From NCBI RefSeq assembly GCF_037977385.1, contig NZ_CP150277.1, positions 2,457,001 to 2,521,000 on the forward strand: 64,000 bases of DNA, given 5' to 3'. The notes under the pieces are model-generated. The model was not told the DNA's origin. It saw nothing but the letters and a program-made list of their open reading frames with translations, and did no database searches. Each line of letters starts with the position of its first letter. Position 1 is the stretch's first letter. Origin of the DNA: Terribacillus sp. FSL K6-0262. Its GTDB lineage: Bacteria > Bacillota > Bacilli > Bacillales > Amphibacillaceae. A program made the position numbers and the translations under genes. Positions 1-64,000 of this stretch are shown here, one piece after another.

Positions 1-2
1 TC

Positions 3-569
3 GTCCACGAGAAGGTATACGATGCTGTATTGCAGCGCGTCATCGAAATCACGGAATCCCGGATCACAGCAGCGCCGGAAAGTGCGGATGTCTATATGGG
101 TCCTGTCATCGATCAAGCTTCTTTTGATAAAATCACGGAGTATATCGAAGTGGGCAAACAGGAAGGCAAGCTTGTAAGCGGCGGCTCCAGCGATGACAGC
201 AAAGGCTTCTTCATCCAGCCGACCATATTCTCCGAGCTGTCGCCGACCTCCCGCTTGATGCAGGAGGAAATCTTCGGGCCAGTCCTTGGCTTTTCGAAGG
301 TATCCAGCTTCGAGGAAGCAATCGATGTTGCCAACAATACGGAATATGGCCTGACTGGCGCAGTCATCACCAAAAACAGGGCCCATATCGAATACGCCAA
401 AGAACGATTCCACGTCGGCAATTTGTACTTCAATCGCAACTGCACAGGCGCCATCGTCGGCTACCACCCATTCGGCGGCTTCAAAATGTCCGGCACCGAC
501 TCCAAAGCCGGAGGACCAGACTATCTCCAGCTTCACATGCTGGCGAAGACGGTTAGTGAGATGTATTAA
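3..569 (+). CDS. rocA: 1-pyrroline-5-carboxylate dehydrogenase, C-terminal part
   Basis: This is the last 188 codons of an aldehyde dehydrogenase whose 5' end lies outside the window; the frame is open from base 3. The tail is typical of RocA/Pru[26 protein letters not shown], and [20 protein letters not shown] near the end. RocA enzymes are about 515 residues, so roughly a third is present and the catalytic cysteine region is missing. The family oxidises glutamate-gamma-semialdehyde to glutamate with NAD+ in the cytoplasm, the last step of proline and arginine breakdown. A terminator lies about 110 bp downstream, so it ends its transcript. The family call is firm. The split between RocA and PutC paralogues is not decidable here. 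Confidence 0.9.
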
Positions 570-678
570 GAAAAGTGGAAGAAATCGATTAGAAACGGAG
601 CGTTAAGCAAGGGCGCCCGAAGCGGGTGTATTCCCCACGCAGATTCAAACTGTGAAACCCGTCCCAAAAACGAGGAAA

Positions 679-703
679 GCGTGCCATCGAGGCACGCTTT
701 TTT
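679..703 (+). terminator. Intrinsic terminator after rocA
   Basis: A 7-bp perfect stem GCGTGCC/GGCACGC (679-685 and 691-697) with an ATCGA loop is followed by six T. It would end the rocA transcript. Confidence 0.8.
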
Positions 704-746
704 ATATGTGGAAATAAAAAAGAAGGAAGATAGAGGGAGAAGCATA

Positions 747-863
747 TCAGCTATCCGTCTCTTCTTCATTCTCTGGCTCACTCAATTTTGTCAGCCAGTC
801 CCTGAATTCAGCATCATCTTTGCAATGGATTACCTCTGGTGTCTCGTCTAGTTTGTTGTTCAT
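747..863 (-). CDS. Small acidic protein, 38 aa, unknown
   Basis: The minus strand holds an ORF of 38 codons with an AAGGAGAG ribosome site seven bases before the ATG at 863 and a TATAAT-like -10 (896-901 on the plus strand) just upstream. The product starts MNNKLDETPEVIHCKDD and ends in the acidic tail EPENEEETDS. It has one Cys, no membrane segment and no family I recognise. It is divergent from the zinc-regulated CobW gene. The ribosome site and promoter make translation plausible, but an ORF this short could arise by chance. Confidence 0.5.
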   Translation of the reverse strand: MNNKLDETPEVIHCKDDAEFRDWLTKLSEPENEEETDS

Positions 864-999
864 GTATAATCTCTCCTTTTCGATGATTCAACCAGATTAT
901 ACCCGACCAAGGATATAATGAAACCTATTTTACAGACTCTTCATCAATCTAACAAAGACTTTGTAAACTTATCTTCCGGACAATTTTTAGGGAAGGGAC

Positions 1000-1028
1000 T
1001 TTACAACTGGTGGAGCATCCTGTATGAT
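1000..1028 (+). promoter_or_regulatory. Sigma-A promoter of the zinc-response block
   Basis: A -35 TTTACA (1000-1005), a 17-bp spacer and a -10 TATGAT (1023-1028) sit directly before the Zur box, which would cover the transcription start. Confidence 0.6.
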
Positions 1029-1033
1029 TTAAA

Positions 1034-1048
1034 TCGTAATAATTACGA
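1034..1048 (+). promoter_or_regulatory. Zur box (zinc uptake regulator operator)
   Basis: TCGTAAT-A-ATTACGA is a perfect 7-1-7 inverted repeat preceded by AAA. It equals the Bacillus Zur consensus core (TCGTAATnATTACGA). It lies between the -10 element and the ribosome site of the first CobW gene, so zinc-loaded Zur should block transcription. Confidence 0.9.
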
Positions 1049-1067
1049 ATTGAATCGAGGTGTCTAT

Positions 1068-2072
1068 ATGTCCGAAGGAATGAATAAGATTCCGGTGACT
1101 ATCCTGACGGGGTTTCTAGGAGCTGGGAAGACAACGCTATTGAACCGGATGCTTCGCGATGTGCGAAGCAGCAATATGGCAGTCATCATCAATGAATTCG
1201 GGGAAACAGGAATCGATGGCAAGTTTGTGGAGCAAACAAAGGAAGAAATCATCGAAATCAATAATGGCTGTATATGCTGCAATGTACGCGGGGATTTAAT
1301 CAGGATACTCAAAGATATGCTCGTACGGGTCCATAAGGAAGGAACGGAACTGAAACGGGTGATCATAGAGACGACAGGATTGGCCAATCCTGCTCCTGTC
1401 ATCCAGACATTCCTGATGGATGATGTGATGCGCTACTGGTTTACACTTGATTGTGTTTGTACCGTAACCGACGCTTTGCATCTGGATCGGCAATTACATG
1501 AGCATGCCGTTGCCAGGGAGCAGATTGCTTTTGCGGATAAAATCATCATCAATAAACAGGATCTTGTTTCAGAAGGGGATCTTGATCATCTGCAGGACCG
1601 CATTCAAAAGATGAATCCGGAAGCAGAGCTGTTTTTCGCTCAGGACAGTAAGGTGCCGCTGTTCAAGCTATTGGATGTATTCAGTTTCTCCCTGGATCAA
1701 AAGCTGAGTGTCCGTCCGGATATGCTTGAACATCATCATCACCATCATGACGATGTACAAGCAGTCGTACTGAAAGATGAGCGTCCGATCGATCCGGAGC
1801 GGCTGGATAGGTGGTTCTCTTATTTAGTCCAAATAAAGGGGGAGAGCTTATTCCGTTATAAAGGCATCCTTCATGTCAAAGGGCAGGATCGCCGGCTTTT
1901 ATTCCAAGGTGTACATATGCTATTTGCCAGTACCGCCGACAGGAGATGGAAGCAAGACGAAAGGAAACAGAATGAACTTGTTTTCATAGGCCGGGACTTG
2001 GATGAAGAGGAATTGCGGGCTGGATTTGCCTTTTGTCTTGGCGATGAAGATGCGTTTCCTGCTGGGGCCTGA
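1068..2072 (+). CDS. CobW/COG0523 G3E GTPase, zinc metallochaperone-like
   Basis: A 334-residue G3E GTPase. It shows the P-loop GAGKT at about residues 18-22, the CxCC metal site in NGCICC, the NKQD guanine-specificity motif, and a CobW C-terminal domain. A run of six histidines lies at residues 222-227 in the linker, which could bind Zn2+. I chose the ATG at 1068 because GAGGTG lies five bases upstream; the longer in-frame start at 918 would run back through the promoter and Zur box. COG0523 proteins under Zur control are thought to deliver zinc to client enzymes during starvation. It is shorter than the two ZagA-like paralogues downstream, so it belongs to a different subgroup. The client is unknown. 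Confidence 0.85.
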   Translation: MSEGMNKIPVTILTGFLGAGKTTLLNRMLRDVRSSNMAVIINEFGETGIDGKFVEQTKEEIIEINNGCICCNVRGDLIRILKDMLVRVHKEGTELKRVIIETTGLANPAPVIQTFLMDDVMRYWFTLDCVCTVTDALHLDRQLHEHAVAREQIAFADKIIINKQDLVSEGDLDHLQDRIQKMNPEAELFFAQDSKVPLFKLLDVFSFSLDQKLSVRPDMLEHHHHHHDDVQAVVLKDERPIDPERLDRWFSYLVQIKGESLFRYKGILHVKGQDRRLLFQGVHMLFASTADRRWKQDERKQNELVFIGRDLDEEELRAGFAFCLGDEDAFPAGA

Positions 2073-2101
2073 AGCGGGAAAAAAATTTAGCTTCCTTTAA
2101 A

Positions 2102-2116
2102 TCGTAACGATTACAA
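2102..2116 (+). promoter_or_regulatory. Second, weaker Zur box
   Basis: TCGTAAC-G-ATTACAA matches the Zur consensus except at two positions and is preceded by AAA. It ends 14 bases before the start codon of the second CobW gene. It suggests separate zinc control of genes 2-4 of the block. Confidence 0.7.
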
Positions 2117-2130
2117 ATAGAGGTGAGGAA

Positions 2131-3336
2131 ATGAAGAAGAAGAAAATACCAGTTACTGTTCTGAGTGGTTATTTGGGCGCTGGCAAGACAACGCTGCTCA
2201 ATCATATTTTGCATAACAGAGAGGGCTTGAAGGTGGCAGTCATTGTCAACGACATGAGCGAAATCAATATCGATGCTGGTCTGGTGGAGAACGAGGGGAC
2301 ATTATCCCGGGTCGATGAGCAGCTCGTGGAGATGTCCAACGGCTGCATTTGCTGCACGCTGCGGGATGATTTATTGGTGGAAGTGGAGAAGCTCGCCAGG
2401 AATGGCAGCTTTGATTACATCTTGATCGAATCGAGCGGGATCAGTGAGCCGGTGCCTGTTGCGCAGACATTTACGTATATCGATGAGCAGCTGAATATCA
2501 ACCTATCCGATTTTACAGCTTTGGATACGATGGTGACGGTGGTGGATGCCAACCGTTTCTGGCATGACTTCGGTTCCGGTGAAAGCCTGCTGGATCGGCA
2601 GCAGGAAGTGGCTGCGGATGATGAAAGGGAAATTGCGGATTTGCTGCTTGATCAAATCGAGTTTTGTAATGTGCTCATCCTGAACAAATGTGATTTGGTA
2701 GAGGAATCGGCCCTGCGCGAATTAAAGCATGTGCTGCGGCTATTGCAGCTGGAAGCGAAAATAATCGAGACAACCCATGGAAAAGTCGATCCCAAGGAGA
2801 TATTATTCACGGAATCCTTCGACTTTGACAAAGTCAGCTCTTCTGCTGGCTGGCTGAAAGAGCTGGAGAATGGACCGGAAAACCATACACCGGAGACGGA
2901 GGAGTATGGGATTGGATCGTTCACCTATGTCCGGCAGCATCCATTCCATTCAGAGCGATTCATGCAATTTGTCGAGACAATGCCTGAGAATATCGTGAGA
3001 TCCAAAGGCATCGCTTGGTGTGCAACGCGTAATCAATTTGCTTTACTGCTCTCCCAGGCAGGTCCGGCAGCCAATATCGAACCGGTATCTTATTGGGTGG
3101 CTGCTTTGGAGGAGGAACGACAGAAGTTCATTCGCAGGGAAAACCCGTCCATAAACAAGGAGTGGCATCCCGAATATGGAGACAGGAAGACACAGCTGGT
3201 ATTCATCGGAACGGATTTGGATCAGCAAGCAATTGTAAAGGAACTGGACAGCTGTCTCCTGACAGAATCGGAACTGGCAGGCGACTGGTCACGACTGACT
3301 GATCCATTCCGCTGGAATATCCAAACAGCACAATGA
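2131..3336 (+). CDS. zagA: ZagA (YciC)-type COG0523 zinc GTPase
   Basis: A 401-residue G3E GTPase close in length and layout to B. subtilis ZagA/YciC. Visible are the P-loop [12 protein letters not shown] at the N-terminus, NDMSEINID, the CxCC site in [16 protein letters not shown], the LNKCD GTP-specificity motif, and a CobW C-terminal domain ending with [15 protein letters not shown]. ZagA is a Zur-controlled metallochaperone that sustains folate synthesis under zinc limitation by helping the GTP cyclohydrolase FolE. The start has a GAGGTGAGG ribosome site and a Zur-like box directly upstream. The rpsN paralogue follows 17 bp later, so the two are probably co-transcribed. The gene at 3627 is a close paralogue. 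Confidence 0.85.
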
Positions 3337-3353
3337 ATAAGGAGGAATAAAGG

Positions 3354-3623
3354 ATGGCAAAGAAATCAAAAATCGCAAAAGAGAGAAAAAGACAGGAAAT
3401 GGTGATGAAGTACGCAGAACTGCGAAGGGAATTGAAGGAAAAAGGAGATTACGAAGCGCTGCGGAAACTGCCGCGTGATTCTTCTCCGACACGATTGAAG
3501 AATCGCTGTGAAATCACGGGAAGACCCCGGGGCTATATGCGGCAGTTCGGCATGAGCCGGATTAAATTCCGTGAATATGCCCATAAGGGACAAGTGCCAG
3601 GTGTGCGGAAAGCGAGCTGGTGA
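3354..3623 (+). CDS. rpsN2: 30S ribosomal protein S14, zinc-independent form
   Basis: An 89-residue S14 protein with the signature [26 protein letters not shown] in the variant form [13 protein letters not shown]. It lacks the two CxxC pairs that bind zinc in the 61-residue main S14, and it matches the long C- form (B. subtilis YhzA/RpsNB). Such paralogues replace the zinc protein in new ribosomes when zinc is scarce. The location between two COG0523 GTPases under Zur boxes fits that role. A GGAGG ribosome site precedes the ATG. Its stop lies three bases from the next gene's GTG, which suggests coupled translation. Confidence 0.95.
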
Positions 3624-3626
3624 CTT

Positions 3627-4799
3627 GTGGCAGAAATACCAGTTACCGTCTTGAGCGGTTATCTCGGAGCAGGCAAGACGACACTGCTTAACCACCTGCT
3701 CCGGAATGAACAAAATATGAAAATAGGTGTTCTCGTCAATGACATGAGCGAAATAAACATTGATGCGCATTTGCTGGAGCAAGGCGGGCTCAAGCGCTCG
3801 GACGAGAAGCTGATACAGCTGGAAAATGGGTGCATCTGCTGTACACTTCGAGAAGATTTAATCATCGAAATCGACAAGCTGGCAGATTTGGATCTCGACT
3901 ATATCATTGTGGAATCCACTGGTATATCCGAACCGATTCCGGTAGCACAAAGCTTTACGTATCAAGAGGAAGTGCTTGGAATCGATTTGTCTGCCAAATG
4001 CCGGCTGGATACGATGGTGACAGTGGTGGACGCCGGGAGGTTTTGGCATGACTACCAATCAGGGGAATCCCTGCTCGATCGAAAGCAGGAGGCAGTGGAA
4101 GAAGATGAGCGGGAAATTTCCGATTTGCTGCTGGATCAAATCGAATTTGCAGATGTCATCCTTCTGAATAAGACCGACCAGTTGGAAGGAGAGGCGCTGC
4201 AGCAGCTGTGCGCCTTGCTGCAAACGCTGAATCCGGAAGCGGACATCCATCAAACGGAATATGGGAAAATCGATCCGAGCCTGGTTTTGGATACAAAGAA
4301 ATTTTCCTTCGACAAAGCCAGTCAATCTGCCGGCTGGATAAAAGAGCTGAACAATGAACATATCCCAGAAACAGAGGAGTATGGAATTGCATCTTTTGTC
4401 TATCGGAAAAGACAGCCATTCCATCCTGAACGATGGATGAGCTGGCTGGAGGAATGGCCCAAGGAAGTCGTGCGAGCCAAAGGTTTCTTCTGGCTCGCAT
4501 CCCGCCCCGACACCAGCGGCTTATTGTCACAAGCTGGCCAGTCGCTGACTATGGAAGCAGCCGGTCCCTGGATTGCGACCTATCCACCGGATGAACAGGC
4601 AGCTCTAAGGGCGGAGGATGAAGAACTGGAGGCAAGATGGCATCCAGTATACGGCGACAGGATGACCGAATTGGTTTTCATCGGGATTGGCATGCACAAG
4701 GAAGAGATGATCAAAAGCTTGGATGCCTGTGTGCTTACAGAGGAAGAAATGAGACAGGACAGCAAAGTATTTATTGATCCGCTCCCGGCGTTTATATAG
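3627..4799 (+). CDS. ZagA-type COG0523 GTPase, second copy
   Basis: A 390-residue paralogue of the product at 2131. It shares [47 protein letters not shown] and the HPVYGDRMTELVFIG C-terminus. It begins with GTG three bases after the rpsN stop and has only a weak ribosome site, so coupling to rpsN is likely. The two ZagA-like genes probably arose by tandem duplication around rpsN. The substitution LNKCD to LNKTD keeps GTP specificity. A strong terminator ends the block. The function is inferred as zinc delivery. Whether it serves a different client from the first copy is unknown. Confidence 0.85.
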   Translation: MAEIPVTVLSGYLGAGKTTLLNHLLRNEQNMKIGVLVNDMSEINIDAHLLEQGGLKRSDEKLIQLENGCICCTLREDLIIEIDKLADLDLDYIIVESTGISEPIPVAQSFTYQEEVLGIDLSAKCRLDTMVTVVDAGRFWHDYQSGESLLDRKQEAVEEDEREISDLLLDQIEFADVILLNKTDQLEGEALQQLCALLQTLNPEADIHQTEYGKIDPSLVLDTKKFSFDKASQSAGWIKELNNEHIPETEEYGIASFVYRKRQPFHPERWMSWLEEWPKEVVRAKGFFWLASRPDTSGLLSQAGQSLTMEAAGPWIATYPPDEQAALRAEDEELEARWHPVYGDRMTELVFIGIGMHKEEMIKSLDACVLTEEEMRQDSKVFIDPLPAFI

Positions 4800-4800
4800 G

Positions 4801-4836
4801 AAACACCCGCCTTCCATATGGAGAGCGGGTGTTTTT
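4801..4836 (+). terminator. Terminator of the zinc block
   Basis: An 8-bp perfect stem ACACCCGC/GCGGGTGT (4803-4810 and 4825-4832) is followed by five T. Confidence 0.9.
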
Positions 4837-4926
4837 CGATTATGGAAAGTCATCAGGAACCTCCTCCTGTAATAGGCATTAGATAGGGCTGTGTTCGTGA
4901 CATTTTCAGTAAAAGGGGTTTTGACT

Positions 4927-5832
4927 ATGTTGAGGGATAATAGAAACCTTGCCCGTAACGATGCCAAAACAAGATTGGTAGGTCTGCTAGCAACACCGAT
5001 CAGGCATAGTATCACGCCTGCCATGCACAACTTGGGCTATACAATCAGCGATTTGAATTATGCCTATTTGGCATTTGACGTTGGGACAGACAAGCTGAGG
5101 GAAACGGTCGAAGGTCTGAAGGCCATGGGAGCAGCAGGATTCAATGTCTCCATGCCGAATAAAATCGATGTGATGCAGTATCTGGATGAATTGGATGACA
5201 GCGCCCGTCTGGCGGGTGCCAGTAATACGGTCGTCCATGAAGACGGGAAGCTGATTGGCTATAACACCGATGGATTGGGCTATGTGAAGAGCTTGGAGGA
5301 GCATGGCATCCAGCTTGAAGGGATGAAGGTGACTCTCGTGGGCTCGGGAGGCGTCGCAGCCCCGATAGCGATTCAGCTGGTGCAGTCCGGTATCAAGGAA
5401 CTCAGTATATTCGCCAGGAATGATATTTTTTTCTCCAAGGCAGCAGCCAATGTGTCCTTCATCAATAACGAATTGAAAGGCTTTGGTGTCGGTGCCAGGA
5501 TTTTTCCATTGGAGGATAAAGCAGCGTTCCGGAACGAAATTTCGGAAAGTGCCATTTTGGCGAATGCCACAAGCCTGGGGATGAAGCCATTGGATGAATG
5601 GAGTATTCTGGATGGCCTGACGGATGCCCTGCGGCCAGATCTGATTGTGACAGATGTGGTCTATAATCCGCAGAAGACGAAATTACTGGCGCAAGCGGAA
5701 GCTGCCGGTGCCAAGGCGATCAATGGATTAGGCATGGTGCTATGGCAGGGAGCATTGTCATACAAGCTATTCACAGGGGAAGAGATGCCTAGGAAGGAAA
5801 TAAAGGATATCATGTTCGGGAAAGGATATTAA
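4927..5832 (+). CDS. ydiB: Shikimate/quinate dehydrogenase, YdiB-like
   Basis: A 301-residue member of the shikimate dehydrogenase family. The N-terminal substrate domain has TPIRHSITPAMHN and the lysine motif FNVSMPNK; YdiB of E. coli also reads VSMPNK, while AroE usually reads FNVTIPHK. GASNTVV and GYNTDG follow, and the Rossmann nucleotide loop is GSGGVAAP. The enzyme would interconvert shikimate or quinate with the 3-dehydro acids using NAD(P)+. I chose the ATG at 4927 because AAAGGGG lies nine bases upstream; the ORF can be extended to 4891 without a ribosome site. It stands alone between two terminators, so it is probably catabolic or a spare copy and not the housekeeping aroE. Confidence 0.8.
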   Translation: MLRDNRNLARNDAKTRLVGLLATPIRHSITPAMHNLGYTISDLNYAYLAFDVGTDKLRETVEGLKAMGAAGFNVSMPNKIDVMQYLDELDDSARLAGASNTVVHEDGKLIGYNTDGLGYVKSLEEHGIQLEGMKVTLVGSGGVAAPIAIQLVQSGIKELSIFARNDIFFSKAAANVSFINNELKGFGVGARIFPLEDKAAFRNEISESAILANATSLGMKPLDEWSILDGLTDALRPDLIVTDVVYNPQKTKLLAQAEAAGAKAINGLGMVLWQGALSYKLFTGEEMPRKEIKDIMFGKGY

Positions 5833-5868
5833 AACAGGAGAAGCACTGTCACCAGTGCTTCTCCTGTT
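5833..5868. terminator. Bidirectional terminator between ydiB and mcp
   Basis: A 16-bp perfect stem AACAGGAGAAGCACTG and its complement with a TCAC loop lies between convergent genes. The T tract is better on the minus strand (TTTTAA). Confidence 0.8.
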
Positions 5869-5882
5869 AAGAATGCGAATCA

Positions 5883-7886
5883 TCATAATTTGAATTGCTG
5901 CAGCTGCTCCTGCAGGGTGCTGGCGTCTTGTTCCAGCTTCTCGGCAAGTTCTTTCAATTGTTCCATGGAATGTGTCTGGTCTGCTACCGATGCCGTGATT
6001 TCTTCCGTTCCGGCAGCTGTCTGCTGGCTGATCGCGGCTATCTCGCCAGTATTGGTTGCCAGCGTAGCTTCCTTCTCCATCATGGACTTCATTTCTTCCT
6101 TCGTCCGAGCGGTCAATTCCATATTATGCGCAATGGCTTCGTTGATTTGGTTGAAGATGTCTTTCGTATGATTGACCGCTGTTTCCTGTCCCCGGACTGC
6201 GCTGCCGGTTTTCGAAGCGAAGGCTGCTGTATCGGCTGTTTCGGACTGGATTTCCTGGACAATGGATCCGATGTCCTGAAGCGCATGTTCTGTCTGTTCT
6301 GCCAGTTTGCGAACCTCATCCGCTACGACAGCGAAGCCTTTTCCGCTCTCGCCGGCACGTGCAGCTTCAATGGCAGCATTCAGGGCGAGCAAGTTAGTCT
6401 GTCCGGCAATATCGGTGATCGTATCAACGATACTGCTGATATTAGCTGATTTTTGCTGAAGGCTGTCCACAGCCGCTTCTATTTTGCCGGCAGCCTCGAT
6501 GGCATCCCGGGATTGCTCGATCAATTGCTGCATCTGGGAACTGCCGACCTTGGCCGCTTCGGTCATTTGCAAGGCTTCTTCATATACCTGCTGGTTATGC
6601 GCATCCACCAGTTTGATATTCTCGGATAGTGCTTCTGTCGCGACAGCATTGCGTTCCATGATTTCAGCCAGGCTCGTCGTACCGGCAGAAATTTCTTCCA
6701 TGGTCGCCGCTACTTCCGTCGTGGAAGCGGCATTCTCTTCTGCATTGGCGGCAAGTGTCTGGGAAGCAGACTGTACATTGGCAGAGATGGAAGTATTAGC
6801 CTGCATCATGCCATGAATGTTACCGATCATATTGTTGAAGCTGTTGGATAGCTCGCCGATTTCATCAGCAGACTTGCTATTCATCTGTACAGTCAAATCG
6901 CCATCTTCGACTTGCTTCATCTTGTCCCGCAAAGTCTTGATTGGCCGCACAACCGAGTTCACGACAAAGAAGGCGACGATAAGTGCAATCGCCAGAACGA
7001 TCAATACAGTGATGGTCAGCGGTAAAATAATACCTTTTGCTTCGTCACTGAATTCCTTGGTGGGTACAACAGCAGAAATTATCCAGCCTGTGCGATCATT
7101 TGTGGTGAATGCCAAGGCACGGTTTTCATTTTGGAATTCATATTCTATTACACCTGTCGATCCTTCCTGCTGGATTTTTTTCCAATAGGTTTCCTTGGAA
7201 GCATCCGTCGCTAGAAGCTCTTTATCTGGATGTGATAGGTAATGGCCATTTTTATCAAAGACTGCAGCATACCCGGTCTTGCCGACTTTGATGTCTTGTG
7301 TCAATTCTGTAAGTCTGGAAAGGTTGAATTCAACCACAACCAAACCTTTTAATTTATTTTCCGTGTCAAAAACGGGCTTTACAGCATCAACTACAAGTTC
7401 ATTGGAATCCTTGGATACATAAGGATCCGTGTATCCAGGTCTCTCTTCCAGCTCTAATCCAAGCTTATACCATGGGCGGGTGGTAGGATCAAAATCATCC
7501 CCTAAGTCCGCTTGCGGATATTGCACGATTTCCCCGCCGATTGGCTGGTAGAAGATTTTCTCTACATTCGGATTTTCTTTGGTGCTGCTTTCCAATGTGC
7601 GGGCAAGGCGCTCTGGATCATAATTCCGGATTGATTCCATCGAACTTACACTATTTACAGTCGATTGGATATTATCCAGGAATAGATTGTAAATACTGTC
7701 AAGCTGAAGGATCGTCTGATTGCGCATTGTATCGGTCTGGCTTTCCAGCATTGTCTCCCGGCTGAATTCAAAGCTGAGATATGCTGTCGCCACCCCGGAT
7801 AGAATGAACATGGCGATGATGGGATAAAGAATCTTACGAAGAATCTTGCGCGTGAAGAAATTACCTCTTTTTTTAGTTTCAACCAT
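5883..7886 (-). CDS. Methyl-accepting chemotaxis protein
   Basis: A 667-residue transmembrane chemoreceptor. There is a first membrane helix near residues 18-38, an extracytoplasmic dCache-like sensor of about 240 residues ([24 protein letters not shown]), a second helix near 280-305, a HAMP linker, and a long MCP signalling domain. The hairpin tip [20 protein letters not shown] is intact, so it should engage CheW and CheA. dCache receptors often bind amino acids or organic acids, but the ligand is not readable here. AGAGGAG precedes the ATG. No other chemotaxis gene is near. It converges with ydiB. Confidence 0.95.
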
Positions 7887-8093
7887 TTACGTGTTACTCC
7901 TCTGTTCTTTTTCTCTGCCTTGCTTTTATCGGTAACAATCATGGATTATGAAGCATGATCGGAATAAATATCAGTGATAGCGTTTACTTGATTTGTTTAT
8001 CAAGATGGCAGCCATAAAAAGAATCGGTAAATCACGGCTAGGAAATGTGTCTCCGCTGGAGTATGATGAAAGAAAAGCTTAGGGGAGTGGGCT

Positions 8094-9314
8094 ATGGAGT
8101 TATTCGATCGTGTGTTATCCATCAACGATTTGGACGCTGTCATCGATTTGCTTAGCTTCGAGCTGGAACGACCTGTGATTGTGGAGGATGCCGATTATAC
8201 ATTGCTGGCGTATAACTCGCATTATATCCAGCATTTTGATGAAGCGAACCAGCAGACGATTTTCACGAAAAAATGGACGCTGCCAATCTATGAAACGTTC
8301 ATTGAAGCAGGTGTAGTCAATAAGCTGAAGACGTATGAGCGTCCGTTCATTGTGGAGGCGATGCCGGAGATCGGCTTGAATACAAGGATTGTCGTAAGCG
8401 CAAGGCATGAGGGACGCATCATGGGATACATATGGATCCAGCAGATGGAAGAACCGCTTACGGCAGAAGGTCTCGATTTGCTTTATGATATCTCTTTCCA
8501 TATCGGCAGGCTTATTTATGATATTCAGAAATCAAAGCTGAAGCAAGAGGAGAAAGAGGAACGATTTTATCAGAATATTTTTAACGGTATATACAAAACA
8601 GCACTGGATCTGGACTGGGGTGCCAAGGAATTCGGCGTACAGCTGCCAGAGCATTTTGCTGTTGCAGCTGTCGAGCTCGTGGAGAAGGATGATAAGATTT
8701 TATTCAATCTGCAGCAGGTTGCCCAGACATCCCTGCAGCTGGAGGATAAGCTCCATCATGTCCTTATCCAAGGCGATATTCTCTTCATCGTGCTTGGCGG
8801 GAAGCGGGCTGATGCACCGATCGAGGCGTTGGCCAGGGAAGTCATCCAGCGGATTCGGGACTATGCGAAAGACAAAGAAGCTGCAGTCAGGAGCGGTGTC
8901 GGCAGTATATATTCTGATCCGTTCGAGCTGCTGAAAAGCGCGAATCAGGCAAAAGAAGTCATACAGGCTGCCAAGCTGACACATCGTCCGCTCTCCCTTT
9001 ATTATAAGGATTTGCATATTTGCCGCTACTTACAAGTGATCCATGATAAAAATAAAGAAATAGGCTATGAAAGCGAAGCTGTCCGAAAGATCCGCGAGCT
9101 AGATCCCAATGGCAAAAAGGAATTATTGAAAACCCTTGAAATGTATCTGCTCCATAACTGCAAGATCAAGCCGACTGCCGCAGCCCTTTTCGTCCATCCG
9201 AATACAGTCAATTATCGGATTAATCAGATCAATGAAGCGGTCGAGCTTGACTTGAACGATGTCATGCAAAAATTCCAGCTGCTGCTGGATTTGATGACAA
9301 GGGGCAAGGCATAG
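8094..9314 (+). CDS. PucR/CdaR-family transcriptional regulator
   Basis: A 406-residue regulator. The C-terminal 60 residues form the PucR helix-turn-helix: LLKTLEMYLLHNCKIKPTAA followed by LFVHPNTVNYRINQI. A GGDEF-like CdaR middle domain covers about residues 180-320, and an N-terminal GAF-like sensor is likely. The length and layout match B. subtilis PutR (YcgP), the proline-responsive activator. A P5C dehydrogenase gene ends 7.5 kb upstream, so a link to proline use is possible but unproven. GGGGAGTGGGCT precedes the ATG. It is monocistronic and ends at a shared terminator. Confidence 0.8.
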   Translation: MELFDRVLSINDLDAVIDLLSFELERPVIVEDADYTLLAYNSHYIQHFDEANQQTIFTKKWTLPIYETFIEAGVVNKLKTYERPFIVEAMPEIGLNTRIVVSARHEGRIMGYIWIQQMEEPLTAEGLDLLYDISFHIGRLIYDIQKSKLKQEEKEERFYQNIFNGIYKTALDLDWGAKEFGVQLPEHFAVAAVELVEKDDKILFNLQQVAQTSLQLEDKLHHVLIQGDILFIVLGGKRADAPIEALAREVIQRIRDYAKDKEAAVRSGVGSIYSDPFELLKSANQAKEVIQAAKLTHRPLSLYYKDLHICRYLQVIHDKNKEIGYESEAVRKIRELDPNGKKELLKTLEMYLLHNCKIKPTAAALFVHPNTVNYRINQINEAVELDLNDVMQKFQLLLDLMTRGKA

Positions 9315-9428
9315 GGGGAGAAGGGACAGGTATGTTTTTGGCGCATATGCAGATCAACTACTTTTCCCATTGGGCGTCCTGAAGGTCCAGTAAGAAGATG
9401 AAAAGCTAGTTGAATAAGCAACCAAATG

Positions 9429-9458
9429 AAAAAGGCTCATCAGCTGATGAGCCTTTTT
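9429..9458. terminator. Bidirectional terminator
   Basis: A perfect 30-bp palindrome, AAAAAGGCTCATCAG followed by its complement. It has an A run on one side and a T run on the other, so it serves both the regulator at 8094 and the convergent Rap-like gene. Confidence 0.9.
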
Positions 9459-10519
9459 CATTGGAAGTCATTCGATAATGCCAGTCTATGATAGTAATGG
9501 AACTTTTCTATTTTCTGTGCTTTCCATAGGTATTGGGAATAGTCCTGGGAATAGTGGCGCATCAAGTAGAACAAGCCATTCTCTTTGAAATACGTGATGG
9601 CTGAGTCGTATACATAATCCATCGTTTCGGGTTCCATATATTTTGCCCATAGAATAGCGAACTGCCACCGATATTCGAGATTGTCCCGTTCTTCACAGAC
9701 CTGCATACCCGTTCTGTAATATGCTTGGGCTTGTTCCGTTTTCCCAAGGATGTAGAGGGAGCGTGTCAGTGTGAACAAGGCCTGTATATATAAAGGGTGG
9801 TCGGGATGGGTGATTGCCTGGAGCAGGAATGGAATGCCTTTGTCATCTGCATTTTGCTTGTGGTACATGAGACCGATGTTGAATTCACAGGCAACGACCA
9901 GATCCTCTTGTCCAAGCTTTTGGGCTATGGAAAGGGCTTCAAGCAGGTTTGCTTCCGCCTTGCCGAATTCGCGCTGATCGATTTGGTTCAACCCTTGCAG
10001 TGATTTGCAATTCGCCACTTTCAATTCATATTGCGGATATTTGGAATAAATGGATATCGCCTTTTCCAAATGGAAACTGGATAAAGCATTGATATCCAAA
10101 TAATAAAATTGCATGGCTTTATTATAATGTAAGCCGGCATGCTCTTCTTCATCATCGACCGCATGCATATGCTGCTCCGCTTTTTCCAATAGCTCAATCG
10201 CCGCAAAATACTCCTTGCGACTGTATTTCACGATTGCCAGGAAACTATAGTAGAAGAAAGACTGAAAATCATCCAAATCATCCGGATTCAATCGCTTCAG
10301 CTTTTCCTCGCAAAGCTCGACATCCCCCATCAAAAAATCAAATCGTGCATCCAGAAGCAAAAAACGATCCCATAAATCATCTGGGAATTCCCCTGCATGC
10401 AATGCATCATAAGCCTCCTTGCGCAGTTCAACGGACTGCGCCCGATCCCGCATTTTAATTGTTTTATGCCATGTATGCAGATGCGTGATGAAGTGTTCTG
10501 TGCTTTTAATGACAGCCAT
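9458..10519 (-). CDS. Rap-family TPR regulator without adjacent phr
   Basis: A 353-residue all-helical TPR protein. The N-terminal 70 residues (ITHLHTWHKTIKMRD) resemble the three-helix bundle of Rap proteins, and the rest is a string of TPR units such as SFFYYSFLAIVKYSRKEYFAAIELLEKA and ACEFNIGLMYHKQNADDKG. Rap proteins either dephosphorylate Spo0F or block DNA binding by ComA-type regulators, and are inhibited by secreted Phr pentapeptides. No phr gene follows, because a strong terminator lies directly at the stop codon. It may be an orphan Rap, or a relative such as an AimR- or PlcR-like receptor. TAGGAG precedes the ATG. Confidence 0.75.
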   Translation of the reverse strand: MAVIKSTEHFITHLHTWHKTIKMRDRAQSVELRKEAYDALHAGEFPDDLWDRFLLLDARFDFLMGDVELCEEKLKRLNPDDLDDFQSFFYYSFLAIVKYSRKEYFAAIELLEKAEQHMHAVDDEEEHAGLHYNKAMQFYYLDINALSSFHLEKAISIYSKYPQYELKVANCKSLQGLNQIDQREFGKAEANLLEALSIAQKLGQEDLVVACEFNIGLMYHKQNADDKGIPFLLQAITHPDHPLYIQALFTLTRSLYILGKTEQAQAYYRTGMQVCEERDNLEYRWQFAILWAKYMEPETMDYVYDSAITYFKENGLFYLMRHYSQDYSQYLWKAQKIEKFHYYHRLALSNDFQ

Positions 10520-10596
10520 ATACCAATACTCCTAATCAGTCAGAATAAACCGGACGGTTGTGTGGTTGGAATACCAAAGGACTGCAAAACGAAGAA

Positions 10597-10619
10597 AGCT
10601 GCTTTCATCAAAAGCAGCT
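10597..10619 (-). other. Hairpin in the rap leader
   Basis: A 9-bp perfect stem AGCTGCTTT/AAAGCAGCT lies about 80 bp upstream of the rap start. On the minus strand it is followed by TTCTTCGTTTT, so it could be an attenuator or just a leader structure. Confidence 0.4.
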
Positions 10620-10731
10620 GCACCGTCTCTTTAAAGAACAAAGCTAGTTTACCATATTTCAAGGCAGTAAGCCTATCAAAATTCCATAAAACGGTGGATT
10701 TATGATAAAAGTATAAACATTTATAATTAAA

Positions 10732-10741
10732 TGTCTAGACA
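10732..10741 (+). promoter_or_regulatory. Probable GmuR operator
   Basis: TGTCTAGACA is a perfect 10-bp palindrome overlapping the -35 of the gmu promoter. HutC-subfamily GntR regulators (for example NagR/YvoA) bind GTCTAGAC cores, and a HutC-type regulator ends this operon. Confidence 0.7.
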
Positions 10742-10763
10742 AATAAGAAATTAACTATATAAT
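10736..10763 (+). promoter_or_regulatory. gmu operon promoter
   Basis: A -35 TAGACA (10736-10741), a 16-bp spacer and a -10 TATAAT (10758-10763). The -35 is overlapped by the operator and the start site by the cre box. Confidence 0.75.
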
Positions 10764-10768
10764 AACAA

Positions 10769-10784
10769 ATGAAAGCGCTTTTAA
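10769..10784 (+). promoter_or_regulatory. cre box of the gmu operon
   Basis: ATGAAAGCGCTTTTAA fits the CcpA consensus WTGNAANCGNWNNCW with one change at the conserved C near the 3' end. It sits just downstream of the -10, a position that gives catabolite repression. Confidence 0.8.
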
Positions 10785-10808
10785 TAATTATCCAAGGAGT
10801 GTCATCCG

Positions 10809-11123
10809 ATGAATAAAATTCTATTAGCGTGCAGTTCAGGTATGTCTACCAGTTTGCTTGTCACTAAAATGCAAGCGTTTGCAGAATCAGTGGGAGATGA
10901 AGCGAAGATTTGGGCGGTCGGTCAGGATCAGGCGAAGAAAGAAATGGCGGATGCCGATGTAGTGTTGATCGGTCCGCAAATGAGCTTCCTCAAAGGAGAA
11001 CTCGCTGCCGAAGCGCAGAAATATGGTATCCAAGTCGAAGTGATCGACATGATGGCATATGGCATGGCCGATGGAGAGAAAGCGTACAAACAGGCACTGG
11101 GCCTGATCGGGGCAACATCATGA
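10809..11123 (+). CDS. gmuB: PTS beta-glucoside/mannoside EIIB component
   Basis: A 104-residue EIIB of the lactose/cellobiose family. The phosphorylated Cys8 lies in the loop [14 protein letters not shown], and GQDQAKKEMADADVVLIGPQ is typical of the fold. It passes phosphate from EIIA to the sugar entering through EIIC. It is the first gene of an EIIB-EIIA-EIIC-glycosidase-GntR operon whose order and protein lengths match B. subtilis gmuBACDR (oligo-mannan and glucomannan use). AAGGAGTG precedes the ATG. Its stop overlaps the EIIA start by four bases (ATGA). Confidence 0.9.
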   Translation: MNKILLACSSGMSTSLLVTKMQAFAESVGDEAKIWAVGQDQAKKEMADADVVLIGPQMSFLKGELAAEAQKYGIQVEVIDMMAYGMADGEKAYKQALGLIGATS

Positions 11124-11452
11124 ACGAGCTGAAATTGGAAGAACTGACAGAAGAACAGGTTTGTTTTCAGATGATCCTTCACAGCGGCAATGCCAGAAGC
11201 AAGATCCTGCAGGCGCTTCGGCTTTATCGGGAGGGGGATATGGAGAAAGTGAATGACATGCTGGCAGATGCAGAGGAAGATTTGTCACTTGTGCATAAAG
11301 TCCATTTTGAGCTGGTACAGCAGGAGGCAGCTGGCCGGCAGCAGGGACTTTCCCTTTTGTTCCTGCACGCCGAGGACCATTTCATGTCCACGTTGACAAT
11401 GAAGGAAATGGTCAAAGAAATGATCCCAATTTTCCAAGGGCTGAAGAGCTAA
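11120..11452 (+). CDS. gmuA: PTS beta-glucoside/mannoside EIIA component
   Basis: A 110-residue helical EIIA of the lactose/cellobiose family with the conserved histidine region LFLHAEDHFMSTLTM. It takes phosphate from HPr and passes it to GmuB. The true start is the ATG at 11120, which overlaps the EIIB stop; longer upstream extension of the frame runs through gmuB and is not coding. The length equals that of B. subtilis GmuA. Confidence 0.9.
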   Translation: MNELKLEELTEEQVCFQMILHSGNARSKILQALRLYREGDMEKVNDMLADAEEDLSLVHKVHFELVQQEAAGRQQGLSLLFLHAEDHFMSTLTMKEMVKEMIPIFQGLKS

Positions 11453-11467
11453 AGGAGGAAGCAGGCA

Positions 11468-12796
11468 ATGTTCGATAAGTTTAGCAAGTATTTGATTCCG
11501 ATTGCCGGCAAGCTGAATAACAATCGTTATCTCGGTGTGCTGCGGGATGCCTTCATGCTGGCATTCCCATTGACCATTTTCGGTTCGATCATGGTGGTAC
11601 TGGCCAATTTGCCATTCCTGGATAATGTGATGAGCGAATCGCTGCTTGCTGGTATCCAGGAATCGCTTGGACCAGCGCCGAATGCCACGATGAATATTGC
11701 ATCTGTTTTCGTTGTCTTCGGTATTGGCTATTATCTGGCGAAAAGCTACGGAGTGGAAGCGATTTTCGGCGGAGCGGTAGCCTTGACGGCCTTCCTCCTG
11801 CTGACACCATATGTCGTTTCGACGGAAAGCGGCGAAGTGGTGAGCAATGTACTGGCTGTTGACCGCCTAGGTGCGAAGGGGATGTTCCTCGGCATGATTG
11901 TCGCGTTCCTTTCCGGGGAGATCTATCGTTATATCACGCAGAAGAAAATCGTCATCAAGATGCCGGCAGGTGTGCCGCCAGCTGTATCGCAATCATTCGC
12001 TGCCCTCATCCCGGCGGTCGTGACCCTGACGGTATTCTTGGTGATTAATATCATTGTGACACAAGGATTCGACACGAATCTGCATGATGTCATCTTCAAT
12101 ACAGTGCAGGCACCGCTTGTCGGATTGGGAGGAGGGCTTCCGGCTACCTTGATCGCCGTGTTCTTCATCCAGGTCCTTTGGTTCTTCGGCTTGCATGGAC
12201 AGATCATCATCAACTCTGTCATGGATCCAATCTGGAATACATTGTCCCTGGAAAACCTGCAAGCTTATACAACGACGGGGGAATTACCGCATATCATCAA
12301 TAAGCAGTTCATCGAGGTCTACCTTGTCGGTGCTGGGGGGACAGGGATGACACTGGCGGTCTTGGCGGCAATCCTTTTATTCATGCGAAGCAAGCAAATG
12401 AAGCAGGTGGGCAAGCTCGGAATCGGGCCGGGTATCTTCAATGTAAATGAGCCTGTGATTTTCGGACTGCCGATCGTCATGAATCCGCTGATTCTCTTGC
12501 CGTGGATCATTGCACCGATGGTCGTGACAGTCGTCAGCTATGTAGCGATGGCCATCGGGCTGGTGCCGCCGCCGACTGGGGTGACGATTCCATGGACTGT
12601 GCCGATATTCATCAGCGGATTCCTGGCAACCAACTCGATTGCTGGCTCGCTGCTGCAGCTCGTGAACGTGCTGATCGTATTCGCAATTTGGTTCCCATTC
12701 CTCAAGTTCATCGACAGGATGAATATCAAGCAGGAAAAGGATGCGGCACAGAAGGATGCAGCAGCCGACATGCAAGTACCAAAGGAGAAGATTTGA
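11468..12796 (+). CDS. gmuC: PTS beta-glucoside/mannoside EIIC permease
   Basis: A 442-residue membrane EIIC of the lactose/cellobiose family, the same length as B. subtilis GmuC. It has about ten hydrophobic segments. Family motifs include NNRYLGVLRDAFMLAFPLTI, the GLHGQIIINSVMDPIW loop, and the substrate-site region NVNEPVIFGLPIVMNP. It moves the disaccharide across the membrane while it is phosphorylated. AAAGGAGG lies upstream of the ATG, and it is 15 bp from gmuA. Confidence 0.9.
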   Translation: MFDKFSKYLIPIAGKLNNNRYLGVLRDAFMLAFPLTIFGSIMVVLANLPFLDNVMSESLLAGIQESLGPAPNATMNIASVFVVFGIGYYLAKSYGVEAIFGGAVALTAFLLLTPYVVSTESGEVVSNVLAVDRLGAKGMFLGMIVAFLSGEIYRYITQKKIVIKMPAGVPPAVSQSFAALIPAVVTLTVFLVINIIVTQGFDTNLHDVIFNTVQAPLVGLGGGLPATLIAVFFIQVLWFFGLHGQIIINSVMDPIWNTLSLENLQAYTTTGELPHIINKQFIEVYLVGAGGTGMTLAVLAAILLFMRSKQMKQVGKLGIGPGIFNVNEPVIFGLPIVMNPLILLPWIIAPMVVTVVSYVAMAIGLVPPPTGVTIPWTVPIFISGFLATNSIAGSLLQLVNVLIVFAIWFPFLKFIDRMNIKQEKDAAQKDAAADMQVPKEKI

Positions 12797-12797
12797 T

Positions 12798-14213
12798 ATG
12801 GAAGTGACAGAGCAAAAAAAAAAGCAAGTAAACTATCTATTCCCGAAGGATTTCTGGTGGGGGTCCTCCTCTTCGGCAACTCAGATGGAGGGTGCTGCCA
12901 ATGTGGATGGGAAAGGGCAGAATATTTGGGATTACTGGTATGAGCAGGAACCGAACCGTTTCCATAACGGTATCGGTCCTGCCGATACCTCGGGTTTCTA
13001 CTACCGTTACAAGGAAGACATTGCCCTGATGAAAGAAGTGGGCCATAATTCATTCCGATTTTCGATTTCCTGGTCCAGGCTGATCCCGGGAGGCACAGGA
13101 GATGTCAATGAAAAAGCGGCAGCATTTTATCAGGATGTGATCGATGAATTATTGGATAAGGATATCGAGCCATTTGTGAACCTTTTCCATTTCGATATGC
13201 CGATGGCGCTGCAGGAAAAAGGCGGCTGGGAAAGCAGGGAAGTAGTCGAGGCGTATACGGATTATGCGGCAGTATGCTTCCGGCTGTTCGGCGATAAGGT
13301 GAAAAGGTGGTTTACGCATAATGAGCCGATCGTGCCGGTGGAAGGCGGTTATCTATATGATTTTCACTATCCGAATGTCGTGGATTTCCGCCGGGCGGTG
13401 CAAGTGGCCTATCATACGCAGCTATCAAGCGCACTTGCCATCCAGAAGTACCGGGAACAAGGGCAGGACGGAGAAATCGGGATCATCCTGAACCTGACGC
13501 CTTCCTATCCAAGGAGCAGCAATCCAGCTGATCTGAAAGCTTCCCGGTTAGCGGATGCTTTCTTCAATCGCTCCTTCCTGGATCCATCTGTCAGGGGAGA
13601 GTTTCCGCAGGAGCTGGTGGATATACTTCGTGAGGAAGGGTATCTGCCGGTCTATACGGAGGCGGATTTGGAAGCGATCAGGGAAAATACAGTCGATTTG
13701 CTCGGTGTGAACTACTATCAGCCGCGGCGTGTGAAAGCGAAAGAGTATGCGGTCCATCCGGATGCCCCGTTCATGCCGGACAGATTCTTCGACTCGTATG
13801 AGATGCCGGGCCGGAAGATGAATGTGCATCGCGGCTGGGAAATCTATGAAAAGGGAATCTATGATATCCTGATCAACTTGCGTGATAACTATGGTAATAT
13901 ACCATGTTTCATTTCGGAAAATGGCATGGGTGTAGAAGGAGAAGAGAAGTTCCGGGATGCAGATGGCATCATCCAGGACGATTACCGGATCGACTTCATC
14001 AAAGGTCATCTGCGCTGGGTGCATCAAGCCCTGAATGAGGGTGCACAGGTGAAGGGGTATCATTTATGGACGTTCATGGATAATTGGTCGTGGACGAATG
14101 CTTATAAGAATCGGTATGGATTCGTCTCGGTCAATCTGGATAAGGACGGGGAGCGTTCCATCAAGAAAAGCGGCAAATGGATGAAGCAAGTCGCGGAGCA
14201 AAACGGATTCTAA
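12798..14213 (+). CDS. gmuD: GH1 6-phospho-beta-glycosidase
   Basis: A 471-residue family 1 glycoside hydrolase. The acid/base Glu176 is in THNEP and the nucleophile Glu374 in ISENGMG; FPKDFWWGSSSSATQMEG near the N-terminus is also typical. It would hydrolyse the 6-phospho-disaccharide made by the PTS in the cytoplasm. GmuD of B. subtilis acts on phospho-mannosides or glucosides, and the exact sugar cannot be fixed by sequence. I chose the ATG at 12798, one base after the gmuC stop, with AAAGGAGAAG upstream; the open frame back to 12741 overlaps gmuC. This is the only phospho-glycosidase in the window and may also serve the second PTS operon at 26.4 kb. Confidence 0.9.
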   Translation: MEVTEQKKKQVNYLFPKDFWWGSSSSATQMEGAANVDGKGQNIWDYWYEQEPNRFHNGIGPADTSGFYYRYKEDIALMKEVGHNSFRFSISWSRLIPGGTGDVNEKAAAFYQDVIDELLDKDIEPFVNLFHFDMPMALQEKGGWESREVVEAYTDYAAVCFRLFGDKVKRWFTHNEPIVPVEGGYLYDFHYPNVVDFRRAVQVAYHTQLSSALAIQKYREQGQDGEIGIILNLTPSYPRSSNPADLKASRLADAFFNRSFLDPSVRGEFPQELVDILREEGYLPVYTEADLEAIRENTVDLLGVNYYQPRRVKAKEYAVHPDAPFMPDRFFDSYEMPGRKMNVHRGWEIYEKGIYDILINLRDNYGNIPCFISENGMGVEGEEKFRDADGIIQDDYRIDFIKGHLRWVHQALNEGAQVKGYHLWTFMDNWSWTNAYKNRYGFVSVNLDKDGERSIKKSGKWMKQVAEQNGF

Positions 14214-14217
14214 GATT

Positions 14218-14244
14218 GCGGCGGCCTATATGGCCGTCCTTTTC
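14218..14244 (+). terminator. Weak terminator after gmuD
   Basis: A GC-rich stem GGCGGCC/GGCCGTCC with one bulge around TATAT is followed by TTTTC. It may reduce but not stop read-through into gmuR. Confidence 0.5.
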
Positions 14245-14317
14245 ATTGGGCGATTGCCGCATTTCCAGTATTTTGATAAGCTAACAGCAAGCAGATCGGC
14301 AGCAGAGGAGGAGCACT

Positions 14318-15031
14318 ATGAAATATCAAGTGATATCAGAAGAAATCAGACATCGTATCGAATCAGGATTCTATCCTCTGGATCAGCCGTTACCGGATGA
14401 GCACAGCCTTGTAGAAGAGTTTTCCTGCAGCAGGATGACAATCAAACGCGCACTTGATGTACTTGCATCGGAAGGAATCATTTTCCGAAAGCGCGGGCAC
14501 GGCACCTTCATCGTGCAATCTTCCTTCCAATCGGACTATATTCATGTCGGGACGAATGAAACGCTTGGTTTCACTAGCTTGATGAAGGATAAGCAAGTCA
14601 CTTCGAAGCTGATCTTATTCGACATGATTGCCCCTGCACCCGAAGTGGCATCGTATTTGGCCATTTCGGAGGATACCCCTGTGTACCATCATATCCGCGT
14701 ACGCTGTGTCGATGAAAATCCGCATGTCATCGAGGAAACCTTTATGCCGACCCCCCTGATTCCGGGTATCACGCCGGCAGTCCTGCATGGCTCGGTATAT
14801 GCTTATATGCAGAATGAGCTTGGATTGAAAATAGCAGGTTCGCGCCGGCGGATCAGAGCGGAGCAGGCAACGGCAAGGGACCGGGAAGAGCTGGGCCTGG
14901 CCGAGAATGAACCTGTGCTTGTGATCGAGCAGGTTGCTTATCTCAATACCGGCATCGCCTTCGAATACTCTTTTGCAAGACACCGGTTCGACAAGTTCGA
15001 AATCACCACTGTGAATATCAACGGCAAGTGA
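14318..15031 (+). CDS. gmuR: GntR/HutC-family regulator of the gmu operon
   Basis: A 237-residue regulator, the same length as B. subtilis GmuR. The N-terminal winged helix includes EHSLVEEFSCSRMTIKRALDVLASEGIIFRKRGHGTFI. The C-terminal UTRA effector domain ends with AFEYSFARHRFDKFEI. It should repress the operon at TGTCTAGACA (10732) until a phosphorylated sugar binds. AGGAGG precedes the ATG. B. subtilis gmuE, gmuF and gmuG, which usually follow, are absent. Confidence 0.88.
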   Translation: MKYQVISEEIRHRIESGFYPLDQPLPDEHSLVEEFSCSRMTIKRALDVLASEGIIFRKRGHGTFIVQSSFQSDYIHVGTNETLGFTSLMKDKQVTSKLILFDMIAPAPEVASYLAISEDTPVYHHIRVRCVDENPHVIEETFMPTPLIPGITPAVLHGSVYAYMQNELGLKIAGSRRRIRAEQATARDREELGLAENEPVLVIEQVAYLNTGIAFEYSFARHRFDKFEITTVNINGK

Positions 15032-15060
15032 CCCGTCAGCTTCTGGCGGGTCATATTTTT
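15029..15060 (+). terminator. Terminator after gmuR
   Basis: The stem TGACCCGTCA/TGGCGGGTCA (one G-T pair) starts at the gmuR stop codon and is followed by TATTTTT. It overlaps the 3' end of the convergent rpiR gene. Confidence 0.75.
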
Positions 15061-15950
15061 GTTGCGGCGATGGCGTTTCTTACCTTTTCCACGGAGGCCT
15101 GTGCTTTGTCTTTCTGACGCATGATCACTGTCACGTAAAGGGCATCGATGATACTAAGCTGGGCAATCCGTGATGCGAGCGCTTCGGAGCGGTATTCGGT
15201 CTCCTCCGAGCTGGTATGCAGGGCAACATCTACTTGCTGGCCGATCGGGGATTTTGGGAAACCGGTGATGGCGATCGTCCGGGCCCCTGTTTTCTTGATG
15301 GTCTGAAGCAGCTGATAAGCATCCTTGCTTGCACCGGAGTGGGAGAAGATGAAAGCGACATCCTGTCCGGTCAGCTGGGAAGCAGACATGAGCTGCAAAT
15401 GGGCATCAGGGAACGCGAATGCAGGCACGCCGGATCGGACAAACTTATGATACGCATCCATTGCGACCATATTGGATCCCCCGAAGCCATAGAATTCCGC
15501 CCTTCTTGCGCCAAGCAGCAAAGCAGCTGCCCGTTCAAGCTCGGTATCGTCAAGTACCTGCAAAGTATTCTCCAATGTACGGATATTTGACTGAAAAATT
15601 TTTTCGGCAACGATCTTCGCCGTGTCCTGCTCACTGACGTCCTCATGCAGCATTTTGTTCGGGGCGATGATTTCTGGTGCCAATGCAATCTTCAGTGCCT
15701 GGAAACCCTTGTAGCCGATCCGCTTGCAAAAGCGGGAAACGGTGGCATCTGCTACATCCAGCTGGTCGGCAACCTGACTGATTGTCTGATGGACAATCTT
15801 TTCCGGATGCTCCAATATGAAATCGGCAATTTTTTTCTCTTTATCACTCAGTCTTGGATAGTGGGATCGAATCCCCGCCAAACCTTGCTTTACCAAGAAA
15901 ATCAGCTCGCTTTCGTCCTTAATGTCATCAAAAGTATAGCATAAATTCAT
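15051..15950 (-). CDS. RpiR-family regulator of gluconate genes
   Basis: A 299-residue regulator. The N-terminal HTH_6 domain is seen in LSDKEKKIADFILEHP and ADATVSRFCKRIGYKGFQALK, and a SIS sugar-phosphate domain follows with FYGFGGSNMVAMDAYHKF and FIFSHSGASKDA. It is divergent from gnd-gntK-gntP, so 6-phosphogluconate is a likely effector. The ATG at 15950 has no clear ribosome site. A TTG about 18 codons in, before VKQGLAGIRSHYP, would give the usual family N-terminus, so the start is uncertain. It replaces the GntR-type regulator of the B. subtilis gnt operon. Confidence 0.85.
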   Translation of the reverse strand: MNLCYTFDDIKDESELIFLVKQGLAGIRSHYPRLSDKEKKIADFILEHPEKIVHQTISQVADQLDVADATVSRFCKRIGYKGFQALKIALAPEIIAPNKMLHEDVSEQDTAKIVAEKIFQSNIRTLENTLQVLDDTELERAAALLLGARRAEFYGFGGSNMVAMDAYHKFVRSGVPAFAFPDAHLQLMSASQLTGQDVAFIFSHSGASKDAYQLLQTIKKTGARTIAITGFPKSPIGQQVDVALHTSSEETEYRSEALASRIAQLSIIDALYVTVIMRQKDKAQASVEKVRNAIAATKI

Positions 15951-15965
15951 TGAAAGCGATTGCTA
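15951..15965 (+). promoter_or_regulatory. cre-like site in the gluconate control region
   Basis: TGAAAGCGATTGCTA fits the CcpA site loosely (CG centre, TGAAA left arm) and abuts the upstream end of the rpiR reading frame. Confidence 0.5.
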
Positions 15966-15967
15966 TA

Positions 15968-16013
15968 TGAAAATTATTTTCGTATTATGGTATCATAAAT
16001 TGAAAATTATTTT
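15968..16013 (+). promoter_or_regulatory. Probable RpiR operator pair
   Basis: The 13-mer TGAAAATTATTTT occurs twice, at 15968-15980 and 16001-16013, three helical turns apart. Each copy is an imperfect palindrome around GAAAAT-T-ATTTT. The second copy abuts the gnd ribosome site. The paired, phased layout suits dimeric binding by the divergent RpiR regulator. Confidence 0.65.
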
Positions 16014-16030
16014 GAAGGAGTTCATTTATC

Positions 16031-16927
16031 ATGCATATTGGATTAATCGGTCTTGGCAAAATGGGTTTCAATCTTGGTCTGAATCTATTGGATAATAACT
16101 TTGATGTCGTTGCTTTCGATGTAAATGAAGAGGCACGAGCTAAATTTGCAGAAACAAAAGGATCGGCTGCCGGTTCTTTGAAAGAATTGGTTGAGCAGCT
16201 TCCAAGCCCTAAAATCATTTGGTCGATGGTACCGGCTGGTGAGGTCACGGATAAAGTCCTGGAAGAATTGAAGGGGTATCTATCTGCAGGGGATATCTTG
16301 ATGGACGGCGGTAACTCCAATTACAAGCAATCTGTCGAACGGGCAAAAGCCTTTGCAGAAACAGGCGTTCATTTCTTCGATGTCGGTACGAGCGGCGGAA
16401 CGGATGGAGCACGTCATGGTGTCTGCACGATGATCGGCGGCGATGCAGAAGTGTTCAAGACCATCGAACCGATTTTCCAGGCAATCAGTGTCGAAAATGG
16501 CTATCATTATGCTGGTAAAAGCGGCAGCGGCCATTTCCTGAAAATGGTCCATAACGGTATCGAGTACGGCATGATGCAGGCGATTGCGGAAGGCTTCGAA
16601 GTCTTGGAGAAAAGTGATTATGACTTTGATTATGAGCAAGTGGCGAAAATGTGGAACAATGGCTCCGTTGTCCGTTCCTGGCTGATGGAACTGGTGGAAT
16701 CCGCATTCAGCAAGGATCCGAAGCTTGATGCCATCCGCGGTGTCATGCACTCCTCCGGTGAAGGCAAATGGACAGTCGAGACTGCATTGGAGCTGCAAGC
16801 AGCTACACCAGTCATCGCCATGTCGCTGATGATGCGCTACCGTTCCTTGGACGAAGATACTTTCTCTGGAAAAGTGGTCGCAGCTTTGCGAAATGAATTC
16901 GGCGGACATGCAGTAGTGAAACGCTAA
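16031..16927 (+). CDS. gnd: 6-phosphogluconate dehydrogenase (short form)
   Basis: A 298-residue decarboxylating 6-phosphogluconate dehydrogenase of the short YqeC/Gnd type; the classic enzyme is about 470 residues. The nucleotide loop is GLIGLGKMGFNLG. The substrate motifs are DGGNSNYKQS and FDVGTSGGTDGARHG, the catalytic lysine lies in GSGHFLKMVHNGIEYGMMQ, and the C-terminal helices follow. It yields ribulose 5-phosphate, CO2 and NAD(P)H from the product of GntK. GAAGGAG precedes the ATG, and gntK follows 19 bp later. The cofactor preference is not decidable. Confidence 0.92.
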   Translation: MHIGLIGLGKMGFNLGLNLLDNNFDVVAFDVNEEARAKFAETKGSAAGSLKELVEQLPSPKIIWSMVPAGEVTDKVLEELKGYLSAGDILMDGGNSNYKQSVERAKAFAETGVHFFDVGTSGGTDGARHGVCTMIGGDAEVFKTIEPIFQAISVENGYHYAGKSGSGHFLKMVHNGIEYGMMQAIAEGFEVLEKSDYDFDYEQVAKMWNNGSVVRSWLMELVESAFSKDPKLDAIRGVMHSSGEGKWTVETALELQAATPVIAMSLMMRYRSLDEDTFSGKVVAALRNEFGGHAVVKR

Positions 16928-16946
16928 CGACAAAAGGGAGGGGAAG

Positions 16947-18491
16947 ATGTTGGCAGCTTCCTATATGATCGGTGTGGACATGGGCACGACCAGTACAAAG
17001 GCCGTGCTGTTCACGACAACAGGCGAGGTGATTGCAAAGGAAGGGATCGAATATCCTTTGCATTCACCGACAGCAGAAACAGCAGAACAAGATCCGGAAG
17101 TGATTTTCCAAGCTGTCATCGCGACAATCCGGGATACGATCCGGGTCAGCAGAGTGGATCCAGCGGCGATTCGCTGTATTTCATTCAGCTCTGCGATGCA
17201 TAGTGTGATTGCAGTGGATGCGGCTGATGAACCATTGACCGCGTGCATCACCTGGGCGGATAATCGAGCGACGAAGTGGACGGAGAAAATCAAGGAAGAA
17301 ACGGACAGCCATAGCATTTACTTACGTACTGGCACACCGATTCATCCGATGGCTCCATTATCCAAATTGCGCTGGCTCAAGGAAGAGCATCCAGCCATTT
17401 TCGAAAAAGCGGCCAAATTCATCTCCATTAAAGAATACGTTTTCTTCAAATTGTTCGGCAGCTATAAGGTTGATTATTCCATTGCATCGGCGACTGGGAT
17501 GTTCAATCTGGAGGAGCTTGCTTGGGATAAAGAAGCACTTCAAGTTGCAGGGGTTACGGAGGATAAATTATCCGAGCCTGTTTCGACAACCTATCAATTC
17601 GTCGGTTTGACAGAGCAGATGGCGGATAAGCTGGGGGTGCTGCAGCAGACGCCGTTCATCATCGGTGCTAGCGACGGTGTCCTTTCGAATCTTGGAGTCG
17701 GTGCAGTGGATGAAGGAGTCGTTGCTGTCACAATCGGGACAAGCGGCGCCATCCGTGCGGTGACGGATCGCCCGACAACTGATCCGAAGGGCCGTATTTT
17801 CTGTTACGCATTGACGGAGGATCATTGGGTGATCGGCGGGCCGGTGAATAATGGCGGTGTCATCCTCCGCTGGGTCCGTGATGAGCTGGGCGCGGCCGAA
17901 ACGGAAACTGCAGCAAGGCTTGGCATCGATCCATACGAAGTGCTCACCAAGATCGCTTCCCAAGTGAAACCGGGATCGGATGGGTTATTATTCCATCCAT
18001 ACTTGGCAGGGGAGAGGGCGCCCCTTTGGGATGCCAATGCACGGGGATCCTTCTTCGGCCTGGGCTTGCATCATAAGAAGGAGCATATGATCCGGGCTGC
18101 GCTGGAGGGTGTGCTGTTCAATCTGTATTCCGTCCTGCTTGCTCTGACGGAATTAACAGGTAAGCCGAAGCGAATCCAGGCTACCGGCGGATTTGCCCGT
18201 TCTGCAGTATGGAGGCAGATGATGGCCGATATTTTCGATCAGGAGGTCCATATCCCGGAAAGCTATGAAAGCTCCTGCCTCGGGGCGGCTGTCCTTGGTT
18301 TATACAGTTTAGGGGATATCGATTCCTTTGATGTGGTCAATGATATGATCGGCAGGACGCATCACCATACTCCGGACCCGGAATGTGTCGAAGTATATCA
18401 GGAACTGATGAGCATCTATATCCAGCTATCCAGAAGCTTCCAAACGGAATATGAACGAATTGCTGATTTTCAGCGGAGGATGCTGCACTAA
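16947..18491 (+). CDS. gntK: Gluconokinase
   Basis: A 514-residue FGGY-family sugar kinase, one residue longer than B. subtilis GntK. The ATP phosphate-1 motif is GVDMGTTSTKAVLF. FSSAMHSVIAVD and TWADNRA are typical of gluconate kinases, and the C-terminal motifs are GTSGAIR, GERAPLWDANARG and ATGGFARSAVWRQMMADIF. It phosphorylates gluconate at C6 with ATP. GGGAGGGGAAG precedes the ATG. It lies between gnd and gntP in one operon. Confidence 0.92.
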   Translation: MLAASYMIGVDMGTTSTKAVLFTTTGEVIAKEGIEYPLHSPTAETAEQDPEVIFQAVIATIRDTIRVSRVDPAAIRCISFSSAMHSVIAVDAADEPLTACITWADNRATKWTEKIKEETDSHSIYLRTGTPIHPMAPLSKLRWLKEEHPAIFEKAAKFISIKEYVFFKLFGSYKVDYSIASATGMFNLEELAWDKEALQVAGVTEDKLSEPVSTTYQFVGLTEQMADKLGVLQQTPFIIGASDGVLSNLGVGAVDEGVVAVTIGTSGAIRAVTDRPTTDPKGRIFCYALTEDHWVIGGPVNNGGVILRWVRDELGAAETETAARLGIDPYEVLTKIASQVKPGSDGLLFHPYLAGERAPLWDANARGSFFGLGLHHKKEHMIRAALEGVLFNLYSVLLALTELTGKPKRIQATGGFARSAVWRQMMADIFDQEVHIPESYESSCLGAAVLGLYSLGDIDSFDVVNDMIGRTHHHTPDPECVEVYQELMSIYIQLSRSFQTEYERIADFQRRMLH

Positions 18492-18515
18492 AGCAGCTTT
18501 CCTCACCTACAGGTT

Positions 18516-18529
18516 TGAAAGCGCTTAAA
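18516..18529 (+). promoter_or_regulatory. cre box between gntK and gntP
   Basis: TGAAAGCGCTTAAA fits the CcpA consensus in its left arm and CG centre. It lies inside the operon, 26 bp before gntP, where bound CcpA could act as a transcription roadblock. Confidence 0.65.
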
Positions 18530-18554
18530 AAGAGAGAAGGGGAGAAATCGAGAG

Positions 18555-19877
18555 ATGGAAATCTATCTTTTACTCATGACATTGTTATCCATCGTGATCG
18601 TGGTCATCGGCGTGACATTGTTCAAATGGCATGCTTTTATCAGCTTGACGGTTGCTAGTCTTTTCCTGGCCATCACGGCAGGTCTGTCGTTCGATGAGAT
18701 TGTAGGAGCCTATGAAACCGGGGTCGGCAGAGTGCTCGGCCATCTGGTTGGTATCCTGGCACTCGGGACCATCCTTGGGAAGATGATGGCGGATTCCGGT
18801 GCCGGCAATCAGGTGGCGGACTTCTTCGTAGATAAGTTCGGACCGAAAAGATTGCCTTGGGCCATGTTCATATCTGGTTTTATCATCGGGATTCCTGTCT
18901 TTTTCGAGGTCGGTATCCTGATCGTGCTTCCGCTGGTGATCAGTATCTATAAAACTACGAAGCAGAACATTTTGTTGATCGCACTGCCGGTGATCGCTGG
19001 CCTTTCCATCGTACACGGCCTCGTGCCGCCGCATCCGGGTGCACTTGCAGCGATCAGCATCTTCGGGGCGGATATGGGTACGGTATTATTATACTCCCTC
19101 ATCATTGCCATTCCAGCAGGTATTCTCGGCGGCCCGGTATTTGCCAAATGGGTGCAGAAGCGTGTCGTGCCGGAAGGAGAACCGAATTTGATCAAAGTCA
19201 GCCAGCCCGAAAGCAAGCCGGGCACTGGCGTCAGCTTTTTTGTCATCCTGCTGCCGGTCTTATTGATGATCCTGTCAGCAGTAGGACCGTACTTGCCGCT
19301 TCCTGGCCTGGCTGAAAAACTGCTGATGTTCATCGGCAGCCCATTGGTGGCGTTATTGATCGCCGTTTTTGCGGCGTATTACTTCCTTGGTTTCAGGGAA
19401 GGCATGGACCGGGAGCGCTTGAAGAAAATGACGGAGGAATGCATCCTGCCTGTCGGTTCCATCATCCTGATCATCGGAGCAGGCGGAGGATTCAAGCAGG
19501 TGCTCATCGACAGCGGTGTCGGGGACACAATCGCGCATATGTCCGAGCATTTATCCCTTTCTCCGATCGTGCTGGCATTCCTTGTTGCCGGCCTGATCCG
19601 AATTGCGACAGGCTCCGCAACGGTCGCGCTGACTACTGCAGCCGGGATTGTTTCTCCCATCATCGAGCACGTGTCAGGTGTGAATCTGGAGCTGCTTGTC
19701 ATTGCAACCGGCGCGGGATCGCTCATGTTCTCCCATGTCAATGACGCGGGATTCTGGATGGTCAAGGAATATCTTGGTCTGACAGTCAAGGAAACATTCC
19801 GTACTTGGACAGTGCTGGAGACGATACTTTCCTTCGTCGCGTTCGCAGGCGTATTGGTCATGGATATATTTGTTTAA
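18555..19877 (+). CDS. gntP: Gluconate:H+ symporter
   Basis: A 440-residue GntP-family permease with about twelve to fourteen hydrophobic segments. Typical parts are GHLVGILALGTILGKMMADSGA, FISGFIIGIPVFFEVG, HGLVPPHPG, RIATGSATVALTTAAGIVSP and MFSHVNDAGFWMVKEY near the C-terminus. It imports gluconate with protons for GntK. AGAAGGGGAG precedes the ATG. A cre box just upstream suggests an extra catabolite check on uptake. Confidence 0.93.
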   Translation: MEIYLLLMTLLSIVIVVIGVTLFKWHAFISLTVASLFLAITAGLSFDEIVGAYETGVGRVLGHLVGILALGTILGKMMADSGAGNQVADFFVDKFGPKRLPWAMFISGFIIGIPVFFEVGILIVLPLVISIYKTTKQNILLIALPVIAGLSIVHGLVPPHPGALAAISIFGADMGTVLLYSLIIAIPAGILGGPVFAKWVQKRVVPEGEPNLIKVSQPESKPGTGVSFFVILLPVLLMILSAVGPYLPLPGLAEKLLMFIGSPLVALLIAVFAAYYFLGFREGMDRERLKKMTEECILPVGSIILIIGAGGGFKQVLIDSGVGDTIAHMSEHLSLSPIVLAFLVAGLIRIATGSATVALTTAAGIVSPIIEHVSGVNLELLVIATGAGSLMFSHVNDAGFWMVKEYLGLTVKETFRTWTVLETILSFVAFAGVLVMDIFV

Positions 19878-19888
19878 ATGATGAAGCA

Positions 19889-19922
19889 GGGAAAGCCAAA
19901 ACATGGTTTTTCCTTCTTTTTC
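19889..19922 (+). terminator. Terminator after gntP
   Basis: The stem GGAAAGCCA/TGGTTTTTCC, with one unpaired base, is followed by TTCTTTTT. Confidence 0.6.
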
Positions 19923-20035
19923 CATACTGTGATTAAATTTTTGCTTATCGAGGCTGGAAGCATTATGATAGCATCATGTGTGTTTTCCAAACCGGAAAAC
20001 CTTGTGCAACTTCAGTGTGGATGGTGAAATAGGCA

Positions 20036-20236
20036 ATGAAACGTTTATATTTTCTCACAGCCATTCCCTTCATCGGGATGCTGGGATTCCTCCCGTTCGC
20101 AAACAGAGTGGAACCATTTGTACTTTCCATGCCATTTGTCATGTTTTGGGTGGTCCTGTGGACTGTGCTATCATCAGTCATTTTGGTCATCATGTATAAA
20201 CTGGATCCGCGGAATGAAGAGGATGGGGAAAAATGA
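20036..20236 (+). CDS. yhjC: DUF3311 small membrane protein, YhjC-like
   Basis: A 66-residue protein with two hydrophobic helices and the conserved MPFVMFWVVLWTVLSSV segment of DUF3311. B. subtilis YhjC is the same length and is also paired with a sodium:solute symporter. It is thought to be a small partner subunit of the transporter. Its stop overlaps the yhjB start by four bases (ATGA), so translation is coupled. The ribosome site is weak (TAGG). Confidence 0.8.
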   Translation: MKRLYFLTAIPFIGMLGFLPFANRVEPFVLSMPFVMFWVVLWTVLSSVILVIMYKLDPRNEEDGEK

Positions 20237-21690
20237 ATATCGCACTTATCATTATTTTGGGATTTTTACTTTTAGCAGTCTTTTTAGGAATCAGGGCAAC
20301 AAGAGGAAAAGATATGAATCTCGAGCAATGGACAGTAGGCGGTCGCGGCTTCAGCGGCATTTTCGTTTTCCTCCTGATGGCCGGTGAAATCTACACGACA
20401 TTTTCCTTCCTGGGCGGAAGCGGCTGGGCTTATGGCAAAGGCGCGCCTGCCTTGTATGTGCTTATGTATATAGGTTTGTCATACGTCATGTCTTATTGGC
20501 TTTTGCCGGTCATCTGGCGATATGCGAAAGAAAAAAGACTTGTGTCACAATCCGATTTCTTCGTCAGCAAGTTCGACAGTCCTTATTTAGGTGTGCTGGT
20601 GGCCTTGGTGGGAGTGATCGGAATGATACCTGTCATCATCGTGCAGCTCAAAGGCTTGGGCATCATTGTTTCGGAGGCGTCATACGGCGCCATCTCCATG
20701 CAGGCAGCCGTATGGATAGGCGCAATCAGTCTGACGATCTATGTGATGCTTTCCGGAGTGCATGGATCGGCATGGACAGCAGCAATCAAGGATATTGTCA
20801 TGGTGGTTGTCATCTGTTTCCTTGGTATATATCTGCCTTTGCATTATTATGGGGGCTATCAGCCGATGTTTGAGGCGGTTCATGCTGCGGACCCTGACTT
20901 TTTGAAGTTCCCGGATGAAGGCTACAGTATGACATGGGTCATCTCCACGGTCTTGCTGCTCGTCCTCGGCTTCTATATGTGGCCGCAAGTGTTCAGTTCC
21001 ACATATACGGCGAAAAGCGAAAAGGTTTTTCGGAAGAATGCCATCATCAGCCCGCTTTATACGCTGATGTTATTATTCGTATTCTTTGTCGGAACAGCAG
21101 CAATTTTGACAGTGCCGGGACTAGAAGGGGAAGATGTGGACCTTGCCTTGCTGCGGCTCTCCTTGGAGACATTCGATCCTTGGGTGATAGGCATCATCGG
21201 CGGTGCCGGTCTACTGACAGCATTGGTACCGGGTTCTTTGCTGATGATGAATACGGCAACCTTGCTTGCCAAGAATATTTACCATGTGGCTGCTCCTCGA
21301 ACGACGGATAGGGCAATCGGGAGACTGGCGAGACTGCTGGTGCCAGTCGTTGCCTTGGTGGCTGTCTATTTTACGCTGCACGGAGGAGAAACCTTATCGA
21401 ATATCATTTTGATGGGCTATAGCTTGATGACACAGCTGGCCCCATCATTATTCTGCAGCTTGTCCAAACGGAATTTCATCAACAAGTATGGAGCGGCAGC
21501 GGGCATCCTTGCCGGTTTGGCCACCGTCGCTTATATCACAACGAGCCAAAAGACATTGCTTGACCTGATTCCATCCTTGCCGCATGAATGGAATGACCTG
21601 AATACAGGCATCATTGCTTTGGCAGTGAACTGTGTGGTGATGGTCATCATGAGCTTGGTGACACGGAGATACAAACAAGGCACGGTGTAA
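20233..21690 (+). CDS. yhjB: Sodium:solute symporter, YhjB-like
   Basis: A 485-residue SSS-family transporter (about 13 helices). Signatures are TVGGRGFSGIFVFLLMAGEIYTTFSFLGG in the first helices, SAWTAAIKDIVM, and GFYMWPQVFSSTYTAKSEK. The family couples import of organic solutes to sodium. B. subtilis YhjB has 489 residues and is paired with YhjC in the same order. The substrate is unknown; carboxylates are likely from the family. A strong terminator follows. Confidence 0.88.
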   Translation: MNIALIIILGFLLLAVFLGIRATRGKDMNLEQWTVGGRGFSGIFVFLLMAGEIYTTFSFLGGSGWAYGKGAPALYVLMYIGLSYVMSYWLLPVIWRYAKEKRLVSQSDFFVSKFDSPYLGVLVALVGVIGMIPVIIVQLKGLGIIVSEASYGAISMQAAVWIGAISLTIYVMLSGVHGSAWTAAIKDIVMVVVICFLGIYLPLHYYGGYQPMFEAVHAADPDFLKFPDEGYSMTWVISTVLLLVLGFYMWPQVFSSTYTAKSEKVFRKNAIISPLYTLMLLFVFFVGTAAILTVPGLEGEDVDLALLRLSLETFDPWVIGIIGGAGLLTALVPGSLLMMNTATLLAKNIYHVAAPRTTDRAIGRLARLLVPVVALVAVYFTLHGGETLSNIILMGYSLMTQLAPSLFCSLSKRNFINKYGAAAGILAGLATVAYITTSQKTLLDLIPSLPHEWNDLNTGIIALAVNCVVMVIMSLVTRRYKQGTV

Positions 21691-21731
21691 TTAAATCACT
21701 AGGGCTATCCTGGTTATCATGATAGAACTAC

Positions 21732-21890
21732 CTAATAGTAAAAGAGAAAACGAAGCTCCGGCTGCCAGATGCCGGAGCTTCGTTTCTGTATTTCTGCCAA
21801 GCTGCGATGATGTACTATATCAAAGCGGCTGCTTCGTTTAATAGAATCCGATGCTTCCGATATCAGTGTCCGATCTTTTTTTATAGTCAT
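21732..21890 (-). CDS. Possible small basic protein, 52 aa
   Basis: A minus-strand frame opens with ATG at 21890 after a textbook ATAAAGGAGGAAGC ribosome site. The product begins MTIKKDRTLISEASDSIKRS. Its 3' half runs through the yhjB terminator, which is unusual for a real gene, and I recognise no family. The strong ribosome site is the only support. Confidence 0.3.
   Translation of the reverse strand: MTIKKDRTLISEASDSIKRSSRFDIVHHRSLAEIQKRSSGIWQPELRFLFYY
21748..21785 (+). terminator. Terminator after yhjB
   Basis: A 15-bp perfect stem AAACGAAGCTCCGGC (21748-21762) and complement (21771-21785) with an 8-base loop ends in a short T tract. Confidence 0.9.
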
Positions 21891-21914
21891 TTCGCTTCCT
21901 CCTTTATGGTAAGA

Positions 21915-21944
21915 AAAAGCCTGCAGTCACAACTGCAGGCTTTT
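21915..21944 (-). terminator. Terminator of swrC
   Basis: A 13-bp perfect stem AAAAGCCTGCAGT/ACTGCAGGCTTTT with a CACA loop lies 11 bp past the swrC stop codon. Confidence 0.9.
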
Positions 21945-21954
21945 CTGTGTTCAT

Positions 21955-24900
21955 TTATTTCTTGGCTGCTTTTTTCGCCTGTTTCCTTTCCTTGCGGCGC
22001 TGACGTTCAGCTTTATGATGCTCTTGCAGGCTGAAGCGTGTCGTTGCTTCGTACACGATCGGTACGACAACGAGTGTCAGCAAGGTGGAACTGATGAGAC
22101 CGCCCATTACGGTGATTCCGAGTCCTTTGGAAATCAAGAGCGATCCGCCGCCTTCGAAGCCGAAGGCAAGTGGTGCAAGGGCACCGATTGTGGCAATTGC
22201 TGTCATCAAGATCGGACGAAGTCGGGTCGTACCGGCTTCAAGAATCGCTTCCCGGGTCGGGATGCCTTCTTTTTCCTTATGGATGATGCGGTCAACCAGA
22301 ACGATTGCATTCGTCACAACGATACCGATCAGCATCAGCACCCCGATCAGGGAAGAAACGCTGATTGTCTCGCCGCCTATGAATAACCCTACCAGCGCAC
22401 CGATGACTGTGAACGGCAAGGAGAAGAGGATGGCGAATGGTGCCAAGGCCCCGCCGAATGTCAAGACCAGTACGAAGTAAACGATCGCGATTGCTGCAAT
22501 GATGGCAAGGCCAAGCTGGCTGAACGATTCATTGATCTGTTCGGATACCCCGCCTTGATCGATGCTGACACCGTCAGGCAGATCAAGCTTATCGATTTCC
22601 TCTTGCAAGCCGGCAGTGGCAGTTGCGATATCATCGCTTGTAATATCGGCGGATACCGAACCATAAAGCTTTTCATCACGGCGCTGCAATGTATTCGGGG
22701 ACTGGCCGTCTTCGATCTCGGCAATCTCATTCAATGGCACTTCTGTTCCGAGTGCTGTCTGGATCGTCGTGTTTTCCAGATCCTCTTTATCCTCGAAGGA
22801 TTCGTCCGCTACTTGTACGTAGACATCCAATGCTTTGCCATCATCATTCTGAATGGTGGCAATGGATGGCTGGCTGCCTATGTTGGAAAGCTGGGCTGTC
22901 ACTTGGGCTGCTGTCAGGCCGAGTGCTGCCAGTTCTTCCTGATTGGCTACGATTGTATATTTATCATATTGCTCAGAAACATCGGAATCCACATTGGTGA
23001 AGTTGCCATCTTTTTCGATCAGATCCATGACCTGCTGAGATGCAGTTTGGATATCCTCCACATTATCACCGTAGATGTAATATTGCGCTGTATTGCTGCT
23101 TGTGCCGGTCATATCGATCGATCCCCACTCGCCTTGGTCCGTCATGGCTTGCAGGTCATCTACGACTGCTTCTGTTTCGCTTTGGATATCCTCGAAATCA
23201 TCGGCATAGCCCAAGTAGAAGAGGGCGGAATCACCGGATGTTCCCGAGAGCGGATTACCGCCGCTGCTGATCGTGTATTGCAAGGTTTCGACGCCTTTGC
23301 GGTCAAGTAGCATATCCTCGGCTTCAGAGGCGATTTCCTGAATGTCCTCGCGTGTCTGGCCAGGTTCAGGAGAATAAGAAGCGACTACCATATTCTCGCC
23401 GGTGCTAGGAATGAAGCTGACACCGATCGAAGGAACAAGGAACAAGCTTCCGATGAGCAGGACAACGGCAATGACGAATGTGATGATCTTATGCGACAAG
23501 CTCCAATTCAGGATGCGCTTGTAGAAATTCGCCAATCTGCTCGGTTTTTCTTCTTTGTGTACATAATTTTTGGCTTCCTCTTCGCTCGTGCCGCGATCCA
23601 ATCGTTTGCGGAAGAGCGTGTGTGCCACCATCGGCACTACGGTGACTGCAACCAGCAAGGATGCCAGCAGGGCGAATACTACTGCCAATGCGAATGGCAG
23701 GAACAATTCCCCGATTTGGCCCTCGACCAATCCGAGCGGCAGGAATACTGCCACTGTCACGACAGTGGAGGATAGGATCGGGATGAACATCTCACGCGTT
23801 GCATCGATGATCAATTCTTTTCCGCGCAGTTTCTCATCTGCCAGGGACATACGGCGGTAAATATTTTCCACGACGACAATCGAGTCATCGATCACCCGGC
23901 CGATGGCAACAGTGATGGCACCCAATGTCATGATGTTCAAGCTGATATCCATTTCGTAAAGGAAAATCAAGCCAATCAAAATCGATAATGGAATCGAGAT
24001 GATGGAAATGATCGTAGAACGGATATTTCGCAGGAACAAGAGGATGATGATCACGGCGAAAATAGCACCGAAGAGCGCTTTGTTCACCATTGTATGGACA
24101 GAATCCTCGATCGGCTGACCTTGGTCCATCGTCGAAGTGATGGTCATACCATCGTGATCTTCTTCAAATTGCTTGATCTCATCTTTGACTGCATTGACGA
24201 CTTCCACGGTGTTGGCACTTGGATCCTTCGTGATGTCTATCCCGATGGAATCCTGGCCATTCGTACGGGAAATCGACTCTACTTCACCGACTACTTCCAC
24301 TTCAGCCACATCCTGCAGCTGGATGGTCGGAAGTTCAGTCGGAGCCTGTGCTGCTTGTGCCGCTTGAGCTGCAGCATCAGCTTGAGCACCTGCAGCGGCC
24401 TCCTGGCTTTGTGCCTGCTGTGCACCGGCACCGCCGGTGAGCGGGATTTCCAAGTTGCGCAGATCATCGATGGTTACAATGTTGCCATCCACTGCAACGT
24501 TTTTCTCGCTGTTGCCGAATTGGTATAAGCCGAGCGGATAAGCATCGCTGCTATTCTGAATGACTTGACTTACAGTATCCTGTGTCAGACCGTTCTCGGC
24601 CAGTGCATCTTCATCATAGGTGATCTGTACTTCCTGCATTTGCTGCCCGGAGACACCGACATTAGCGACACCTTCTATTCCTTCCAATGCTGGCTGGAGG
24701 TCGTTTTCGACAGTCTGTGTCAATTCTTCGATCGACTGCTCGCTGTTAGAAGCACTCAATGTGATGACCGGGAAAGAATTCAAATTAATCTGTGATGCTT
24801 CCGGTTCTTCTGCATCATCCGGAAGCTGAACATTTTCAAGGGCTTCCTTTACTTCTGTTTCTGCTTCGTCCAAATCCTTGGAATAGGCGTATTCCAATTG

Positions 24901-25176
24901 GATCGTAGAAGCATTCTGCATGGATGTCGAGCTTACATTCTCCACGCCATCCAAGCTCTGTACCGCCTGTTCGAGCGGTTCTGTAACATTCTCCATTACT
25001 TCCTCTGGCGGTGCGCCAGGATATGTAGTCGTTACGGTAAGCACTGGTACGCTGATATCAGGAAGTGTTTCCAGCTTCATATTCGTACCGGCATATATGC
25101 CGGTTGCGACAACCATGATGGTCAGCAACCATACGGCAACCTTATTTTTTAACGAAAAGTTGATAAACTTTCTCAC
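21955..25176 (-). CDS. swrC: RND efflux pump, SwrC-like
   Basis: A 1073-residue AcrB/HAE-family pump with twelve helices and two large outer loops. Recognisable are the N-terminal helix followed by LPDISVPVLTVTTTYPGAPPEEV, GAITVAIGRVIDDSIVVVENI in the proton relay helix, and LIGVLMLIGIVVTNAIVLVDR in the second half. A Gly/Ala/Gln-rich stretch (AGAQQAQSQEAAAGAQADAA) interrupts the first outer loop. B. subtilis SwrC (YerP, 1065 residues) exports surfactin and other amphiphiles. The GTG start has AAAGGAG upstream. The divergent TetR gene and the shared operators match the yerO-swrC layout, so induction by its cargo is likely. The substrate is inferred. Confidence 0.9.
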   Translation of the reverse strand: MRKFINFSLKNKVAVWLLTIMVVATGIYAGTNMKLETLPDISVPVLTVTTTYPGAPPEEVMENVTEPLEQAVQSLDGVENVSSTSMQNASTIQLEYAYSKDLDEAETEVKEALENVQLPDDAEEPEASQINLNSFPVITLSASNSEQSIEELTQTVENDLQPALEGIEGVANVGVSGQQMQEVQITYDEDALAENGLTQDTVSQVIQNSSDAYPLGLYQFGNSEKNVAVDGNIVTIDDLRNLEIPLTGGAGAQQAQSQEAAAGAQADAAAQAAQAAQAPTELPTIQLQDVAEVEVVGEVESISRTNGQDSIGIDITKDPSANTVEVVNAVKDEIKQFEEDHDGMTITSTMDQGQPIEDSVHTMVNKALFGAIFAVIIILLFLRNIRSTIISIISIPLSILIGLIFLYEMDISLNIMTLGAITVAIGRVIDDSIVVVENIYRRMSLADEKLRGKELIIDATREMFIPILSSTVVTVAVFLPLGLVEGQIGELFLPFALAVVFALLASLLVAVTVVPMVAHTLFRKRLDRGTSEEEAKNYVHKEEKPSRLANFYKRILNWSLSHKIITFVIAVVLLIGSLFLVPSIGVSFIPSTGENMVVASYSPEPGQTREDIQEIASEAEDMLLDRKGVETLQYTISSGGNPLSGTSGDSALFYLGYADDFEDIQSETEAVVDDLQAMTDQGEWGSIDMTGTSSNTAQYYIYGDNVEDIQTASQQVMDLIEKDGNFTNVDSDVSEQYDKYTIVANQEELAALGLTAAQVTAQLSNIGSQPSIATIQNDDGKALDVYVQVADESFEDKEDLENTTIQTALGTEVPLNEIAEIEDGQSPNTLQRRDEKLYGSVSADITSDDIATATAGLQEEIDKLDLPDGVSIDQGGVSEQINESFSQLGLAIIAAIAIVYFVLVLTFGGALAPFAILFSLPFTVIGALVGLFIGGETISVSSLIGVLMLIGIVVTNAIVLVDRIIHKEKEGIPTREAILEAGTTRLRPILMTAIATIGALAPLAFGFEGGGSLLISKGLGITVMGGLISSTLLTLVVVPIVYEATTRFSLQEHHKAERQRRKERKQAKKAAKK

Positions 25177-25200
25177 GGTCCAGCTCCTTTATCCTTCATT

Positions 25201-25214
25201 TGACCAACTGGTCA
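25201..25214 (-). promoter_or_regulatory. TetR operator on the swrC side
   Basis: TGACCA-AC-TGGTCA is a perfect 6-2-6 palindrome between a TATAGT -10-like element (minus strand) and the swrC ribosome site. It shares its pattern with the site at 25346. Confidence 0.75.
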
Positions 25215-25345
25215 TTATTCCTCTATACTATAGGGAAGCCCATCGTAATGCAACAATTATATCAGGGGTATAAGGAAGTTTGATAGGGTAAATACGGCGT
25301 TTATAAAAGAATTCATAAATTATTCACAGTCTCTTAACACATCCA

Positions 25346-25359
25346 TGACCGACCGGTCA
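25346..25359 (+). promoter_or_regulatory. TetR operator on the regulator side
   Basis: TGACCG-AC-CGGTCA is a perfect 6-2-6 palindrome 19 bp before the regulator's ATG. With the site at 25201 it gives the consensus TGACCRACYGGTCA, which implies autoregulation. Confidence 0.8.
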
Positions 25360-25377
25360 GTCGAAAGGGAAGGCAAT

Positions 25378-26256
25378 ATGCAGGAGAAAAAAATCACCAT
25401 CATTGAACGGGCAACCGAGATCATTGCCAAAAAAGGCTACCATGCTGCCAGCATCCAGGAAATTGCAGAAGCAAGCAAACTCTCCAAAGGAGCATTCTAT
25501 CTTTATTTCAAATCGAAGGATGAACTGATGGAGGAAATCCTCCGCTATCATATCCGTCTGATAACGGAGGAGATCGAAAAAGTCGACCAGCTGGAATTGG
25601 ACAGCCGGGAGAAAGCGAAGCTGCGTCTGGCAACCATGATGCGCGAGCTCGTCAAACGCAGGAATTTCATCCTCATGAGGCGCCATGATATTGATTCCGA
25701 TATTGGAAAAGAGGTGGAACTGTTCTTCCTGGAGGAGATGGAGAGGCGAAGGCGTAAAACGGAGCTTGACTTGCTGGAGGTATATGGACAGGGGAGCAAG
25801 CCTTACTTAAAGGATCTGCGAATGCTGCAGGAGGGGATCCTTTTCCAGATCATCGGTGACATGCTTATTCATGGACTGATCCTTGATCTGGATAAAACAG
25901 CAGCCTATATTCTCGATCGAATGGATGATATGGTGGAGGGCCTCTTGAAGCGGAAGTCCGAGCCGCTTGTCACAGAAACGACTCCGGTCTCAGGTTCCAT
26001 TTTCGAGAAGGAGTTGAAGGAGAGGGAAGTCAAACAAGTCCTGGAGCGGATGCAAGTCGTCATCCTTACGCTGGATGCTCGTGAGCAGGATGTGGAAGAG
26101 CTGCAAGGTGCCATCGAATTGATCCAGGAAGAGATACAGAAAAAAGAGCCCAAAAAACTGCTCATCCAAGGATTGGCTGCCAATCTGAAAGGCATACCGG
26201 AGCTGGATGACTTGCGCCGGGAACTGGCGGGGCTCTTGGATATAAAAGTCCTGTAA
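25378..26256 (+). CDS. yerO: TetR-family repressor, YerO-like
   Basis: A 292-residue TetR regulator. The N-terminal helix-turn-helix is IIAKKGYHAASIQEIAEASKLSKGAFYLYFKSKDEL. The C-terminal half is long and helical, about 90 residues beyond an average TetR, as in B. subtilis YerO (288). I chose the ATG at 25378 because GGGAAGG lies upstream; the earlier in-frame ATG at 25345 falls at the operator. It should repress itself and swrC from two near-identical palindromes in the shared control region. Confidence 0.85.
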   Translation: MQEKKITIIERATEIIAKKGYHAASIQEIAEASKLSKGAFYLYFKSKDELMEEILRYHIRLITEEIEKVDQLELDSREKAKLRLATMMRELVKRRNFILMRRHDIDSDIGKEVELFFLEEMERRRRKTELDLLEVYGQGSKPYLKDLRMLQEGILFQIIGDMLIHGLILDLDKTAAYILDRMDDMVEGLLKRKSEPLVTETTPVSGSIFEKELKEREVKQVLERMQVVILTLDAREQDVEELQGAIELIQEEIQKKEPKKLLIQGLAANLKGIPELDDLRRELAGLLDIKVL

Positions 26257-26262
26257 AGGAGG

Positions 26263-26292
26263 GCTGGCTGCAGGAATGCATGCCGGCTTTTT
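26263..26292 (+). terminator. Terminator after the TetR gene
   Basis: The stem GCTGGC-TGCA / TGCA-T-GCCGGC (one G-T pair, one bulge) is followed by TTTTT. Confidence 0.7.
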
Positions 26293-26342
26293 GTATGCTT
26301 AAATAAGTTTCCGTTAAGATGCGGAAAAATAATAGCAGGAAA

Positions 26343-26356
26343 TGAAAACGTTTTCA
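26343..26356 (+). promoter_or_regulatory. cre box of the second PTS operon
   Basis: TGAAAACGTTTTCA is a perfect 14-bp palindrome identical to the ideal CcpA site. A TATATT -10-like element follows at 26360-26365; no good -35 is seen, which fits an activator-dependent promoter. Confidence 0.9.
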
Positions 26357-26394
26357 TAGTATATTGAAAGCAAGAACCGAAGGGGGTAGAAAAA

Positions 26395-26706
26395 ATGAAT
26401 ATCTTACTTGTATGTGCTGCTGGAATGTCTACTAGTCTGCTTGTCTCCAAAATGCAGAAGGAAGCAGAAGCCGAATCCAAGAACTATCGCATCCAAGCGG
26501 TATCAGCCGATCAGGCGAAAAAACATATAGAACAAGCAGATGTATTATTGCTTGGTCCGCAAGTGCGCTACATGCTGCCGCAAATGAAGAAACTGGGTGA
26601 GGAGCGCGGTATACCGGTGGATGTGATAAATACTGTCGATTATGGTACAGGGAATGGCAAGAATGTGCTTCATCATGCTGAATCGCTATTTGCGAAGAAG
26701 GGGTGA
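26395..26706 (+). CDS. licB: PTS cellobiose-type EIIB component
   Basis: A 103-residue EIIB with the active Cys7 in [16 protein letters not shown] and the [16 protein letters not shown] segment. It is a paralogue of GmuB. It leads an EIIB-EIIC-EIIA-regulator cluster that resembles the B. subtilis lic operon for lichenan-derived disaccharides, but with the regulator last. AGGGGG precedes the ATG. The sugar is inferred. Confidence 0.85.
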
Positions 26707-26711
26707 GGCGT

Positions 26712-28061
26712 ATGGGGCGATTCAATGATTTTCTGGAGATGAAGGTGATGCCGTTTGCTGGGAAGGTTGCAGCACAGCGGCATTTAGTGGCACTGCGAGA
26801 TGGTATCATCCTGACGATGCCTTTGATCATTGTCGGATCATTATTCCTCATCCTCGCCAATCTGCCGATTCCGGGCTACGCTGATTTCATGGCTGGTATT
26901 TTCGGAGAGTCGTGGAGTGTGAAGCTGCAGTACCCCGTCAACGTGACGTTCGATGTCATGGCCATCTTCGCTTGCTTCGGTATCGCGTACCGGCTGGCGC
27001 AAGCTTATGAAGCAGATGGCGTGGACCCGCTGTCCTCTGGTGCGATTGCACTTGCGGCATTCTTGCTTGCGACACCATACAGCCCCTTCGAAGTCGATGG
27101 CACAGCTGCGAATTTCGTGCCTGTATCCTTGCTTGGGAGCGGCGGCTTATTCGTCGGAATGATCGTGGCGATGTTTGCAACCGAAGTGTATCGGTTCATT
27201 GTCAAACGGAATATCGTCATCCGTATGCCGGATGGAGTCCCGCCTGCTGTAGCGAAGTCTTTCATTGCACTTATTCCGGGTTTTGCTGTCATCATCCTTG
27301 TCTGGCTCATCCGTTTGCTGGTCGAAGCGACACCTTTCGGGGATATCCATAATTTGATCTCGACTATCATCGGATCACCTCTGACACTTGTCGGCTCTTC
27401 CTTCATCGGCAGTTTCCTAGCGGAGCTGATGATTGTCCTGCTGTGGGTCTGCGGCCTGCATGGTGCGAATATCGTAGGGGGTATCATGACTCCGATCTGG
27501 CTGAAAGCAACCGGGGAGAACGCTGCTGCGTTCGCGGCCGGTCAGGAGCTGCCGCATATTTTTACACAGCAGTTTTTCGAAGTATTCATCCATGTCGGCG
27601 GATCAGGTGCTACGCTGGGGCTTGTTCTCATCATGATATGGCGGGCAAAGCTGAAGCAGAATAAGCAGCTGAGCAGGCTGGCGACAGGTCCGGCGATTTT
27701 CAATATCAACGAACCGATCGTCTTTGGTCTGCCGATTGTATTGAATCCCTTGATGATCATCCCATTCATCACTGTCCCGCTTGTCATGGTCATCACGACT
27801 TATATCGGGATGAGTACAGGATTGGTGGCAAAACCTGCTGGGATCGTCGTTCCGTGGACGATGCCTCCGATCATTTCAGGATACTTGGCAACTGGAGGGA
27901 AAATCTCCGGTGCTGTGATGCAGCTGATCAACTTGGTGATTGCCATGGTGATCTATTATCCATTTTTTCGTATCCTGGAAAAGAACCAGCTGAAGGAAGA
28001 GGAAGCAAGGCAGCGTGAATTGGCAGCATCCGAGGATGGAACAGATCCGATCAGCAGCTGA
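26712..28061 (+). CDS. licC: PTS cellobiose-type EIIC permease
   Basis: A 449-residue lactose/cellobiose EIIC with about ten membrane segments. Shared motifs are AQRHLVALRDGIILTMPLIIVGS, WVCGLHGANIVGGIMTPIW and FNINEPIVFGLPIVLNP. I chose the ATG at 26712 because GGGGTGAGG lies upstream; a GTG at 26703 overlaps the licB stop. It brings in and phosphorylates a beta-disaccharide with the EIIB and EIIA around it. Confidence 0.88.
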   Translation: MGRFNDFLEMKVMPFAGKVAAQRHLVALRDGIILTMPLIIVGSLFLILANLPIPGYADFMAGIFGESWSVKLQYPVNVTFDVMAIFACFGIAYRLAQAYEADGVDPLSSGAIALAAFLLATPYSPFEVDGTAANFVPVSLLGSGGLFVGMIVAMFATEVYRFIVKRNIVIRMPDGVPPAVAKSFIALIPGFAVIILVWLIRLLVEATPFGDIHNLISTIIGSPLTLVGSSFIGSFLAELMIVLLWVCGLHGANIVGGIMTPIWLKATGENAAAFAAGQELPHIFTQQFFEVFIHVGGSGATLGLVLIMIWRAKLKQNKQLSRLATGPAIFNINEPIVFGLPIVLNPLMIIPFITVPLVMVITTYIGMSTGLVAKPAGIVVPWTMPPIISGYLATGGKISGAVMQLINLVIAMVIYYPFFRILEKNQLKEEEARQRELAASEDGTDPISS

Positions 28062-28075
28062 TAAGGAGGAACGTG

Positions 28076-28408
28076 ATGAATATAGAAGAGAAAGCATTTC
28101 AGTTGATACTGCACGGCGGTGATGGCCGCAGCCATGCAATGGAAGCGATGGCGCTTGCCAGGCAGCATGCATTCGAGGAAGCAAAGGCGAAGATACAGGC
28201 CAGCAAGGCCGCGATCAATCAGGCACATCATATCCAGACGGAACTGATCACAGCCGAGGCGGGCGGCGAACAATCGACTGTGAGCCTGTTGATGGTGCAT
28301 GCGCAGGATCATTTAATGAATGCCATGACGGTGCGGGAATTAGCAGAAGAAATCATTTATTTGCAGGAGGAGCTGGCGAAACAATCAGCAGCCCGGGGGT
28401 CAGCTTAA
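28076..28408 (+). CDS. licA: PTS cellobiose-type EIIA component
   Basis: A 110-residue helical EIIA with LLMVHAQDHLMNAMTV, the conserved histidine region of the lactose/cellobiose family. AAGGAGG lies six bases before the ATG at 28076, so the GTG at 28073 is less likely. It donates phosphate to LicB. A terminator follows, yet the regulator gene may still be read through. Confidence 0.88.
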   Translation: MNIEEKAFQLILHGGDGRSHAMEAMALARQHAFEEAKAKIQASKAAINQAHHIQTELITAEAGGEQSTVSLLMVHAQDHLMNAMTVRELAEEIIYLQEELAKQSAARGSA

Positions 28409-28413
28409 AGCAC

Positions 28414-28437
28414 AGGCGGTCATTTGATCGCCTTTTT
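28414..28437 (+). terminator. Terminator after licA
   Basis: A 9-bp stem AGGCGGTCA/TGATCGCCT with a two-base loop and one G-T pair is followed by TTTTT. Confidence 0.75.
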
Positions 28438-28470
28438 GGCATAGGTATGTAGGATAAGGGGTGGAACTGT

Positions 28471-30378
28471 ATGCTGCAACCGAGGCTCTTGGAATTATTG
28501 ACTTTCCTATCATCTGAACCACATACGGTGACGGCGGAAGAGCTGGCAAGGAGACTGGCTGTATCGGAGCGGACGATTCGGTCGGACATGAAGCTTTTGC
28601 AGCAGGAATTGCCGGGGGAATATGCAAAGATCGAATCGATCAGGGGACAGGGGTATCGGCTGATCGTCGCGGAAGAAAAGCTTTTTCAGTCGTATTTGCA
28701 AGAAGCTATCAGAGCGAAGCAGGAACGGCTGTATACGAGGGTGGAGACACCTGAAGAAAGAGTGAACCATCTTCTGCAGCTGCTGCTCTTATCCAATGGG
28801 TTCCTTAAAATGGAAGACTTGGCGCGGGCTTGTTTTGTCAGCTTTCCGACAGTGCAGAATGATCTGAAGCAAGTGAGGCAGCTTCTGCAGCAATCGGGGC
28901 TGGACCTGGAGAAAAGACCGAAGCATGGCATTCGGATTGCGGGAACGGAGACGGAGAAACGGTATTTTCTGTCGGCATTCTTTTCGAAGCAGACGGGTTG
29001 GCAGAAAGCGTATGGTTTGCCAGAAGCCATCATCTCCGAAGCCGAGATACATCAAGTGCATGATATTGTACATCGGTTTGTGACGGAGAATCAGATGGTG
29101 CTCTCGGATGTGGCAGTACAGAACCTGGTTACCCATATTGCGATTGCCTGCAGGCGGATCAAGGATGGTCAATATGTCGAGCTCGCTCCTGATGCGATGC
29201 AGGAAATCATCCAGCAGCAAGCATTCCGGGGGGCAGCCCAGCTGACCGCCATGCTGGAAGCGGAGCTCCATCTGTTTTTCCCGCAAGTGGAGGTGGCTTA
29301 TATGACCATTCATCTGATGGGGACCGAGTATGCTGCAGCGGGAAAATTGGAAGGGCAGCTTGGAATGCCGGATTTGGCAGAGGCAATCGTGGCGGAGATT
29401 TACGAAAAGACAGGGATGGACTTACGGGAAGATCAGGAATTGCTGAAAGGATTGAGCATCCATCTGAAGCCGGCCGTCCATCGGCATTTGTATGGCATGA
29501 ATGTACGAAATCCGCTGCTTGAGGACATCAAAAGGCATTATCCGCTTGCATTCGAAGCTGCTATCATCGGCTCTTGCGCAGTGGAAAAGGAAATCGGCAT
29601 TCAGCTTGCAGAAGAGGAAATCGGTTATCTGGCTCTGCATATCGGGGCAGCCCTGGAAAGAAGCAGACAAAAAGGAAAGAAAATCAGATGTCTGCTGGTC
29701 TGTGCCTCCGGGATAGGCAGTGCTCAATTGCTCCGTTATAAACTGCAATCCCTTTTTTCGGATAAGCTCGACATCATCGATACAATCGAATATTACCGCC
29801 TGCTTAGGAAAAAGGAATGGGAAGCCGATTTGATCATCAGTACGATACCGATCGAAGCGGAGACCATATCCATTCCTGTGATACATGTCCCGGTCATCTT
29901 GGATAAGGAGGCGATTGCAAAGCTGGAGGCGTTCCTGCATTTCGGTAAGGAGATTCGTTACATCAGGCCAGCCTATGTGTTCCTGCAGCAGGAATTGGAG
30001 AGTAAAGAAGAGGTGCTGACCTTTTTGACCGATGTGCTGAAATCTGAGGGGAAGGTGGGGGAGGAGTTCCTCAAGGCGGTGTATGAAAGGGAATCCATGG
30101 CGCCGACCTGCTTTGGGAATTTGGTGGCTGTGCCTCATCCGCTGGAAGCGAGCGTGGAAGAAACGCTATGGGTCATCTGTACCTTGAAAAAACCTATCGA
30201 TTGGTCTGGTAAGCAAGTCAGATTCATTTGCCTATTATGTATGGAAAAAGAGAGTGACGAGGATTTTACCGATATGTATCAGCAGCTTGTCCGCATCATC
30301 GAACACCCGGCACATGTCCAAAAGCTATTAGAGGCGCATTCCTATGATGAATTCCATAAAGCGCTGATCTCGATATGA
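28471..30378 (+). CDS. licR: LicR-like PRD/EII transcriptional activator
   Basis: A 635-residue multi-domain activator. An N-terminal HTH (TVTAEELARRLAVSERTIRSDM) and a second winged helix (KMEDLARACFVSFPTVQNDLK) are followed by two PRD domains (about residues 170-395). An EIIB-like domain has its cysteine near residue 411 in CLLVCASGIGSAQLL, and a C-terminal EIIA_2 domain has its histidine in LVAVPHP near residue 553. Such regulators are phosphorylated by HPr and by the PTS sugar transporter, which ties activity to substrate supply. It most likely activates licBCA. The start follows GGGGTGGAACTGT. Confidence 0.88.
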   Translation: MLQPRLLELLTFLSSEPHTVTAEELARRLAVSERTIRSDMKLLQQELPGEYAKIESIRGQGYRLIVAEEKLFQSYLQEAIRAKQERLYTRVETPEERVNHLLQLLLLSNGFLKMEDLARACFVSFPTVQNDLKQVRQLLQQSGLDLEKRPKHGIRIAGTETEKRYFLSAFFSKQTGWQKAYGLPEAIISEAEIHQVHDIVHRFVTENQMVLSDVAVQNLVTHIAIACRRIKDGQYVELAPDAMQEIIQQQAFRGAAQLTAMLEAELHLFFPQVEVAYMTIHLMGTEYAAAGKLEGQLGMPDLAEAIVAEIYEKTGMDLREDQELLKGLSIHLKPAVHRHLYGMNVRNPLLEDIKRHYPLAFEAAIIGSCAVEKEIGIQLAEEEIGYLALHIGAALERSRQKGKKIRCLLVCASGIGSAQLLRYKLQSLFSDKLDIIDTIEYYRLLRKKEWEADLIISTIPIEAETISIPVIHVPVILDKEAIAKLEAFLHFGKEIRYIRPAYVFLQQELESKEEVLTFLTDVLKSEGKVGEEFLKAVYERESMAPTCFGNLVAVPHPLEASVEETLWVICTLKKPIDWSGKQVRFICLLCMEKESDEDFTDMYQQLVRIIEHPAHVQKLLEAHSYDEFHKALISI

Positions 30379-30410
30379 AAAACAGCTGCCTCGGGTTGGC
30401 AGCTGTTTTT
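30378..30410. terminator. Bidirectional terminator after licR
   Basis: A 13-bp perfect stem AAAAACAGCTGCC/GGCAGCTGTTTTT with a TCGGGTT loop serves licR and the convergent small gene. Confidence 0.92.
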
Positions 30411-30675
30411 AGTTCGTGGAAGGCTCGATTTGTCCGCTCTGACGGGCCAGCTTCATATTCGCGCGTTTTGCCATTTTATAGGCATCGTAAATATTATAGA
30501 TCCAAAAAATGAAATATGTGAACAGACCGACTACGAACCACATCAGGAACAAATTGATCAAGTTGACCAGGATAAAGAGCGTCCCCTTCAGATTCTGCCG
30601 ATTATAGAACTGACCCAAGCCAGTGAATAGAAAGCTCAATAGTGCCGCAACCAGCGGTGTTCTCTTGAATTCCAT
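30409..30675 (-). CDS. TM2-type small membrane protein
   Basis: An 88-residue protein with a first hydrophobic helix (VAALLSFLFTGLGQFYNRQ, typical of the TM2 group) and two further segments, then a basic, soluble tail (AYKMAKRANMKLARQSGQ). AAGAAGGUGACA-like spacing is not clear, but a GAGGTGAC ribosome site lies before the ATG on the minus strand. No role is known for the family. Confidence 0.7.
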   Translation of the reverse strand: MEFKRTPLVAALLSFLFTGLGQFYNRQNLKGTLFILVNLINLFLMWFVVGLFTYFIFWIYNIYDAYKMAKRANMKLARQSGQIEPSTN

Positions 30676-30820
30676 TTTGTCACCTCATCTGTTTCATACT
30701 GTACCAGTTTTCGCCATTGTATACAAATCAGAGAAGTGATTCTTTTTTGTTGTATAATGAAACCCTTTTCATAGAATGGACGTAAGGATATAATTATAAG
30801 AAAAAGCGAGGCGAGTCGAG

Positions 30821-31177
30821 ATGGATGAACAGCTGCAAGTGAAAGAGACGATCCTGCAATTGGAGAAATCGTTGCTTGAGGATGAGACAAGATCTTCGAT
30901 GGACACTGTCGGCAATCTGCTTACAGAGGACTTCCTGGAACATGGAACATCCGGGCGATCATTCAGCAAAGCTGATATCATTGCGAATGGATTGGAGACA
31001 GTCGATTTGGATATCAGGGACTTCGATGTACGAATTCTGTCGGAGGACACGGTCCTGGCTACCTTTAGGACATGTGATGAAGCATCAGGCCAACAACAGC
31101 TGCGAAGCTCCATCTGGCGCTATCAGCCAGGCGGCTGGCGGCTGCTTTTCCATCAAGGCACTCCGGTTGAAAGATAA
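30821..31177 (+). CDS. NTF2-like DUF4440 protein
   Basis: A 118-residue soluble protein of the SnoaL/NTF2-like fold. The helix ILQLEKSLLEDETR, the core LLTEDFLEHGTSGRSFSKADII, and the C-terminal strands SSIWRYQPGGWRLLFHQGTP match DUF4440. GCGAGGCGAG precedes the ATG, and a TATAAT box lies about 70 bp upstream. The family includes small enzymes and ligand binders, so no function is claimed. Confidence 0.75.
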   Translation: MDEQLQVKETILQLEKSLLEDETRSSMDTVGNLLTEDFLEHGTSGRSFSKADIIANGLETVDLDIRDFDVRILSEDTVLATFRTCDEASGQQQLRSSIWRYQPGGWRLLFHQGTPVER

Positions 31178-31211
31178 AAAAGGCGGCTGCATCAAGCAGA
31201 CCGCCTTTTTG
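31176..31211. terminator. Bidirectional terminator
   Basis: The stem AAAAAGGCGG/CCGCCTTTTT with an inner CTGC/GCAG pair lies between the DUF4440 gene and the convergent padC. Confidence 0.85.
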
Positions 31212-31217
31212 TATGGA

Positions 31218-31707
31218 TCATTTTAGCTTTCCGGCCCGGATGTCATCTGTCATGCCTGGATAAGGCGCTTCTGACACAATGCGCTCATTATTCGCACCAG
31301 CATTATGCAGGTAGGTGATATCCGCAAATTCCGGAACTACATATTTCGGATACGTTTCATATTTCTCGCGGGATTCATGCATCAAATCAATATGATCATT
31401 TTGATAGCAGACTGTGATTTCCGGATGTTCGTGCACCCATTTCGGGAAGAAAATGATTCCATGCATCCTTTTTTTCCTTCGGCATGAAATTCAAGGATAC
31501 ATCTGTTCCTGTAGGCTCTGTCCAAGAAACCTTGTATACACCTTCCGTAAGTTTGACCAGGTCGACTTTTTGATCTTTTACCCAGCGTCCGCCTACCATC
31601 CCGCTGTGGATGCGATAATCGATCGTATCCTCGTTTTTGATATACATTTCATATTCCCAGCCATTTTCATACGTATAAATCATATGACTTCCAATGAATT
31701 CTTCCAT
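31218..31707 (-). pseudogene. padC: Phenolic acid decarboxylase, frameshifted
   Basis: Two overlapping frames together cover a complete phenolic acid decarboxylase of about 160 residues. The first (31707 down) reads [20 protein letters not shown] to [10 protein letters not shown], then leaves frame; the second (31466 down) continues [20 protein letters not shown] to [12 protein letters not shown]. The break lies in a run of seven A (31469-31475). One A fewer would restore EKRMHG as in B. subtilis PadC. The intact enzyme decarboxylates ferulate and p-coumarate to vinyl phenols. The rest of both frames is well conserved, so the change is recent, a slippage site, or a sequencing error. GAGGAGG precedes the ATG. 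Confidence 0.9.
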
Positions 31708-31719
31708 TTTTATTCCTCC

Positions 31720-32181
31720 TCAATTGACCTGATAAATGTCCAGCAATACTTGATCTTTCAAGCGTGTCGCTGCGCCGATGAAAATCTTATCCATGAGCCA
31801 GCGGTATTGTTCGCTGCCGGTTTCAAAGGTGGGTACTGTGCGGAAATAAACATGTTCCGGCGCAATGATTTCGCCTTGGGCAGCGCGGTCGCGATAGGCG
31901 GCATCCACTTGTCTTATACCGTTATTTTCCAAGTATATGATCTCGCCGCCAGATGTCTCGATGACATAACGAGCAGACAAATCGGTGCGCCCATCCGGTC
32001 GGATGATCTGAGAGTCAGCACCGCCGGGCAGGATGCTGCCTTCGATTTTTCCGGTGATCGTACCCGATTCAATCGGGATCAGGCGCCGCAGCCCTGATCC
32101 TGTTTGTCCCGCACTAAGCGGTTTGGCTACATCGATTGTAAGGGCAGCCACTTTTTCCAAAGAAGGAGTCATTTTGTCCAT
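31720..32181 (-). CDS. DUF3237 protein, padC operon
   Basis: A 153-residue protein of the DUF3237 beta-barrel family, with [44 protein letters not shown] and [12 protein letters not shown]. It starts 22 bp from the PadR operator and ends 12 bp before padC, so both genes form one phenolic-acid-induced operon. A role in phenolic acid metabolism is inferred from this context only. The ATG has CAGGAG directly upstream; a second ATG lies three codons in. Confidence 0.8.
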
Positions 32182-32202
32182 CTCCTGATTAAGTAAAATG
32201 TA

Positions 32203-32222
32203 ACATGTAACTATTTACATGT
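32203..32222. promoter_or_regulatory. PadR operator
   Basis: ACATGTAA and TTACATGT flank CTAT as a perfect 8-4-8 inverted repeat in the divergent region of padR and the padC operon. PadR of B. subtilis binds an ATGT-N-ACAT palindrome at the same place. Confidence 0.88.
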
Positions 32223-32275
32223 TTAGTTTAACGCTATGATATACTGATGTCAAACGAACAGATAAGGAGAACACT

Positions 32276-32821
32276 ATGCGTGTATTGAAATATGCAATAT
32301 TAGGACTGCTTGAACAGGAAAAGCGGACTGGATATGATATTGCGGCGGCCTTCAAAGGAGCACTCGGTCAATTTTGGAGTGCAAAGCACAGTCAAATCTA
32401 TCCGGAACTGAAAAAATTGGTCGCAGAAGAATTGATAGAATTCGAAACGGTGATCCAAGGGGAAAAGCTGGAGAAAAAGCTATATCGCCTGACGGTTAAG
32501 GGGGCCGAGGAATTAAAAGAATGGATGCAGCGTCTGGAGGCAGTCGGCGTTTCCAATAAAGATGAATTCATGCTGAAGACTTTTTTCATCTCGAGTATGA
32601 AGGAAGCAGAAGCCAGGGAGCTATTCACGAATCAGCTGGCCAGCCGCAAGCATAAATTGGACGGGCTTGTGAAAACATTAGCGGAAATGGAAGCAGAGCT
32701 GGATGGGGATATGCATTTTTCTTCCCCTGAATTCGGGCATTATTTGGTGCTGACCAGGGCGATTGAAAGGGAAAAAGGATATATTCAATGGTTGGAGCAG
32801 AGTCTGCGATTCATGAAATGA
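32276..32821 (+). CDS. padR: Phenolic acid-responsive repressor
   Basis: A 181-residue PadR protein, almost the length of the B. subtilis one (182). The winged helix opens with MRVLKYAILGLLEQEKRTGYDI and includes LGQFWSAKHSQIYPELKKL. The C-terminal dimer helices include FSSPEFGHYLVLTRAIEREK. It represses the padC operon and leaves DNA when phenolic acids bind. GATAAGGAG precedes the ATG. It appears intact although padC is frameshifted. Confidence 0.93.
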   Translation: MRVLKYAILGLLEQEKRTGYDIAAAFKGALGQFWSAKHSQIYPELKKLVAEELIEFETVIQGEKLEKKLYRLTVKGAEELKEWMQRLEAVGVSNKDEFMLKTFFISSMKEAEARELFTNQLASRKHKLDGLVKTLAEMEAELDGDMHFSSPEFGHYLVLTRAIEREKGYIQWLEQSLRFMK

Positions 32822-32824
32822 AAA

Positions 32825-33116
32825 AAAGAGGCTGGGACATAACTAATTTTCCAGTGCTTAAAACCGAACCTTATTCTTGAGCGCCGCTTCGGCAGGACAC
32901 GCCGCTTTCCACGGGCACGGCCTCAGCCTCCTCGTGGAAAGGTCACCACTGCTGCGGGGTCTTCAGCTCGCGCTGTTCCCGTAGGAGTCTCCGTATTCTT
33001 CCTACGCTGGGATAGATAACTAATCAAAAAACCGAACTTATGCAAATTTTCGTATGAAGATTTGCAATATAGTTCGGTTTTTTATTTGGCTAAAACACTT
33101 TTGTCCCATCCTCTTT
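32825..33116. repeat. 292-bp repeat element with terminal inverted repeats
   Basis: The ends are inverted copies: AAAGAGGCTGGGACATAA at 32825-32842 and the complement of AAAGAGGATGGGACAAAA at 33099-33116 (15 of 18 match). Inside are nested structures: CTTTCCACG with CGTGGAAAG, CGTAGGA with TCCTACG, and a long hairpin from AAAAAACCGAACT (33026-33038) to its complement (33071-33083). The GC-rich core (CAGGACACGCCGCTTTCC and CTGCGGGGTCTTC) resembles short intergenic repeats common in Bacillaceae genomes. There is no ORF. It fits a MITE-like or structured-RNA repeat. Copy number cannot be judged from one copy. Confidence 0.75.
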
Positions 33117-33502
33117 CCAGGTAAAGGTGATGGCAGATTGGGGAGGGAGTGTATACGGTGAAAATCGATTTCCGACAGCCAGCTGGAAGGTCTGTCCGCT
33201 TTTTCCCGTATTTGCGGCTAATAGACGAAACTGTTTGTTTCTCCACGGATCTTTTTCGCGCCTAATAAACTAAGAAAAGGGTATAACTAGGAAAAGTACA
33301 GTGCCAAAAACGGACTTTTGCAATCTTGCCGTAATGGGAATAAATTCTTTAGGGTTCGAGTACCTATATTTTGGGTAAATATGGGGTGGATTCGCTCACT
33401 GTCTATATTTGCCTGATCATATTGTCATGATTTCCGGGAAGAAGAGGTTTGACTATTTTTGGTTTAGGGTATAAACTGAATCGGTATAGGGGGTAAACTA
33501 TA
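33117..33502 (+). other. Non-coding stretch upstream of marR
   Basis: No gene is visible. Near the end, TTGACT (33449-33454) and TATAAA (33470-33475) may be the marR promoter, although the 15-bp spacer is short. The rest holds no clear structure. Confidence 0.5.
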
Positions 33503-33952
33503 TTGGATAAATTGAAAGAGGCCATCGATCTTTTCAATGAGGTATCCTTCATGGCAACCGAAATATTCCATAAAAAGGGTGCGGCTTATGAAGTATTCAA
33601 CCAGATTTCACCGCAGCAAGTCAGCTTGATTAAAATATTGAGCTTGTCGGGTGCATCCTCACCCGGACATTTGGCGATTGTACAGCAAGTACATAAGAGT
33701 GCGATTTCCAATCGGCTGAAAAAGCTGCTTGAGAAAGGCTGGGTGGAATGGGTCGATTCAGAAGGGGATAAGCGGACGAAGCTTGTGCAAATTACCGAAG
33801 AAGGGGAAAAGATCCTGAGACAAGCCGAGGAAGCCATTTATGATCGATTCTGCGGGGTCTTTGAGCATATTGCGGATGAGGATGTGGAAACCTTCATCAG
33901 GATATTCACGAATGTAAAAGAACAGCTTAAAAAAGGAGAGAAGGAAAATTGA
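33503..33952 (+). CDS. ydgG: MarR-family regulator, YdgG-like
   Basis: A 149-residue MarR protein. The winged helix is HLAIVQQVHKSAISNRLKKLLEKGWVEWVDSEGDKRTKLVQITEEG. It starts with TTG after TAGGGGG. Its stop overlaps the TTG start of the MMPL exporter by four bases, so both are co-translated. B. subtilis YdgG (152 residues) is paired with YdgH in the same order. It probably represses the pair until an inducer binds. Confidence 0.85.
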   Translation: MDKLKEAIDLFNEVSFMATEIFHKKGAAYEVFNQISPQQVSLIKILSLSGASSPGHLAIVQQVHKSAISNRLKKLLEKGWVEWVDSEGDKRTKLVQITEEGEKILRQAEEAIYDRFCGVFEHIADEDVETFIRIFTNVKEQLKKGEKEN

Positions 33953-36600
33953 GGACAATCATTCGTTTCAAATGGGTCATAGCGATTGCGGTCATCTTGA
34001 TCGCGGTTGGATTGACTATTTTTTCACCGAATTTGACCCAGTTGGCCTCCGATAAGGGGCAGACGCAGCTGCCGGAGGATGCCGTATCCATCCGTGCGAG
34101 CGACATTTTGGAGGATGCAGGGGAAAATAGCAATTCCATCAGCGTCGTTTTCGAGCTTGATGAAGCACTGAATCAAGATAGTGAGGACATGATCCAGGGC
34201 GTCATCGACAAAGTGGAACAGATTGATGGTGTCGATGAAATCACGACGCCGCTGACGGATAATCAGGAAATCCGGGAACAGATGATGTCCGAAGACAAGA
34301 AGACAGTCATGATGCCTGTTACAGTGGATGGCTCCGATGCTGAAGTGGAAAGGATTGCAGATGAGATTTATGATGCTGTACCAGAGGATACGACTGCATA
34401 CGTGACAGGTGCTTCCTTGATCAACCAGGATTTTGCCAATACATCGGAAGAAGGCTTGAAGAAAACCGAGCTGATCACGGTATTCATCATCGTGGCACTT
34501 CTCTTGATTGTATTCCGGTCCATCGTGACACCATTCGTTCCATTGATCACAGTGGGGATTACATACCTGATCAGTCAGGGCATACTGGCCATTTTGGTGG
34601 ACACATTGGACTTCCCGATATCGACATTCACCCAGACATTCCTGGTGGCGATTTTATTCGGTATCGGTACCGACTATTGTATCCTGCTGCTCAGCCGATT
34701 CCGGGAGGAGCTGGCTAACGGTCATGATAAAGTGGAAGCTACCATCACAGCATACCGGACAGCAGGACGGACTTTATTCATCAGTGCGATTGCCGTATTT
34801 GTCGGCTTTGCATCGATTTTCTTCGCAAAGTTCGCCATCTTCCAATCGGCAGTCGGCGTCGCAGTGGGGGTTGCCGTACTGTTGATTGTCCTTGTGACAG
34901 TACTGCCGCTGTTCATGGTGACACTCGGGGAGAAACTGTTCTGGCCGTCCAAAAAAGCTGCCTCTCATGGCGATAATAAGCTATGGCATTTCCTTGGACG
35001 ACATTCCGTGGCACGGCCTGTGCTGTTCCTGGCAATCACTGCCGTCATTACAGTACCATTCGTGCTTATGTACGATGAACAGGTTTCCTTCAATTCCACC
35101 GAGGAAATCAGCAGTGATTATAACAGCATCAAAGGTCTGAATGCTATTGGTGATGCGATCGGGAAAGGCGAAGCAATGCCGATCCAGATCGTGATCAATG
35201 ATGATGAAAACCTGACGACGGCAGATACACTGCCGTATCTCGATAATCTGAGTGATGCAATCAGCAAGATAGATGGCGTGGAGAAAGTCCGGACAGCGAC
35301 ACAGCCAACGGGTGAAAAAATCGATGATTTGTATGTGGATTCCCAAACTGGTCAAATCGCCGATGGAATCAATGATGCCGTCGATGGAATAGGTGAAGTG
35401 CAGGACGGTCTGACACAAGTGCAGGACGGTCTGAATCAAATATCCGGTCAGGCTGGCAATGCTGGTTCATCCAGCGGCGGTGGGCTATCCGATGCCACGG
35501 AAGGTCTTGGTCAAGTCAATGCAGCATTGCAGCAAGTGACAGGGCAATTACAGCAAACCGGCAATGTCCAGCAGGCATCGGCCCAGCTGACGGGTATCAG
35601 CGAGCAGCTTACGCAGATCCAATCAGGTCTGGAACAGGCTGATGCACAATTGCAAGGTCAGCAAGAGCAAGCAGGCACATTGACAGAAACGCTGCAGCAG
35701 CTTGCCGATGGTGTAGGATCGGCTAACGAAGGACTGACACAAGTTTCCGACGGATTGCAGACCGCATCGGATACCCTTCGTGATATCAGCGATAGCGAAA
35801 CTGTCAGGGATACTGGTATGTATATACCGGAAGATGCCCTTGAGGGGGATTTCCAGGAGAGCATCGATACGTATTCCTTCCGCGATGGGGAAGGTGTCAC
35901 ACTTGATGTTGTATTGGATTCCGATCCATATTCCGAGGAAGCGATCCAGACACTTGCTACAATCAAAGATCGTGTGGATGCAGAAGTGAAGGGCACGCCA
36001 TATGAAAATGCAGAAATCGTCTATGGCGGAATAACAAGCACCAACGCTGACCTGGAAGATCTATCTACAACCGATCTTTCCCGGACCATGGTCATCATGA
36101 TGGTCGGATTATTCATCATCCTGACGCTGCTATTCCGTTCCATGGTGATTCCGGCATACATGATCGGCTCCTTGCTGCTTACCTACTATACTGCAATTTC
36201 CATTACCGAATTGATTTTCGTCAATGGTTTGGATTATGCGGGCGTAAGCTGGGCAGTACCATTCTTCAGTTTCGTGATCCTTATTTCGCTTGGTGTGGAT
36301 TATTCGATCTTCCTGCTTGATCGATTCACCGAAGAAGCACGTGATGATTTGCAGGCAGGCATGGTTCATTCGATGAAGAAAATGGGCGGGGTCATCATCA
36401 CCGCTGCAATCATCCTTGCTGGTACGTTCGCTGCCATGATGCCTTCCGGTGTCTTGACGCTGCTGGAAGTTGCGACAGTCATCATCATTGGTCTTTTGCT
36501 GTATGGTCTGGTGATTCTGCCGCTGCTCATCCCGGCGATAGCCACGACACTTGGCGAGCTGAACTGGTGGCCATTCAAACGGAGACGAAAAGAAGAATAA
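33949..36600 (+). CDS. ydgH: MMPL-family exporter, YdgH-like
   Basis: An 883-residue RND-type exporter of the MMPL group with twelve helices in two halves. Each half has a proton-relay helix: GIGTDYCILLLSRFREEL in the first and SLGVDYSIFLLDRFTEEA in the second. The second outer loop (about residues 460-620) is a low-complexity, helical, Gln/Gly-rich region with repeats such as VQDGLTQVQDGLNQ, a form seen in Gram-positive MMPL proteins. B. subtilis YdgH has 885 residues. The cargo is unknown. The TTG start has AAAGGAGAGAAGG upstream. Confidence 0.88.
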   Translation: MRTIIRFKWVIAIAVILIAVGLTIFSPNLTQLASDKGQTQLPEDAVSIRASDILEDAGENSNSISVVFELDEALNQDSEDMIQGVIDKVEQIDGVDEITTPLTDNQEIREQMMSEDKKTVMMPVTVDGSDAEVERIADEIYDAVPEDTTAYVTGASLINQDFANTSEEGLKKTELITVFIIVALLLIVFRSIVTPFVPLITVGITYLISQGILAILVDTLDFPISTFTQTFLVAILFGIGTDYCILLLSRFREELANGHDKVEATITAYRTAGRTLFISAIAVFVGFASIFFAKFAIFQSAVGVAVGVAVLLIVLVTVLPLFMVTLGEKLFWPSKKAASHGDNKLWHFLGRHSVARPVLFLAITAVITVPFVLMYDEQVSFNSTEEISSDYNSIKGLNAIGDAIGKGEAMPIQIVINDDENLTTADTLPYLDNLSDAISKIDGVEKVRTATQPTGEKIDDLYVDSQTGQIADGINDAVDGIGEVQDGLTQVQDGLNQISGQAGNAGSSSGGGLSDATEGLGQVNAALQQVTGQLQQTGNVQQASAQLTGISEQLTQIQSGLEQADAQLQGQQEQAGTLTETLQQLADGVGSANEGLTQVSDGLQTASDTLRDISDSETVRDTGMYIPEDALEGDFQESIDTYSFRDGEGVTLDVVLDSDPYSEEAIQTLATIKDRVDAEVKGTPYENAEIVYGGITSTNADLEDLSTTDLSRTMVIMMVGLFIILTLLFRSMVIPAYMIGSLLLTYYTAISITELIFVNGLDYAGVSWAVPFFSFVILISLGVDYSIFLLDRFTEEARDDLQAGMVHSMKKMGGVIITAAIILAGTFAAMMPSGVLTLLEVATVIIIGLLLYGLVILPLLIPAIATTLGELNWWPFKRRRKEE

Positions 36601-36698
36601 GTAAAGGAAGGGAGTACGCTCTTGGCGCGTGCTCCTTCTTTCTATGGACAAGTTTTACCTCCGAACTGCATATAGTAGCAGGGAATGGAGGTTTGCCG

Positions 36699-37112
36699 AT
36701 GAAACGAAGCCTTGGATTGCGACTCGTCTTAGCTGGGACGATGGTGATAGCCGGATTGCTTTTCTTTTTCACCGATCGGTCCACCCATCCCGTTCCCTAC
36801 AATGAAGTCCATGAAGAGATGATCCGCCATGCTTTGGAAGAAGTGAACGATACAGCTGTCGAGGAACTGGCTGTTTATGATACGTATGAAGTAGTGGGCG
36901 TGGTTTTTGAGCCAGAAGGCATCATGACCTTGCGCATCCGGAATGAAACGGCTGCCGAAGTCGATCACCGCATGCTTCCGGTCTGGGAGGAAGTGAAGGG
37001 AGAGGCAGCGGATGTCGTGGAAGCACATGCATTGGAGGACGATATCAATCGGGAGATAGAACTGGAAATCAGTTTGCTCGGGCCGGACGGAACGATTGTG
37101 CACACACACTGA
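36699..37112 (+). CDS. Membrane-anchored protein of unknown function
   Basis: A 137-residue protein with one N-terminal hydrophobic helix (LGLRLVLAGTMVIAGLLFFF) and about 110 outer residues rich in acidic amino acids (EEVKGEAADVVEAHALEDD). I recognise no family. AATGGAGG precedes the ATG at 36699; the frame is open back to 36567 but that part overlaps the ydgH end. A terminator begins at its last bases. Confidence 0.7.
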   Translation: MKRSLGLRLVLAGTMVIAGLLFFFTDRSTHPVPYNEVHEEMIRHALEEVNDTAVEELAVYDTYEVVGVVFEPEGIMTLRIRNETAAEVDHRMLPVWEEVKGEAADVVEAHALEDDINREIELEISLLGPDGTIVHTH

Positions 37113-37140
37113 GCATGCAAAAAGCATGCTCTTTCCTTTT
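37111..37140 (+). terminator. Terminator
   Basis: An 8-bp perfect stem GAGCATGC/GCATGCTC with an AAAAA loop is followed by a T-rich tract (TTTCCTTTT). Confidence 0.85.
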
Positions 37141-37200
37141 GCTTAAAGCAAGCAGCTGACGGGTATATAAAAGCAAGACCAATTGGAAGGAGTGAGGCGT

Positions 37201-37407
37201 ATGAAGGTAGCGGGCTATTTTGGATGCTTTATCCTGGGGCTTGTCTTCCTGATGATCTATGTATTCACTACCAATACGCTGTTTCTTCTGCTGGCTATTC
37301 TTTCTGGTGCGGCAGGGGCGTTTTTCTTATTCCGTGAATTAAGGACAAGGGAAAAGAAGGAACCCAGGGAAAGAGATGATGACCGCTATGGGGGATACAA
37401 TACATGA
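37201..37407 (+). CDS. Small membrane protein, 68 aa
   Basis: A 68-residue protein with two hydrophobic segments (FGCFILGLVFLMIYVF and LFLLLAILSGAAGAFFLF) and a charged C-terminus (RTREKKEPRERDDDR). GGAAGGAGTGAGG precedes the ATG. No family is recognised. A possible upstream TTG at 37183 lacks a ribosome site of its own. Confidence 0.65.
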   Translation: MKVAGYFGCFILGLVFLMIYVFTTNTLFLLLAILSGAAGAFFLFRELRTREKKEPRERDDDRYGGYNT

Positions 37408-37486
37408 TTTGCTGGCGGCTGCAGCTCCTGTGTACACACAGCAGGGTGCTTATCCGTCTGGCATGAAAAAAGGAGAAGTGGATGAT

Positions 37487-37646
37487 ATGATAAAGCATAT
37501 ACAAGCAAATTGTCCGAAGGTGCAGCAGGATGCCTGTCCATTTGAATGTCGACTCGACAGCCATTCCTAAGGGCAAGGTCTCTTGTCCGATGAAAAAAGT
37601 AATCAAGAACTGTTGCGTGTATTGCAAAGTTAATGGGAACAAATAA
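37487..37646 (+). pseudogene. Possible Cys-rich small gene, frameshifted
   Basis: A frame from ATG 37487 encodes MIKHIQANCPKVQQDACPFE and stops at 37570. If one base is dropped near 37568 the reading continues KGKVSCPMKKVIKNCCVYCK to a stop at 37644-37646, right inside a strong terminator. The joined product of 52 residues would hold seven cysteines in CP and CxxC-like spacing. AAAAAAGGAG lies upstream. It may be a broken zinc-binding protein or a coincidence. Confidence 0.3.
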
Positions 37647-37674
37647 AGCTGATGGAATGTCAGCTTTATTTGTT
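37638..37674 (+). terminator. Terminator
   Basis: A 15-bp perfect stem AACAAATAAAGCTGA (37638-37652) and complement (37660-37674) with a TGGAATG loop. Confidence 0.85.
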
Positions 37675-37693
37675 CTATGCAGGAGGAGAACAG

Positions 37694-38602
37694 ATGGATG
37701 GTATGGTAACGGTCATCGGGATAGCAGTTGTCTTTATTCTTGTTGGGGTTGCTGTTTTTTACAACACAGGAGCACGAAAACGTCCGATGCAGAATCCCGA
37801 TCGCCATCGGGAGCAGCTTCAGCTGCAATGGGATACGCTGAAAGTCAGACCGACGGCATTGGTGGATGAAGAGCATTTCGAAAGAATGAGAAATGCAATG
37901 GACTTCGATTATTTGGAAAGGGTCAATGATGCTTTCCGTCAGGAATATTATGAATGGAGCCAGAAAAAGATCAATATGCATTTCCGGGCTTTATTCCGCT
38001 TCTTCATACTTGCTTCTATATTCCGCAAAAAGGAATTATTCGATAAGGAGATCCATCGTTTATGGGAAGTGATGAGGAATTTCGAAGAGGATTACAAGGC
38101 GTTCTGTTTACGTTTTTTTGATGGGGAGATCACGGAAGATGCCACTGAGCGCGGGGAACGAGAAGATGAAGAGAGAGTTCGCTTTGAGATTAAATATTTA
38201 ATGCTGTTCCAGTTAGGGGAGAGCACGCCGGAGATTTGGGGGGAATTTTTCCTCTATGGGAATGGAAAAGATTTTATCGAATATATTCGGATGCATGATA
38301 TCGACGAAGTGAAACGGGAGTACATGGCAGAGAGTATCACGCCGGATGCAGAAAGGACATTCGAAAATCTGTATCATCACATCAAATGGGGCATGGAGGC
38401 TGATGCGGAAGAGCTCCGGCATCACCATGCCGGTTCAGGGAGCAGCGGAGGAGATGCGGAAATGGATGTAAGCATTCTCTATTTCCTTTGTATCAGAGGG
38501 GAAGCGACCAAGGAGGAGGAAGAAGAGCTGGCACGGTATACGGGCAAAGGCAGCGGGTTTTATGCGTCAAACGAATCTTTTGGAAAGCTGCAAAAAAGGT
38601 AA
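37694..38602 (+). CDS. Membrane-anchored cytoplasmic protein of unknown function
   Basis: A 302-residue protein with one N-terminal hydrophobic helix (VTVIGIAVVFILVGVAVF) and a long charged helical part (NMHFRALFRFFILASIFRKKELFDKEIHR). A histidine-rich turn (ELRHHHAGSGSSGGD) precedes the final domain, with EATKEEEEELARYTGKGSG. AGGAGG lies before the ATG at 37694. I know no family for it. It is a single gene flanked by terminators. Confidence 0.7.
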   Translation: MDGMVTVIGIAVVFILVGVAVFYNTGARKRPMQNPDRHREQLQLQWDTLKVRPTALVDEEHFERMRNAMDFDYLERVNDAFRQEYYEWSQKKINMHFRALFRFFILASIFRKKELFDKEIHRLWEVMRNFEEDYKAFCLRFFDGEITEDATERGEREDEERVRFEIKYLMLFQLGESTPEIWGEFFLYGNGKDFIEYIRMHDIDEVKREYMAESITPDAERTFENLYHHIKWGMEADAEELRHHHAGSGSSGGDAEMDVSILYFLCIRGEATKEEEEELARYTGKGSGFYASNESFGKLQKR

Positions 38603-38627
38603 GCATGCCGATAGTGGCGTGCTTTTT
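38601..38627 (+). terminator. Terminator
   Basis: The stem AAGCATGCC/GGCGTGCTT (one G-T pair) with a short loop is followed by TTTTTC. Confidence 0.75.
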
Positions 38628-38689
38628 CTGTTTTTATACTAAACTGACAGCGTGAGGAATACGCTAGTCCTGAAAGGGGGAACGGCTTT

Positions 38690-38771
38690 ATGCATCAACA
38701 CCATTTCTCCACCTCCATCATTTAGTATACTGCAGTGCTGACAATCTTTCCTGAAAGTCGTATGATGGAGG
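38690..38771 (+). other. Tiny leader ORF and inverted repeat before the HAD gene
   Basis: GAAAGGGGG precedes an ATG at 38690 that opens an 11-codon frame, MHQHHFSTSII. A 10-bp inverted repeat, CCTCCATCAT (38712-38721) and ATGATGGAGG (38762-38771), overlaps the end of this frame. It may be a leader peptide with a regulatory hairpin, or chance. Confidence 0.35.
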
Positions 38772-38793
38772 AAAAGAGAAACGGAGCGACAAA

Positions 38794-39486
38794 ATGAAAG
38801 CAATTCTTTTTGATTTGGATGGAACGATCCATGACAGGCATACTACATTACAGCGATTCCTCGCCGATCAATTCCAGCGATTTCAATCTGGATTTCAAGG
38901 CATCGGTGCATCGGATTTTACAGAAACATTTCTTGAATTGGATCAAGGCGGATATGCGGAAAAGCCGGCTGTCTATCGTGAGTTATTAATCCGATTTTCA
39001 TTGGATACCAGCTTGGAACCGGTCTTGACTGCTGATTATTTCGAGAGGATGGCACAGTTTGCCGTTGCATATCCGGATGCGCTGGAGACGCTGCAGGAAT
39101 TGAGTATGTCATACACATTGGGCATTGTCACAAACGGACCAGCGCTGCTTCAGCAGCAAGTGATCGAGCAGCTTGGCTTGTATTGGCATTGCCAAAGCTT
39201 GATCATTTCCGAAGCGGTCGGCTTGCGAAAACCGGACCCTGCCATATTCGAGCTGGCACTGTCAGAGGTGGAGGCTGCTGCTGCAGAGACAATCTTTGTC
39301 GGCGATCATGTGGAGAATGACATTATGGGAAGCAGAAATGCTGGATTGCAGCCGGTCCTATTCGGCGGGAAGCTGGAAGGGGTGCCGGGTTTCTCGGATT
39401 GGCGAGTATTGCCGGCGCTGATTGCCAACTGGAATCGGTCTGAAAGGAAAAATGACAACGGCTATACTATAATGGATATGGATTAA
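38794..39486 (+). CDS. HAD-superfamily phosphatase
   Basis: A 230-residue HAD hydrolase. Motif I is FDLDGTIHD with the nucleophile Asp, motif II is GIVTNGP, the lysine is in GLRKPDP, and motif IV is FVGDHVENDIMG. The cap lies between motifs I and II. The nearest groups are pyrophosphatase/phosphoglycolate-type phosphatases, and the substrate is unknown. CGGAGCG precedes the ATG. A second HAD gene follows 24 bp later. Confidence 0.85.
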   Translation: MKAILFDLDGTIHDRHTTLQRFLADQFQRFQSGFQGIGASDFTETFLELDQGGYAEKPAVYRELLIRFSLDTSLEPVLTADYFERMAQFAVAYPDALETLQELSMSYTLGIVTNGPALLQQQVIEQLGLYWHCQSLIISEAVGLRKPDPAIFELALSEVEAAAAETIFVGDHVENDIMGSRNAGLQPVLFGGKLEGVPGFSDWRVLPALIANWNRSERKNDNGYTIMDMD

Positions 39487-39510
39487 GCTTTTACATAAAG
39501 GGGAGATTGG

Positions 39511-40266
39511 ATGGCTGGGAACATACGACAGCAGGAATATAAAATGATCGCATTGGATATGGACGGTACAATGCTCAATCCGCGGGAAGAAGTGACGGAG
39601 GCGAATCGCAAAGCGATACAACGGGCACAGGAGGAAGGTGTCCATGTCATCCTGAGTACAGGCCGGGGTATCAGGACTTGTAAGCCTTATGCCGATGATC
39701 TTGGGCTGCAGTCTTTTCTCGTGACGGTGAATGGGAGTGAAATCTGGACTGCTGGCGGCGAGCTGCTGGAGCGTGTGCTGATAGAGGATGATTTGATCAA
39801 GAAAATGAAACAGCTGGCCGATGAGTACGACACGCATTATTGGGCTGTCAGCACGGAGCACGTGTTCCGCGGTAATTTCCCTGCCAATATGGAGGAATAC
39901 GACTGGCTGAAATTCGGCTTTGATACATTTGATGATGCAAAACGGGAAGCCATCGTCAAAGCGCTGTCCGATAAGGACGAGCTGGAGCTTTCGAATTCCA
40001 GTCCGACGAATATCGAAGTCAACGCAGTCGGCATCAATAAAGCCGAAGCGGTACAAAAGGTTTGTGACCGGATCGGCATCAAGATGGAGCAGGTCATCGC
40101 CATGGGTGACAGCTTGAATGATATCAAGATGATCGAAGCTGTCGGCTGCGGTGTAGCGATGGGCAATGCCCAGGATGCAGTCAAGGAAGTCGCAGACTAT
40201 CAAACGGATACAAATGAAAATGATGGGGTGGCAAAGGCCATCCACCATCTGCTAGGATGGTCATAA
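39511..40266 (+). CDS. Cof-type HAD-IIB sugar phosphatase
   Basis: A 251-residue HAD-IIB protein with motif I ALDMDGTMLN, motif II ILSTGRG, a C2B cap, and the C-terminal GDSLNDIKMIEAVGCGVAMGNA. The Cof/YidA group removes phosphate from sugar phosphates and related metabolites. It is shorter than YidA (270). AAGGGGAGA precedes the ATG. It is probably co-transcribed with the HAD gene before it. Confidence 0.88.
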   Translation: MAGNIRQQEYKMIALDMDGTMLNPREEVTEANRKAIQRAQEEGVHVILSTGRGIRTCKPYADDLGLQSFLVTVNGSEIWTAGGELLERVLIEDDLIKKMKQLADEYDTHYWAVSTEHVFRGNFPANMEEYDWLKFGFDTFDDAKREAIVKALSDKDELELSNSSPTNIEVNAVGINKAEAVQKVCDRIGIKMEQVIAMGDSLNDIKMIEAVGCGVAMGNAQDAVKEVADYQTDTNENDGVAKAIHHLLGWS

Positions 40267-40288
40267 GCCCGGAATTCCCGGGCTTCTT
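40265..40288 (+). terminator. Weak terminator
   Basis: An 8-bp perfect stem AAGCCCGG/CCGGGCTT with an AATTC loop is followed by CTTAC, a poor T tract. Confidence 0.5.
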
Positions 40289-40306
40289 ACATAAGGGGGA
40301 GACAGA

Positions 40307-41917
40307 ATGAAGACAGATCATTTGTATTACCCGTATCATTCGCAGCGAATGACGACCATTGCCAGGCAGGGGATGGTGGCAACTTCGCAGCCGCTTGCCG
40401 CTCAGGCCGGGCTGGATATGCTGAAAAAAGGCGGCAACGCAGTCGATGCAGCAATAGCGACGGCCGCGATGCTGACAGTAGTCGAGCCGACATCCAATGG
40501 AATCGGCGGCGATGCTTTCGCACTTGTTTGGATCAAGGATAGGCTTTATGGGCTGAATGCCAGCGGTCCGGCTCCAAACTCGATCAGTATTGATAAAGTA
40601 AGGGAACTGGGTCATGAAGAGATGCCGCTCTATGGTTTTTTGCCGGTCACGGTACCAGGTGCACCTGGCGGATGGGCTGCCCTCAGCAGGCGATTCGGGA
40701 AACTGCCGTTGGTGGAAGTACTGCAGCCAGCAATTCATTATGCTGAAAATGGCTTTGCAGTGACACCGACAGTTGCCAAGCTATGGGAACGTGCATATAG
40801 GAAGTTCCGTACATCCTGTACCGATGCCATGTACAATGGCTGGTTCGATACCTTTGCCCCGAATGGAGAGTATCCGAAAATCGGGGATATATGGAGATCG
40901 CCCGATCACGCAGAAACACTGCGGCAAATAGCACGGACAGATGCGGATGTCTTTTATAAGGGAGAACTGGCTGATAAAATGGCGGAATTTTCTGCCGATA
41001 ATGGCGGCTTCCTGACGAAGGAGGACTTGGCGGCTTATGAACCGGACTGGGTGGAGCCGATTTCGGTGAATTACCGTGGCTATGATGTCTGGGAGATTCC
41101 GCCGAATGGTCAAGGCTTGGTCGCTCTTTCGGCGCTGAATATATTGAAAGGTTTCTCTTTCCATGAAAAAGAAGCAATCGATACCTATCATAAGCAGATG
41201 GAGGCAATGAAACTGGCATTTGCAGATGGGCATGCTTACATAACCGAGGAGCGGCATATGCCGGTTTCAGCGGAGGATTTGCTGTCGGATAGCTACGCAG
41301 CGGCAAGAAGGGCACTAATCGGGGAAACGGCACAAGAACCGGAAGCCGGGGAACCAAAGAGCGGCGGAACGGTTTATTTGGCAACAGCCGATAGCGATGG
41401 GAATATGGTTTCCTTCATCCAGAGCAACTACCATGGCTTTGGCTCGGGACTGGTCGTACCAGGGACAGGTATCGCCCTGCAAAACCGCGGGCATAACTTC
41501 AGTCTTGATCCGGGGCATGCCAATAGTCTGCAAGGCGGGAAGAAAACATTCCATACCATCATCCCGGGATTTCTGACAAAGGATGGACAGGGTATCGGTC
41601 CGTTCGGTGTCATGGGCGGGTTCATGCAGCCGCAAGGGCATACCCAGGTTGTCATGAATATGCTGGATTTCGGACTCAATCCCCAGACGGCCCTGGATGC
41701 GCCGCGCTGGCAATGGATCAAAGGAAAGACATTCCATGTGGAAGCGGATTTCCCCAAACATATTGCGGAGGCACTGATCCGCAAAGGACACGATATTGAA
41801 GTGAAAGCAGACAGATCCACTTTCGGGCGCGGCCAAATCATATGGCGTGATCCTGAAAACGGAACGTTATATGGAGGAACCGAAGCACGCGCCGATGGCA
41901 GCATCGCTTCGTATTAG
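40307..41917 (+). CDS. ywrD: Gamma-glutamyltransferase-like enzyme, YwrD-type
   Basis: A 536-residue N-terminal-nucleophile hydrolase. The N-terminal part has GMVATSQPLAAQAGLDMLKKGGNAVDAAIA and EPTSNGIGGDAFALVW. The self-cleavage and catalytic threonine is Thr355 in SGGTVYLATAD. Downstream motifs are the GFGSGLVVPGTGIALQNRG and GVMGGFMQPQGHTQVVMN loops. No signal peptide is seen, as in B. subtilis YwrD (525 residues), so it acts inside the cell or leaves by an unknown route. It heads a ywrD-ywrB-ywrA cluster. Its native substrate is unclear: glutathione-like gamma-glutamyl compounds or acyl amides. Confidence 0.88.
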   Translation: MKTDHLYYPYHSQRMTTIARQGMVATSQPLAAQAGLDMLKKGGNAVDAAIATAAMLTVVEPTSNGIGGDAFALVWIKDRLYGLNASGPAPNSISIDKVRELGHEEMPLYGFLPVTVPGAPGGWAALSRRFGKLPLVEVLQPAIHYAENGFAVTPTVAKLWERAYRKFRTSCTDAMYNGWFDTFAPNGEYPKIGDIWRSPDHAETLRQIARTDADVFYKGELADKMAEFSADNGGFLTKEDLAAYEPDWVEPISVNYRGYDVWEIPPNGQGLVALSALNILKGFSFHEKEAIDTYHKQMEAMKLAFADGHAYITEERHMPVSAEDLLSDSYAAARRALIGETAQEPEAGEPKSGGTVYLATADSDGNMVSFIQSNYHGFGSGLVVPGTGIALQNRGHNFSLDPGHANSLQGGKKTFHTIIPGFLTKDGQGIGPFGVMGGFMQPQGHTQVVMNMLDFGLNPQTALDAPRWQWIKGKTFHVEADFPKHIAEALIRKGHDIEVKADRSTFGRGQIIWRDPENGTLYGGTEARADGSIASY

Positions 41918-41931
41918 AAAGGTTGGACAAC

Positions 41932-42486
41932 ATGGTTTACTGGCAATTATTCATGGCATTTTTCCGTGTCGGCATCCTGGGCTATGGCGGAGGGCCATCG
42001 TCGATCCCGCTTGTGGAAAAGGAAGTCGTCAAACAATATAAATGGATGGATGACGAGGAGTTCGGCAATACCCTGGCATTGGGCAATAGTCTACCCGGTC
42101 CGATCGCCACGAAACTGGCTGGCTATATCGGCTATCGCGTCGGCGGCTGGCTCGGCATGATCAGTGCATTGATTGCGAATGTCATCCCGACAGTGGTTTT
42201 ACTCATCATTCTGTTTTATTTCGTCGATGCATTGAGCGATCAGCCATGGCTCAGCGGGATGACGACGGCTGTCATACCGGTAGTGGGGGTCATGCTGGCC
42301 GTGATGACGATCGATTTCCTCAAAAAATCGCGGAATGGATTGAAGGGATGGCAGATCATCGCGCTATTGGCTGTTTCTGTCCTGTTGATCGAGCTGCTGC
42401 ATATTCATCCTGCTTTCCTGATCTTGGTGCTTCTCCTGTTTGCGCTGTTGAAGCCGGAGAAACGGAAGGAGGAAGAAGGGGCATGA
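41932..42486 (+). CDS. ywrB: Chromate transporter subunit, YwrB-like
   Basis: A 184-residue single CHR domain with about five helices. MAFFRVGILGYGGGPSSIPLVEKEV, GNSLPGPIATKLAGYIGYR and GMTTAVIPVVGVMLAV are typical. Short CHR proteins work as pairs of opposite topology, here with the next gene. They export chromate or take up a related oxyanion. AGAAAGG precedes the ATG at 41932, so the TTG at 41923 is less likely. Its stop overlaps the next ATG. Confidence 0.88.
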   Translation: MVYWQLFMAFFRVGILGYGGGPSSIPLVEKEVVKQYKWMDDEEFGNTLALGNSLPGPIATKLAGYIGYRVGGWLGMISALIANVIPTVVLLIILFYFVDALSDQPWLSGMTTAVIPVVGVMLAVMTIDFLKKSRNGLKGWQIIALLAVSVLLIELLHIHPAFLILVLLLFALLKPEKRKEEEGA

Positions 42487-43013
42487 TTTATTGGCATATT
42501 TTCCTGGCCTTCTTCATTCCCGGTATCGTAGGTTATGGCGGCGGGCCTGCCACCATTCCGCTCATCGAGAATGAAGTGGTCGATCGATATAGCTGGATGT
42601 CTACGGCAGATTACAGCCAGCTGCTGGCATTGGCAAATGCACTGCCCGGACCGATCGCGACCAAGCTGGCAGGCGTCATCGGATTTCAGCAAGCGGGTGT
42701 ATTGGGAGCGGCAATCGGCTTATTTGCTACCGTGGCACCATCGCTGATCTTGATGATCGGGCTGCTTAGTCTGCTGGCGAAATTCAAGGATTCTCCCCGG
42801 GTGAAAAGAATGACTGCTTATATCCGGCCGACGATTGCGGTCTTGCTTGCCGGAATGGCAATCAGCTTTTTTCATACATCATATGAGAGTGCCGGATGGC
42901 TGCATACCATCATCCTGGTTGCGGCAAGCTACCTGCTCCTGGAGAGGTGGAAGGTGCATCCAGCCTTCGTGATATCAGGGGCCTTGGTTTACGGTGCTGT
43001 ACTCCTGGGATGA
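42483..43013 (+). CDS. ywrA: Chromate transporter subunit, YwrA-like
   Basis: A 176-residue single CHR domain, a paralogue of the preceding gene: AFFIPGIVGYGGGPATIPLIENEV and ANALPGPIATKLAGVIGF. The ATG at 42483 overlaps the ywrB stop by four bases; frame extension to 42246 is inside ywrB. The two subunits should form a heterodimer. Linkage to a gamma-glutamyltransferase is kept in B. subtilis, which suggests a shared but unknown role. Confidence 0.88.
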   Translation: MIYWHIFLAFFIPGIVGYGGGPATIPLIENEVVDRYSWMSTADYSQLLALANALPGPIATKLAGVIGFQQAGVLGAAIGLFATVAPSLILMIGLLSLLAKFKDSPRVKRMTAYIRPTIAVLLAGMAISFFHTSYESAGWLHTIILVAASYLLLERWKVHPAFVISGALVYGAVLLG

Positions 43014-43043
43014 GATCCTGCAAAAAATCGCAGGATCTCTTTC
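43012..43043 (+). terminator. Terminator of the ywr cluster
   Basis: A 10-bp perfect stem GAGATCCTGC/GCAGGATCTC with an eight-base loop is followed by TTTC. Confidence 0.75.
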
Positions 43044-43171
43044 GCTGGGCAGGAGATGGAAAGAAAAGGGCTAATGTAATTAGTAAAATGAAAATCACTG
43101 CATAATCTAGTAGGGAACCGGGTAGCTACTTAACATGGGGAATAGGATAAAAAAGGAAGAAGGAGCATCTA

Positions 43172-43900
43172 ATGCGCGTTACCATTTGGAACGAATACCG
43201 TCATGAGAAGGAAAACGACCAGGTGAGAAGCATTTATCCCCAAGGCATCCATGGAGCGATTGCCGAATTTTTGAAGCAGGCTGGATTTGTGGTAAGGACC
43301 AGGACACTTGATGATCCGGAACAGGGTTTGGATCAAGGGACATTGGAACAGACGGATGTCCTGATCTGGTGGGCGCATAAAGCCCATGAAGAAGTGAATG
43401 ACCATGCCATCGAGCGAGTGAAGCAGCGCGTCCTGGCAGGGATGGGGCTGATTGTCCTCCATTCCGGCCACTTCTCCAAGATATTCCGTAATTTGATGGG
43501 GACGACATGTGACCTGAAATGGCGTCAGGACGGAGAGAAAGAAAGAATTTGGGTAGTCCAGCCGAGTCATCCAATCACAAGGGGGCTTGGTGAGTATTTC
43601 GAGCTTCCGGAAGAAGAAATGTACGGCGAGCATTTCGACATACCCGAACCAGACCATACCTTATTCATCAGCTGGTTCGAGGGCGGTGAAGTTTTCCGCA
43701 GCGGCTGCACGTATAATCGGGGAAAAGGGAAAATCTTCTATTTCCGGCCCGGTCATGAAACGTACCCGACTTACTATGATAAGAATGTGCAGACTGTCAT
43801 CCGGAATGCTTGCGAGTGGGCAGCGGCACCATCGGCTGTCGTTCCGCACTACGGAAAATCCGAAGCCTTGGAGCCGATCCTGCGCCTGGCGAAGAAATGA
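43172..43900 (+). CDS. ThuA-domain protein
   Basis: A 242-residue ThuA protein of the class-I glutamine-amidotransferase-like fold. It has [47 protein letters not shown] and [16 protein letters not shown] near the end. ThuA of rhizobia acts in trehalose and 3-keto-sugar metabolism. A Gfo/Idh/MocA enzyme and a sugar isomerase lie 6 kb away, the usual company of ThuA proteins, but in a separate operon. AAGGAAGAAGGAG precedes the ATG. Confidence 0.85.
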
Positions 43901-43906
43901 GCGTAT

Positions 43907-43935
43907 AAAGCCGTCTTGTTGCACTGGCGGCTTTT
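43907..43935 (+). terminator. Terminator after thuA
   Basis: A 7-bp stem AAAGCCG/CGGCTTT with a 14-base loop ends in TTTT. Confidence 0.6.
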
Positions 43936-43977
43936 ACATAAAATAAAAGAGACTAATCAAAAGGAGGAGAACAAGTG

Positions 43978-44988
43978 ATGCGTGCCATTGGAATTTATCA
44001 ATACAAATCAGTGGAACAAGCAGATAGTTTTGCAGAAGAACAGGTGGACAAGCCAAAAGCAGAAGCTGGGGATGTACTGGTCCGGGTGAAGGCAGTCAGT
44101 GTCAATCCAGTGGATACAAAGCAGCGCAAGCTGAAGGAGGATGATGGGGAATTCCGCATCCTGGGCTTCGATGCAGCTGGCATCATCGAGGAAGTCGGCG
44201 AGGAAGTGGAAGGGTTTCAGCCAGGGGATGAGGTCTATTATGCCGGATCGGTTGCCCGCCAAGGCTCCAACAGTGAATTCCAGCTCGTCGACCATAAGGT
44301 TATCGCCAAGAAGCCTGCCAGCCTCACTTTCGCAGAAGCAGCCGCATTGCCTTTGACAGCGCTGACTGCATGGGAGGCGATGTTCGAGAAAATGCATATA
44401 CCGCTTGATGCAAAAGCCAATCAAGATAAGACGATCCTATTGATCAATGCTGCTGGCGGCGTCGGATCGATTGCATCCCAGTTCGCCAAACTGTATGGAT
44501 TGCGTGTAGTCGGGACTGCTTCCAGGGAAGAGACCATCACATGGGCGAAGCAGCATGGAACCGAGCTGGTGATCAATCACCATGAACCGCTGCATCCGCA
44601 GCTTGAGGAATTAGGGATCGATAGTGTCGATTATGTCTTTTGCATGCATCAGCTGGACAAGGCTTGGGATGACATCATGGAAGTCGTGAAACCGGAAGGC
44701 ATCGTCTGTGCCATTACTGGTCCGGTCGAAGGAATCAAATTGACGGATATGACATCCAAGAGCCTGACATTGGTCTGGGAGTATATGTTCACGCGCACAC
44801 TTCATCAGACACCGAGCAGATATAAGCAGGGTGAAATCCTGGCCAAGGTGGCTGAGCTCGTCGAAGAAGGGCGAATCCGCACGACAAAATCAGAAGAATT
44901 ACAGGGCCTCACTGTCGGGAATCTGCAGGCAGCCCATAAGCGATTGGAAGAAGGCAGCATGATCGGGAAACTAGTCATCACCGTATGA
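43978..44988 (+). CDS. Zinc-free MDR dehydrogenase (quinone reductase-like)
   Basis: A 336-residue medium-chain dehydrogenase of the ZADH/quinone reductase group. The N-terminal GroES-like domain has AVSVNPVDTKQRK and LGFDAAGIIEEVGEEVEGFQPGDEVYYAG. The Rossmann loop is LINAAGGVGSIASQFAKL. The Cys and His ligands of zinc alcohol dehydrogenases are missing, so it is a zinc-independent NAD(P)H enzyme. I chose the ATG at 43978 over the GTG at 43975; AAGGAGGAG is upstream. It stands alone. Substrates are probably quinones or enals. Confidence 0.85.
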   Translation: MRAIGIYQYKSVEQADSFAEEQVDKPKAEAGDVLVRVKAVSVNPVDTKQRKLKEDDGEFRILGFDAAGIIEEVGEEVEGFQPGDEVYYAGSVARQGSNSEFQLVDHKVIAKKPASLTFAEAAALPLTALTAWEAMFEKMHIPLDAKANQDKTILLINAAGGVGSIASQFAKLYGLRVVGTASREETITWAKQHGTELVINHHEPLHPQLEELGIDSVDYVFCMHQLDKAWDDIMEVVKPEGIVCAITGPVEGIKLTDMTSKSLTLVWEYMFTRTLHQTPSRYKQGEILAKVAELVEEGRIRTTKSEELQGLTVGNLQAAHKRLEEGSMIGKLVITV

Positions 44989-45022
44989 CAAAGGCAGTGA
45001 TCATGCTGTCTTTGTTCTTTTT
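44988..45022 (+). terminator. Terminator after the MDR gene
   Basis: A 10-bp stem ACAAAGGCAG/CTGTCTTTGT (one G-T pair) starts at the stop codon and is followed by TCTTTTT. Confidence 0.8.
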
Positions 45023-45078
45023 CCTGGCAATCTTGTTGTATAATGAATGCAAGACATATGGTGGAGAGGTGAACTGAT

Positions 45079-46044
45079 ATGATACATAAAGTAGCTGTCA
45101 TAACAAGCGGAGGAGATTCACCAGGGATGAATGCGGCCATACGTGCAATCGTCAAGGCGGCAAACTATCATGATATCGAAGTGTATGGCGTCGAAGGCGG
45201 ATATCAGGGCCTGATCGAAGATAAGTTATCCATTTTGCGCACCCCGGATGTGGAAACGATTGCAAACAAAGGCGGGACGATCCTGAAAACATCACGGTCG
45301 CTTGCTTTCATGGACGAATCCGGCAGGAAGCAAGCGGTGGATGTGCTCCGTAACTATGGTATCGCTGATGTCATCGTCATTGGCGGCGAAGGATCCCTTC
45401 AGGGAGCACAAAAGCTGCATGAACTTGGTATCCGGGTCATCGGTATCCCGGGAACGATCGACAATGATCTGGATTATACCGACTATAGCATCGGCTTCGA
45501 TACAACCTTGAACACGGTGCTCAGTTCCATCGGACGCATCAAGGATACCGGTTTGTCCCATAACAAGACGACCATCGTCGAAGTGATGGGCCGGCATTGC
45601 GGCGACCTGGCTTTATTCACTGCTGTCGCCGGTGAAGGAGACATCATTTCGACACCGGAGCATAAACTTAGTTTTGAACAGATTTGTGAGAAATTGCAAG
45701 ACAAGATTTCCAAAGGGCGAAATGATAACATCATTGTCGTTACAGAACGGATGTATGATTTGGATGAGCTGCAGCAATATATCGAGGAACAGATGAACAT
45801 AGAAGTACGTACAACCGTGCTGGGATTTATACAGCGCGGCGGCGAGCCGTCCGCATTCGACCGTATCCTGGCCAACAAAATGGGAGTCAAAGCGGTGAAG
45901 ATGCTGATGGAGGGTCAGTCGGGTTATGCAATTGGCATCAAAGCCAATCAGCTGATCGCAAAGGATTTGGAAACGATGCTCGATGAGAAGACGGATAAGC
46001 AAGCGAATTATGATTTGCTGGATATGCTGCTGTATACCACATGA
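45079..46044 (+). CDS. pfkA: ATP-type 6-phosphofructokinase, variant
   Basis: A 321-residue phosphofructokinase. The ATP loop is ITSGGDSPGMNAAIRA, the catalytic Asp128 lies in PGTIDND, and the substrate loop is VEVMGRHCGDLALF; RGGEPSAFDR is near the C-terminus. Gly at the two ATP/PPi discriminating positions points to ATP. The usual GGDGS motif reads GGEGS (Glu104), so the magnesium-coordinating Asp is replaced. It is alone and not next to pyk, unlike the housekeeping gene of bacilli, so it may be a second copy. GGAGAGGTGAA precedes the ATG. Confidence 0.85.
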   Translation: MIHKVAVITSGGDSPGMNAAIRAIVKAANYHDIEVYGVEGGYQGLIEDKLSILRTPDVETIANKGGTILKTSRSLAFMDESGRKQAVDVLRNYGIADVIVIGGEGSLQGAQKLHELGIRVIGIPGTIDNDLDYTDYSIGFDTTLNTVLSSIGRIKDTGLSHNKTTIVEVMGRHCGDLALFTAVAGEGDIISTPEHKLSFEQICEKLQDKISKGRNDNIIVVTERMYDLDELQQYIEEQMNIEVRTTVLGFIQRGGEPSAFDRILANKMGVKAVKMLMEGQSGYAIGIKANQLIAKDLETMLDEKTDKQANYDLLDMLLYTT

Positions 46045-46058
46045 TTCATCCAAAATGG

Positions 46059-46086
46059 AACACGCCTGGGACAAGGCGTGTTTTTT
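46059..46086 (+). terminator. Terminator after pfkA
   Basis: A 9-bp perfect stem AACACGCCT/AGGCGTGTT with a GGGACA loop is followed by TTTTC. Confidence 0.92.
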
Positions 46087-46116
46087 CTTTGGCGAAACAT
46101 GTATATACAATTATAT

Positions 46117-46130
46117 TGAAAGCGCTTGCA
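46117..46130 (+). promoter_or_regulatory. cre box of the sugar ABC operon
   Basis: TGAAAGCGCTTGCA matches the CcpA consensus fully. It overlaps the -35 of the likely promoter. Confidence 0.9.
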
Positions 46131-46154
46131 AATATATGATAAACTTTTTATACA
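46127..46154 (+). promoter_or_regulatory. Promoter of the sugar ABC operon
   Basis: A -35 TTGCAA (46127-46132), a 16-bp spacer and a -10 TATACA (46149-46154). The cre box covers the -35. Confidence 0.6.
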
Positions 46155-46221
46155 CTGCAACAGGAAAAAATCTGGGATATGCTTAGAGAAGTCCACGGGA
46201 GGGAATGAGATTACCGCACTT

Positions 46222-46235
46222 GGAAAGCGTTTACT
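46222..46235 (+). promoter_or_regulatory. Second cre-like or LacI-type site
   Basis: GGAAAGCGTTTACT, with the CG centre of CcpA/LacI-family sites, lies 22 bp before the lipoprotein start, a position for a roadblock. It differs from a cre at the first base. Confidence 0.5.
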
Positions 46236-46257
46236 TAACATGCGAGGAGGAACTGTG

Positions 46258-47532
46258 ATGAAGCGAAGCTTTTTGATGGTTGCCTTACTTGCCAGCGTGG
46301 GGCTGGCAGGCTGCTCGGCTGTGACGGGCGGAGATGGTGCGAGTGATGACAGAGTGCAAATTACATATGCGAGGGGGACGGATACGACTGGTGCCACAGA
46401 TATACTAGTCGAAGAATTCGAAAAGGAGCATCCGGAAATCGATGTGGTGGTCCGGGAAATGCCTTCTGATACGGGGGAATCGCATAATCAGTATGTCACG
46501 ATGTTCAGCGGGAAAAGTCCGGAAGTGGATGTATTCGATGCAGACATCGTCTGGGCGGCGGAGTTCGGTCAGGCAAACTATGTGCTGCCGCTCGATCGGC
46601 TGATTGAGCGGGATAAGGTGGATATGGACGCTTACTTCCCGGCTACAGTCGAAGCAGGCCGATACAACGGGAGGCAATATGCCATGCCGGGCTATGCGGA
46701 TGCGGGATTGCTCTATTACCGGACGGATATAACCGATCAGGTTCCCGAAACATGGGATGAGCTGGAACGATTAGCCGAAGAGAATATGGGCAAGGAGGGC
46801 ACCAAATTCGGCTATCTCATGCAGGCAGCCCAATATGAAGGTATTGTGACGAATGCGATCGAGTATATTTATTCCTATGGCGGCCAGGTGCTGGATGCCA
46901 ATGGGAATGTCGTCATCAATAGTCCGGAAGCAATTGAAGGCTTACAGAAGATGATCGACATAGCAAATAGCGATTTTGTTCCGAATAATATCCTTAACTT
47001 CCAGGAAATCGACACAGAATCTTCCTTCAATGAAGGCAATGCCGTGTATGCCAGGAACTGGCCGTATTTAAATGACACGGCGAACGATCCCGAGATATCA
47101 AAGGTAGCCGGTAATGTGGGGATCGCTACGCTTCCGGCCGGAAGTGAAGGAGCAGCCTCATCATTGGGAGGATGGATGCGGATGATCAACCGCTATTCCG
47201 ATGAAGTGGAGGCATCCTGGACTTTTGTCAAATGGATGAGCGGAGAAGAAGGACAGAAGATCAGTGCCATCGAAGGCGGGAAAGCCCCGACGATAGAAGC
47301 GTTGTATGAGGATGAAGAGATTACCGATGTCAGCGCTGTACTGGCCAGCGAAGATTTCTACGATTCCCTGCAGAACGCGATACCACGTCCGATCACTCCT
47401 ATTTATCCGGAGATTTCCGATATCATGCAAATCGAGATTTCCCGTGCGCTGGCTGGGGAAATCACTGCTGAAGAAGCGGTTGAGCGAATGGAAACAAAAA
47501 TGAAAGCTGCGTTGGAATCCGTAACCAATTAA
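46258..47532 (+). CDS. Sugar ABC transporter lipoprotein (substrate-binding)
   Basis: A 424-residue family 1 solute-binding lipoprotein. The signal peptide ends at the lipobox LAGC (Cys19). The mature part has EFEKEHPEIDVVVREMP, DADIVWAAEFGQANYVLPLD and YAMPGYADAGLLYYRTD, all typical of oligosaccharide binders (MalE/UgpB group). I chose the ATG at 46258 because GGAGGAAC is upstream; the open frame to 46126 runs through the promoter. It captures sugar outside the cell for the two permeases that follow. The sugar is unknown. Two CcpA-type sites lie upstream. Confidence 0.9.
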   Translation: MKRSFLMVALLASVGLAGCSAVTGGDGASDDRVQITYARGTDTTGATDILVEEFEKEHPEIDVVVREMPSDTGESHNQYVTMFSGKSPEVDVFDADIVWAAEFGQANYVLPLDRLIERDKVDMDAYFPATVEAGRYNGRQYAMPGYADAGLLYYRTDITDQVPETWDELERLAEENMGKEGTKFGYLMQAAQYEGIVTNAIEYIYSYGGQVLDANGNVVINSPEAIEGLQKMIDIANSDFVPNNILNFQEIDTESSFNEGNAVYARNWPYLNDTANDPEISKVAGNVGIATLPAGSEGAASSLGGWMRMINRYSDEVEASWTFVKWMSGEEGQKISAIEGGKAPTIEALYEDEEITDVSAVLASEDFYDSLQNAIPRPITPIYPEISDIMQIEISRALAGEITAEEAVERMETKMKAALESVTN

Positions 47533-47545
47533 AGGAGCTGAGCGT

Positions 47546-48874
47546 ATGAAGCACCCGAAAAAGAGACGGTTCCAGCTGAGTGAACGACAGCTTGGTTACG
47601 CGATGGTCGCACCGTCTATCATTCTCATTGCAGTCATCATCATTTGGCCGATTTTGCTATCAGCCTGGAACAGCTTGTTTGATTACCGTTTGAATGACCC
47701 GGCGAAAGCAGAACGGATCTCGGCCTTGAGCATCAATCTCGAAACCTATGCGGATAACCGATACCTCGTCCATGACACAATGGAAGAAATCAGGTCCGTG
47801 ATGCCTGATGCAGGCAGGACGCTGGATGACATTGCGTCTGCCTTGGATGAACAGCATGAAACATTGTTGGCTAGTGATGAAGGACTTGCAGACCGTTATG
47901 AAGAAGTCAATACCATGCTGGAAAACTATCAGCCTGTCAATGATGATGATCTCCGTCTATCGGAGGTATCGGAGGAATGGGCAGATGGGTTTGCCAATAC
48001 ACTGGATGAGCAGACAGCAGCTGTCCGGGCATTGCAGGAAGACGCTCCCGAAGAAGCAGTCCAGCCTCTGACGGACCTGGAATCCCAGCTGTCGAATACG
48101 AAGGGTTCCATCCTGGAGCCGAACTTTGTCGGTATCAAGAATTATACAGCCTATCTCGGTGATGGCCGGACCTGGACCGCGATGCTGAATACGCTGCTGT
48201 TCACTGTCGTCACTGTAGGGATAGAGCTGATCATCGGGATGGCCGTTGCCTTGCTCATCAACCGGATGTTCGTCGGACGCGGGCTTGTCCGGGCAGCAGT
48301 TCTCGTACCGTGGGCAATACCGACAGCAGTGGCAGCAATGATGTGGACATTCCTGTTTGACGGGCAATCCGGTATCATGGCCCATTATATGGCTCAAATC
48401 GGTCTCATCGATGACCCAGGCGCGCTGCTTTCCACTGGCGCAGGCGGCATGTTCTCTGTCATGTTTGCAGATATCTGGAAAACGACACCATACATGGCAC
48501 TTTTGCTGCTGGCAGGTTTGCAGACGATTCCGCGTTCGATGTACGAAGCAGCGGAAGTCGATGGTGCGAACAAAATCCAGCAATTTTTCTCCATCACCTT
48601 GCCGATGATCCGTTCGGCAATCCTGGTTGCGGTCCTATTCCGCGCACTGGACGCATTCCGTGTGTTCGACCTCATCTATGTCCTCACTGGCGGAGGTCCG
48701 GCAAACTCGACGGAATCGATCAGTGTCTATGCTTACAAACTCTTGTTTGAACAGCAGAATTTCGGTGCCGGCTCGGCTTTGAGTGTCATCGTATTCCTGA
48801 GCGTCGCCTTGCTCAGTGCGATTTTCATCAAGCTGATCGGGTCGGATTTGTTCAGCGGAAGACTAAAACGATAG
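47546..48874 (+). CDS. Sugar ABC permease, MalF-type with outer insertion
   Basis: A 442-residue permease. After the first helix (YAMVAPSIILIAVIIIWPILLSAW, about residues 19-42) comes a charged stretch of about 135 residues (roughly 50-190, AKAERISALSIN to LESQLSNTKGSI) before NFVGIKNYTAYL, where normal family members run straight on. The insertion is acidic, mostly helical and should lie outside the membrane. The C-terminal half is ordinary, with the ATPase contact loop EAAEVDGANKIQQFFSITLP. It forms a heterodimer with the next gene product. No ATPase gene is present, so a shared MsmX-type ATPase is likely. Confidence 0.88.
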   Translation: MKHPKKRRFQLSERQLGYAMVAPSIILIAVIIIWPILLSAWNSLFDYRLNDPAKAERISALSINLETYADNRYLVHDTMEEIRSVMPDAGRTLDDIASALDEQHETLLASDEGLADRYEEVNTMLENYQPVNDDDLRLSEVSEEWADGFANTLDEQTAAVRALQEDAPEEAVQPLTDLESQLSNTKGSILEPNFVGIKNYTAYLGDGRTWTAMLNTLLFTVVTVGIELIIGMAVALLINRMFVGRGLVRAAVLVPWAIPTAVAAMMWTFLFDGQSGIMAHYMAQIGLIDDPGALLSTGAGGMFSVMFADIWKTTPYMALLLLAGLQTIPRSMYEAAEVDGANKIQQFFSITLPMIRSAILVAVLFRALDAFRVFDLIYVLTGGGPANSTESISVYAYKLLFEQQNFGAGSALSVIVFLSVALLSAIFIKLIGSDLFSGRLKR

Positions 48875-48892
48875 GACGGGGAGGAAAATTCC

Positions 48893-49714
48893 ATGAGAAA
48901 ACGTGCTGGAGTCGGGTTTTACATTTTTTTGATCATCTTTGTATTCCTGGTCATGTTCCCGTTCATCTGGGTGCTCCTGACCTCGATCAAACCGCAGGGA
49001 GAAATTTTTTCTTCTTTTCAGTGGTTTTCAAGCAATATGACACTGGAAAACTATGCATCGGCGCTTGAGACAAGACCGTTGCTTCTGTACATGCTGAATA
49101 GCTTTGTTGTTGCAACACTCACTACAATCATCTCCATCATCGTCGCATCTTTCACAGCCTATGCGGTCACACGGCTGCCGATCCGATTCAAAGGTCTGAT
49201 TCTTGGATTGGTGCTGGCGGCATCCATGTTTCCGCAAATCGCAGTCCTTTCACCGATCTTCAATTTTGTCACCGATGCAGGCTTGCGCAACAGCTATCTC
49301 GGTCTGGTAATCCCGTACATTACCATCAGTTTGCCGCTGGCAATCTGGATTCTATCGACATTTTTCATCAAAATCCCGCTGGCTTTGGAAGAATCGGCGA
49401 AGCTGGATGGAGCAACACCTTTCCAGACATTCCGTAAAATCATCTTCCCGCTGGCCGCACCAGGCGTATTCACGACAGCCATCCTCGTGTTCATCGCAGC
49501 CTGGAATGAGTATCTGTTCGCCTTGACTATCAATACCGATGATCGCTGGCGCACGATACCAGTCGGCATCTCCTTCTATCAAAGCCAATACACGATTCCG
49601 TGGGGGGATATCACTGCCGCTACCGTCATCGTGACGATTCCGATCGTCGTCCTTGTCCTCTTGTTCCAGCGCCGCATCGTCGCGGGCCTGACAAGCGGAT
49701 CTGTCAAAGAATAA
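48893..49714 (+). CDS. Sugar ABC permease, MalG-type
   Basis: A 273-residue permease with six helices and the EAA loop EESAKLDGATPFQTFRKIIFPLAAPG, which contacts the ATPase. The start FYIFLIIFVFLVMFPFIWVLLTSIKP and the GDITAATVIVTIPIVVLVLLFQR ending are typical. It pairs with the permease just upstream. GGACGGGGAGG precedes the ATG. Confidence 0.92.
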   Translation: MRKRAGVGFYIFLIIFVFLVMFPFIWVLLTSIKPQGEIFSSFQWFSSNMTLENYASALETRPLLLYMLNSFVVATLTTIISIIVASFTAYAVTRLPIRFKGLILGLVLAASMFPQIAVLSPIFNFVTDAGLRNSYLGLVIPYITISLPLAIWILSTFFIKIPLALEESAKLDGATPFQTFRKIIFPLAAPGVFTTAILVFIAAWNEYLFALTINTDDRWRTIPVGISFYQSQYTIPWGDITAATVIVTIPIVVLVLLFQRRIVAGLTSGSVKE

Positions 49715-49738
49715 TAAACTTGGAGGTACTGCTGCCTT

Positions 49739-50800
49739 ATGAAAACCTTACGTGTAGGAGTAGTCGGACTAGGAAGTATCGCGCGCAATCGCCATTTGCC
49801 GGAGCTTGAGCAAAATCCGCAAACCGAAATCACCGCTGTCTGTGATGTGGTGCCGAGCAGGTCGGAGGAAATCGCCAAAGCGTACCAAGCGACAGCATAC
49901 ACCGAATACGAAGAGCTGATCGAGGATCCGCGTATCGATGCGGTCATCGTCTGTGCGGCCAACCATCTGCATGCGCCGGTGTCTATCGCTGCTTTGCAGG
50001 CAGGAAAGCATGTCCTCTGCGAAAAGCCGATGGCAACGACACTGGAGGAGGCAGATCAGATGATAGCAGCGCAAAAAGCAAGCGGCAAGCTCCTGCTCAT
50101 CGCTCATAATCAATGCTTTGTCCCATCCCATCAGAAGGCGCGGAAGATGATTCAGGCTGGCGAGCTCGGGAAGATTTACAGCTTCCGGACGACATTCGGT
50201 CATGGAGGCCCGGAGCAATGGAGCATCGATGGGAAAAATAGCTGGTTCTTCGACAAAGACAAAGCGTACATCGGCGCACTTGGGGATCTTGGCGTGCATA
50301 AATCCCATCTGATCGAATTCCTGCTCGATGAGCCGATCCAGGAAGTGGCGGCATTTGTCGATACATTGGCAAAACCATACGCAGATGTGGATGATAATGC
50401 AGTGGCTGTCCTGCGTACAAAATCAGGGATCATCGGCACGCTGGCTGCCAGCTGGTCGTATGTAGCCGAAGAGGATAACTCGACAATCATATATGGCGAA
50501 AAAGGTGTCATCCGACTGGAGGATAGTCCGGACTACAGTCTGGTTGTCGAGTACCATAATGGTGATAGGAGCAATCATTCCCTTGGCGCCATTCAGACGA
50601 ATGATGCCCAGACACAATCGAATTCCGGCGTCGTGGACGCGTTTGCCAGCTGCGTGCTGAATAATGCTTCCGATTGTCCGATCACAGCGGAAAGAGGCCG
50701 CTCGGCGCTGGCTGTCATCTTGGCAGCGTTGGATTCCAATAGCGATAAAAAAGTGATTTCACTTGTACCAGAGCTGGCAGAGAAGGGGGAACAAGCATGA
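49739..50800 (+). CDS. Gfo/Idh/MocA-family oxidoreductase
   Basis: A 353-residue NAD(P)-dependent sugar oxidoreductase. The Rossmann loop is VGVVGLGSIARNRHLP. The catalytic lysine is in the CEKPMATTLEEAD motif, and GALGDLGVHKSHLIEFLL carries the His/Asp region. Members oxidise or reduce sugars and inositols at C1, C2 or C3. Its place after an ABC importer and before an isomerase is like ycjS and ycjR in E. coli, which handle a 3-keto-glucoside. TGGAGGT precedes the ATG. The stop overlaps the next start (ATGA). Confidence 0.9.
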   Translation: MKTLRVGVVGLGSIARNRHLPELEQNPQTEITAVCDVVPSRSEEIAKAYQATAYTEYEELIEDPRIDAVIVCAANHLHAPVSIAALQAGKHVLCEKPMATTLEEADQMIAAQKASGKLLLIAHNQCFVPSHQKARKMIQAGELGKIYSFRTTFGHGGPEQWSIDGKNSWFFDKDKAYIGALGDLGVHKSHLIEFLLDEPIQEVAAFVDTLAKPYADVDDNAVAVLRTKSGIIGTLAASWSYVAEEDNSTIIYGEKGVIRLEDSPDYSLVVEYHNGDRSNHSLGAIQTNDAQTQSNSGVVDAFASCVLNNASDCPITAERGRSALAVILAALDSNSDKKVISLVPELAEKGEQA

Positions 50801-51765
50801 AATTAGGCGTTTTTACTGTATTGTTCCAGGAGCTGTCCCTGGAAGATATGCTTGTACGTGTCAAACAAGCTGGATTGGATACTGTCGAAATCGGGACCGG
50901 CGGCTATCCAGGCAATGCCCATTGCCCGATTGATGAACTGCTGGAAAGTGAAGGAGCATTGAAGAAATATCAGGAAACGTTCGAGAAATATGGCGTTACA
51001 ATCGGAGCTTTCAGCTGTCACGGCAATCCGATTTCGCCTGACAAGGCATTCGCGGAAGAATCGGATTGGCTTCTGCGTAAGACGATAAAGCTTGCTGCCA
51101 AAATGGGAGTACCGGTTGTAAACTGTTTTTCAGGAGTGGCTGGTTCCGAAGAGAGCGCTACGAAGCCGAACTGGCCGGTCACTGCCTGGCCGCCTGAATA
51201 TGGGGATGTGTTGAACTGGCAGTGGGATAAGAAACTCGTTCCTTATTGGAAGGAGCTGGGTTCTTTTGCCGAAGAGCACCAGGTAAAGATTGCACTGGAA
51301 TTGCACGGCGGCTTTCTCGTCCATACACCCTATACCATGCTGAAGCTGCGTGAGCTGACAAGTGATGCTATCGGTGCGAACTTCGATCCGAGTCATATGT
51401 GGTGGCAGGGGATCGATCCGACGGCTGCCATCAAGATACTCGGAAAAGCTGGCGCCATCCATCACTTCCATGCCAAGGATACGTACATCGACCCTGAAAA
51501 TGTCAATATGTACGGCCTGACCGATATGCAGCCGTACAGCAATATCAAAGAGCGGGCTTGGAACTTCCGGACAGTCGGACTCGGTCATGGACTGGAAGAG
51601 TGGAATAAAATGATCAGTGCGCTGCGCACTTACGACTACGATTACGTCATCAGCATCGAGCATGAAGATTCATTGATGTCGATTGAAGAAGGCTTCCAGC
51701 GTGCAGTCGATAATCTGAAAAATGTCGTGATCAATGAACCTGCCACGACGATGTGGTGGACATAA
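50797..51765 (+). CDS. Sugar phosphate isomerase/epimerase (TIM barrel)
   Basis: A 322-residue xylose isomerase-like barrel of the AP endonuclease 2 group. Metal ligands are probably in LELHGGFLVHTP, NFDPSHMWWQGIDP, HHFHAKDTYID and SIEHEDSLMS. The group includes IolE, IolI and YcjR, which act on keto-sugars and inositols. Overlap with the oxidoreductase gene shows tight coupling, and the pair probably converts the imported sugar into a central-pathway sugar. Confidence 0.88.
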   Translation: MKLGVFTVLFQELSLEDMLVRVKQAGLDTVEIGTGGYPGNAHCPIDELLESEGALKKYQETFEKYGVTIGAFSCHGNPISPDKAFAEESDWLLRKTIKLAAKMGVPVVNCFSGVAGSEESATKPNWPVTAWPPEYGDVLNWQWDKKLVPYWKELGSFAEEHQVKIALELHGGFLVHTPYTMLKLRELTSDAIGANFDPSHMWWQGIDPTAAIKILGKAGAIHHFHAKDTYIDPENVNMYGLTDMQPYSNIKERAWNFRTVGLGHGLEEWNKMISALRTYDYDYVISIEHEDSLMSIEEGFQRAVDNLKNVVINEPATTMWWT

Positions 51766-51770
51766 GATTT

Positions 51771-51804
51771 AAGGGCATCTGTCATGAAGACAGATGCCCT
51801 TTTT
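51771..51804. terminator. Terminator after the sugar ABC operon
   Basis: A 13-bp perfect stem AAGGGCATCTGTC/GACAGATGCCCTT with a five-base loop is followed by TTT. It also faces the convergent LXG operon. Confidence 0.92.
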
Positions 51805-51810
51805 AAGCAT

Positions 51811-52206
51811 TCAATTTTCTTTCAATCTGCTATCAGCTTCTTCTCGAAGTTTTTCATCTTCTGATGTTGCATAACCAACATGCAAAACTTCTTCAATATC
51901 TTCCCTGTTAAAAAAGATACTGTAATCAGGTCTGATATGCCCTTCCGGATACGGAACGGATATATAATCATAGAGCTTCTCAGAGCCGTACTCCTGCTGT
52001 TCATAACCATGAATCATAACCGGCTTTTCCGCTCCCTTTAACTTTACAACAGATCCTAACGGTATCAGTTTTTCTGTATCGACATTTTCTACAGTCGGTT
52101 GCTGTTCGGTAGATTCATCATCACCAGATGAAGTGGTGAATCCGACACTGCAGGCTGTGAGAAATATAGTGAAGATTATACAAACAATTAATGGTTTAAT
52201 CTTCAT
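51811..52206 (-). CDS. DUF4176 lipoprotein
   Basis: A 131-residue protein with a lipoprotein signal peptide (lipobox LTAC, Cys at about residue 19), a Ser/Glu-rich linker, and a DUF4176 domain: LIPLGSVVKLKGAEKPVMIHGYEQ, YDYISVPYPEGHI and FFNREDIEEVLHVGY. It is a paralogue of the gene just upstream with an added secretion signal. DUF4176 proteins are found in type VII secretion effector loci and their job is not known. An outer-face partner or immunity role is possible. It overlaps the previous gene by eleven bases. Confidence 0.8.
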   Translation of the reverse strand: MKIKPLIVCIIFTIFLTACSVGFTTSSGDDESTEQQPTVENVDTEKLIPLGSVVKLKGAEKPVMIHGYEQQEYGSEKLYDYISVPYPEGHIRPDYSIFFNREDIEEVLHVGYATSEDEKLREEADSRLKEN

Positions 52207-52492
52207 TTTTCATTCTGCTTTCAGTAAGGTCGTGTTCGATTTTTTCTTTTAACATTAATTCTGCTGGAGATTCAAAACCTTTAAACAGAACTTCCTTAAT
52301 CTGTTCACGATTAAAGAAAACATTAAAATCATCTGTCAAATTCCCCTCTGGATAGGGAACTGCTATGTAATCAAATATCATTTTTGACTTAGTCTGAATC
52401 TGATGTCTCCCATATATCATTAGTGGTTTTTTAACAGAATTAAGTCTGAGGACTGTGCCAATGGGTAGTAAGTCTTTATATGAATTACTCAT
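52196..52492 (-). CDS. DUF4176 protein
   Basis: A 98-residue cytoplasmic DUF4176 protein: LLPIGTVLRLNSVKKPLMIYGRHQ, FDYIAVPYPEGNLTDDFNVFFN, and a helical C-terminus. It is like the lipoprotein that follows but lacks the signal peptide. Its place in an LXG operon is a family trait, and it may be a chaperone or accessory factor. It overlaps both neighbours by 8 and 11 bases, so all three are translated as a unit. Confidence 0.8.
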   Translation of the reverse strand: MSNSYKDLLPIGTVLRLNSVKKPLMIYGRHQIQTKSKMIFDYIAVPYPEGNLTDDFNVFFNREQIKEVLFKGFESPAELMLKEKIEHDLTESRMKNED

Positions 52493-52730
52493 TATTAATC
52501 TTCTCCTTAGAAAAAGCTGTTCTTCGTATATATATTGCAGCTATACAAGTCCCGTAGAGAAAGATTGCAGCTATAGATAACGGTTCAATAATTCTAGGTA
52601 AATCTTCTTTTGGTACAACCCAGAAAATAAACGAGGCAAACATTGCGGTACCTAATATTCCTATTACAAGGGCGTAAATTAACAAAGCAGCACGAGTAGC
52701 CTTCATTAATTTTTTTTTATCTGATTTCAT
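52485..52730 (-). CDS. Two-helix membrane protein, candidate immunity protein
   Basis: An 81-residue protein with a basic N-terminus (KSDKKKLMKATR) and two hydrophobic helices (LLIYALVIGILGTAMFASFIF and PLSIAAIFLYGTCIAAIYI). No family is recognised. It is encoded directly after the LXG effector gene, where immunity genes usually lie. A membrane location would suit protection from a membrane-acting toxin. This is inference from position and topology. Confidence 0.6.
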   Translation of the reverse strand: MKSDKKKLMKATRAALLIYALVIGILGTAMFASFIFWVVPKEDLPRIIEPLSIAAIFLYGTCIAAIYIRRTAFSKEKINNE

Positions 52731-52751
52731 AAATGATAACTCCTTAGTTTT

Positions 52752-54191
52752 TTAATCCTCATCTTGTTCAACACCAATCTTTCCTCCAAAACCAATTCCA
52801 CCTGCAATGAAGAAACCGGTTTCTGTTCCTACTGAGCCACCAATACCTGCTCCGCCAATTATTAAATCAAAACCTAAATATGGATCCTCTTCAACTCCAA
52901 ACCATTCTTCTAAAGCGTCATATCCAAATAAATTAAAAGGTTCGAGTTTAAATTCAAATTTTAATACTGAAGCACTAGCACCTGCAGAGATAGTGTAATT
53001 TTCGATGTTTGTTTTTGCATCAGCATGAGGTAATTTGATAGTTGCTCCAAGCGGTGATTTTTCGTGAGAGATATCGATTTGGCCAATTCCGACTTCTCCT
53101 TTTATACCTTGGTTTTTACCGAGAAGTAAATATTCCAATTGACTCGTGTTACCATAAGGTACATCAAGATTTAAATCACTATAGAGTACTTTGGTTTTTA
53201 ATGCATCTTTTCCCATTTCCATTTTGGTTGTATCGACTATTGATGCAGACAAACTACCACTGAATATATTCCTCTTGTCATTGAATTCCAGTTTAGACTT
53301 TACATTGCCAACCCCATCATCGATTCCGTCTTCGATTTCAGTTTCATAAAGAAGTGGGCTTTCTTCTTTTTCTATCTCGCAAAAACCGAAAGAAGTACCT
53401 GCCAGTCCCTTCTCACCAGTATAAATATTATGACTTGTCAATTCTGTGCGCTTCATATATAGCTGCAATAATTCTTCCAATTGAGCTTCAGCAGAGAAAC
53501 TTTTATTTGTTACTGATCTCGATTCCAACGATTTTATAATAACTGAATGTGCCAGTGATAAATTTGACTGAAGCGGCGTATAATTCTCCACACTCAACGT
53601 ACCGTCCTTAACCATACTCTCCATTTCAGCTACATACTGCTCCATCAACTGAATGTCGTCTCCGACAGTTTCCAAACCTTCACTGTTTTTGGAATCAAAG
53701 TCGAAAAGATCCTCTATTGTGTCATCAGTTGCCTTTTGTGCTTCATCCATGCTGCTTGTAAAGTCGTCCGCGTTCAAATTACTAATGTGGACTATATCAC
53801 TTATGGAACTAAAAGTACTATTAGCTTCATCAACTAAATCAATTGCTTTTCTTTTTGTTCTGTCCAGACTATCTGTCAATTCTCCTTCTAAAAATTTCTG
53901 CATTATTACACCATTTTTATCTTCTTCCAAGTCTAAAGAAGTTTCCCGGAGTTTCCGAAGGCTGGACTTATAGTTTTCAAGCGAGACACAATAAAAAGAG
54001 ATGAAAGGAAGGTGGATATTTTGATAATAGATTCTGATGGAATTTCCTGTTGCCCCAGTGAAGGACTCTTGGTTACTTACAAGTTCAACTATAGCATTTC
54101 TCAGCTGGTCCATTTGATCTAATTTTGTGTCTAACTGGTTCAGCAGTTTATTAATGTCAGTATGTAGAGAGTGGTTATGTAATTGTTTCAC
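52752..54191 (-). CDS. LXG-domain type VII secretion effector
   Basis: A 479-residue protein. The N-terminal 220 residues are helical and resemble LXG domains of the YwqJ/YeeF type (LNQLDTKLDQMDQLRNAIVE, FTGATGNSIRIYYQNIHLPF), which serve secretion. The C-terminal 200 residues differ: alternating strand-like segments (KVLYSDLNLDVPYGN, GEVGIGQIDISHEKSPLGAT) then a Gly-rich tail GFDLIIGGAGIGGSVGTETG. No nuclease or deaminase motif is visible. Its GTG start overlaps the preceding stop by four bases. A membrane-active or unknown toxin is possible. The type VII apparatus itself is not in the window. Confidence 0.8.
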   Translation of the reverse strand: MKQLHNHSLHTDINKLLNQLDTKLDQMDQLRNAIVELVSNQESFTGATGNSIRIYYQNIHLPFISFYCVSLENYKSSLRKLRETSLDLEEDKNGVIMQKFLEGELTDSLDRTKRKAIDLVDEANSTFSSISDIVHISNLNADDFTSSMDEAQKATDDTIEDLFDFDSKNSEGLETVGDDIQLMEQYVAEMESMVKDGTLSVENYTPLQSNLSLAHSVIIKSLESRSVTNKSFSAEAQLEELLQLYMKRTELTSHNIYTGEKGLAGTSFGFCEIEKEESPLLYETEIEDGIDDGVGNVKSKLEFNDKRNIFSGSLSASIVDTTKMEMGKDALKTKVLYSDLNLDVPYGNTSQLEYLLLGKNQGIKGEVGIGQIDISHEKSPLGATIKLPHADAKTNIENYTISAGASASVLKFEFKLEPFNLFGYDALEEWFGVEEDPYLGFDLIIGGAGIGGSVGTETGFFIAGGIGFGGKIGVEQDED

Positions 54192-54472
54192 TTGGCCACT
54201 CCCTTTATCGAATTAGATAGAGAGTCATCCATCGTACGGAAAGATTCAATTGCTTTTAGAGCTGTTCCGTTATTTTGTGTCAGTAGCCGTTTATAAGCCT
54301 CAGTTACTTTTATCAATGCTTCATTATATTCCCTTACTTTCTTTACTGCGTTCAATTCATTCTTATCAGCAAATAATTGTAGGAAATCTGATTCAAGGCT
54401 GTCAGCACTGCTTTGAATGTTACTTATTAGTTTGTTTGCCTCCTCATAGGCGACTTTTATTTCTTCACTCAT
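54188..54472 (-). CDS. DUF5344 (YwqI-like) LXG partner
   Basis: A 94-residue helical hairpin protein with EEANKLISNIQSSADSLESDF and KVREYNEALIKVTEAYKRLL, near the WXG100 size and fold. YwqI of B. subtilis is 93 residues and sits between YwqH and the LXG protein YwqJ, as here. Such proteins bind the LXG domain and target it to the type VII apparatus. Confidence 0.75.
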   Translation of the reverse strand: MSEEIKVAYEEANKLISNIQSSADSLESDFLQLFADKNELNAVKKVREYNEALIKVTEAYKRLLTQNNGTALKAIESFRTMDDSLSNSIKGVAK

Positions 54473-54488
54473 TTGATAATAATCACCT

Positions 54489-54836
54489 TCACTTTTCTTT
54501 CTGGATACGCTGCTTTTCTTTTTCTATTCTAAGATCAGTAGTATGAATACTGGTTTGAATCGTACCGATTTTGTTATCGATCAACCTAATTGCCTCGTCT
54601 ATTTCATTTTGAGAGATTTTCTTAAAAGAACGTAAGGCTTTATCACGTTTCTCGTCAAAATTATCTGCTGTACTTCCTTTCCATGCATTGGAGGGAAGTG
54701 CAGGTTCAGTAATGGTTCTGCTATGCTGAACCATGTCAATTTGAAGGGATTCTATAGAGGATTTAACGTAACGAAGACGTGACAGCTGCTCTAACTTATC
54801 AGCACGGCCAGCCATTAAAGATGCCAGTAAGGACAT
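54489..54836 (-). CDS. DUF5082 (YwqH-like) LXG partner
   Basis: A 115-residue helical protein, first gene of the LXG operon. It has SSIESLQIDMVQHSRTITEP, a WKGSTADNFDEKRD segment recalling the WXG turn, and a long C-terminal coiled coil (IGTIQTSIHTTDLRIEKEKQ). YwqH-type proteins act with the DUF5344 partner on the LXG effector. TAGTAGGTG precedes the ATG. A TATACT -10-like element lies about 40 bp upstream. Confidence 0.75.
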   Translation of the reverse strand: MSLLASLMAGRADKLEQLSRLRYVKSSIESLQIDMVQHSRTITEPALPSNAWKGSTADNFDEKRDKALRSFKKISQNEIDEAIRLIDNKIGTIQTSIHTTDLRIEKEKQRIQKEK

Positions 54837-55150
54837 GAAAACACCTACTATCGGTAATTTTTAATATTACTATAAGTATAATAACAAATGGAAAATGCTG
54901 TTATAAACAAGAAAAAGATACTCATTTTTAGTGATATAAAGCCTGTTTATGAATCTATATGCCCATGATGATGGAATTCAATAAATCCATTTAATGTAAA
55001 TAGCATTCCATACCCATGTTTGTTTCTTACCAAACTGCTCCCAGGAAAAAATATGTAAATTATTCTTACGAAACACTTCATGAAATTTTATTTTAATAAT
55101 ATAATCTAAATATGAATTAAAATTTTATATCGAAAGCAGGTGATCTGGCA
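54837..55150. promoter_or_regulatory. AT-rich control region between the LXG operon and murR
   Basis: No gene is seen. Near murR, TATAAT at 55100-55105 is a likely -10. TGAAATTTTATTTT (55081-55094) and TGAATTAAAATTTTA (55113-55127) resemble the RpiR repeat upstream of gnd and may be MurR operators. The other side holds the LXG operon promoter. Confidence 0.5.
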
Positions 55151-56011
55151 GTGAATGGCGGTTTGACACTGCTTCGGGAAAGCTTGCCCTCGATCAAGCC
55201 TTCTGAAAAAAACGCAGCAAGCTACATACTTGCCCATCCAGCTGAGGTGGTGACGCTTTCGGTGCAGGAGCTGGCAGTGAAAAGCGGGTCGAGTGAGGCA
55301 GCCGTTATCCGTCTTTGTAAATCGATAGGTGTGACCGGGTATCGGGAATTGAAGCTGAAGATTGCAGGAGATTTACAAAATGAAAACGTTAACAAAGGGG
55401 CGTTTGATGAAATTGAGCCGAACGATACGGTTGAACATTTAATCGAAGCGATGGCAGAAAAGCATATCCAGTCGATCGATCAGACGATGCAAGTGAATGA
55501 TGCCAAGGCGCTTGAAAGGGCAGTGACTATGATATCGAGAGCGCGAAAGATCGATTTTTATGGAGTCGGAGCCTCTTATCTCGTGGCTCAGGATGGCGAG
55601 CAGAAATTCGGGCGGATCGGTAAATGGTGTACGGCCTACAGTGATGCGCATCAGCAATTGGCGTCGGCTGCGAATCTCACATTCGGGGATGTGGCTTTTG
55701 CAATCAGCTATTCCGGGGAAACCGGCCAATTGCTGCAGGTTTTGCAGCGAGCCAGAGATGCAGGGGCAACTACCATCGTGATGACGAAGCTGGGGCCGAA
55801 TCGGCTGCAGCAGCTGGCTGATATCCAGCTGTTTACAGTGGCGAAAGAGGCGCGCATCCGCAGTGCAGCCACAAGCTCCCGGATTGTCCAAATGTACTTG
55901 ATGGATATCATCTATACGGCAGTGGCGGGACGCGACTATGAGCATACGATCGAGGCTTTGGAAAAATCACGGCAGGCGATTCAGCAAGCATTTCAAACAG
56001 AGCAAAAGTGA
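55151..56011 (+). CDS. murR: RpiR-family regulator of MurNAc genes
   Basis: A 286-residue RpiR protein with the N-terminal HTH (SSEAAVIRLCKSIGVTGYRELKLKIAGDL) and a SIS domain (FYGVGASYLVAQDGEQKFG, AISYSGETGQLLQVL). MurNAc 6-phosphate is the likely effector, since murQ follows 9 bp later. The start is GTG with AGGTGAT upstream. In B. subtilis murR lies after murQ; here it leads the operon. Confidence 0.88.
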   Translation: MNGGLTLLRESLPSIKPSEKNAASYILAHPAEVVTLSVQELAVKSGSSEAAVIRLCKSIGVTGYRELKLKIAGDLQNENVNKGAFDEIEPNDTVEHLIEAMAEKHIQSIDQTMQVNDAKALERAVTMISRARKIDFYGVGASYLVAQDGEQKFGRIGKWCTAYSDAHQQLASAANLTFGDVAFAISYSGETGQLLQVLQRARDAGATTIVMTKLGPNRLQQLADIQLFTVAKEARIRSAATSSRIVQMYLMDIIYTAVAGRDYEHTIEALEKSRQAIQQAFQTEQK

Positions 56012-56020
56012 GGGAAAAAA

Positions 56021-56911
56021 ATGCTGGAGAAATTAACGACAGAAAAGCGGAACGAAAGCACGATGCAGCTGGATCAGCTTTCTACGAGGGAAGTCCTTCA
56101 GCTGATGAACAAGGAAGATCGGACAGTGCCCGAAGCGGTGGAAGCAGCCCTGCCGGCAATCGAAGCTGCGGTGCAGCAGGTGATTGCGACTTTCCAGGCT
56201 GGCGGCAGACTTATCTATACGGGCGCAGGGACCAGCGGCAGACTCGGGATTTTGGATGCGGTCGAATGTCCGCCCACATTCAGCACACCGGAAGAGATGG
56301 TGCAAGGTTTGCTGGCAGGCGGTATGTCTGCATTCCGAAAGGCGAAGGAGGGAGCGGAGGATAATCCGGAGCTTGGGGCGAGAGAGCTGGAGGAAATCGG
56401 ATTATCGGCAAAAGATACCATAATTGGCATTGCTGCAAGCGGCAGGACGCCATATGTGATTGGGGCGCTGGATTATGCGGCGGCTGTGGGTGCGGCAACA
56501 GTCAGCATTGCTTGCAATAAAGGAGCGGCTATATCTAAGCATGCGAAGATCAGCATTGAGGTAGAAACCGGTCCGGAAATACTGACAGGATCGACAAGAC
56601 TGAAAGCCGGAACAGCGCAGAAGCTTGTGCTCAATATGATTTCCACTGCCAGCATGGTAGGTGTCGGTAAAGTATATAAGAACCTAATGGTAGATGTGAA
56701 GCCGACGAATGACAAGCTCCGGGAGCGTGCCAAACGCATCATCATGGAAGCGACCGGTGCGGATTATGCGTCAGCTGAAAAAGTCCTGGAGCAAGCAGAT
56801 GGTCAAGTCAAAACAGCGATTATCATGTTATTGCTCGATGTCCCGAAAGAGGAGGCCGAGGTGAAGCTGCATGATGCAGGAGGATTTGTCCGTACAGCGA
56901 TAAAAGCGTAA
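56021..56911 (+). CDS. murQ: N-acetylmuramic acid 6-phosphate etherase
   Basis: A 296-residue SIS-domain lyase. It has LSTREVLQLMNKEDRTVPEAVEAALPAIE at the N-terminus, GGRLIYTGAGTSGRLGILDAVECPPTFST, GIAASGRTPYVIGALDYA and STRLKAGTAQKLVLNMIST. It splits the lactyl ether of MurNAc 6-phosphate, giving GlcNAc 6-phosphate and D-lactate, a key step in cell wall recovery. GAGGG precedes the ATG. Confidence 0.95.
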   Translation: MLEKLTTEKRNESTMQLDQLSTREVLQLMNKEDRTVPEAVEAALPAIEAAVQQVIATFQAGGRLIYTGAGTSGRLGILDAVECPPTFSTPEEMVQGLLAGGMSAFRKAKEGAEDNPELGARELEEIGLSAKDTIIGIAASGRTPYVIGALDYAAAVGAATVSIACNKGAAISKHAKISIEVETGPEILTGSTRLKAGTAQKLVLNMISTASMVGVGKVYKNLMVDVKPTNDKLRERAKRIIMEATGADYASAEKVLEQADGQVKTAIIMLLLDVPKEEAEVKLHDAGGFVRTAIKA

Positions 56912-56928
56912 AAGGGAGGAATCTAAAG

Positions 56929-58305
56929 ATGGCGAAGATGAACCAAATGGCAGAAGCCATTCTCCGCGAAGTGGGCGGAGAACAGAACATCATTTCTTTG
57001 ACACACTGCATGACACGGGTCCGTTTGCATGTGAAGGATGAGACACAGGTCGATTTTGATGGGCTGAAACGAATTGATGGTGTCATGGGTGTGGTAGCGG
57101 ATGATACGATCCAGATTGTGGTCGGTCCTGGTACTGTCAATAAAGTCTCTGATGAAATCAGTCGCATCACCGGGCTCGGGGTAGGGGAAGAAGCAGCGGA
57201 AATCGATGATCTTACATTCGAGGAGAAAGCGCAAATCAAGTTGGAGAACATGAAGGAAAAGAATAAGACACCCATCAAGTTCCTGCTGCGACGTATCGGC
57301 AACATCTTCATCCCATTAATCCCTGGCTTGATTGCTTCTGGCATCATCAATGGCGGTGTCAGCTTTGCCGTCAATGCCGGCGCAGATCCTACACTCGCTA
57401 TCGTCCAGATCCTGCAGCTGATCGGCGGCAGTCTGTTCAGCTTCCTGGCGATACTTGTGGGCTGGAATACGGCGAAGGAATTCGGCGGTTCCCCGGTGCT
57501 GGGGGCCATCGCGGGTATGATTCTTTTCAATCCGGCATTGGCGAATATCACGTTATTCGGGGAAGCGCTTGTTCCGGGGCGGGGCGGACTGTTCGGCGTC
57601 ATCTTTGCGGCGTGGCTGATGAGTTTCATCGAGAAGCGCGTACGAAAAATCATGCCCGGCAGCATTGATATCATTTTTACTCCTATCTTGACTGTTTTGT
57701 TTGTCGGTATTGCATCTCTGCTCGTCATCATGCCTGTTGCCGGGGTACTGTCAGAGGGAATTACAACCGGAATCAACGCTGTCCTGGATATCGGCGGTGT
57801 CGTTGCGGGGGCGATACTTGCCGGATTCTTCCTCCCGCTTGTCATGGTCGGGCTGCATCACGGTTTGACGCCGATTCATGTGGAGCTCATCCAGACATTC
57901 ACATTCACTGCTTTGCTTCCCATCCTCGCGATGGCAGGAGGCGGTCAGGTCGGGGCTTCCATTGCCATTTTTGTCAAAACTCGCAATAAACGTCTGCGGA
58001 ATATCATCAAGGGTGCTTTGCCGGCAGGCTTCCTCGGAATCGGGGAACCGCTTTTATACGGTGTCACCCTGCCGCTTGGACGTCCATTTGTAACGGCTTG
58101 TCTCGGTGCTGCCATAGGGGGAGCGACGCAGGCATTGTTTGCCACAGGAGCCACTGCCATCGGTGTGTCCGGGCTTTCCTTGACACCGCTCATTGCAGAA
58201 GGGAAATATCTGCAGTACTTGATTGGTATCTTTGTCGCTTATATTGCTGGATTCCTGTTTACTTATTTCTTCGGGTTCAAGGAAGAGATGGCAAAGGATA
58301 TATAA
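56929..58305 (+). CDS. murP: PTS N-acetylmuramic acid EIIBC
   Basis: A 458-residue EIIBC of the glucose family. The EIIB domain has Cys27 in LTHCMTRVRLHVKDE, and the EIIC domain has about ten helices with PLVMVGLHHGLTPIHVELIQ and GIGEPLLYGVTLPLGRPFV. There is no EIIA domain, so a general EIIA-Glc is needed. It brings in MurNAc as the 6-phosphate for MurQ. AAAGGGAGGA precedes the ATG. Confidence 0.92.
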   Translation: MAKMNQMAEAILREVGGEQNIISLTHCMTRVRLHVKDETQVDFDGLKRIDGVMGVVADDTIQIVVGPGTVNKVSDEISRITGLGVGEEAAEIDDLTFEEKAQIKLENMKEKNKTPIKFLLRRIGNIFIPLIPGLIASGIINGGVSFAVNAGADPTLAIVQILQLIGGSLFSFLAILVGWNTAKEFGGSPVLGAIAGMILFNPALANITLFGEALVPGRGGLFGVIFAAWLMSFIEKRVRKIMPGSIDIIFTPILTVLFVGIASLLVIMPVAGVLSEGITTGINAVLDIGGVVAGAILAGFFLPLVMVGLHHGLTPIHVELIQTFTFTALLPILAMAGGGQVGASIAIFVKTRNKRLRNIIKGALPAGFLGIGEPLLYGVTLPLGRPFVTACLGAAIGGATQALFATGATAIGVSGLSLTPLIAEGKYLQYLIGIFVAYIAGFLFTYFFGFKEEMAKDI

Positions 58306-58309
58306 AACC

Positions 58310-58333
58310 AAGGGGCGTCCCTGACGCCTTTTT
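58310..58333 (+). terminator. Terminator between murP and mupG
   Basis: A 6-bp stem GGCGTC/GACGCC with a CCT loop, extended by AA/TT, is followed by TTTTTG. It probably lowers mupG expression. Confidence 0.7.
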
Positions 58334-58351
58334 GTACATAGGAGGGGCAAG

Positions 58352-59404
58352 ATGTTAGGTGTTTCTGTGTATTTACGGGATCGGATCAAGGAAGAGGAAA
58401 TCAGGAGATTCCACGAAGCTGGCTTCTGCAGCATCTTTACATCCCTTCACATCCCGGAGGAAGATGCCGCTGCTTATCGGACGAATCTGCAGCTCTTGGG
58501 TTCGATTGCTGCCGGTTTGAAGATGGAATTGATAGCGGATATTTCGACTGCTTCCATGGAAAAGCTGGGTTTGGATTGGAATGAAGCCGAGACGGTATTG
58601 GACTGGGGAGTGACGGGTCTGCGGATCGATTATGGTATCGAGGATGCTGTCATCATCCGGCTGTCGCAAAAGATGAAGGTTGCACTGAATGCCAGTACGC
58701 TTACCGAGGATCATTTGGGGAAATTGCTTTCTGGAGGCCTTCACACCGCCAATACCGAGGTGTGGCATAACTTCTATCCCCGGCCTGAAACAGGGCTTGC
58801 GCACAGTGACTTTCTGGCAAAGAATATGCTTTTCCAATCGTATGGCTTAAAAGTGCAGGCGTTCATACCTGGAGACCGCAACCTGCGGGGACCGCTTTAT
58901 CAAGGATTGCCGACGCTGGAGCGGCATCGGGCCTATGGCACATTTGCTGCGTTTACCGAACTGAAAGCTTATCACGTGGACAAAATCCTCATCGGGGATC
59001 CCGATGTGACAGATGAAACATTGGAACAGCTGAAGGAAGCAGGCACTATCATCACCCTGCGTGCCAAAGCGTTTGGCGACAGGACGGAGGCACATGAGCT
59101 GCTGGAAAAGGGGACACATAACCGTCCGGATCTGGCACGGGATGTCATTCGTTCGGAGGAATCCAGGATGAGCGGGATGTTCGAAGAGGCATCCATTCCA
59201 CCTTTCAACTGTATCGATCGAAACAAAGGGGCCATTACGATCGATAACGACCTGTATATGCGTTACAAAGGTGAAATCCAAATCACCAGGAGAACATTGC
59301 CGCAAGACGATAAAGTCAATGTCATCGGGCAAGTCATACCGGAAGATGTGCCGCTTTTGAATTATATCGAAGGCGGCAGTCCTTTCAGGATCATATGGAT
59401 ATAA
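58352..59404 (+). CDS. mupG: 6-phospho-N-acetylmuramidase MupG (DUF871)
   Basis: A 350-residue DUF871 protein. The N-terminal TIM barrel has LGVSVYLRDRIKEEEIRRFH, FTSLHIPEE, LRIDYGIED, LNASTL and HNFYPRPETGLAHSDF; a small C-terminal beta domain starts near GAITIDNDLYMRYKGEIQIT. In S. aureus, MupG cleaves MurNAc 6-phosphate from GlcNAc in the imported disaccharide. It is thus the step before MurQ if MurP takes up MurNAc-GlcNAc. ATAGGAGG precedes the ATG. Confidence 0.9.
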   Translation: MLGVSVYLRDRIKEEEIRRFHEAGFCSIFTSLHIPEEDAAAYRTNLQLLGSIAAGLKMELIADISTASMEKLGLDWNEAETVLDWGVTGLRIDYGIEDAVIIRLSQKMKVALNASTLTEDHLGKLLSGGLHTANTEVWHNFYPRPETGLAHSDFLAKNMLFQSYGLKVQAFIPGDRNLRGPLYQGLPTLERHRAYGTFAAFTELKAYHVDKILIGDPDVTDETLEQLKEAGTIITLRAKAFGDRTEAHELLEKGTHNRPDLARDVIRSEESRMSGMFEEASIPPFNCIDRNKGAITIDNDLYMRYKGEIQITRRTLPQDDKVNVIGQVIPEDVPLLNYIEGGSPFRIIWI

Positions 59405-59406
59405 AA

Positions 59407-59438
59407 AAAGTAGGCGAGGAATAACCTCAGCCTACTTT
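59407..59438. terminator. Terminator between mupG and gltT
   Basis: A 9-bp perfect stem AAAGTAGGC/GCCTACTTT with inner GAGG/CCTC lies between convergent genes and overlaps the last codons of gltT. Confidence 0.8.
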
Positions 59439-60704
59439 CACTTCTTCTGAACCGCCATTGTTCAGATAGTCTTCATTAAGATTGAATTTGCCTTCCCATT
59501 TGGAAACGACGATGACAGCCAAGCTGTTACCTACAACGTTTACGACAGTACGTCCCATATCAAGGATACGATCGATACCGGCGATGAAAGCAAGGCCTTC
59601 AACTGGCAATCCCACGGAGCTCAATGTCGCAAGCAATACAACAAAGCTTGTTCCAGGTACTGCTGCGATACCTTTGGATGTAACAATCAGCAAGGCCATG
59701 ATTCCAAGCTGCTGCCAGATGGACAGATCGATACCATACATCTGCGCGATGAATAGGGAAGCAAGAGCCTGGTACATCGTTGATCCATCCAGGTTGAATG
59801 TATAACCGGTAGGCAAGACGAACGAAACAATGGATTTCGGAGCACCCATGCGCTCCATTTTATACATTACCCGGGGCAGTACCGTTTCACCACTGGAAGT
59901 GGAGAAAGCGAGCAATAGTTCATCTTTCAGTACTTTCAGCATCTTGAACAAATTGATGCCGACAATCTTGGCAATGATGGCGAAGATGACCAGGATGAAG
60001 AACGCCATCGCACCATAGGTGACCAGTGCTAGTTTGCCTAATGGGATCAAAGATGAAATACCGAATTTTGAAACTGTTACACCGATAAGTCCGAATACAC
60101 CGATTGGAGCTAGTTTCATGACAAGGTTCGTCACCCAGAACATCGTCTGGCTGACACCCTCGAAGAAGTTCAGGACAGGCTGTCCTTTTTGTCCGATCGC
60201 TGCTACTCCGAGCCCGAATAGAGCGGAGAAGAATACGATGGCAAGCATGTCACCCTCGCCGATCGCCTGGAAGACATTCGTCGGAATGATTTCGAGGAGT
60301 GTGTCCACGATGGTTCTATCTTCTTGTGTCTCAGCAGTTTCTTCATATTGTGAAATACTTGTTGTTTCCAGCTCGGAACGGTTGATACCTTCCCCGGGCT
60401 GAAAGACGTTGGCGAAGGCAAGACCGATAACCAATGCAATGACAGTGACGATCTCGAAGTAGATAAGGGTTTTAAAACCAAGTCTCCCAACTGATTTACC
60501 ATCGCCTGTTCCGGCAACACCGACAATGATGGATGCGATGACAATCGGGATGACGATCATTTTAATCGCACGTAAGAATAAATCGCCTAAAGGCTGAAGA
60601 ATAGTAACGGCAGTTTCGCTGCCATAGAAGATTGCACCAACAATGACACCCAGCACTAAACCAATTAAAATCTGGTAGGCTAGTCCAATTTTAAAACGCT
60701 TCAT
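59427..60704 (-). CDS. gltT: Glutamate/dicarboxylate:cation symporter
   Basis: A 425-residue DAACS-family transporter. It has LGDLFLRAIKMIVIPIVIASI, the Ser-rich hairpin LAFSTSSGETVLPRVMYKMERMG, VLPTGYTFNLDGSTMYQALAS, and the C-terminal GIDRILDMGRTVVNVVGNSLA. It brings in glutamate or aspartate with protons or sodium, and is close to B. subtilis GltT in length (429). GTGGGGGTAC precedes the ATG. Confidence 0.92.
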   Translation of the reverse strand: MKRFKIGLAYQILIGLVLGVIVGAIFYGSETAVTILQPLGDLFLRAIKMIVIPIVIASIIVGVAGTGDGKSVGRLGFKTLIYFEIVTVIALVIGLAFANVFQPGEGINRSELETTSISQYEETAETQEDRTIVDTLLEIIPTNVFQAIGEGDMLAIVFFSALFGLGVAAIGQKGQPVLNFFEGVSQTMFWVTNLVMKLAPIGVFGLIGVTVSKFGISSLIPLGKLALVTYGAMAFFILVIFAIIAKIVGINLFKMLKVLKDELLLAFSTSSGETVLPRVMYKMERMGAPKSIVSFVLPTGYTFNLDGSTMYQALASLFIAQMYGIDLSIWQQLGIMALLIVTSKGIAAVPGTSFVVLLATLSSVGLPVEGLAFIAGIDRILDMGRTVVNVVGNSLAVIVVSKWEGKFNLNEDYLNNGGSEEVKVG

Positions 60705-60745
60705 GTTGTACCCCCACGTTGTAAGATTATGAATACATTAGAGTA

Positions 60746-60776
60746 ATAATAGCATAGAATGATAGAATCATGTCAA
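60746..60776 (-). promoter_or_regulatory. Promoter of gltT
   Basis: A TTGACA -35 (60771-60776, minus strand) and an extended -10 TGCTATTAT (TATTAT at 60746-60751) are separated by 19 bp. Confidence 0.5.
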
Positions 60777-60793
60777 CTTTCCTCACAAAGAAA

Positions 60794-60816
60794 GGGAGGC
60801 ATGTGGTCGCCCTCCC
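60794..60816 (-). terminator. Terminator of the NRAMP-like gene
   Basis: A 6-bp stem GGGAGG/CCTCCC is followed on the minus strand by TTTCTTTG. Confidence 0.65.
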
Positions 60817-60823
60817 CGGTAGA

Positions 60824-62101
60824 TCAGAATAAATTGATTAATTCGTTGACCATCAATGCACCGAATAACAAAATACTGATTCCCAAAACGCCATTTGTGA
60901 TCCAGCCATTCCTGTAATCCGGTTCGACGCGCTTCGAGTTGAGCAGCCATATGAGTGTTATGGCGAGGAACGGCATGAGCAACGCACCCAGCGCTCCTTG
61001 AAGCAGGACGAGTCCTACTGGTTTGCCGAAAAACAATAAAAGCATCGGCGGGAAGGTAAGCCAAAAAAGATAAAAACGATAGGCAGGATCCTTCTCGGAA
61101 ACAGGTTTGACATCTGCCTGCCCTTTTTTTCGGATGGTACGGATGAAATCTGCAAACAAATACGGAACACCATTCCACACGCCAAGCAGAGAAGAAAAAG
61201 CAGCCGACCATGCACCAAGCATGAACATCCAGGAAACGATTCCATTGAACTCTTCCCCGAGCATGCCAGACAGTGTGATCAAGCCTTCTTCCCCCTCGAT
61301 CTGGATATTGGAGCTGTGCAGGAACTCGGCACCGATGACCATCAAGGATAAGGTGAAGATGGCGGTCATGATATAGGCGACGCTGTTATCGACGCGCATC
61401 ATCGCGATCCAAGCCTTCCCTTTCCATTTCTTCTCCTGCAGCCAGTAGCCGTAGGAAGCCATCGTGATTGTACCCCCGACTCCGCCTATCAGACCCATGA
61501 CGAGCAAGAAGCTCCCGGGATCCATCTTCGGTATGACGATGCCCTGAATGATGTTTCCGATATCAGGAAGCAAAATGACTGCGGTTCCTACCACAGTGAC
61601 GAACATGATGCCGATGAAGACGAGCATCACTCTCTCGAACAGCATGTATTTACCTGTCCAGATCAAGGCAAATCCTGCGAGAAGATGAATGATAGCCCAT
61701 GCCCAAAGCGGCATGATCGGAAACATCGACCGCATCATCAATGCGCTCGTGGATCCTGCTGCCGCACCATAGAGGATGCCCCAGATGATTGCGTAGGCGC
61801 CGAAATAACCGGTTGCCCATTTACCCAAGGAATGCCAGCCTTGCAGGATGGTCTTGCCAGTAGCGAGATGCCATCTGCCGACTCCCTCGGTGAGGAAATA
61901 TTTGATGATGGAACCTAATATGATTGCCCAGCCGAGCATCATGCCAAATCCTGATCCGGCTACCAGGGCGGCGATGAGATCGCCTGTTCCGACGCCCGTT
62001 GCTGCGGTGACGAAGCCAGGTCCGACATTACGGAGTTTCTGGCCGAAGGTTTTCGGAGGAGTAGGACTGGCGGGCGCCAACGATTTGTTTTCGTTTTCCA
62101 T
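60824..62101 (-). CDS. NRAMP-related transporter, non-canonical
   Basis: A 425-residue membrane protein of the NRAMP fold, opening GPGFVTAATGVGTGDLIAALVAGS. Real manganese carriers have the metal motif DPGN at that place and MPH in helix 6; here they read GTGD and MASYGYWLQ. The metal site is therefore not kept and the substrate is open. I chose the ATG at 62101 because GAAGGGGG lies upstream. It is divergent from a FadR-type regulator next to an L-2-hydroxyglutarate oxidase gene, so an organic substrate is possible. Confidence 0.8.
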   Translation of the reverse strand: MENENKSLAPASPTPPKTFGQKLRNVGPGFVTAATGVGTGDLIAALVAGSGFGMMLGWAIILGSIIKYFLTEGVGRWHLATGKTILQGWHSLGKWATGYFGAYAIIWGILYGAAAGSTSALMMRSMFPIMPLWAWAIIHLLAGFALIWTGKYMLFERVMLVFIGIMFVTVVGTAVILLPDIGNIIQGIVIPKMDPGSFLLVMGLIGGVGGTITMASYGYWLQEKKWKGKAWIAMMRVDNSVAYIMTAIFTLSLMVIGAEFLHSSNIQIEGEEGLITLSGMLGEEFNGIVSWMFMLGAWSAAFSSLLGVWNGVPYLFADFIRTIRKKGQADVKPVSEKDPAYRFYLFWLTFPPMLLLFFGKPVGLVLLQGALGALLMPFLAITLIWLLNSKRVEPDYRNGWITNGVLGISILLFGALMVNELINLF

Positions 62102-62302
62102 ACACGTACCCCCTTCGCTAATGTGATTGTAAACGCAAAAGACGGGAGTTGGCAAGATAAATTTGTAAGGCAAAAAAACCTTGCCGAATGAAATTGGAAT
62201 GATAAAATAATGAGAGACTCATAAAAAGCTAGTTATATCAACGTTCAATGAATTAACTCCCATCCAGAAGAATTGCCTTTTGTAATTTTTATAGGTTGGT
62301 AC

Positions 62303-62313
62303 TTGTCAGACAA
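62303..62313 (+). promoter_or_regulatory. FadR/LldR-type operator
   Basis: TTGTC-A-GACAA is a perfect palindrome that fits the TNGTNNNACNA pattern of FadR-subfamily GntR regulators. It lies 21 bp before the regulator's start. Confidence 0.7.
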
Positions 62314-62334
62314 AAAGGAGAAGAAGAATAAGTC

Positions 62335-63024
62335 GTGAAAAAGGAGAAAGTGGCGCATCGGATTGCTGCCGAGATATTGGAACAAATCGTAGAGGGGGAT
62401 ATCAAACCAGGACAGAAGCTACCGACGGAGAAGAAGCTATGTGAAAAGTATGGCGTCAGCCGTGCTTCGATCCGGGAAGCGTTGAGCGAATTGAAGGCGC
62501 AGGGGGCCGTCACATCGAAACAAGGCGGCGGCACATACGTGGAGCAGGCGTTTCATGGTGAATTCTTTCACCAAGTGATGGTGGATGAATCGAACCTTGC
62601 CAGTTTCCGTTATCTTTTTGAAATGAGGAAGATCCTGGAGCCGGAAGCAGCCATGCTGGCAGCAGAGCGCAAGACGGAAAAAGAATTGGATGAGATGCGT
62701 TCGGCGCTTGATTTATTGAAGGATGCCGATGATGCTGGGTCCCATAAAGGGCGGGATGCGGATTTTGCTTTCCATCTTGCAGTCATGAAAGCGACGCATA
62801 ATCCGGTCATGATCCAAACCTTTGCCAATTTGGACACGGTTTATAAGAAAGCATTGGCTTTGTCTTTTGAAGAGAAACAGGATCTTATCCGAAATAGGCG
62901 GATCATCTATGAGGAACATGAGAAAATCTTTGAAGCCATCCAAGCAGGGGAAGCAGAGCTCGCGCGTCTGCAGTGTTTGATTCATCTGCGGAATGTCGAG
63001 AAGAAGCTGACCCCTGACAGCTGA
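62335..63024 (+). CDS. FadR-subfamily GntR regulator
   Basis: A 229-residue regulator with the winged helix IKPGQKLPTEKKLCEKYGVSRASIREALSELKAQGAV and a helical FCD effector domain (ADFAFHLAVMKATHNPVM) that often holds a metal and binds a carboxylic acid. The GTG start has AAAAAGGAGAAG upstream. It probably controls itself, the L-2-hydroxyglutarate oxidase after it, and perhaps the divergent transporter through the operator at 62303. Confidence 0.85.
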   Translation: MKKEKVAHRIAAEILEQIVEGDIKPGQKLPTEKKLCEKYGVSRASIREALSELKAQGAVTSKQGGGTYVEQAFHGEFFHQVMVDESNLASFRYLFEMRKILEPEAAMLAAERKTEKELDEMRSALDLLKDADDAGSHKGRDADFAFHLAVMKATHNPVMIQTFANLDTVYKKALALSFEEKQDLIRNRRIIYEEHEKIFEAIQAGEAELARLQCLIHLRNVEKKLTPDS

Positions 63025-63040
63025 AAAAGGGGCGATACAG

Positions 63041-64000
63041 ATGTATGACATAGTTATTGTTGGCGGCGGCATCGTTGGTTTGGCCACCGCATACGCCATT
63101 TTGCAAGACGCATCCGATAAAAGGATAATCATTCTGGAGAAAGAGCCGGAGCTGGCCTTGCATCAGACAGGTCACAACAGCGGCGTCATTCATTCCGGTA
63201 TCTATTATAAACCTGGCAGCTTCAAGGCTGCATTTGCAAAGCAAGGGAACGAAAGCATGCTTGCCTTCTGCCGGGAAGCAGGCATAGACGTGGAGCAATG
63301 CGGAAAAGTGATTGTCGCAACCAAAGAAGAAGAGCTGAAGCAATTGGATCAGCTTTATCGCAGAGGGATGGCAAATGGTCTGGCAATCGAGAAAATCGAT
63401 GCAAGGCAGCTGCAGCAAATCGAACCCTATGCGAACGGACTGGCTGCCATCCGTGTTCCTCAGGCCGGTATCGTCAATTATAAGCAAGTATGCCGGGTAC
63501 TGGCAGAAAGGATACGATCAAAGGGCGGTATAATCAAGCTTGGGTGTGAAGTGGTAAAGATAGAGGAGAGGCTGAACAAAGCAGTCATCGATACAAACAC
63601 AGATCCGATTCAAGCGGGATATGTGATTAACTGTGCCGGCCTTCATAGTGATCGAATCGCAAAGGCTGCGGGTCTGTTGACCGATACGAAGATTGTTCCG
63701 TTCCGCGGGGAGTATTATGAGCTTAAACCGCAAGCGAGACACTATGTCAAACACCTGATTTATCCGGTTCCGGATCCAGCCTTCCCTTTCCTTGGCGTCC
63801 ATTTCACGCGGATGATCGGCGGGGGAGTGGAGGCAGGGCCCAATGCTGTCCTTGGCTTCAAGCGGGAAGCGTACCGGAAGACGGATGTCGGATTGAGAGA
63901 TGCAGCTGACACGATGCGCTTTCCTGGATTTTGGAAGCTTGCCGGCAAATATTATCGCCAAGGAGCGGCGGAATACTTACGGTCATTCTTCAAGAGCCGA
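63041..64000 (+). CDS. lhgO: L-2-hydroxyglutarate oxidase, 5' part
   Basis: The first 320 codons of an FAD-dependent oxidase, cut by the window end with no stop codon. The dinucleotide loop is IVGGGIVGLATAYAI. Features of the LhgO group are HQTGHNSGVIHSGIYYKPGS, VPQAGIVNYKQVC and FRGEYYELKPQA. The family oxidises L-2-hydroxyglutarate to 2-oxoglutarate, a metabolite repair reaction; the full length is about 400 residues. AAAAAGGGG precedes the ATG at 63041. It lies 16 bp after the FadR-type regulator and is probably in the same operon. Confidence 0.88.
   Translation, partial: MYDIVIVGGGIVGLATAYAILQDASDKRIIILEKEPELALHQTGHNSGVIHSGIYYKPGSFKAAFAKQGNESMLAFCREAGIDVEQCGKVIVATKEEELKQLDQLYRRGMANGLAIEKIDARQLQQIEPYANGLAAIRVPQAGIVNYKQVCRVLAERIRSKGGIIKLGCEVVKIEERLNKAVIDTNTDPIQAGYVINCAGLHSDRIAKAAGLLTDTKIVPFRGEYYELKPQARHYVKHLIYPVPDPAFPFLGVHFTRMIGGGVEAGPNAVLGFKREAYRKTDVGLRDAADTMRFPGFWKLAGKYYRQGAAEYLRSFFKSR

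What the first reader, a model, noticed from the sequence alone, without database searches (positions are those of the whole stretch)
51811..54836. Six-gene LXG effector operon with a candidate membrane immunity protein
Overlapping or closely spaced minus-strand genes encode a DUF5082 protein, a DUF5344 protein, an LXG protein, an 81-residue two-helix membrane protein and two DUF4176 proteins. The order matches ywqHIJ-type loci. The segment is clearly richer in AT than its neighbours, which suggests transfer. The membrane protein has no recognised family and lies where immunity genes usually are.
Basis: partly seen in the sequence, partly recalled or inferred. Interest (0 to 1): 0.7.

Follow-up and report, generated by a model that had tools for sequence, protein, structure and literature searches.

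The report
Toxin operon with exported chaperone-like shield
A bacterial operon for a secreted toxin carries, besides a small membrane protein that looks like the antidote, a copy of the toxin's helper protein that seems to have been moved to the cell surface, and relatives that lost the toxin often keep these two genes, as expected of protection genes.

Summary
The AT-rich six-gene operon is real: YwqH-like/DUF5082, DUF5344, LXG effector, 81-aa two-helix protein (TM81), two DUF4176 proteins. Among 141 distinct DUF4176 frames held, 18 proteins carry a lipobox; 17 lie in or by this operon type. In 13 related loci with a broken or missing toxin, an intact TM81-family frame remains in 12, lipidated DUF4176 in 10, cytosolic DUF4176 in 3, though the cytosolic gene lies between the other two. 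G285 and G433 keep the pair with no LXG or YukC/EssB match. dN/dS is mostly 0.1-0.3. Orphan TM81 alleles resemble toxin-bearing sister genomes. Toxin domain, TM81 and cytosolic DUF4176 diverge as one block between window and G006; LXG and lipoprotein do not. Best reading: TM81 is cognate immunity, the lipoprotein an allele-independent second protector outside, the cytosolic copy the chaperone. Evidence is comparative; nothing was tested at the bench, and some loci (G003, G001, G230) do not keep the lipoprotein intact.

The parts
54489..54836 (-). YwqH-like/DUF5082 protein, 115 aa, Lap4-type LXG partner
   Evidence: ORF; Pfam PF16888 1.4e-12; role from PMC10765036 passage
54188..54472 (-). DUF5344 protein, 94 aa, Lap3-type LXG partner
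   Evidence: ORF; Pfam PF17279 4.2e-14; role from PMC10765036 passage
52752..54191 (-). LXG effector, 479 aa, GTG start; LXG domain about residues 4-200, linker to about 284, glycine-rich C-terminal domain about 285-479 (52755-53339)
   Evidence: Pfam PF04740 3.3e-46; C-domain without Pfam or PDB match, conserved in six genomes
52485..52730 (-). TM81: 81-aa two-helix membrane protein, likely cognate immunity protein
   Evidence: Hydropathy; orphan copies; allele matches; dN/dS
52196..52492 (-). Cytosolic DUF4176 protein, 98 aa, likely Ltc chaperone of the toxin
   Evidence: Pfam PF13780 1.1e-24; no signal peptide; lost in most toxin-damaged loci
51811..52206 (-). DUF4176 lipoprotein, 131 aa; signal peptide residues 1-18, lipobox Cys19, DUF4176 domain residues 47-119
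   Evidence: ORF; Pfam PF13780 1.2e-24; lipobox Cys in all 16 aligned relatives; profile matches PDB 9dcs 6.4e-9
52150..53570 (-). Approximate extent of the divergent block (linker, toxin domain, TM81, cytosolic DUF4176) between window and G006
   Evidence: Sliding identity; dS; quartets
51771..51801 (.). 13-bp perfect inverted repeat with 5-nt loop just after the last gene, terminator-like
   Evidence: not reported by the terminator scan

Best explanation
A type VIIb-secreted LXG toxin operon with protection split by compartment. DUF5082 and DUF5344 pair with the LXG domain for export (family knowledge). The cytosolic DUF4176 holds the toxin in the producer (family knowledge) and tends to be lost with it (shown here). 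The C-terminal domain probably attacks the membrane of neighbours from outside (inferred from the membrane and lipoprotein location of its partners and its glycine-rich end). TM81 is the cognate, allele-specific membrane immunity protein (comparative evidence). The DUF4176 lipoprotein, a duplicate of the chaperone with a signal peptide, sits at the outer face and helps neutralise incoming toxin, probably through a part shared by all toxin alleles (retention shown, binding inferred).
For: Of 13 loci with broken or missing toxin: TM81-family frame intact in 12, lipidated DUF4176 in 10, cytosolic DUF4176 in 3; of the 7 with no toxin domain left 6, 5 and 0. The lost gene lies between the two kept ones; remnants of it in G433, G491, G001. 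G285 and G433 keep the pair with no LXG and no YukC/EssB match. In G687 the toxin domain on a non-LXG protein is followed by a two-helix protein and a DUF4176 lipoprotein, with no cytosolic DUF4176, Lap3 or Lap4 match in the 14 kb read. Lipoprotein dN/dS 0.10-0.25 in four pairs of such genomes. Orphan TM81 81% identical to the window in G003, 71% to G006 in G001, 74-78% to G484 in G285/G310. EsxX precedent: soluble ExiAB go with the toxin, membrane ExiCD occur as orphans (PMC12744356).
Against: The lipoprotein does not diverge with the toxin block, so it is not a classical cognate antidote. It is damaged in G001, G503 and G260 and absent at G003, the second G295 locus and G464, which keep TM81 alone. 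G230 keeps TM81 with a cytosolic DUF4176 and no lipoprotein or toxin. In the DUF4176 tree the lipoprotein of G432 groups with cytosolic partners (93/84), so a single origin is not clean. G257 keeps the whole operon with no YukC match. Losses are few and from related genomes. Toxicity, location and binding are untested; both structure models failed. In group B Streptococcus a Tm gene next to BltA did not protect (PMC11481500 passages).
Confidence: 0.55

Rival explanations
1. The DUF4176 lipoprotein is an export or folding helper that receives the LXG toxin on the outer face; only TM81 is immunity.
For: It belongs to a chaperone family (PMC13355648 passage) and keeps the same ancestry as the LXG domain when the block between them differs. 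TM81 alone is kept at G003, the second G295 locus and G464.
Against: Kept in G285 and G433 with no LXG and no YukC match, and beside a non-LXG toxin in G687.
Confidence: 0.25
2. The lipoprotein is a leftover duplicate without a present role; retention is chance.
For: Last gene of the operon, so end deletions could spare it; small number of independent losses; damaged in three loci.
Against: dN/dS 0.10-0.25 in four pairs of toxin-damaged or toxin-less genomes, and the gene between it and TM81 is lost while both flanks stay.
Confidence: 0.1
3. The cytosolic DUF4176 is the main immunity protein, as the soluble pair ExiAB is for cytosolic EsxX.
For: It diverges together with the toxin domain and TM81.
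Against: Intact in only 3 of 13 toxin-damaged loci and 0 of 7 without toxin domain. Published relatives are chaperones.
Confidence: 0.05

Closest known systems
EsxX-ExiABCD of Staphylococcus aureus ST398 (PMC12744356; abstract and passages read)
   Same: LXG toxin with small helical partners, soluble partner that goes with the toxin gene, membrane-located immunity that occurs as orphans; glycine-rich toxin end.
   Different: ExiC and ExiD are both polytopic membrane proteins; here one is a two-helix protein and the other a DUF4176 lipoprotein. The toxin end here has alternating glycines (GxGxGxKxG), not a helix zipper pattern (inference from sequence).
Ltc (DUF4176) chaperones (PMC13355648 passage; primary paper not held)
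   Same: DUF4176 domain beside an LXG toxin; profile of the lipoproteins matches PDB 9dcs.
   Different: Described Ltc proteins stay in the cytoplasm; this one has a signal peptide and lipobox and is kept without the toxin.
TslA-TilA (PMC10730906; passages read)
   Same: T7SS toxin whose immunity protein is an extracellular lipoprotein.
   Different: TilA is DUF576, the toxin is a lipase with reversed domain order; no chaperone relationship.
BltA locus of group B Streptococcus (PMC11481500; passages read)
   Same: Two helical partners, LXG toxin, Tm protein, DUF4176 protein in this order.
   Different: One DUF4176 protein is described there, no lipoprotein is mentioned in the passages read; the Tm protein did not protect in the assay used.
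ywqHIJKL of Bacillus subtilis (PMC8321402 passages read; gene roles partly recalled)
   Same: YwqH-like and DUF5344 genes before the LXG gene.
   Different: The paper notes a deaminase-like motif in YwqJ; its downstream genes were not compared here.

Membership tests
LXG polymorphic toxin operon (T7SSb) | N-terminal LXG domain over the Pfam cut-off | tested here: met
   PF04740 158 bits, cut-off 26.5
LXG polymorphic toxin operon (T7SSb) | Small helical Lap-type partners upstream | tested here: met
   PF16888 and PF17279 over cut-off
LXG polymorphic toxin operon (T7SSb) | T7SSb machinery in the genome | tested here: met
   YukC/EssB in G000, 2.5e-131
LXG polymorphic toxin operon (T7SSb) | Variable toxin domain exchanged with its partners | tested here: met
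   Divergence block; quartet support for the whole block 874 of 1000, weak per gene
LXG polymorphic toxin operon (T7SSb) | C-terminal domain is toxic | not testable with these tools
   needs expression assay
DUF4176/Ltc chaperone (131-aa protein) | DUF4176 domain over the cut-off | tested here: met
   PF13780 86.5 bits, cut-off 25
DUF4176/Ltc chaperone (131-aa protein) | Cytoplasmic protein | tested here: not met
   Signal peptide and lipobox in sequence; location itself not measured
DUF4176/Ltc chaperone (98-aa protein) | DUF4176 domain, no export signal, beside LXG gene | tested here: met
Immunity protein (TM81, DUF4176 lipoprotein) | Encoded next to the toxin gene | tested here: met
Immunity protein (TM81, DUF4176 lipoprotein) | Kept as orphan without the toxin | tested here: met
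   TM81 6 of 7, lipoprotein 5 of 7 loci without toxin domain; TM81 alone at three further sites
Immunity protein (TM81, DUF4176 lipoprotein) | Diverges together with the toxin allele | tested here: inconclusive
   met for TM81, not met for the lipoprotein
Immunity protein (TM81, DUF4176 lipoprotein) | Neutralises the toxin | not testable with these tools
   needs co-expression or competition assay

The most novel reading that the evidence does not exclude
A secretion chaperone was duplicated, given a lipoprotein signal and turned into a surface-displayed immunity protein: it grips incoming toxin by the part that the cytosolic chaperone binds, works on all alleles of this toxin family, and is kept even by bacteria without the secretion system. 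The separate lipidated DUF4176 in G376 would make this a repeated route from chaperone to immunity.
Probability: 0.4. Interest if true: 0.8.

Novelty: new variant of a known kind. Interest (0 to 1): 0.6.

Why it matters
DUF4176 proteins were only recently described as cytoplasmic chaperones of LXG toxins. A lipid-anchored version that can outlive the toxin suggests where some immunity proteins come from, and that a single membrane protein may fail in protection assays for lack of a partner. Natural orphan alleles matched to toxin alleles in sister species make the model directly testable, and the toxin domain has no Pfam entry.

Tried and rejected
AlphaFold of the LXG protein (mean pLDDT 36) and of its C-terminal domain (mean pLDDT 31), two sequences each, were too poor; no fold search was run. 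The toxin-domain profile found nothing in the PDB or Pfam. No toxin-domain match in plasmids or phages, none for the G687 protein in plasmids, none for toxin domain or lipoprotein in viral contigs. The lipoprotein query found two Enterococcus plasmid matches at 38% identity over the DUF4176 part only. A link between the toxin domain and the glycine-rich fragment of G376 was not supported (hhalign probability 2). TM81 as a holin: only sub-threshold Pfam hits. The promoter scan found fewer sites than shuffles (9 against 12.5) and was not used. I considered that TM81 alone suffices (rival 1) and kept it as a rival.
Full report
WHAT IS THERE. The six minus-strand ORFs are as described: 54836-54489 YwqH-like/DUF5082, 54472-54188 DUF5344, 54191-52752 LXG (479 aa, GTG start), 52730-52485 81-aa membrane protein (TM81), 52492-52196 DUF4176 (98 aa), 52206-51811 DUF4176 (131 aa). 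Pfam agrees for all but TM81, which reaches no cut-off. Neighbouring genes overlap by 4-11 bp or lie 16 and 21 bp apart, and a 13-bp perfect inverted repeat follows the last stop. GC is 0.364 against 0.507 on both sides, the most AT-rich 3 kb of the window. In G484, G257 and G404 the operon is only 1-2 points below its surroundings. The closest named relative is Terribacillus saccharophilus 7517-1 (L001, 64% identity), whose contig has the same length as G006 contig 14. The window's genome has two more LXG genes and the T7SSb gene yukC/essB.

THE OVERLOOKED PIECE. The last gene has a charged start, a hydrophobic stretch and a lipobox (LTAC, Cys19), then a linker and a complete DUF4176 domain. 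I collected DUF4176 hits from three family searches: 10 of 10 genomes of the genus, 60 of 397 of the order, 36 of 398 of the class; the draws overlap. Much of the DNA around the hits was then fetched. In the DNA held there were 141 distinct DUF4176 frames; 19 pass my lipobox rule, which are 18 proteins since one is a fragment of another. Some weak hits were not fetched, so this is not a census, and the rule is mine, not a trained predictor. Seventeen of the 18 lie in or beside this operon type or its remnants; the eighteenth is in G376. In a 107-row tree (76 columns, many forks unresolved) the 17-type group falls with its cytosolic partners in one clade of 24 rows (99/98), which also holds G687's lipoprotein and G230's cytosolic protein; the G376 lipoprotein falls elsewhere. 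Most lipoproteins group together (12 rows, 87/88), but that of G432 groups with cytosolic rows (93/84) and that of G687 is unresolved, so one clean origin is not shown. Of the lipoprotein genes at these loci 16 were aligned, and all 16 have the lipobox Cys; copies in G001, G503 and G260, damaged at the start or broken, were left out of that alignment.

THE TOXIN DOMAIN. Residues about 285-479 are glycine-rich with no Pfam or PDB relative. The profile of linker plus domain matches 12 of 397 genomes of the order, five with an intact full frame (G000, G002, G257, G404, G484); the G530 match is 30 residues long and may be chance. G006, outside that draw, is also intact. Within the family it is in 3 of 159 genomes. 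In G687, same class but another family and order, the domain sits on a 354-aa protein without a Pfam LXG match, after a 100-aa protein with a sub-threshold WXG100 match, and is followed by an 85-aa two-helix protein (weak TM81 match, 1e-4) and a 109-aa DUF4176 lipoprotein. In the 14 kb read no cytosolic DUF4176, Lap3 or Lap4 match was found. The other 10 genomes of that family examined lack the domain.

WHAT IS KEPT WHEN THE TOXIN GOES. I scanned 29 loci with models of the parts. In the six with an intact LXG toxin all parts are present. In 13 loci the toxin is broken (G268, G432, G190, G392, G433, G260) or has no detectable C-domain (G491, G285, G310, G503, G445, G335, G001). A full-length TM81-family frame is present in 12 of 13 (not G503; in G260 only the second copy), a complete lipidated DUF4176 in 10 (not G260, G503, G001; that of G392 has a small internal duplication), a complete cytosolic DUF4176 in 3 (G268, G432, G190; G392's is shortened inside). 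In the seven without a toxin domain the numbers are 6, 5 and 0; the LXG N-domain and DUF5344 are 0 of 7, the YwqH-like gene complete in 1 (G310). The cytosolic gene lies between TM81 and the lipoprotein, so one deletion from an end cannot explain the pattern. Remnants of it are visible in G433, G491 and G001; in G285, G310, G335 and G445 47-114 bp lie between the kept genes. Three more sites keep TM81 alone: G003 at the window's own chromosomal site (L215), a second G295 locus (L216), G464 (L217). Against the pattern, G230 has TM81 with a cytosolic DUF4176 and neither lipoprotein nor toxin. Many of these genomes are congeners, so the independent losses are perhaps four or five (my estimate). 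TM81 itself matches 23 of 397 genomes of the order (the G324 match is weak, inside a 497-aa frame).

NO SECRETION SYSTEM NEEDED. Of 24 genomes tested, 17 have a YukC/EssB match and 18 an LXG match, 17 over the cut-off. G285 and G433 have neither and keep TM81 and the lipoprotein. G464, G260 and G376 also have neither; G464 keeps TM81 alone. G310 has YukC but no LXG. So an export-helper role does not explain the lipoprotein in G285 and G433. It remains possible in genomes with other LXG genes. G257 carries the whole operon with no YukC match, so keeping genes is not by itself proof of use.

SELECTION AND ALLELES. dN/dS (Nei-Gojobori, codon bootstrap) of the lipoprotein between genomes with broken or missing toxin is 0.12 (G285/G310), 0.22 (G445/G335), 0.10 (G433/G491) and 0.25 (G433/G392). 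TM81 in the same pairs: 0.25, 0.31 (interval up to 1.98, uninformative), 0.45, 0.30; second copy in G285/G310 0.11; the two copies of G295/G268 0.21 and 0.26; G003 orphan against window 0.20. Branches are not separated by toxin state, and some partners have a T7SS. Orphan TM81 proteins resemble one toxin-bearing relative each: G003 81% to the window (54% or less to the other references), G001 71% to G006, G285 and G310 74 and 78% to G484, G445 and G335 61% to G257.

A BLOCK OF DIFFERENT ANCESTRY. Between window and G006 DNA identity is 0.82-0.95 across the two front genes and the LXG domain, 0.42-0.82 through linker, toxin domain, TM81 and cytosolic DUF4176, and 0.84-0.94 in the lipoprotein domain (the neighbouring regulator gene ranges 0.71-0.90). 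dS is 0.34-0.44 in the front, 1.1-2.1 in the block, 0.34 in the lipoprotein. Distance quartets join window and G006 for the front (999 of 1000) and the lipoprotein (874), but G006 and G002 for the whole block (874); the block genes singly are weaker (481, 796, 798). So toxin domain, TM81 and chaperone appear to be exchanged together. This fits TM81 and chaperone as toxin-specific and the lipoprotein as general; it is also the best argument that the lipoprotein serves the LXG part.

HOW IT PROBABLY WORKS. DUF5082/DUF5344 proteins bind the LXG domain and are thought to aid export (PMC9600955, PMC10765036; passages). DUF4176 (Ltc) proteins stabilise the toxin and stay in the cytoplasm (PMC13355648, passage; the primary papers are not held). 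EsxX is the closest worked example: soluble ExiAB accompany the toxin gene, membrane ExiCD protect from outside, both being needed, and occur as orphans (PMC12744356, abstract and passages). I read this operon the same way: TM81 and the lipidated DUF4176 in the ExiCD position, the cytosolic DUF4176 near the ExiAB position. The conserved glycines at the toxin end alternate, which suggests strands rather than a GxxxG helix; this is inference only.

WHAT IS IN PRINT. Searches: DUF4176 with lipoprotein (2 papers, words used apart), LXG with immunity and lipoprotein (16 listed, two opened), DUF4176 with immunity protein (8 listed), LXG with orphan immunity (8 listed), Ltc terms, Terribacillus with type VII secretion (none). 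No listing or passage I saw describes a lipidated DUF4176. Two primary DUF4176 papers are not in the library, so this is no proof of absence.

Noticed in passing
L104:9811-10335, L105:11685-12188, L106:2372-2896, L090:4964-5497: A 167-177-aa four-helix protein made of two TM81-like halves lies near the lipoprotein gene in G002, G006, G001 and G190; the window has no such gene after the operon.
   Followed up: partly
L106:2372-4427 (G001): At the window's chromosomal site G001 keeps two full TM81 genes, a TM81 fragment, the four-helix protein and a DUF4176 gene without signal peptide, but no toxin: an immunity-array-like remnant.
   Followed up: partly
L120:4807-5831 (G376): A lipidated DUF4176 gene convergent to a cytosolic DUF4176 gene and a 130-aa glycine-rich fragment; possibly a second origin of lipidated DUF4176.
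   Followed up: partly
L091 (G257): Complete operon with an intact toxin frame in a single-contig genome without a YukC/EssB match.
   Followed up: no
L110-L113, L116, L117, L139, L140: DUF4176 domains at the end of frames of 230-261 aa with a long N-terminal extension and no lipobox, in several families of the order.
   Followed up: no
window 55151-58305: The operon lies beside an RpiR-type regulator, a MurQ-like gene and a PTS transporter (names recalled); the same neighbours are seen at the site in G001, G002, G003 and G006.
   Followed up: partly
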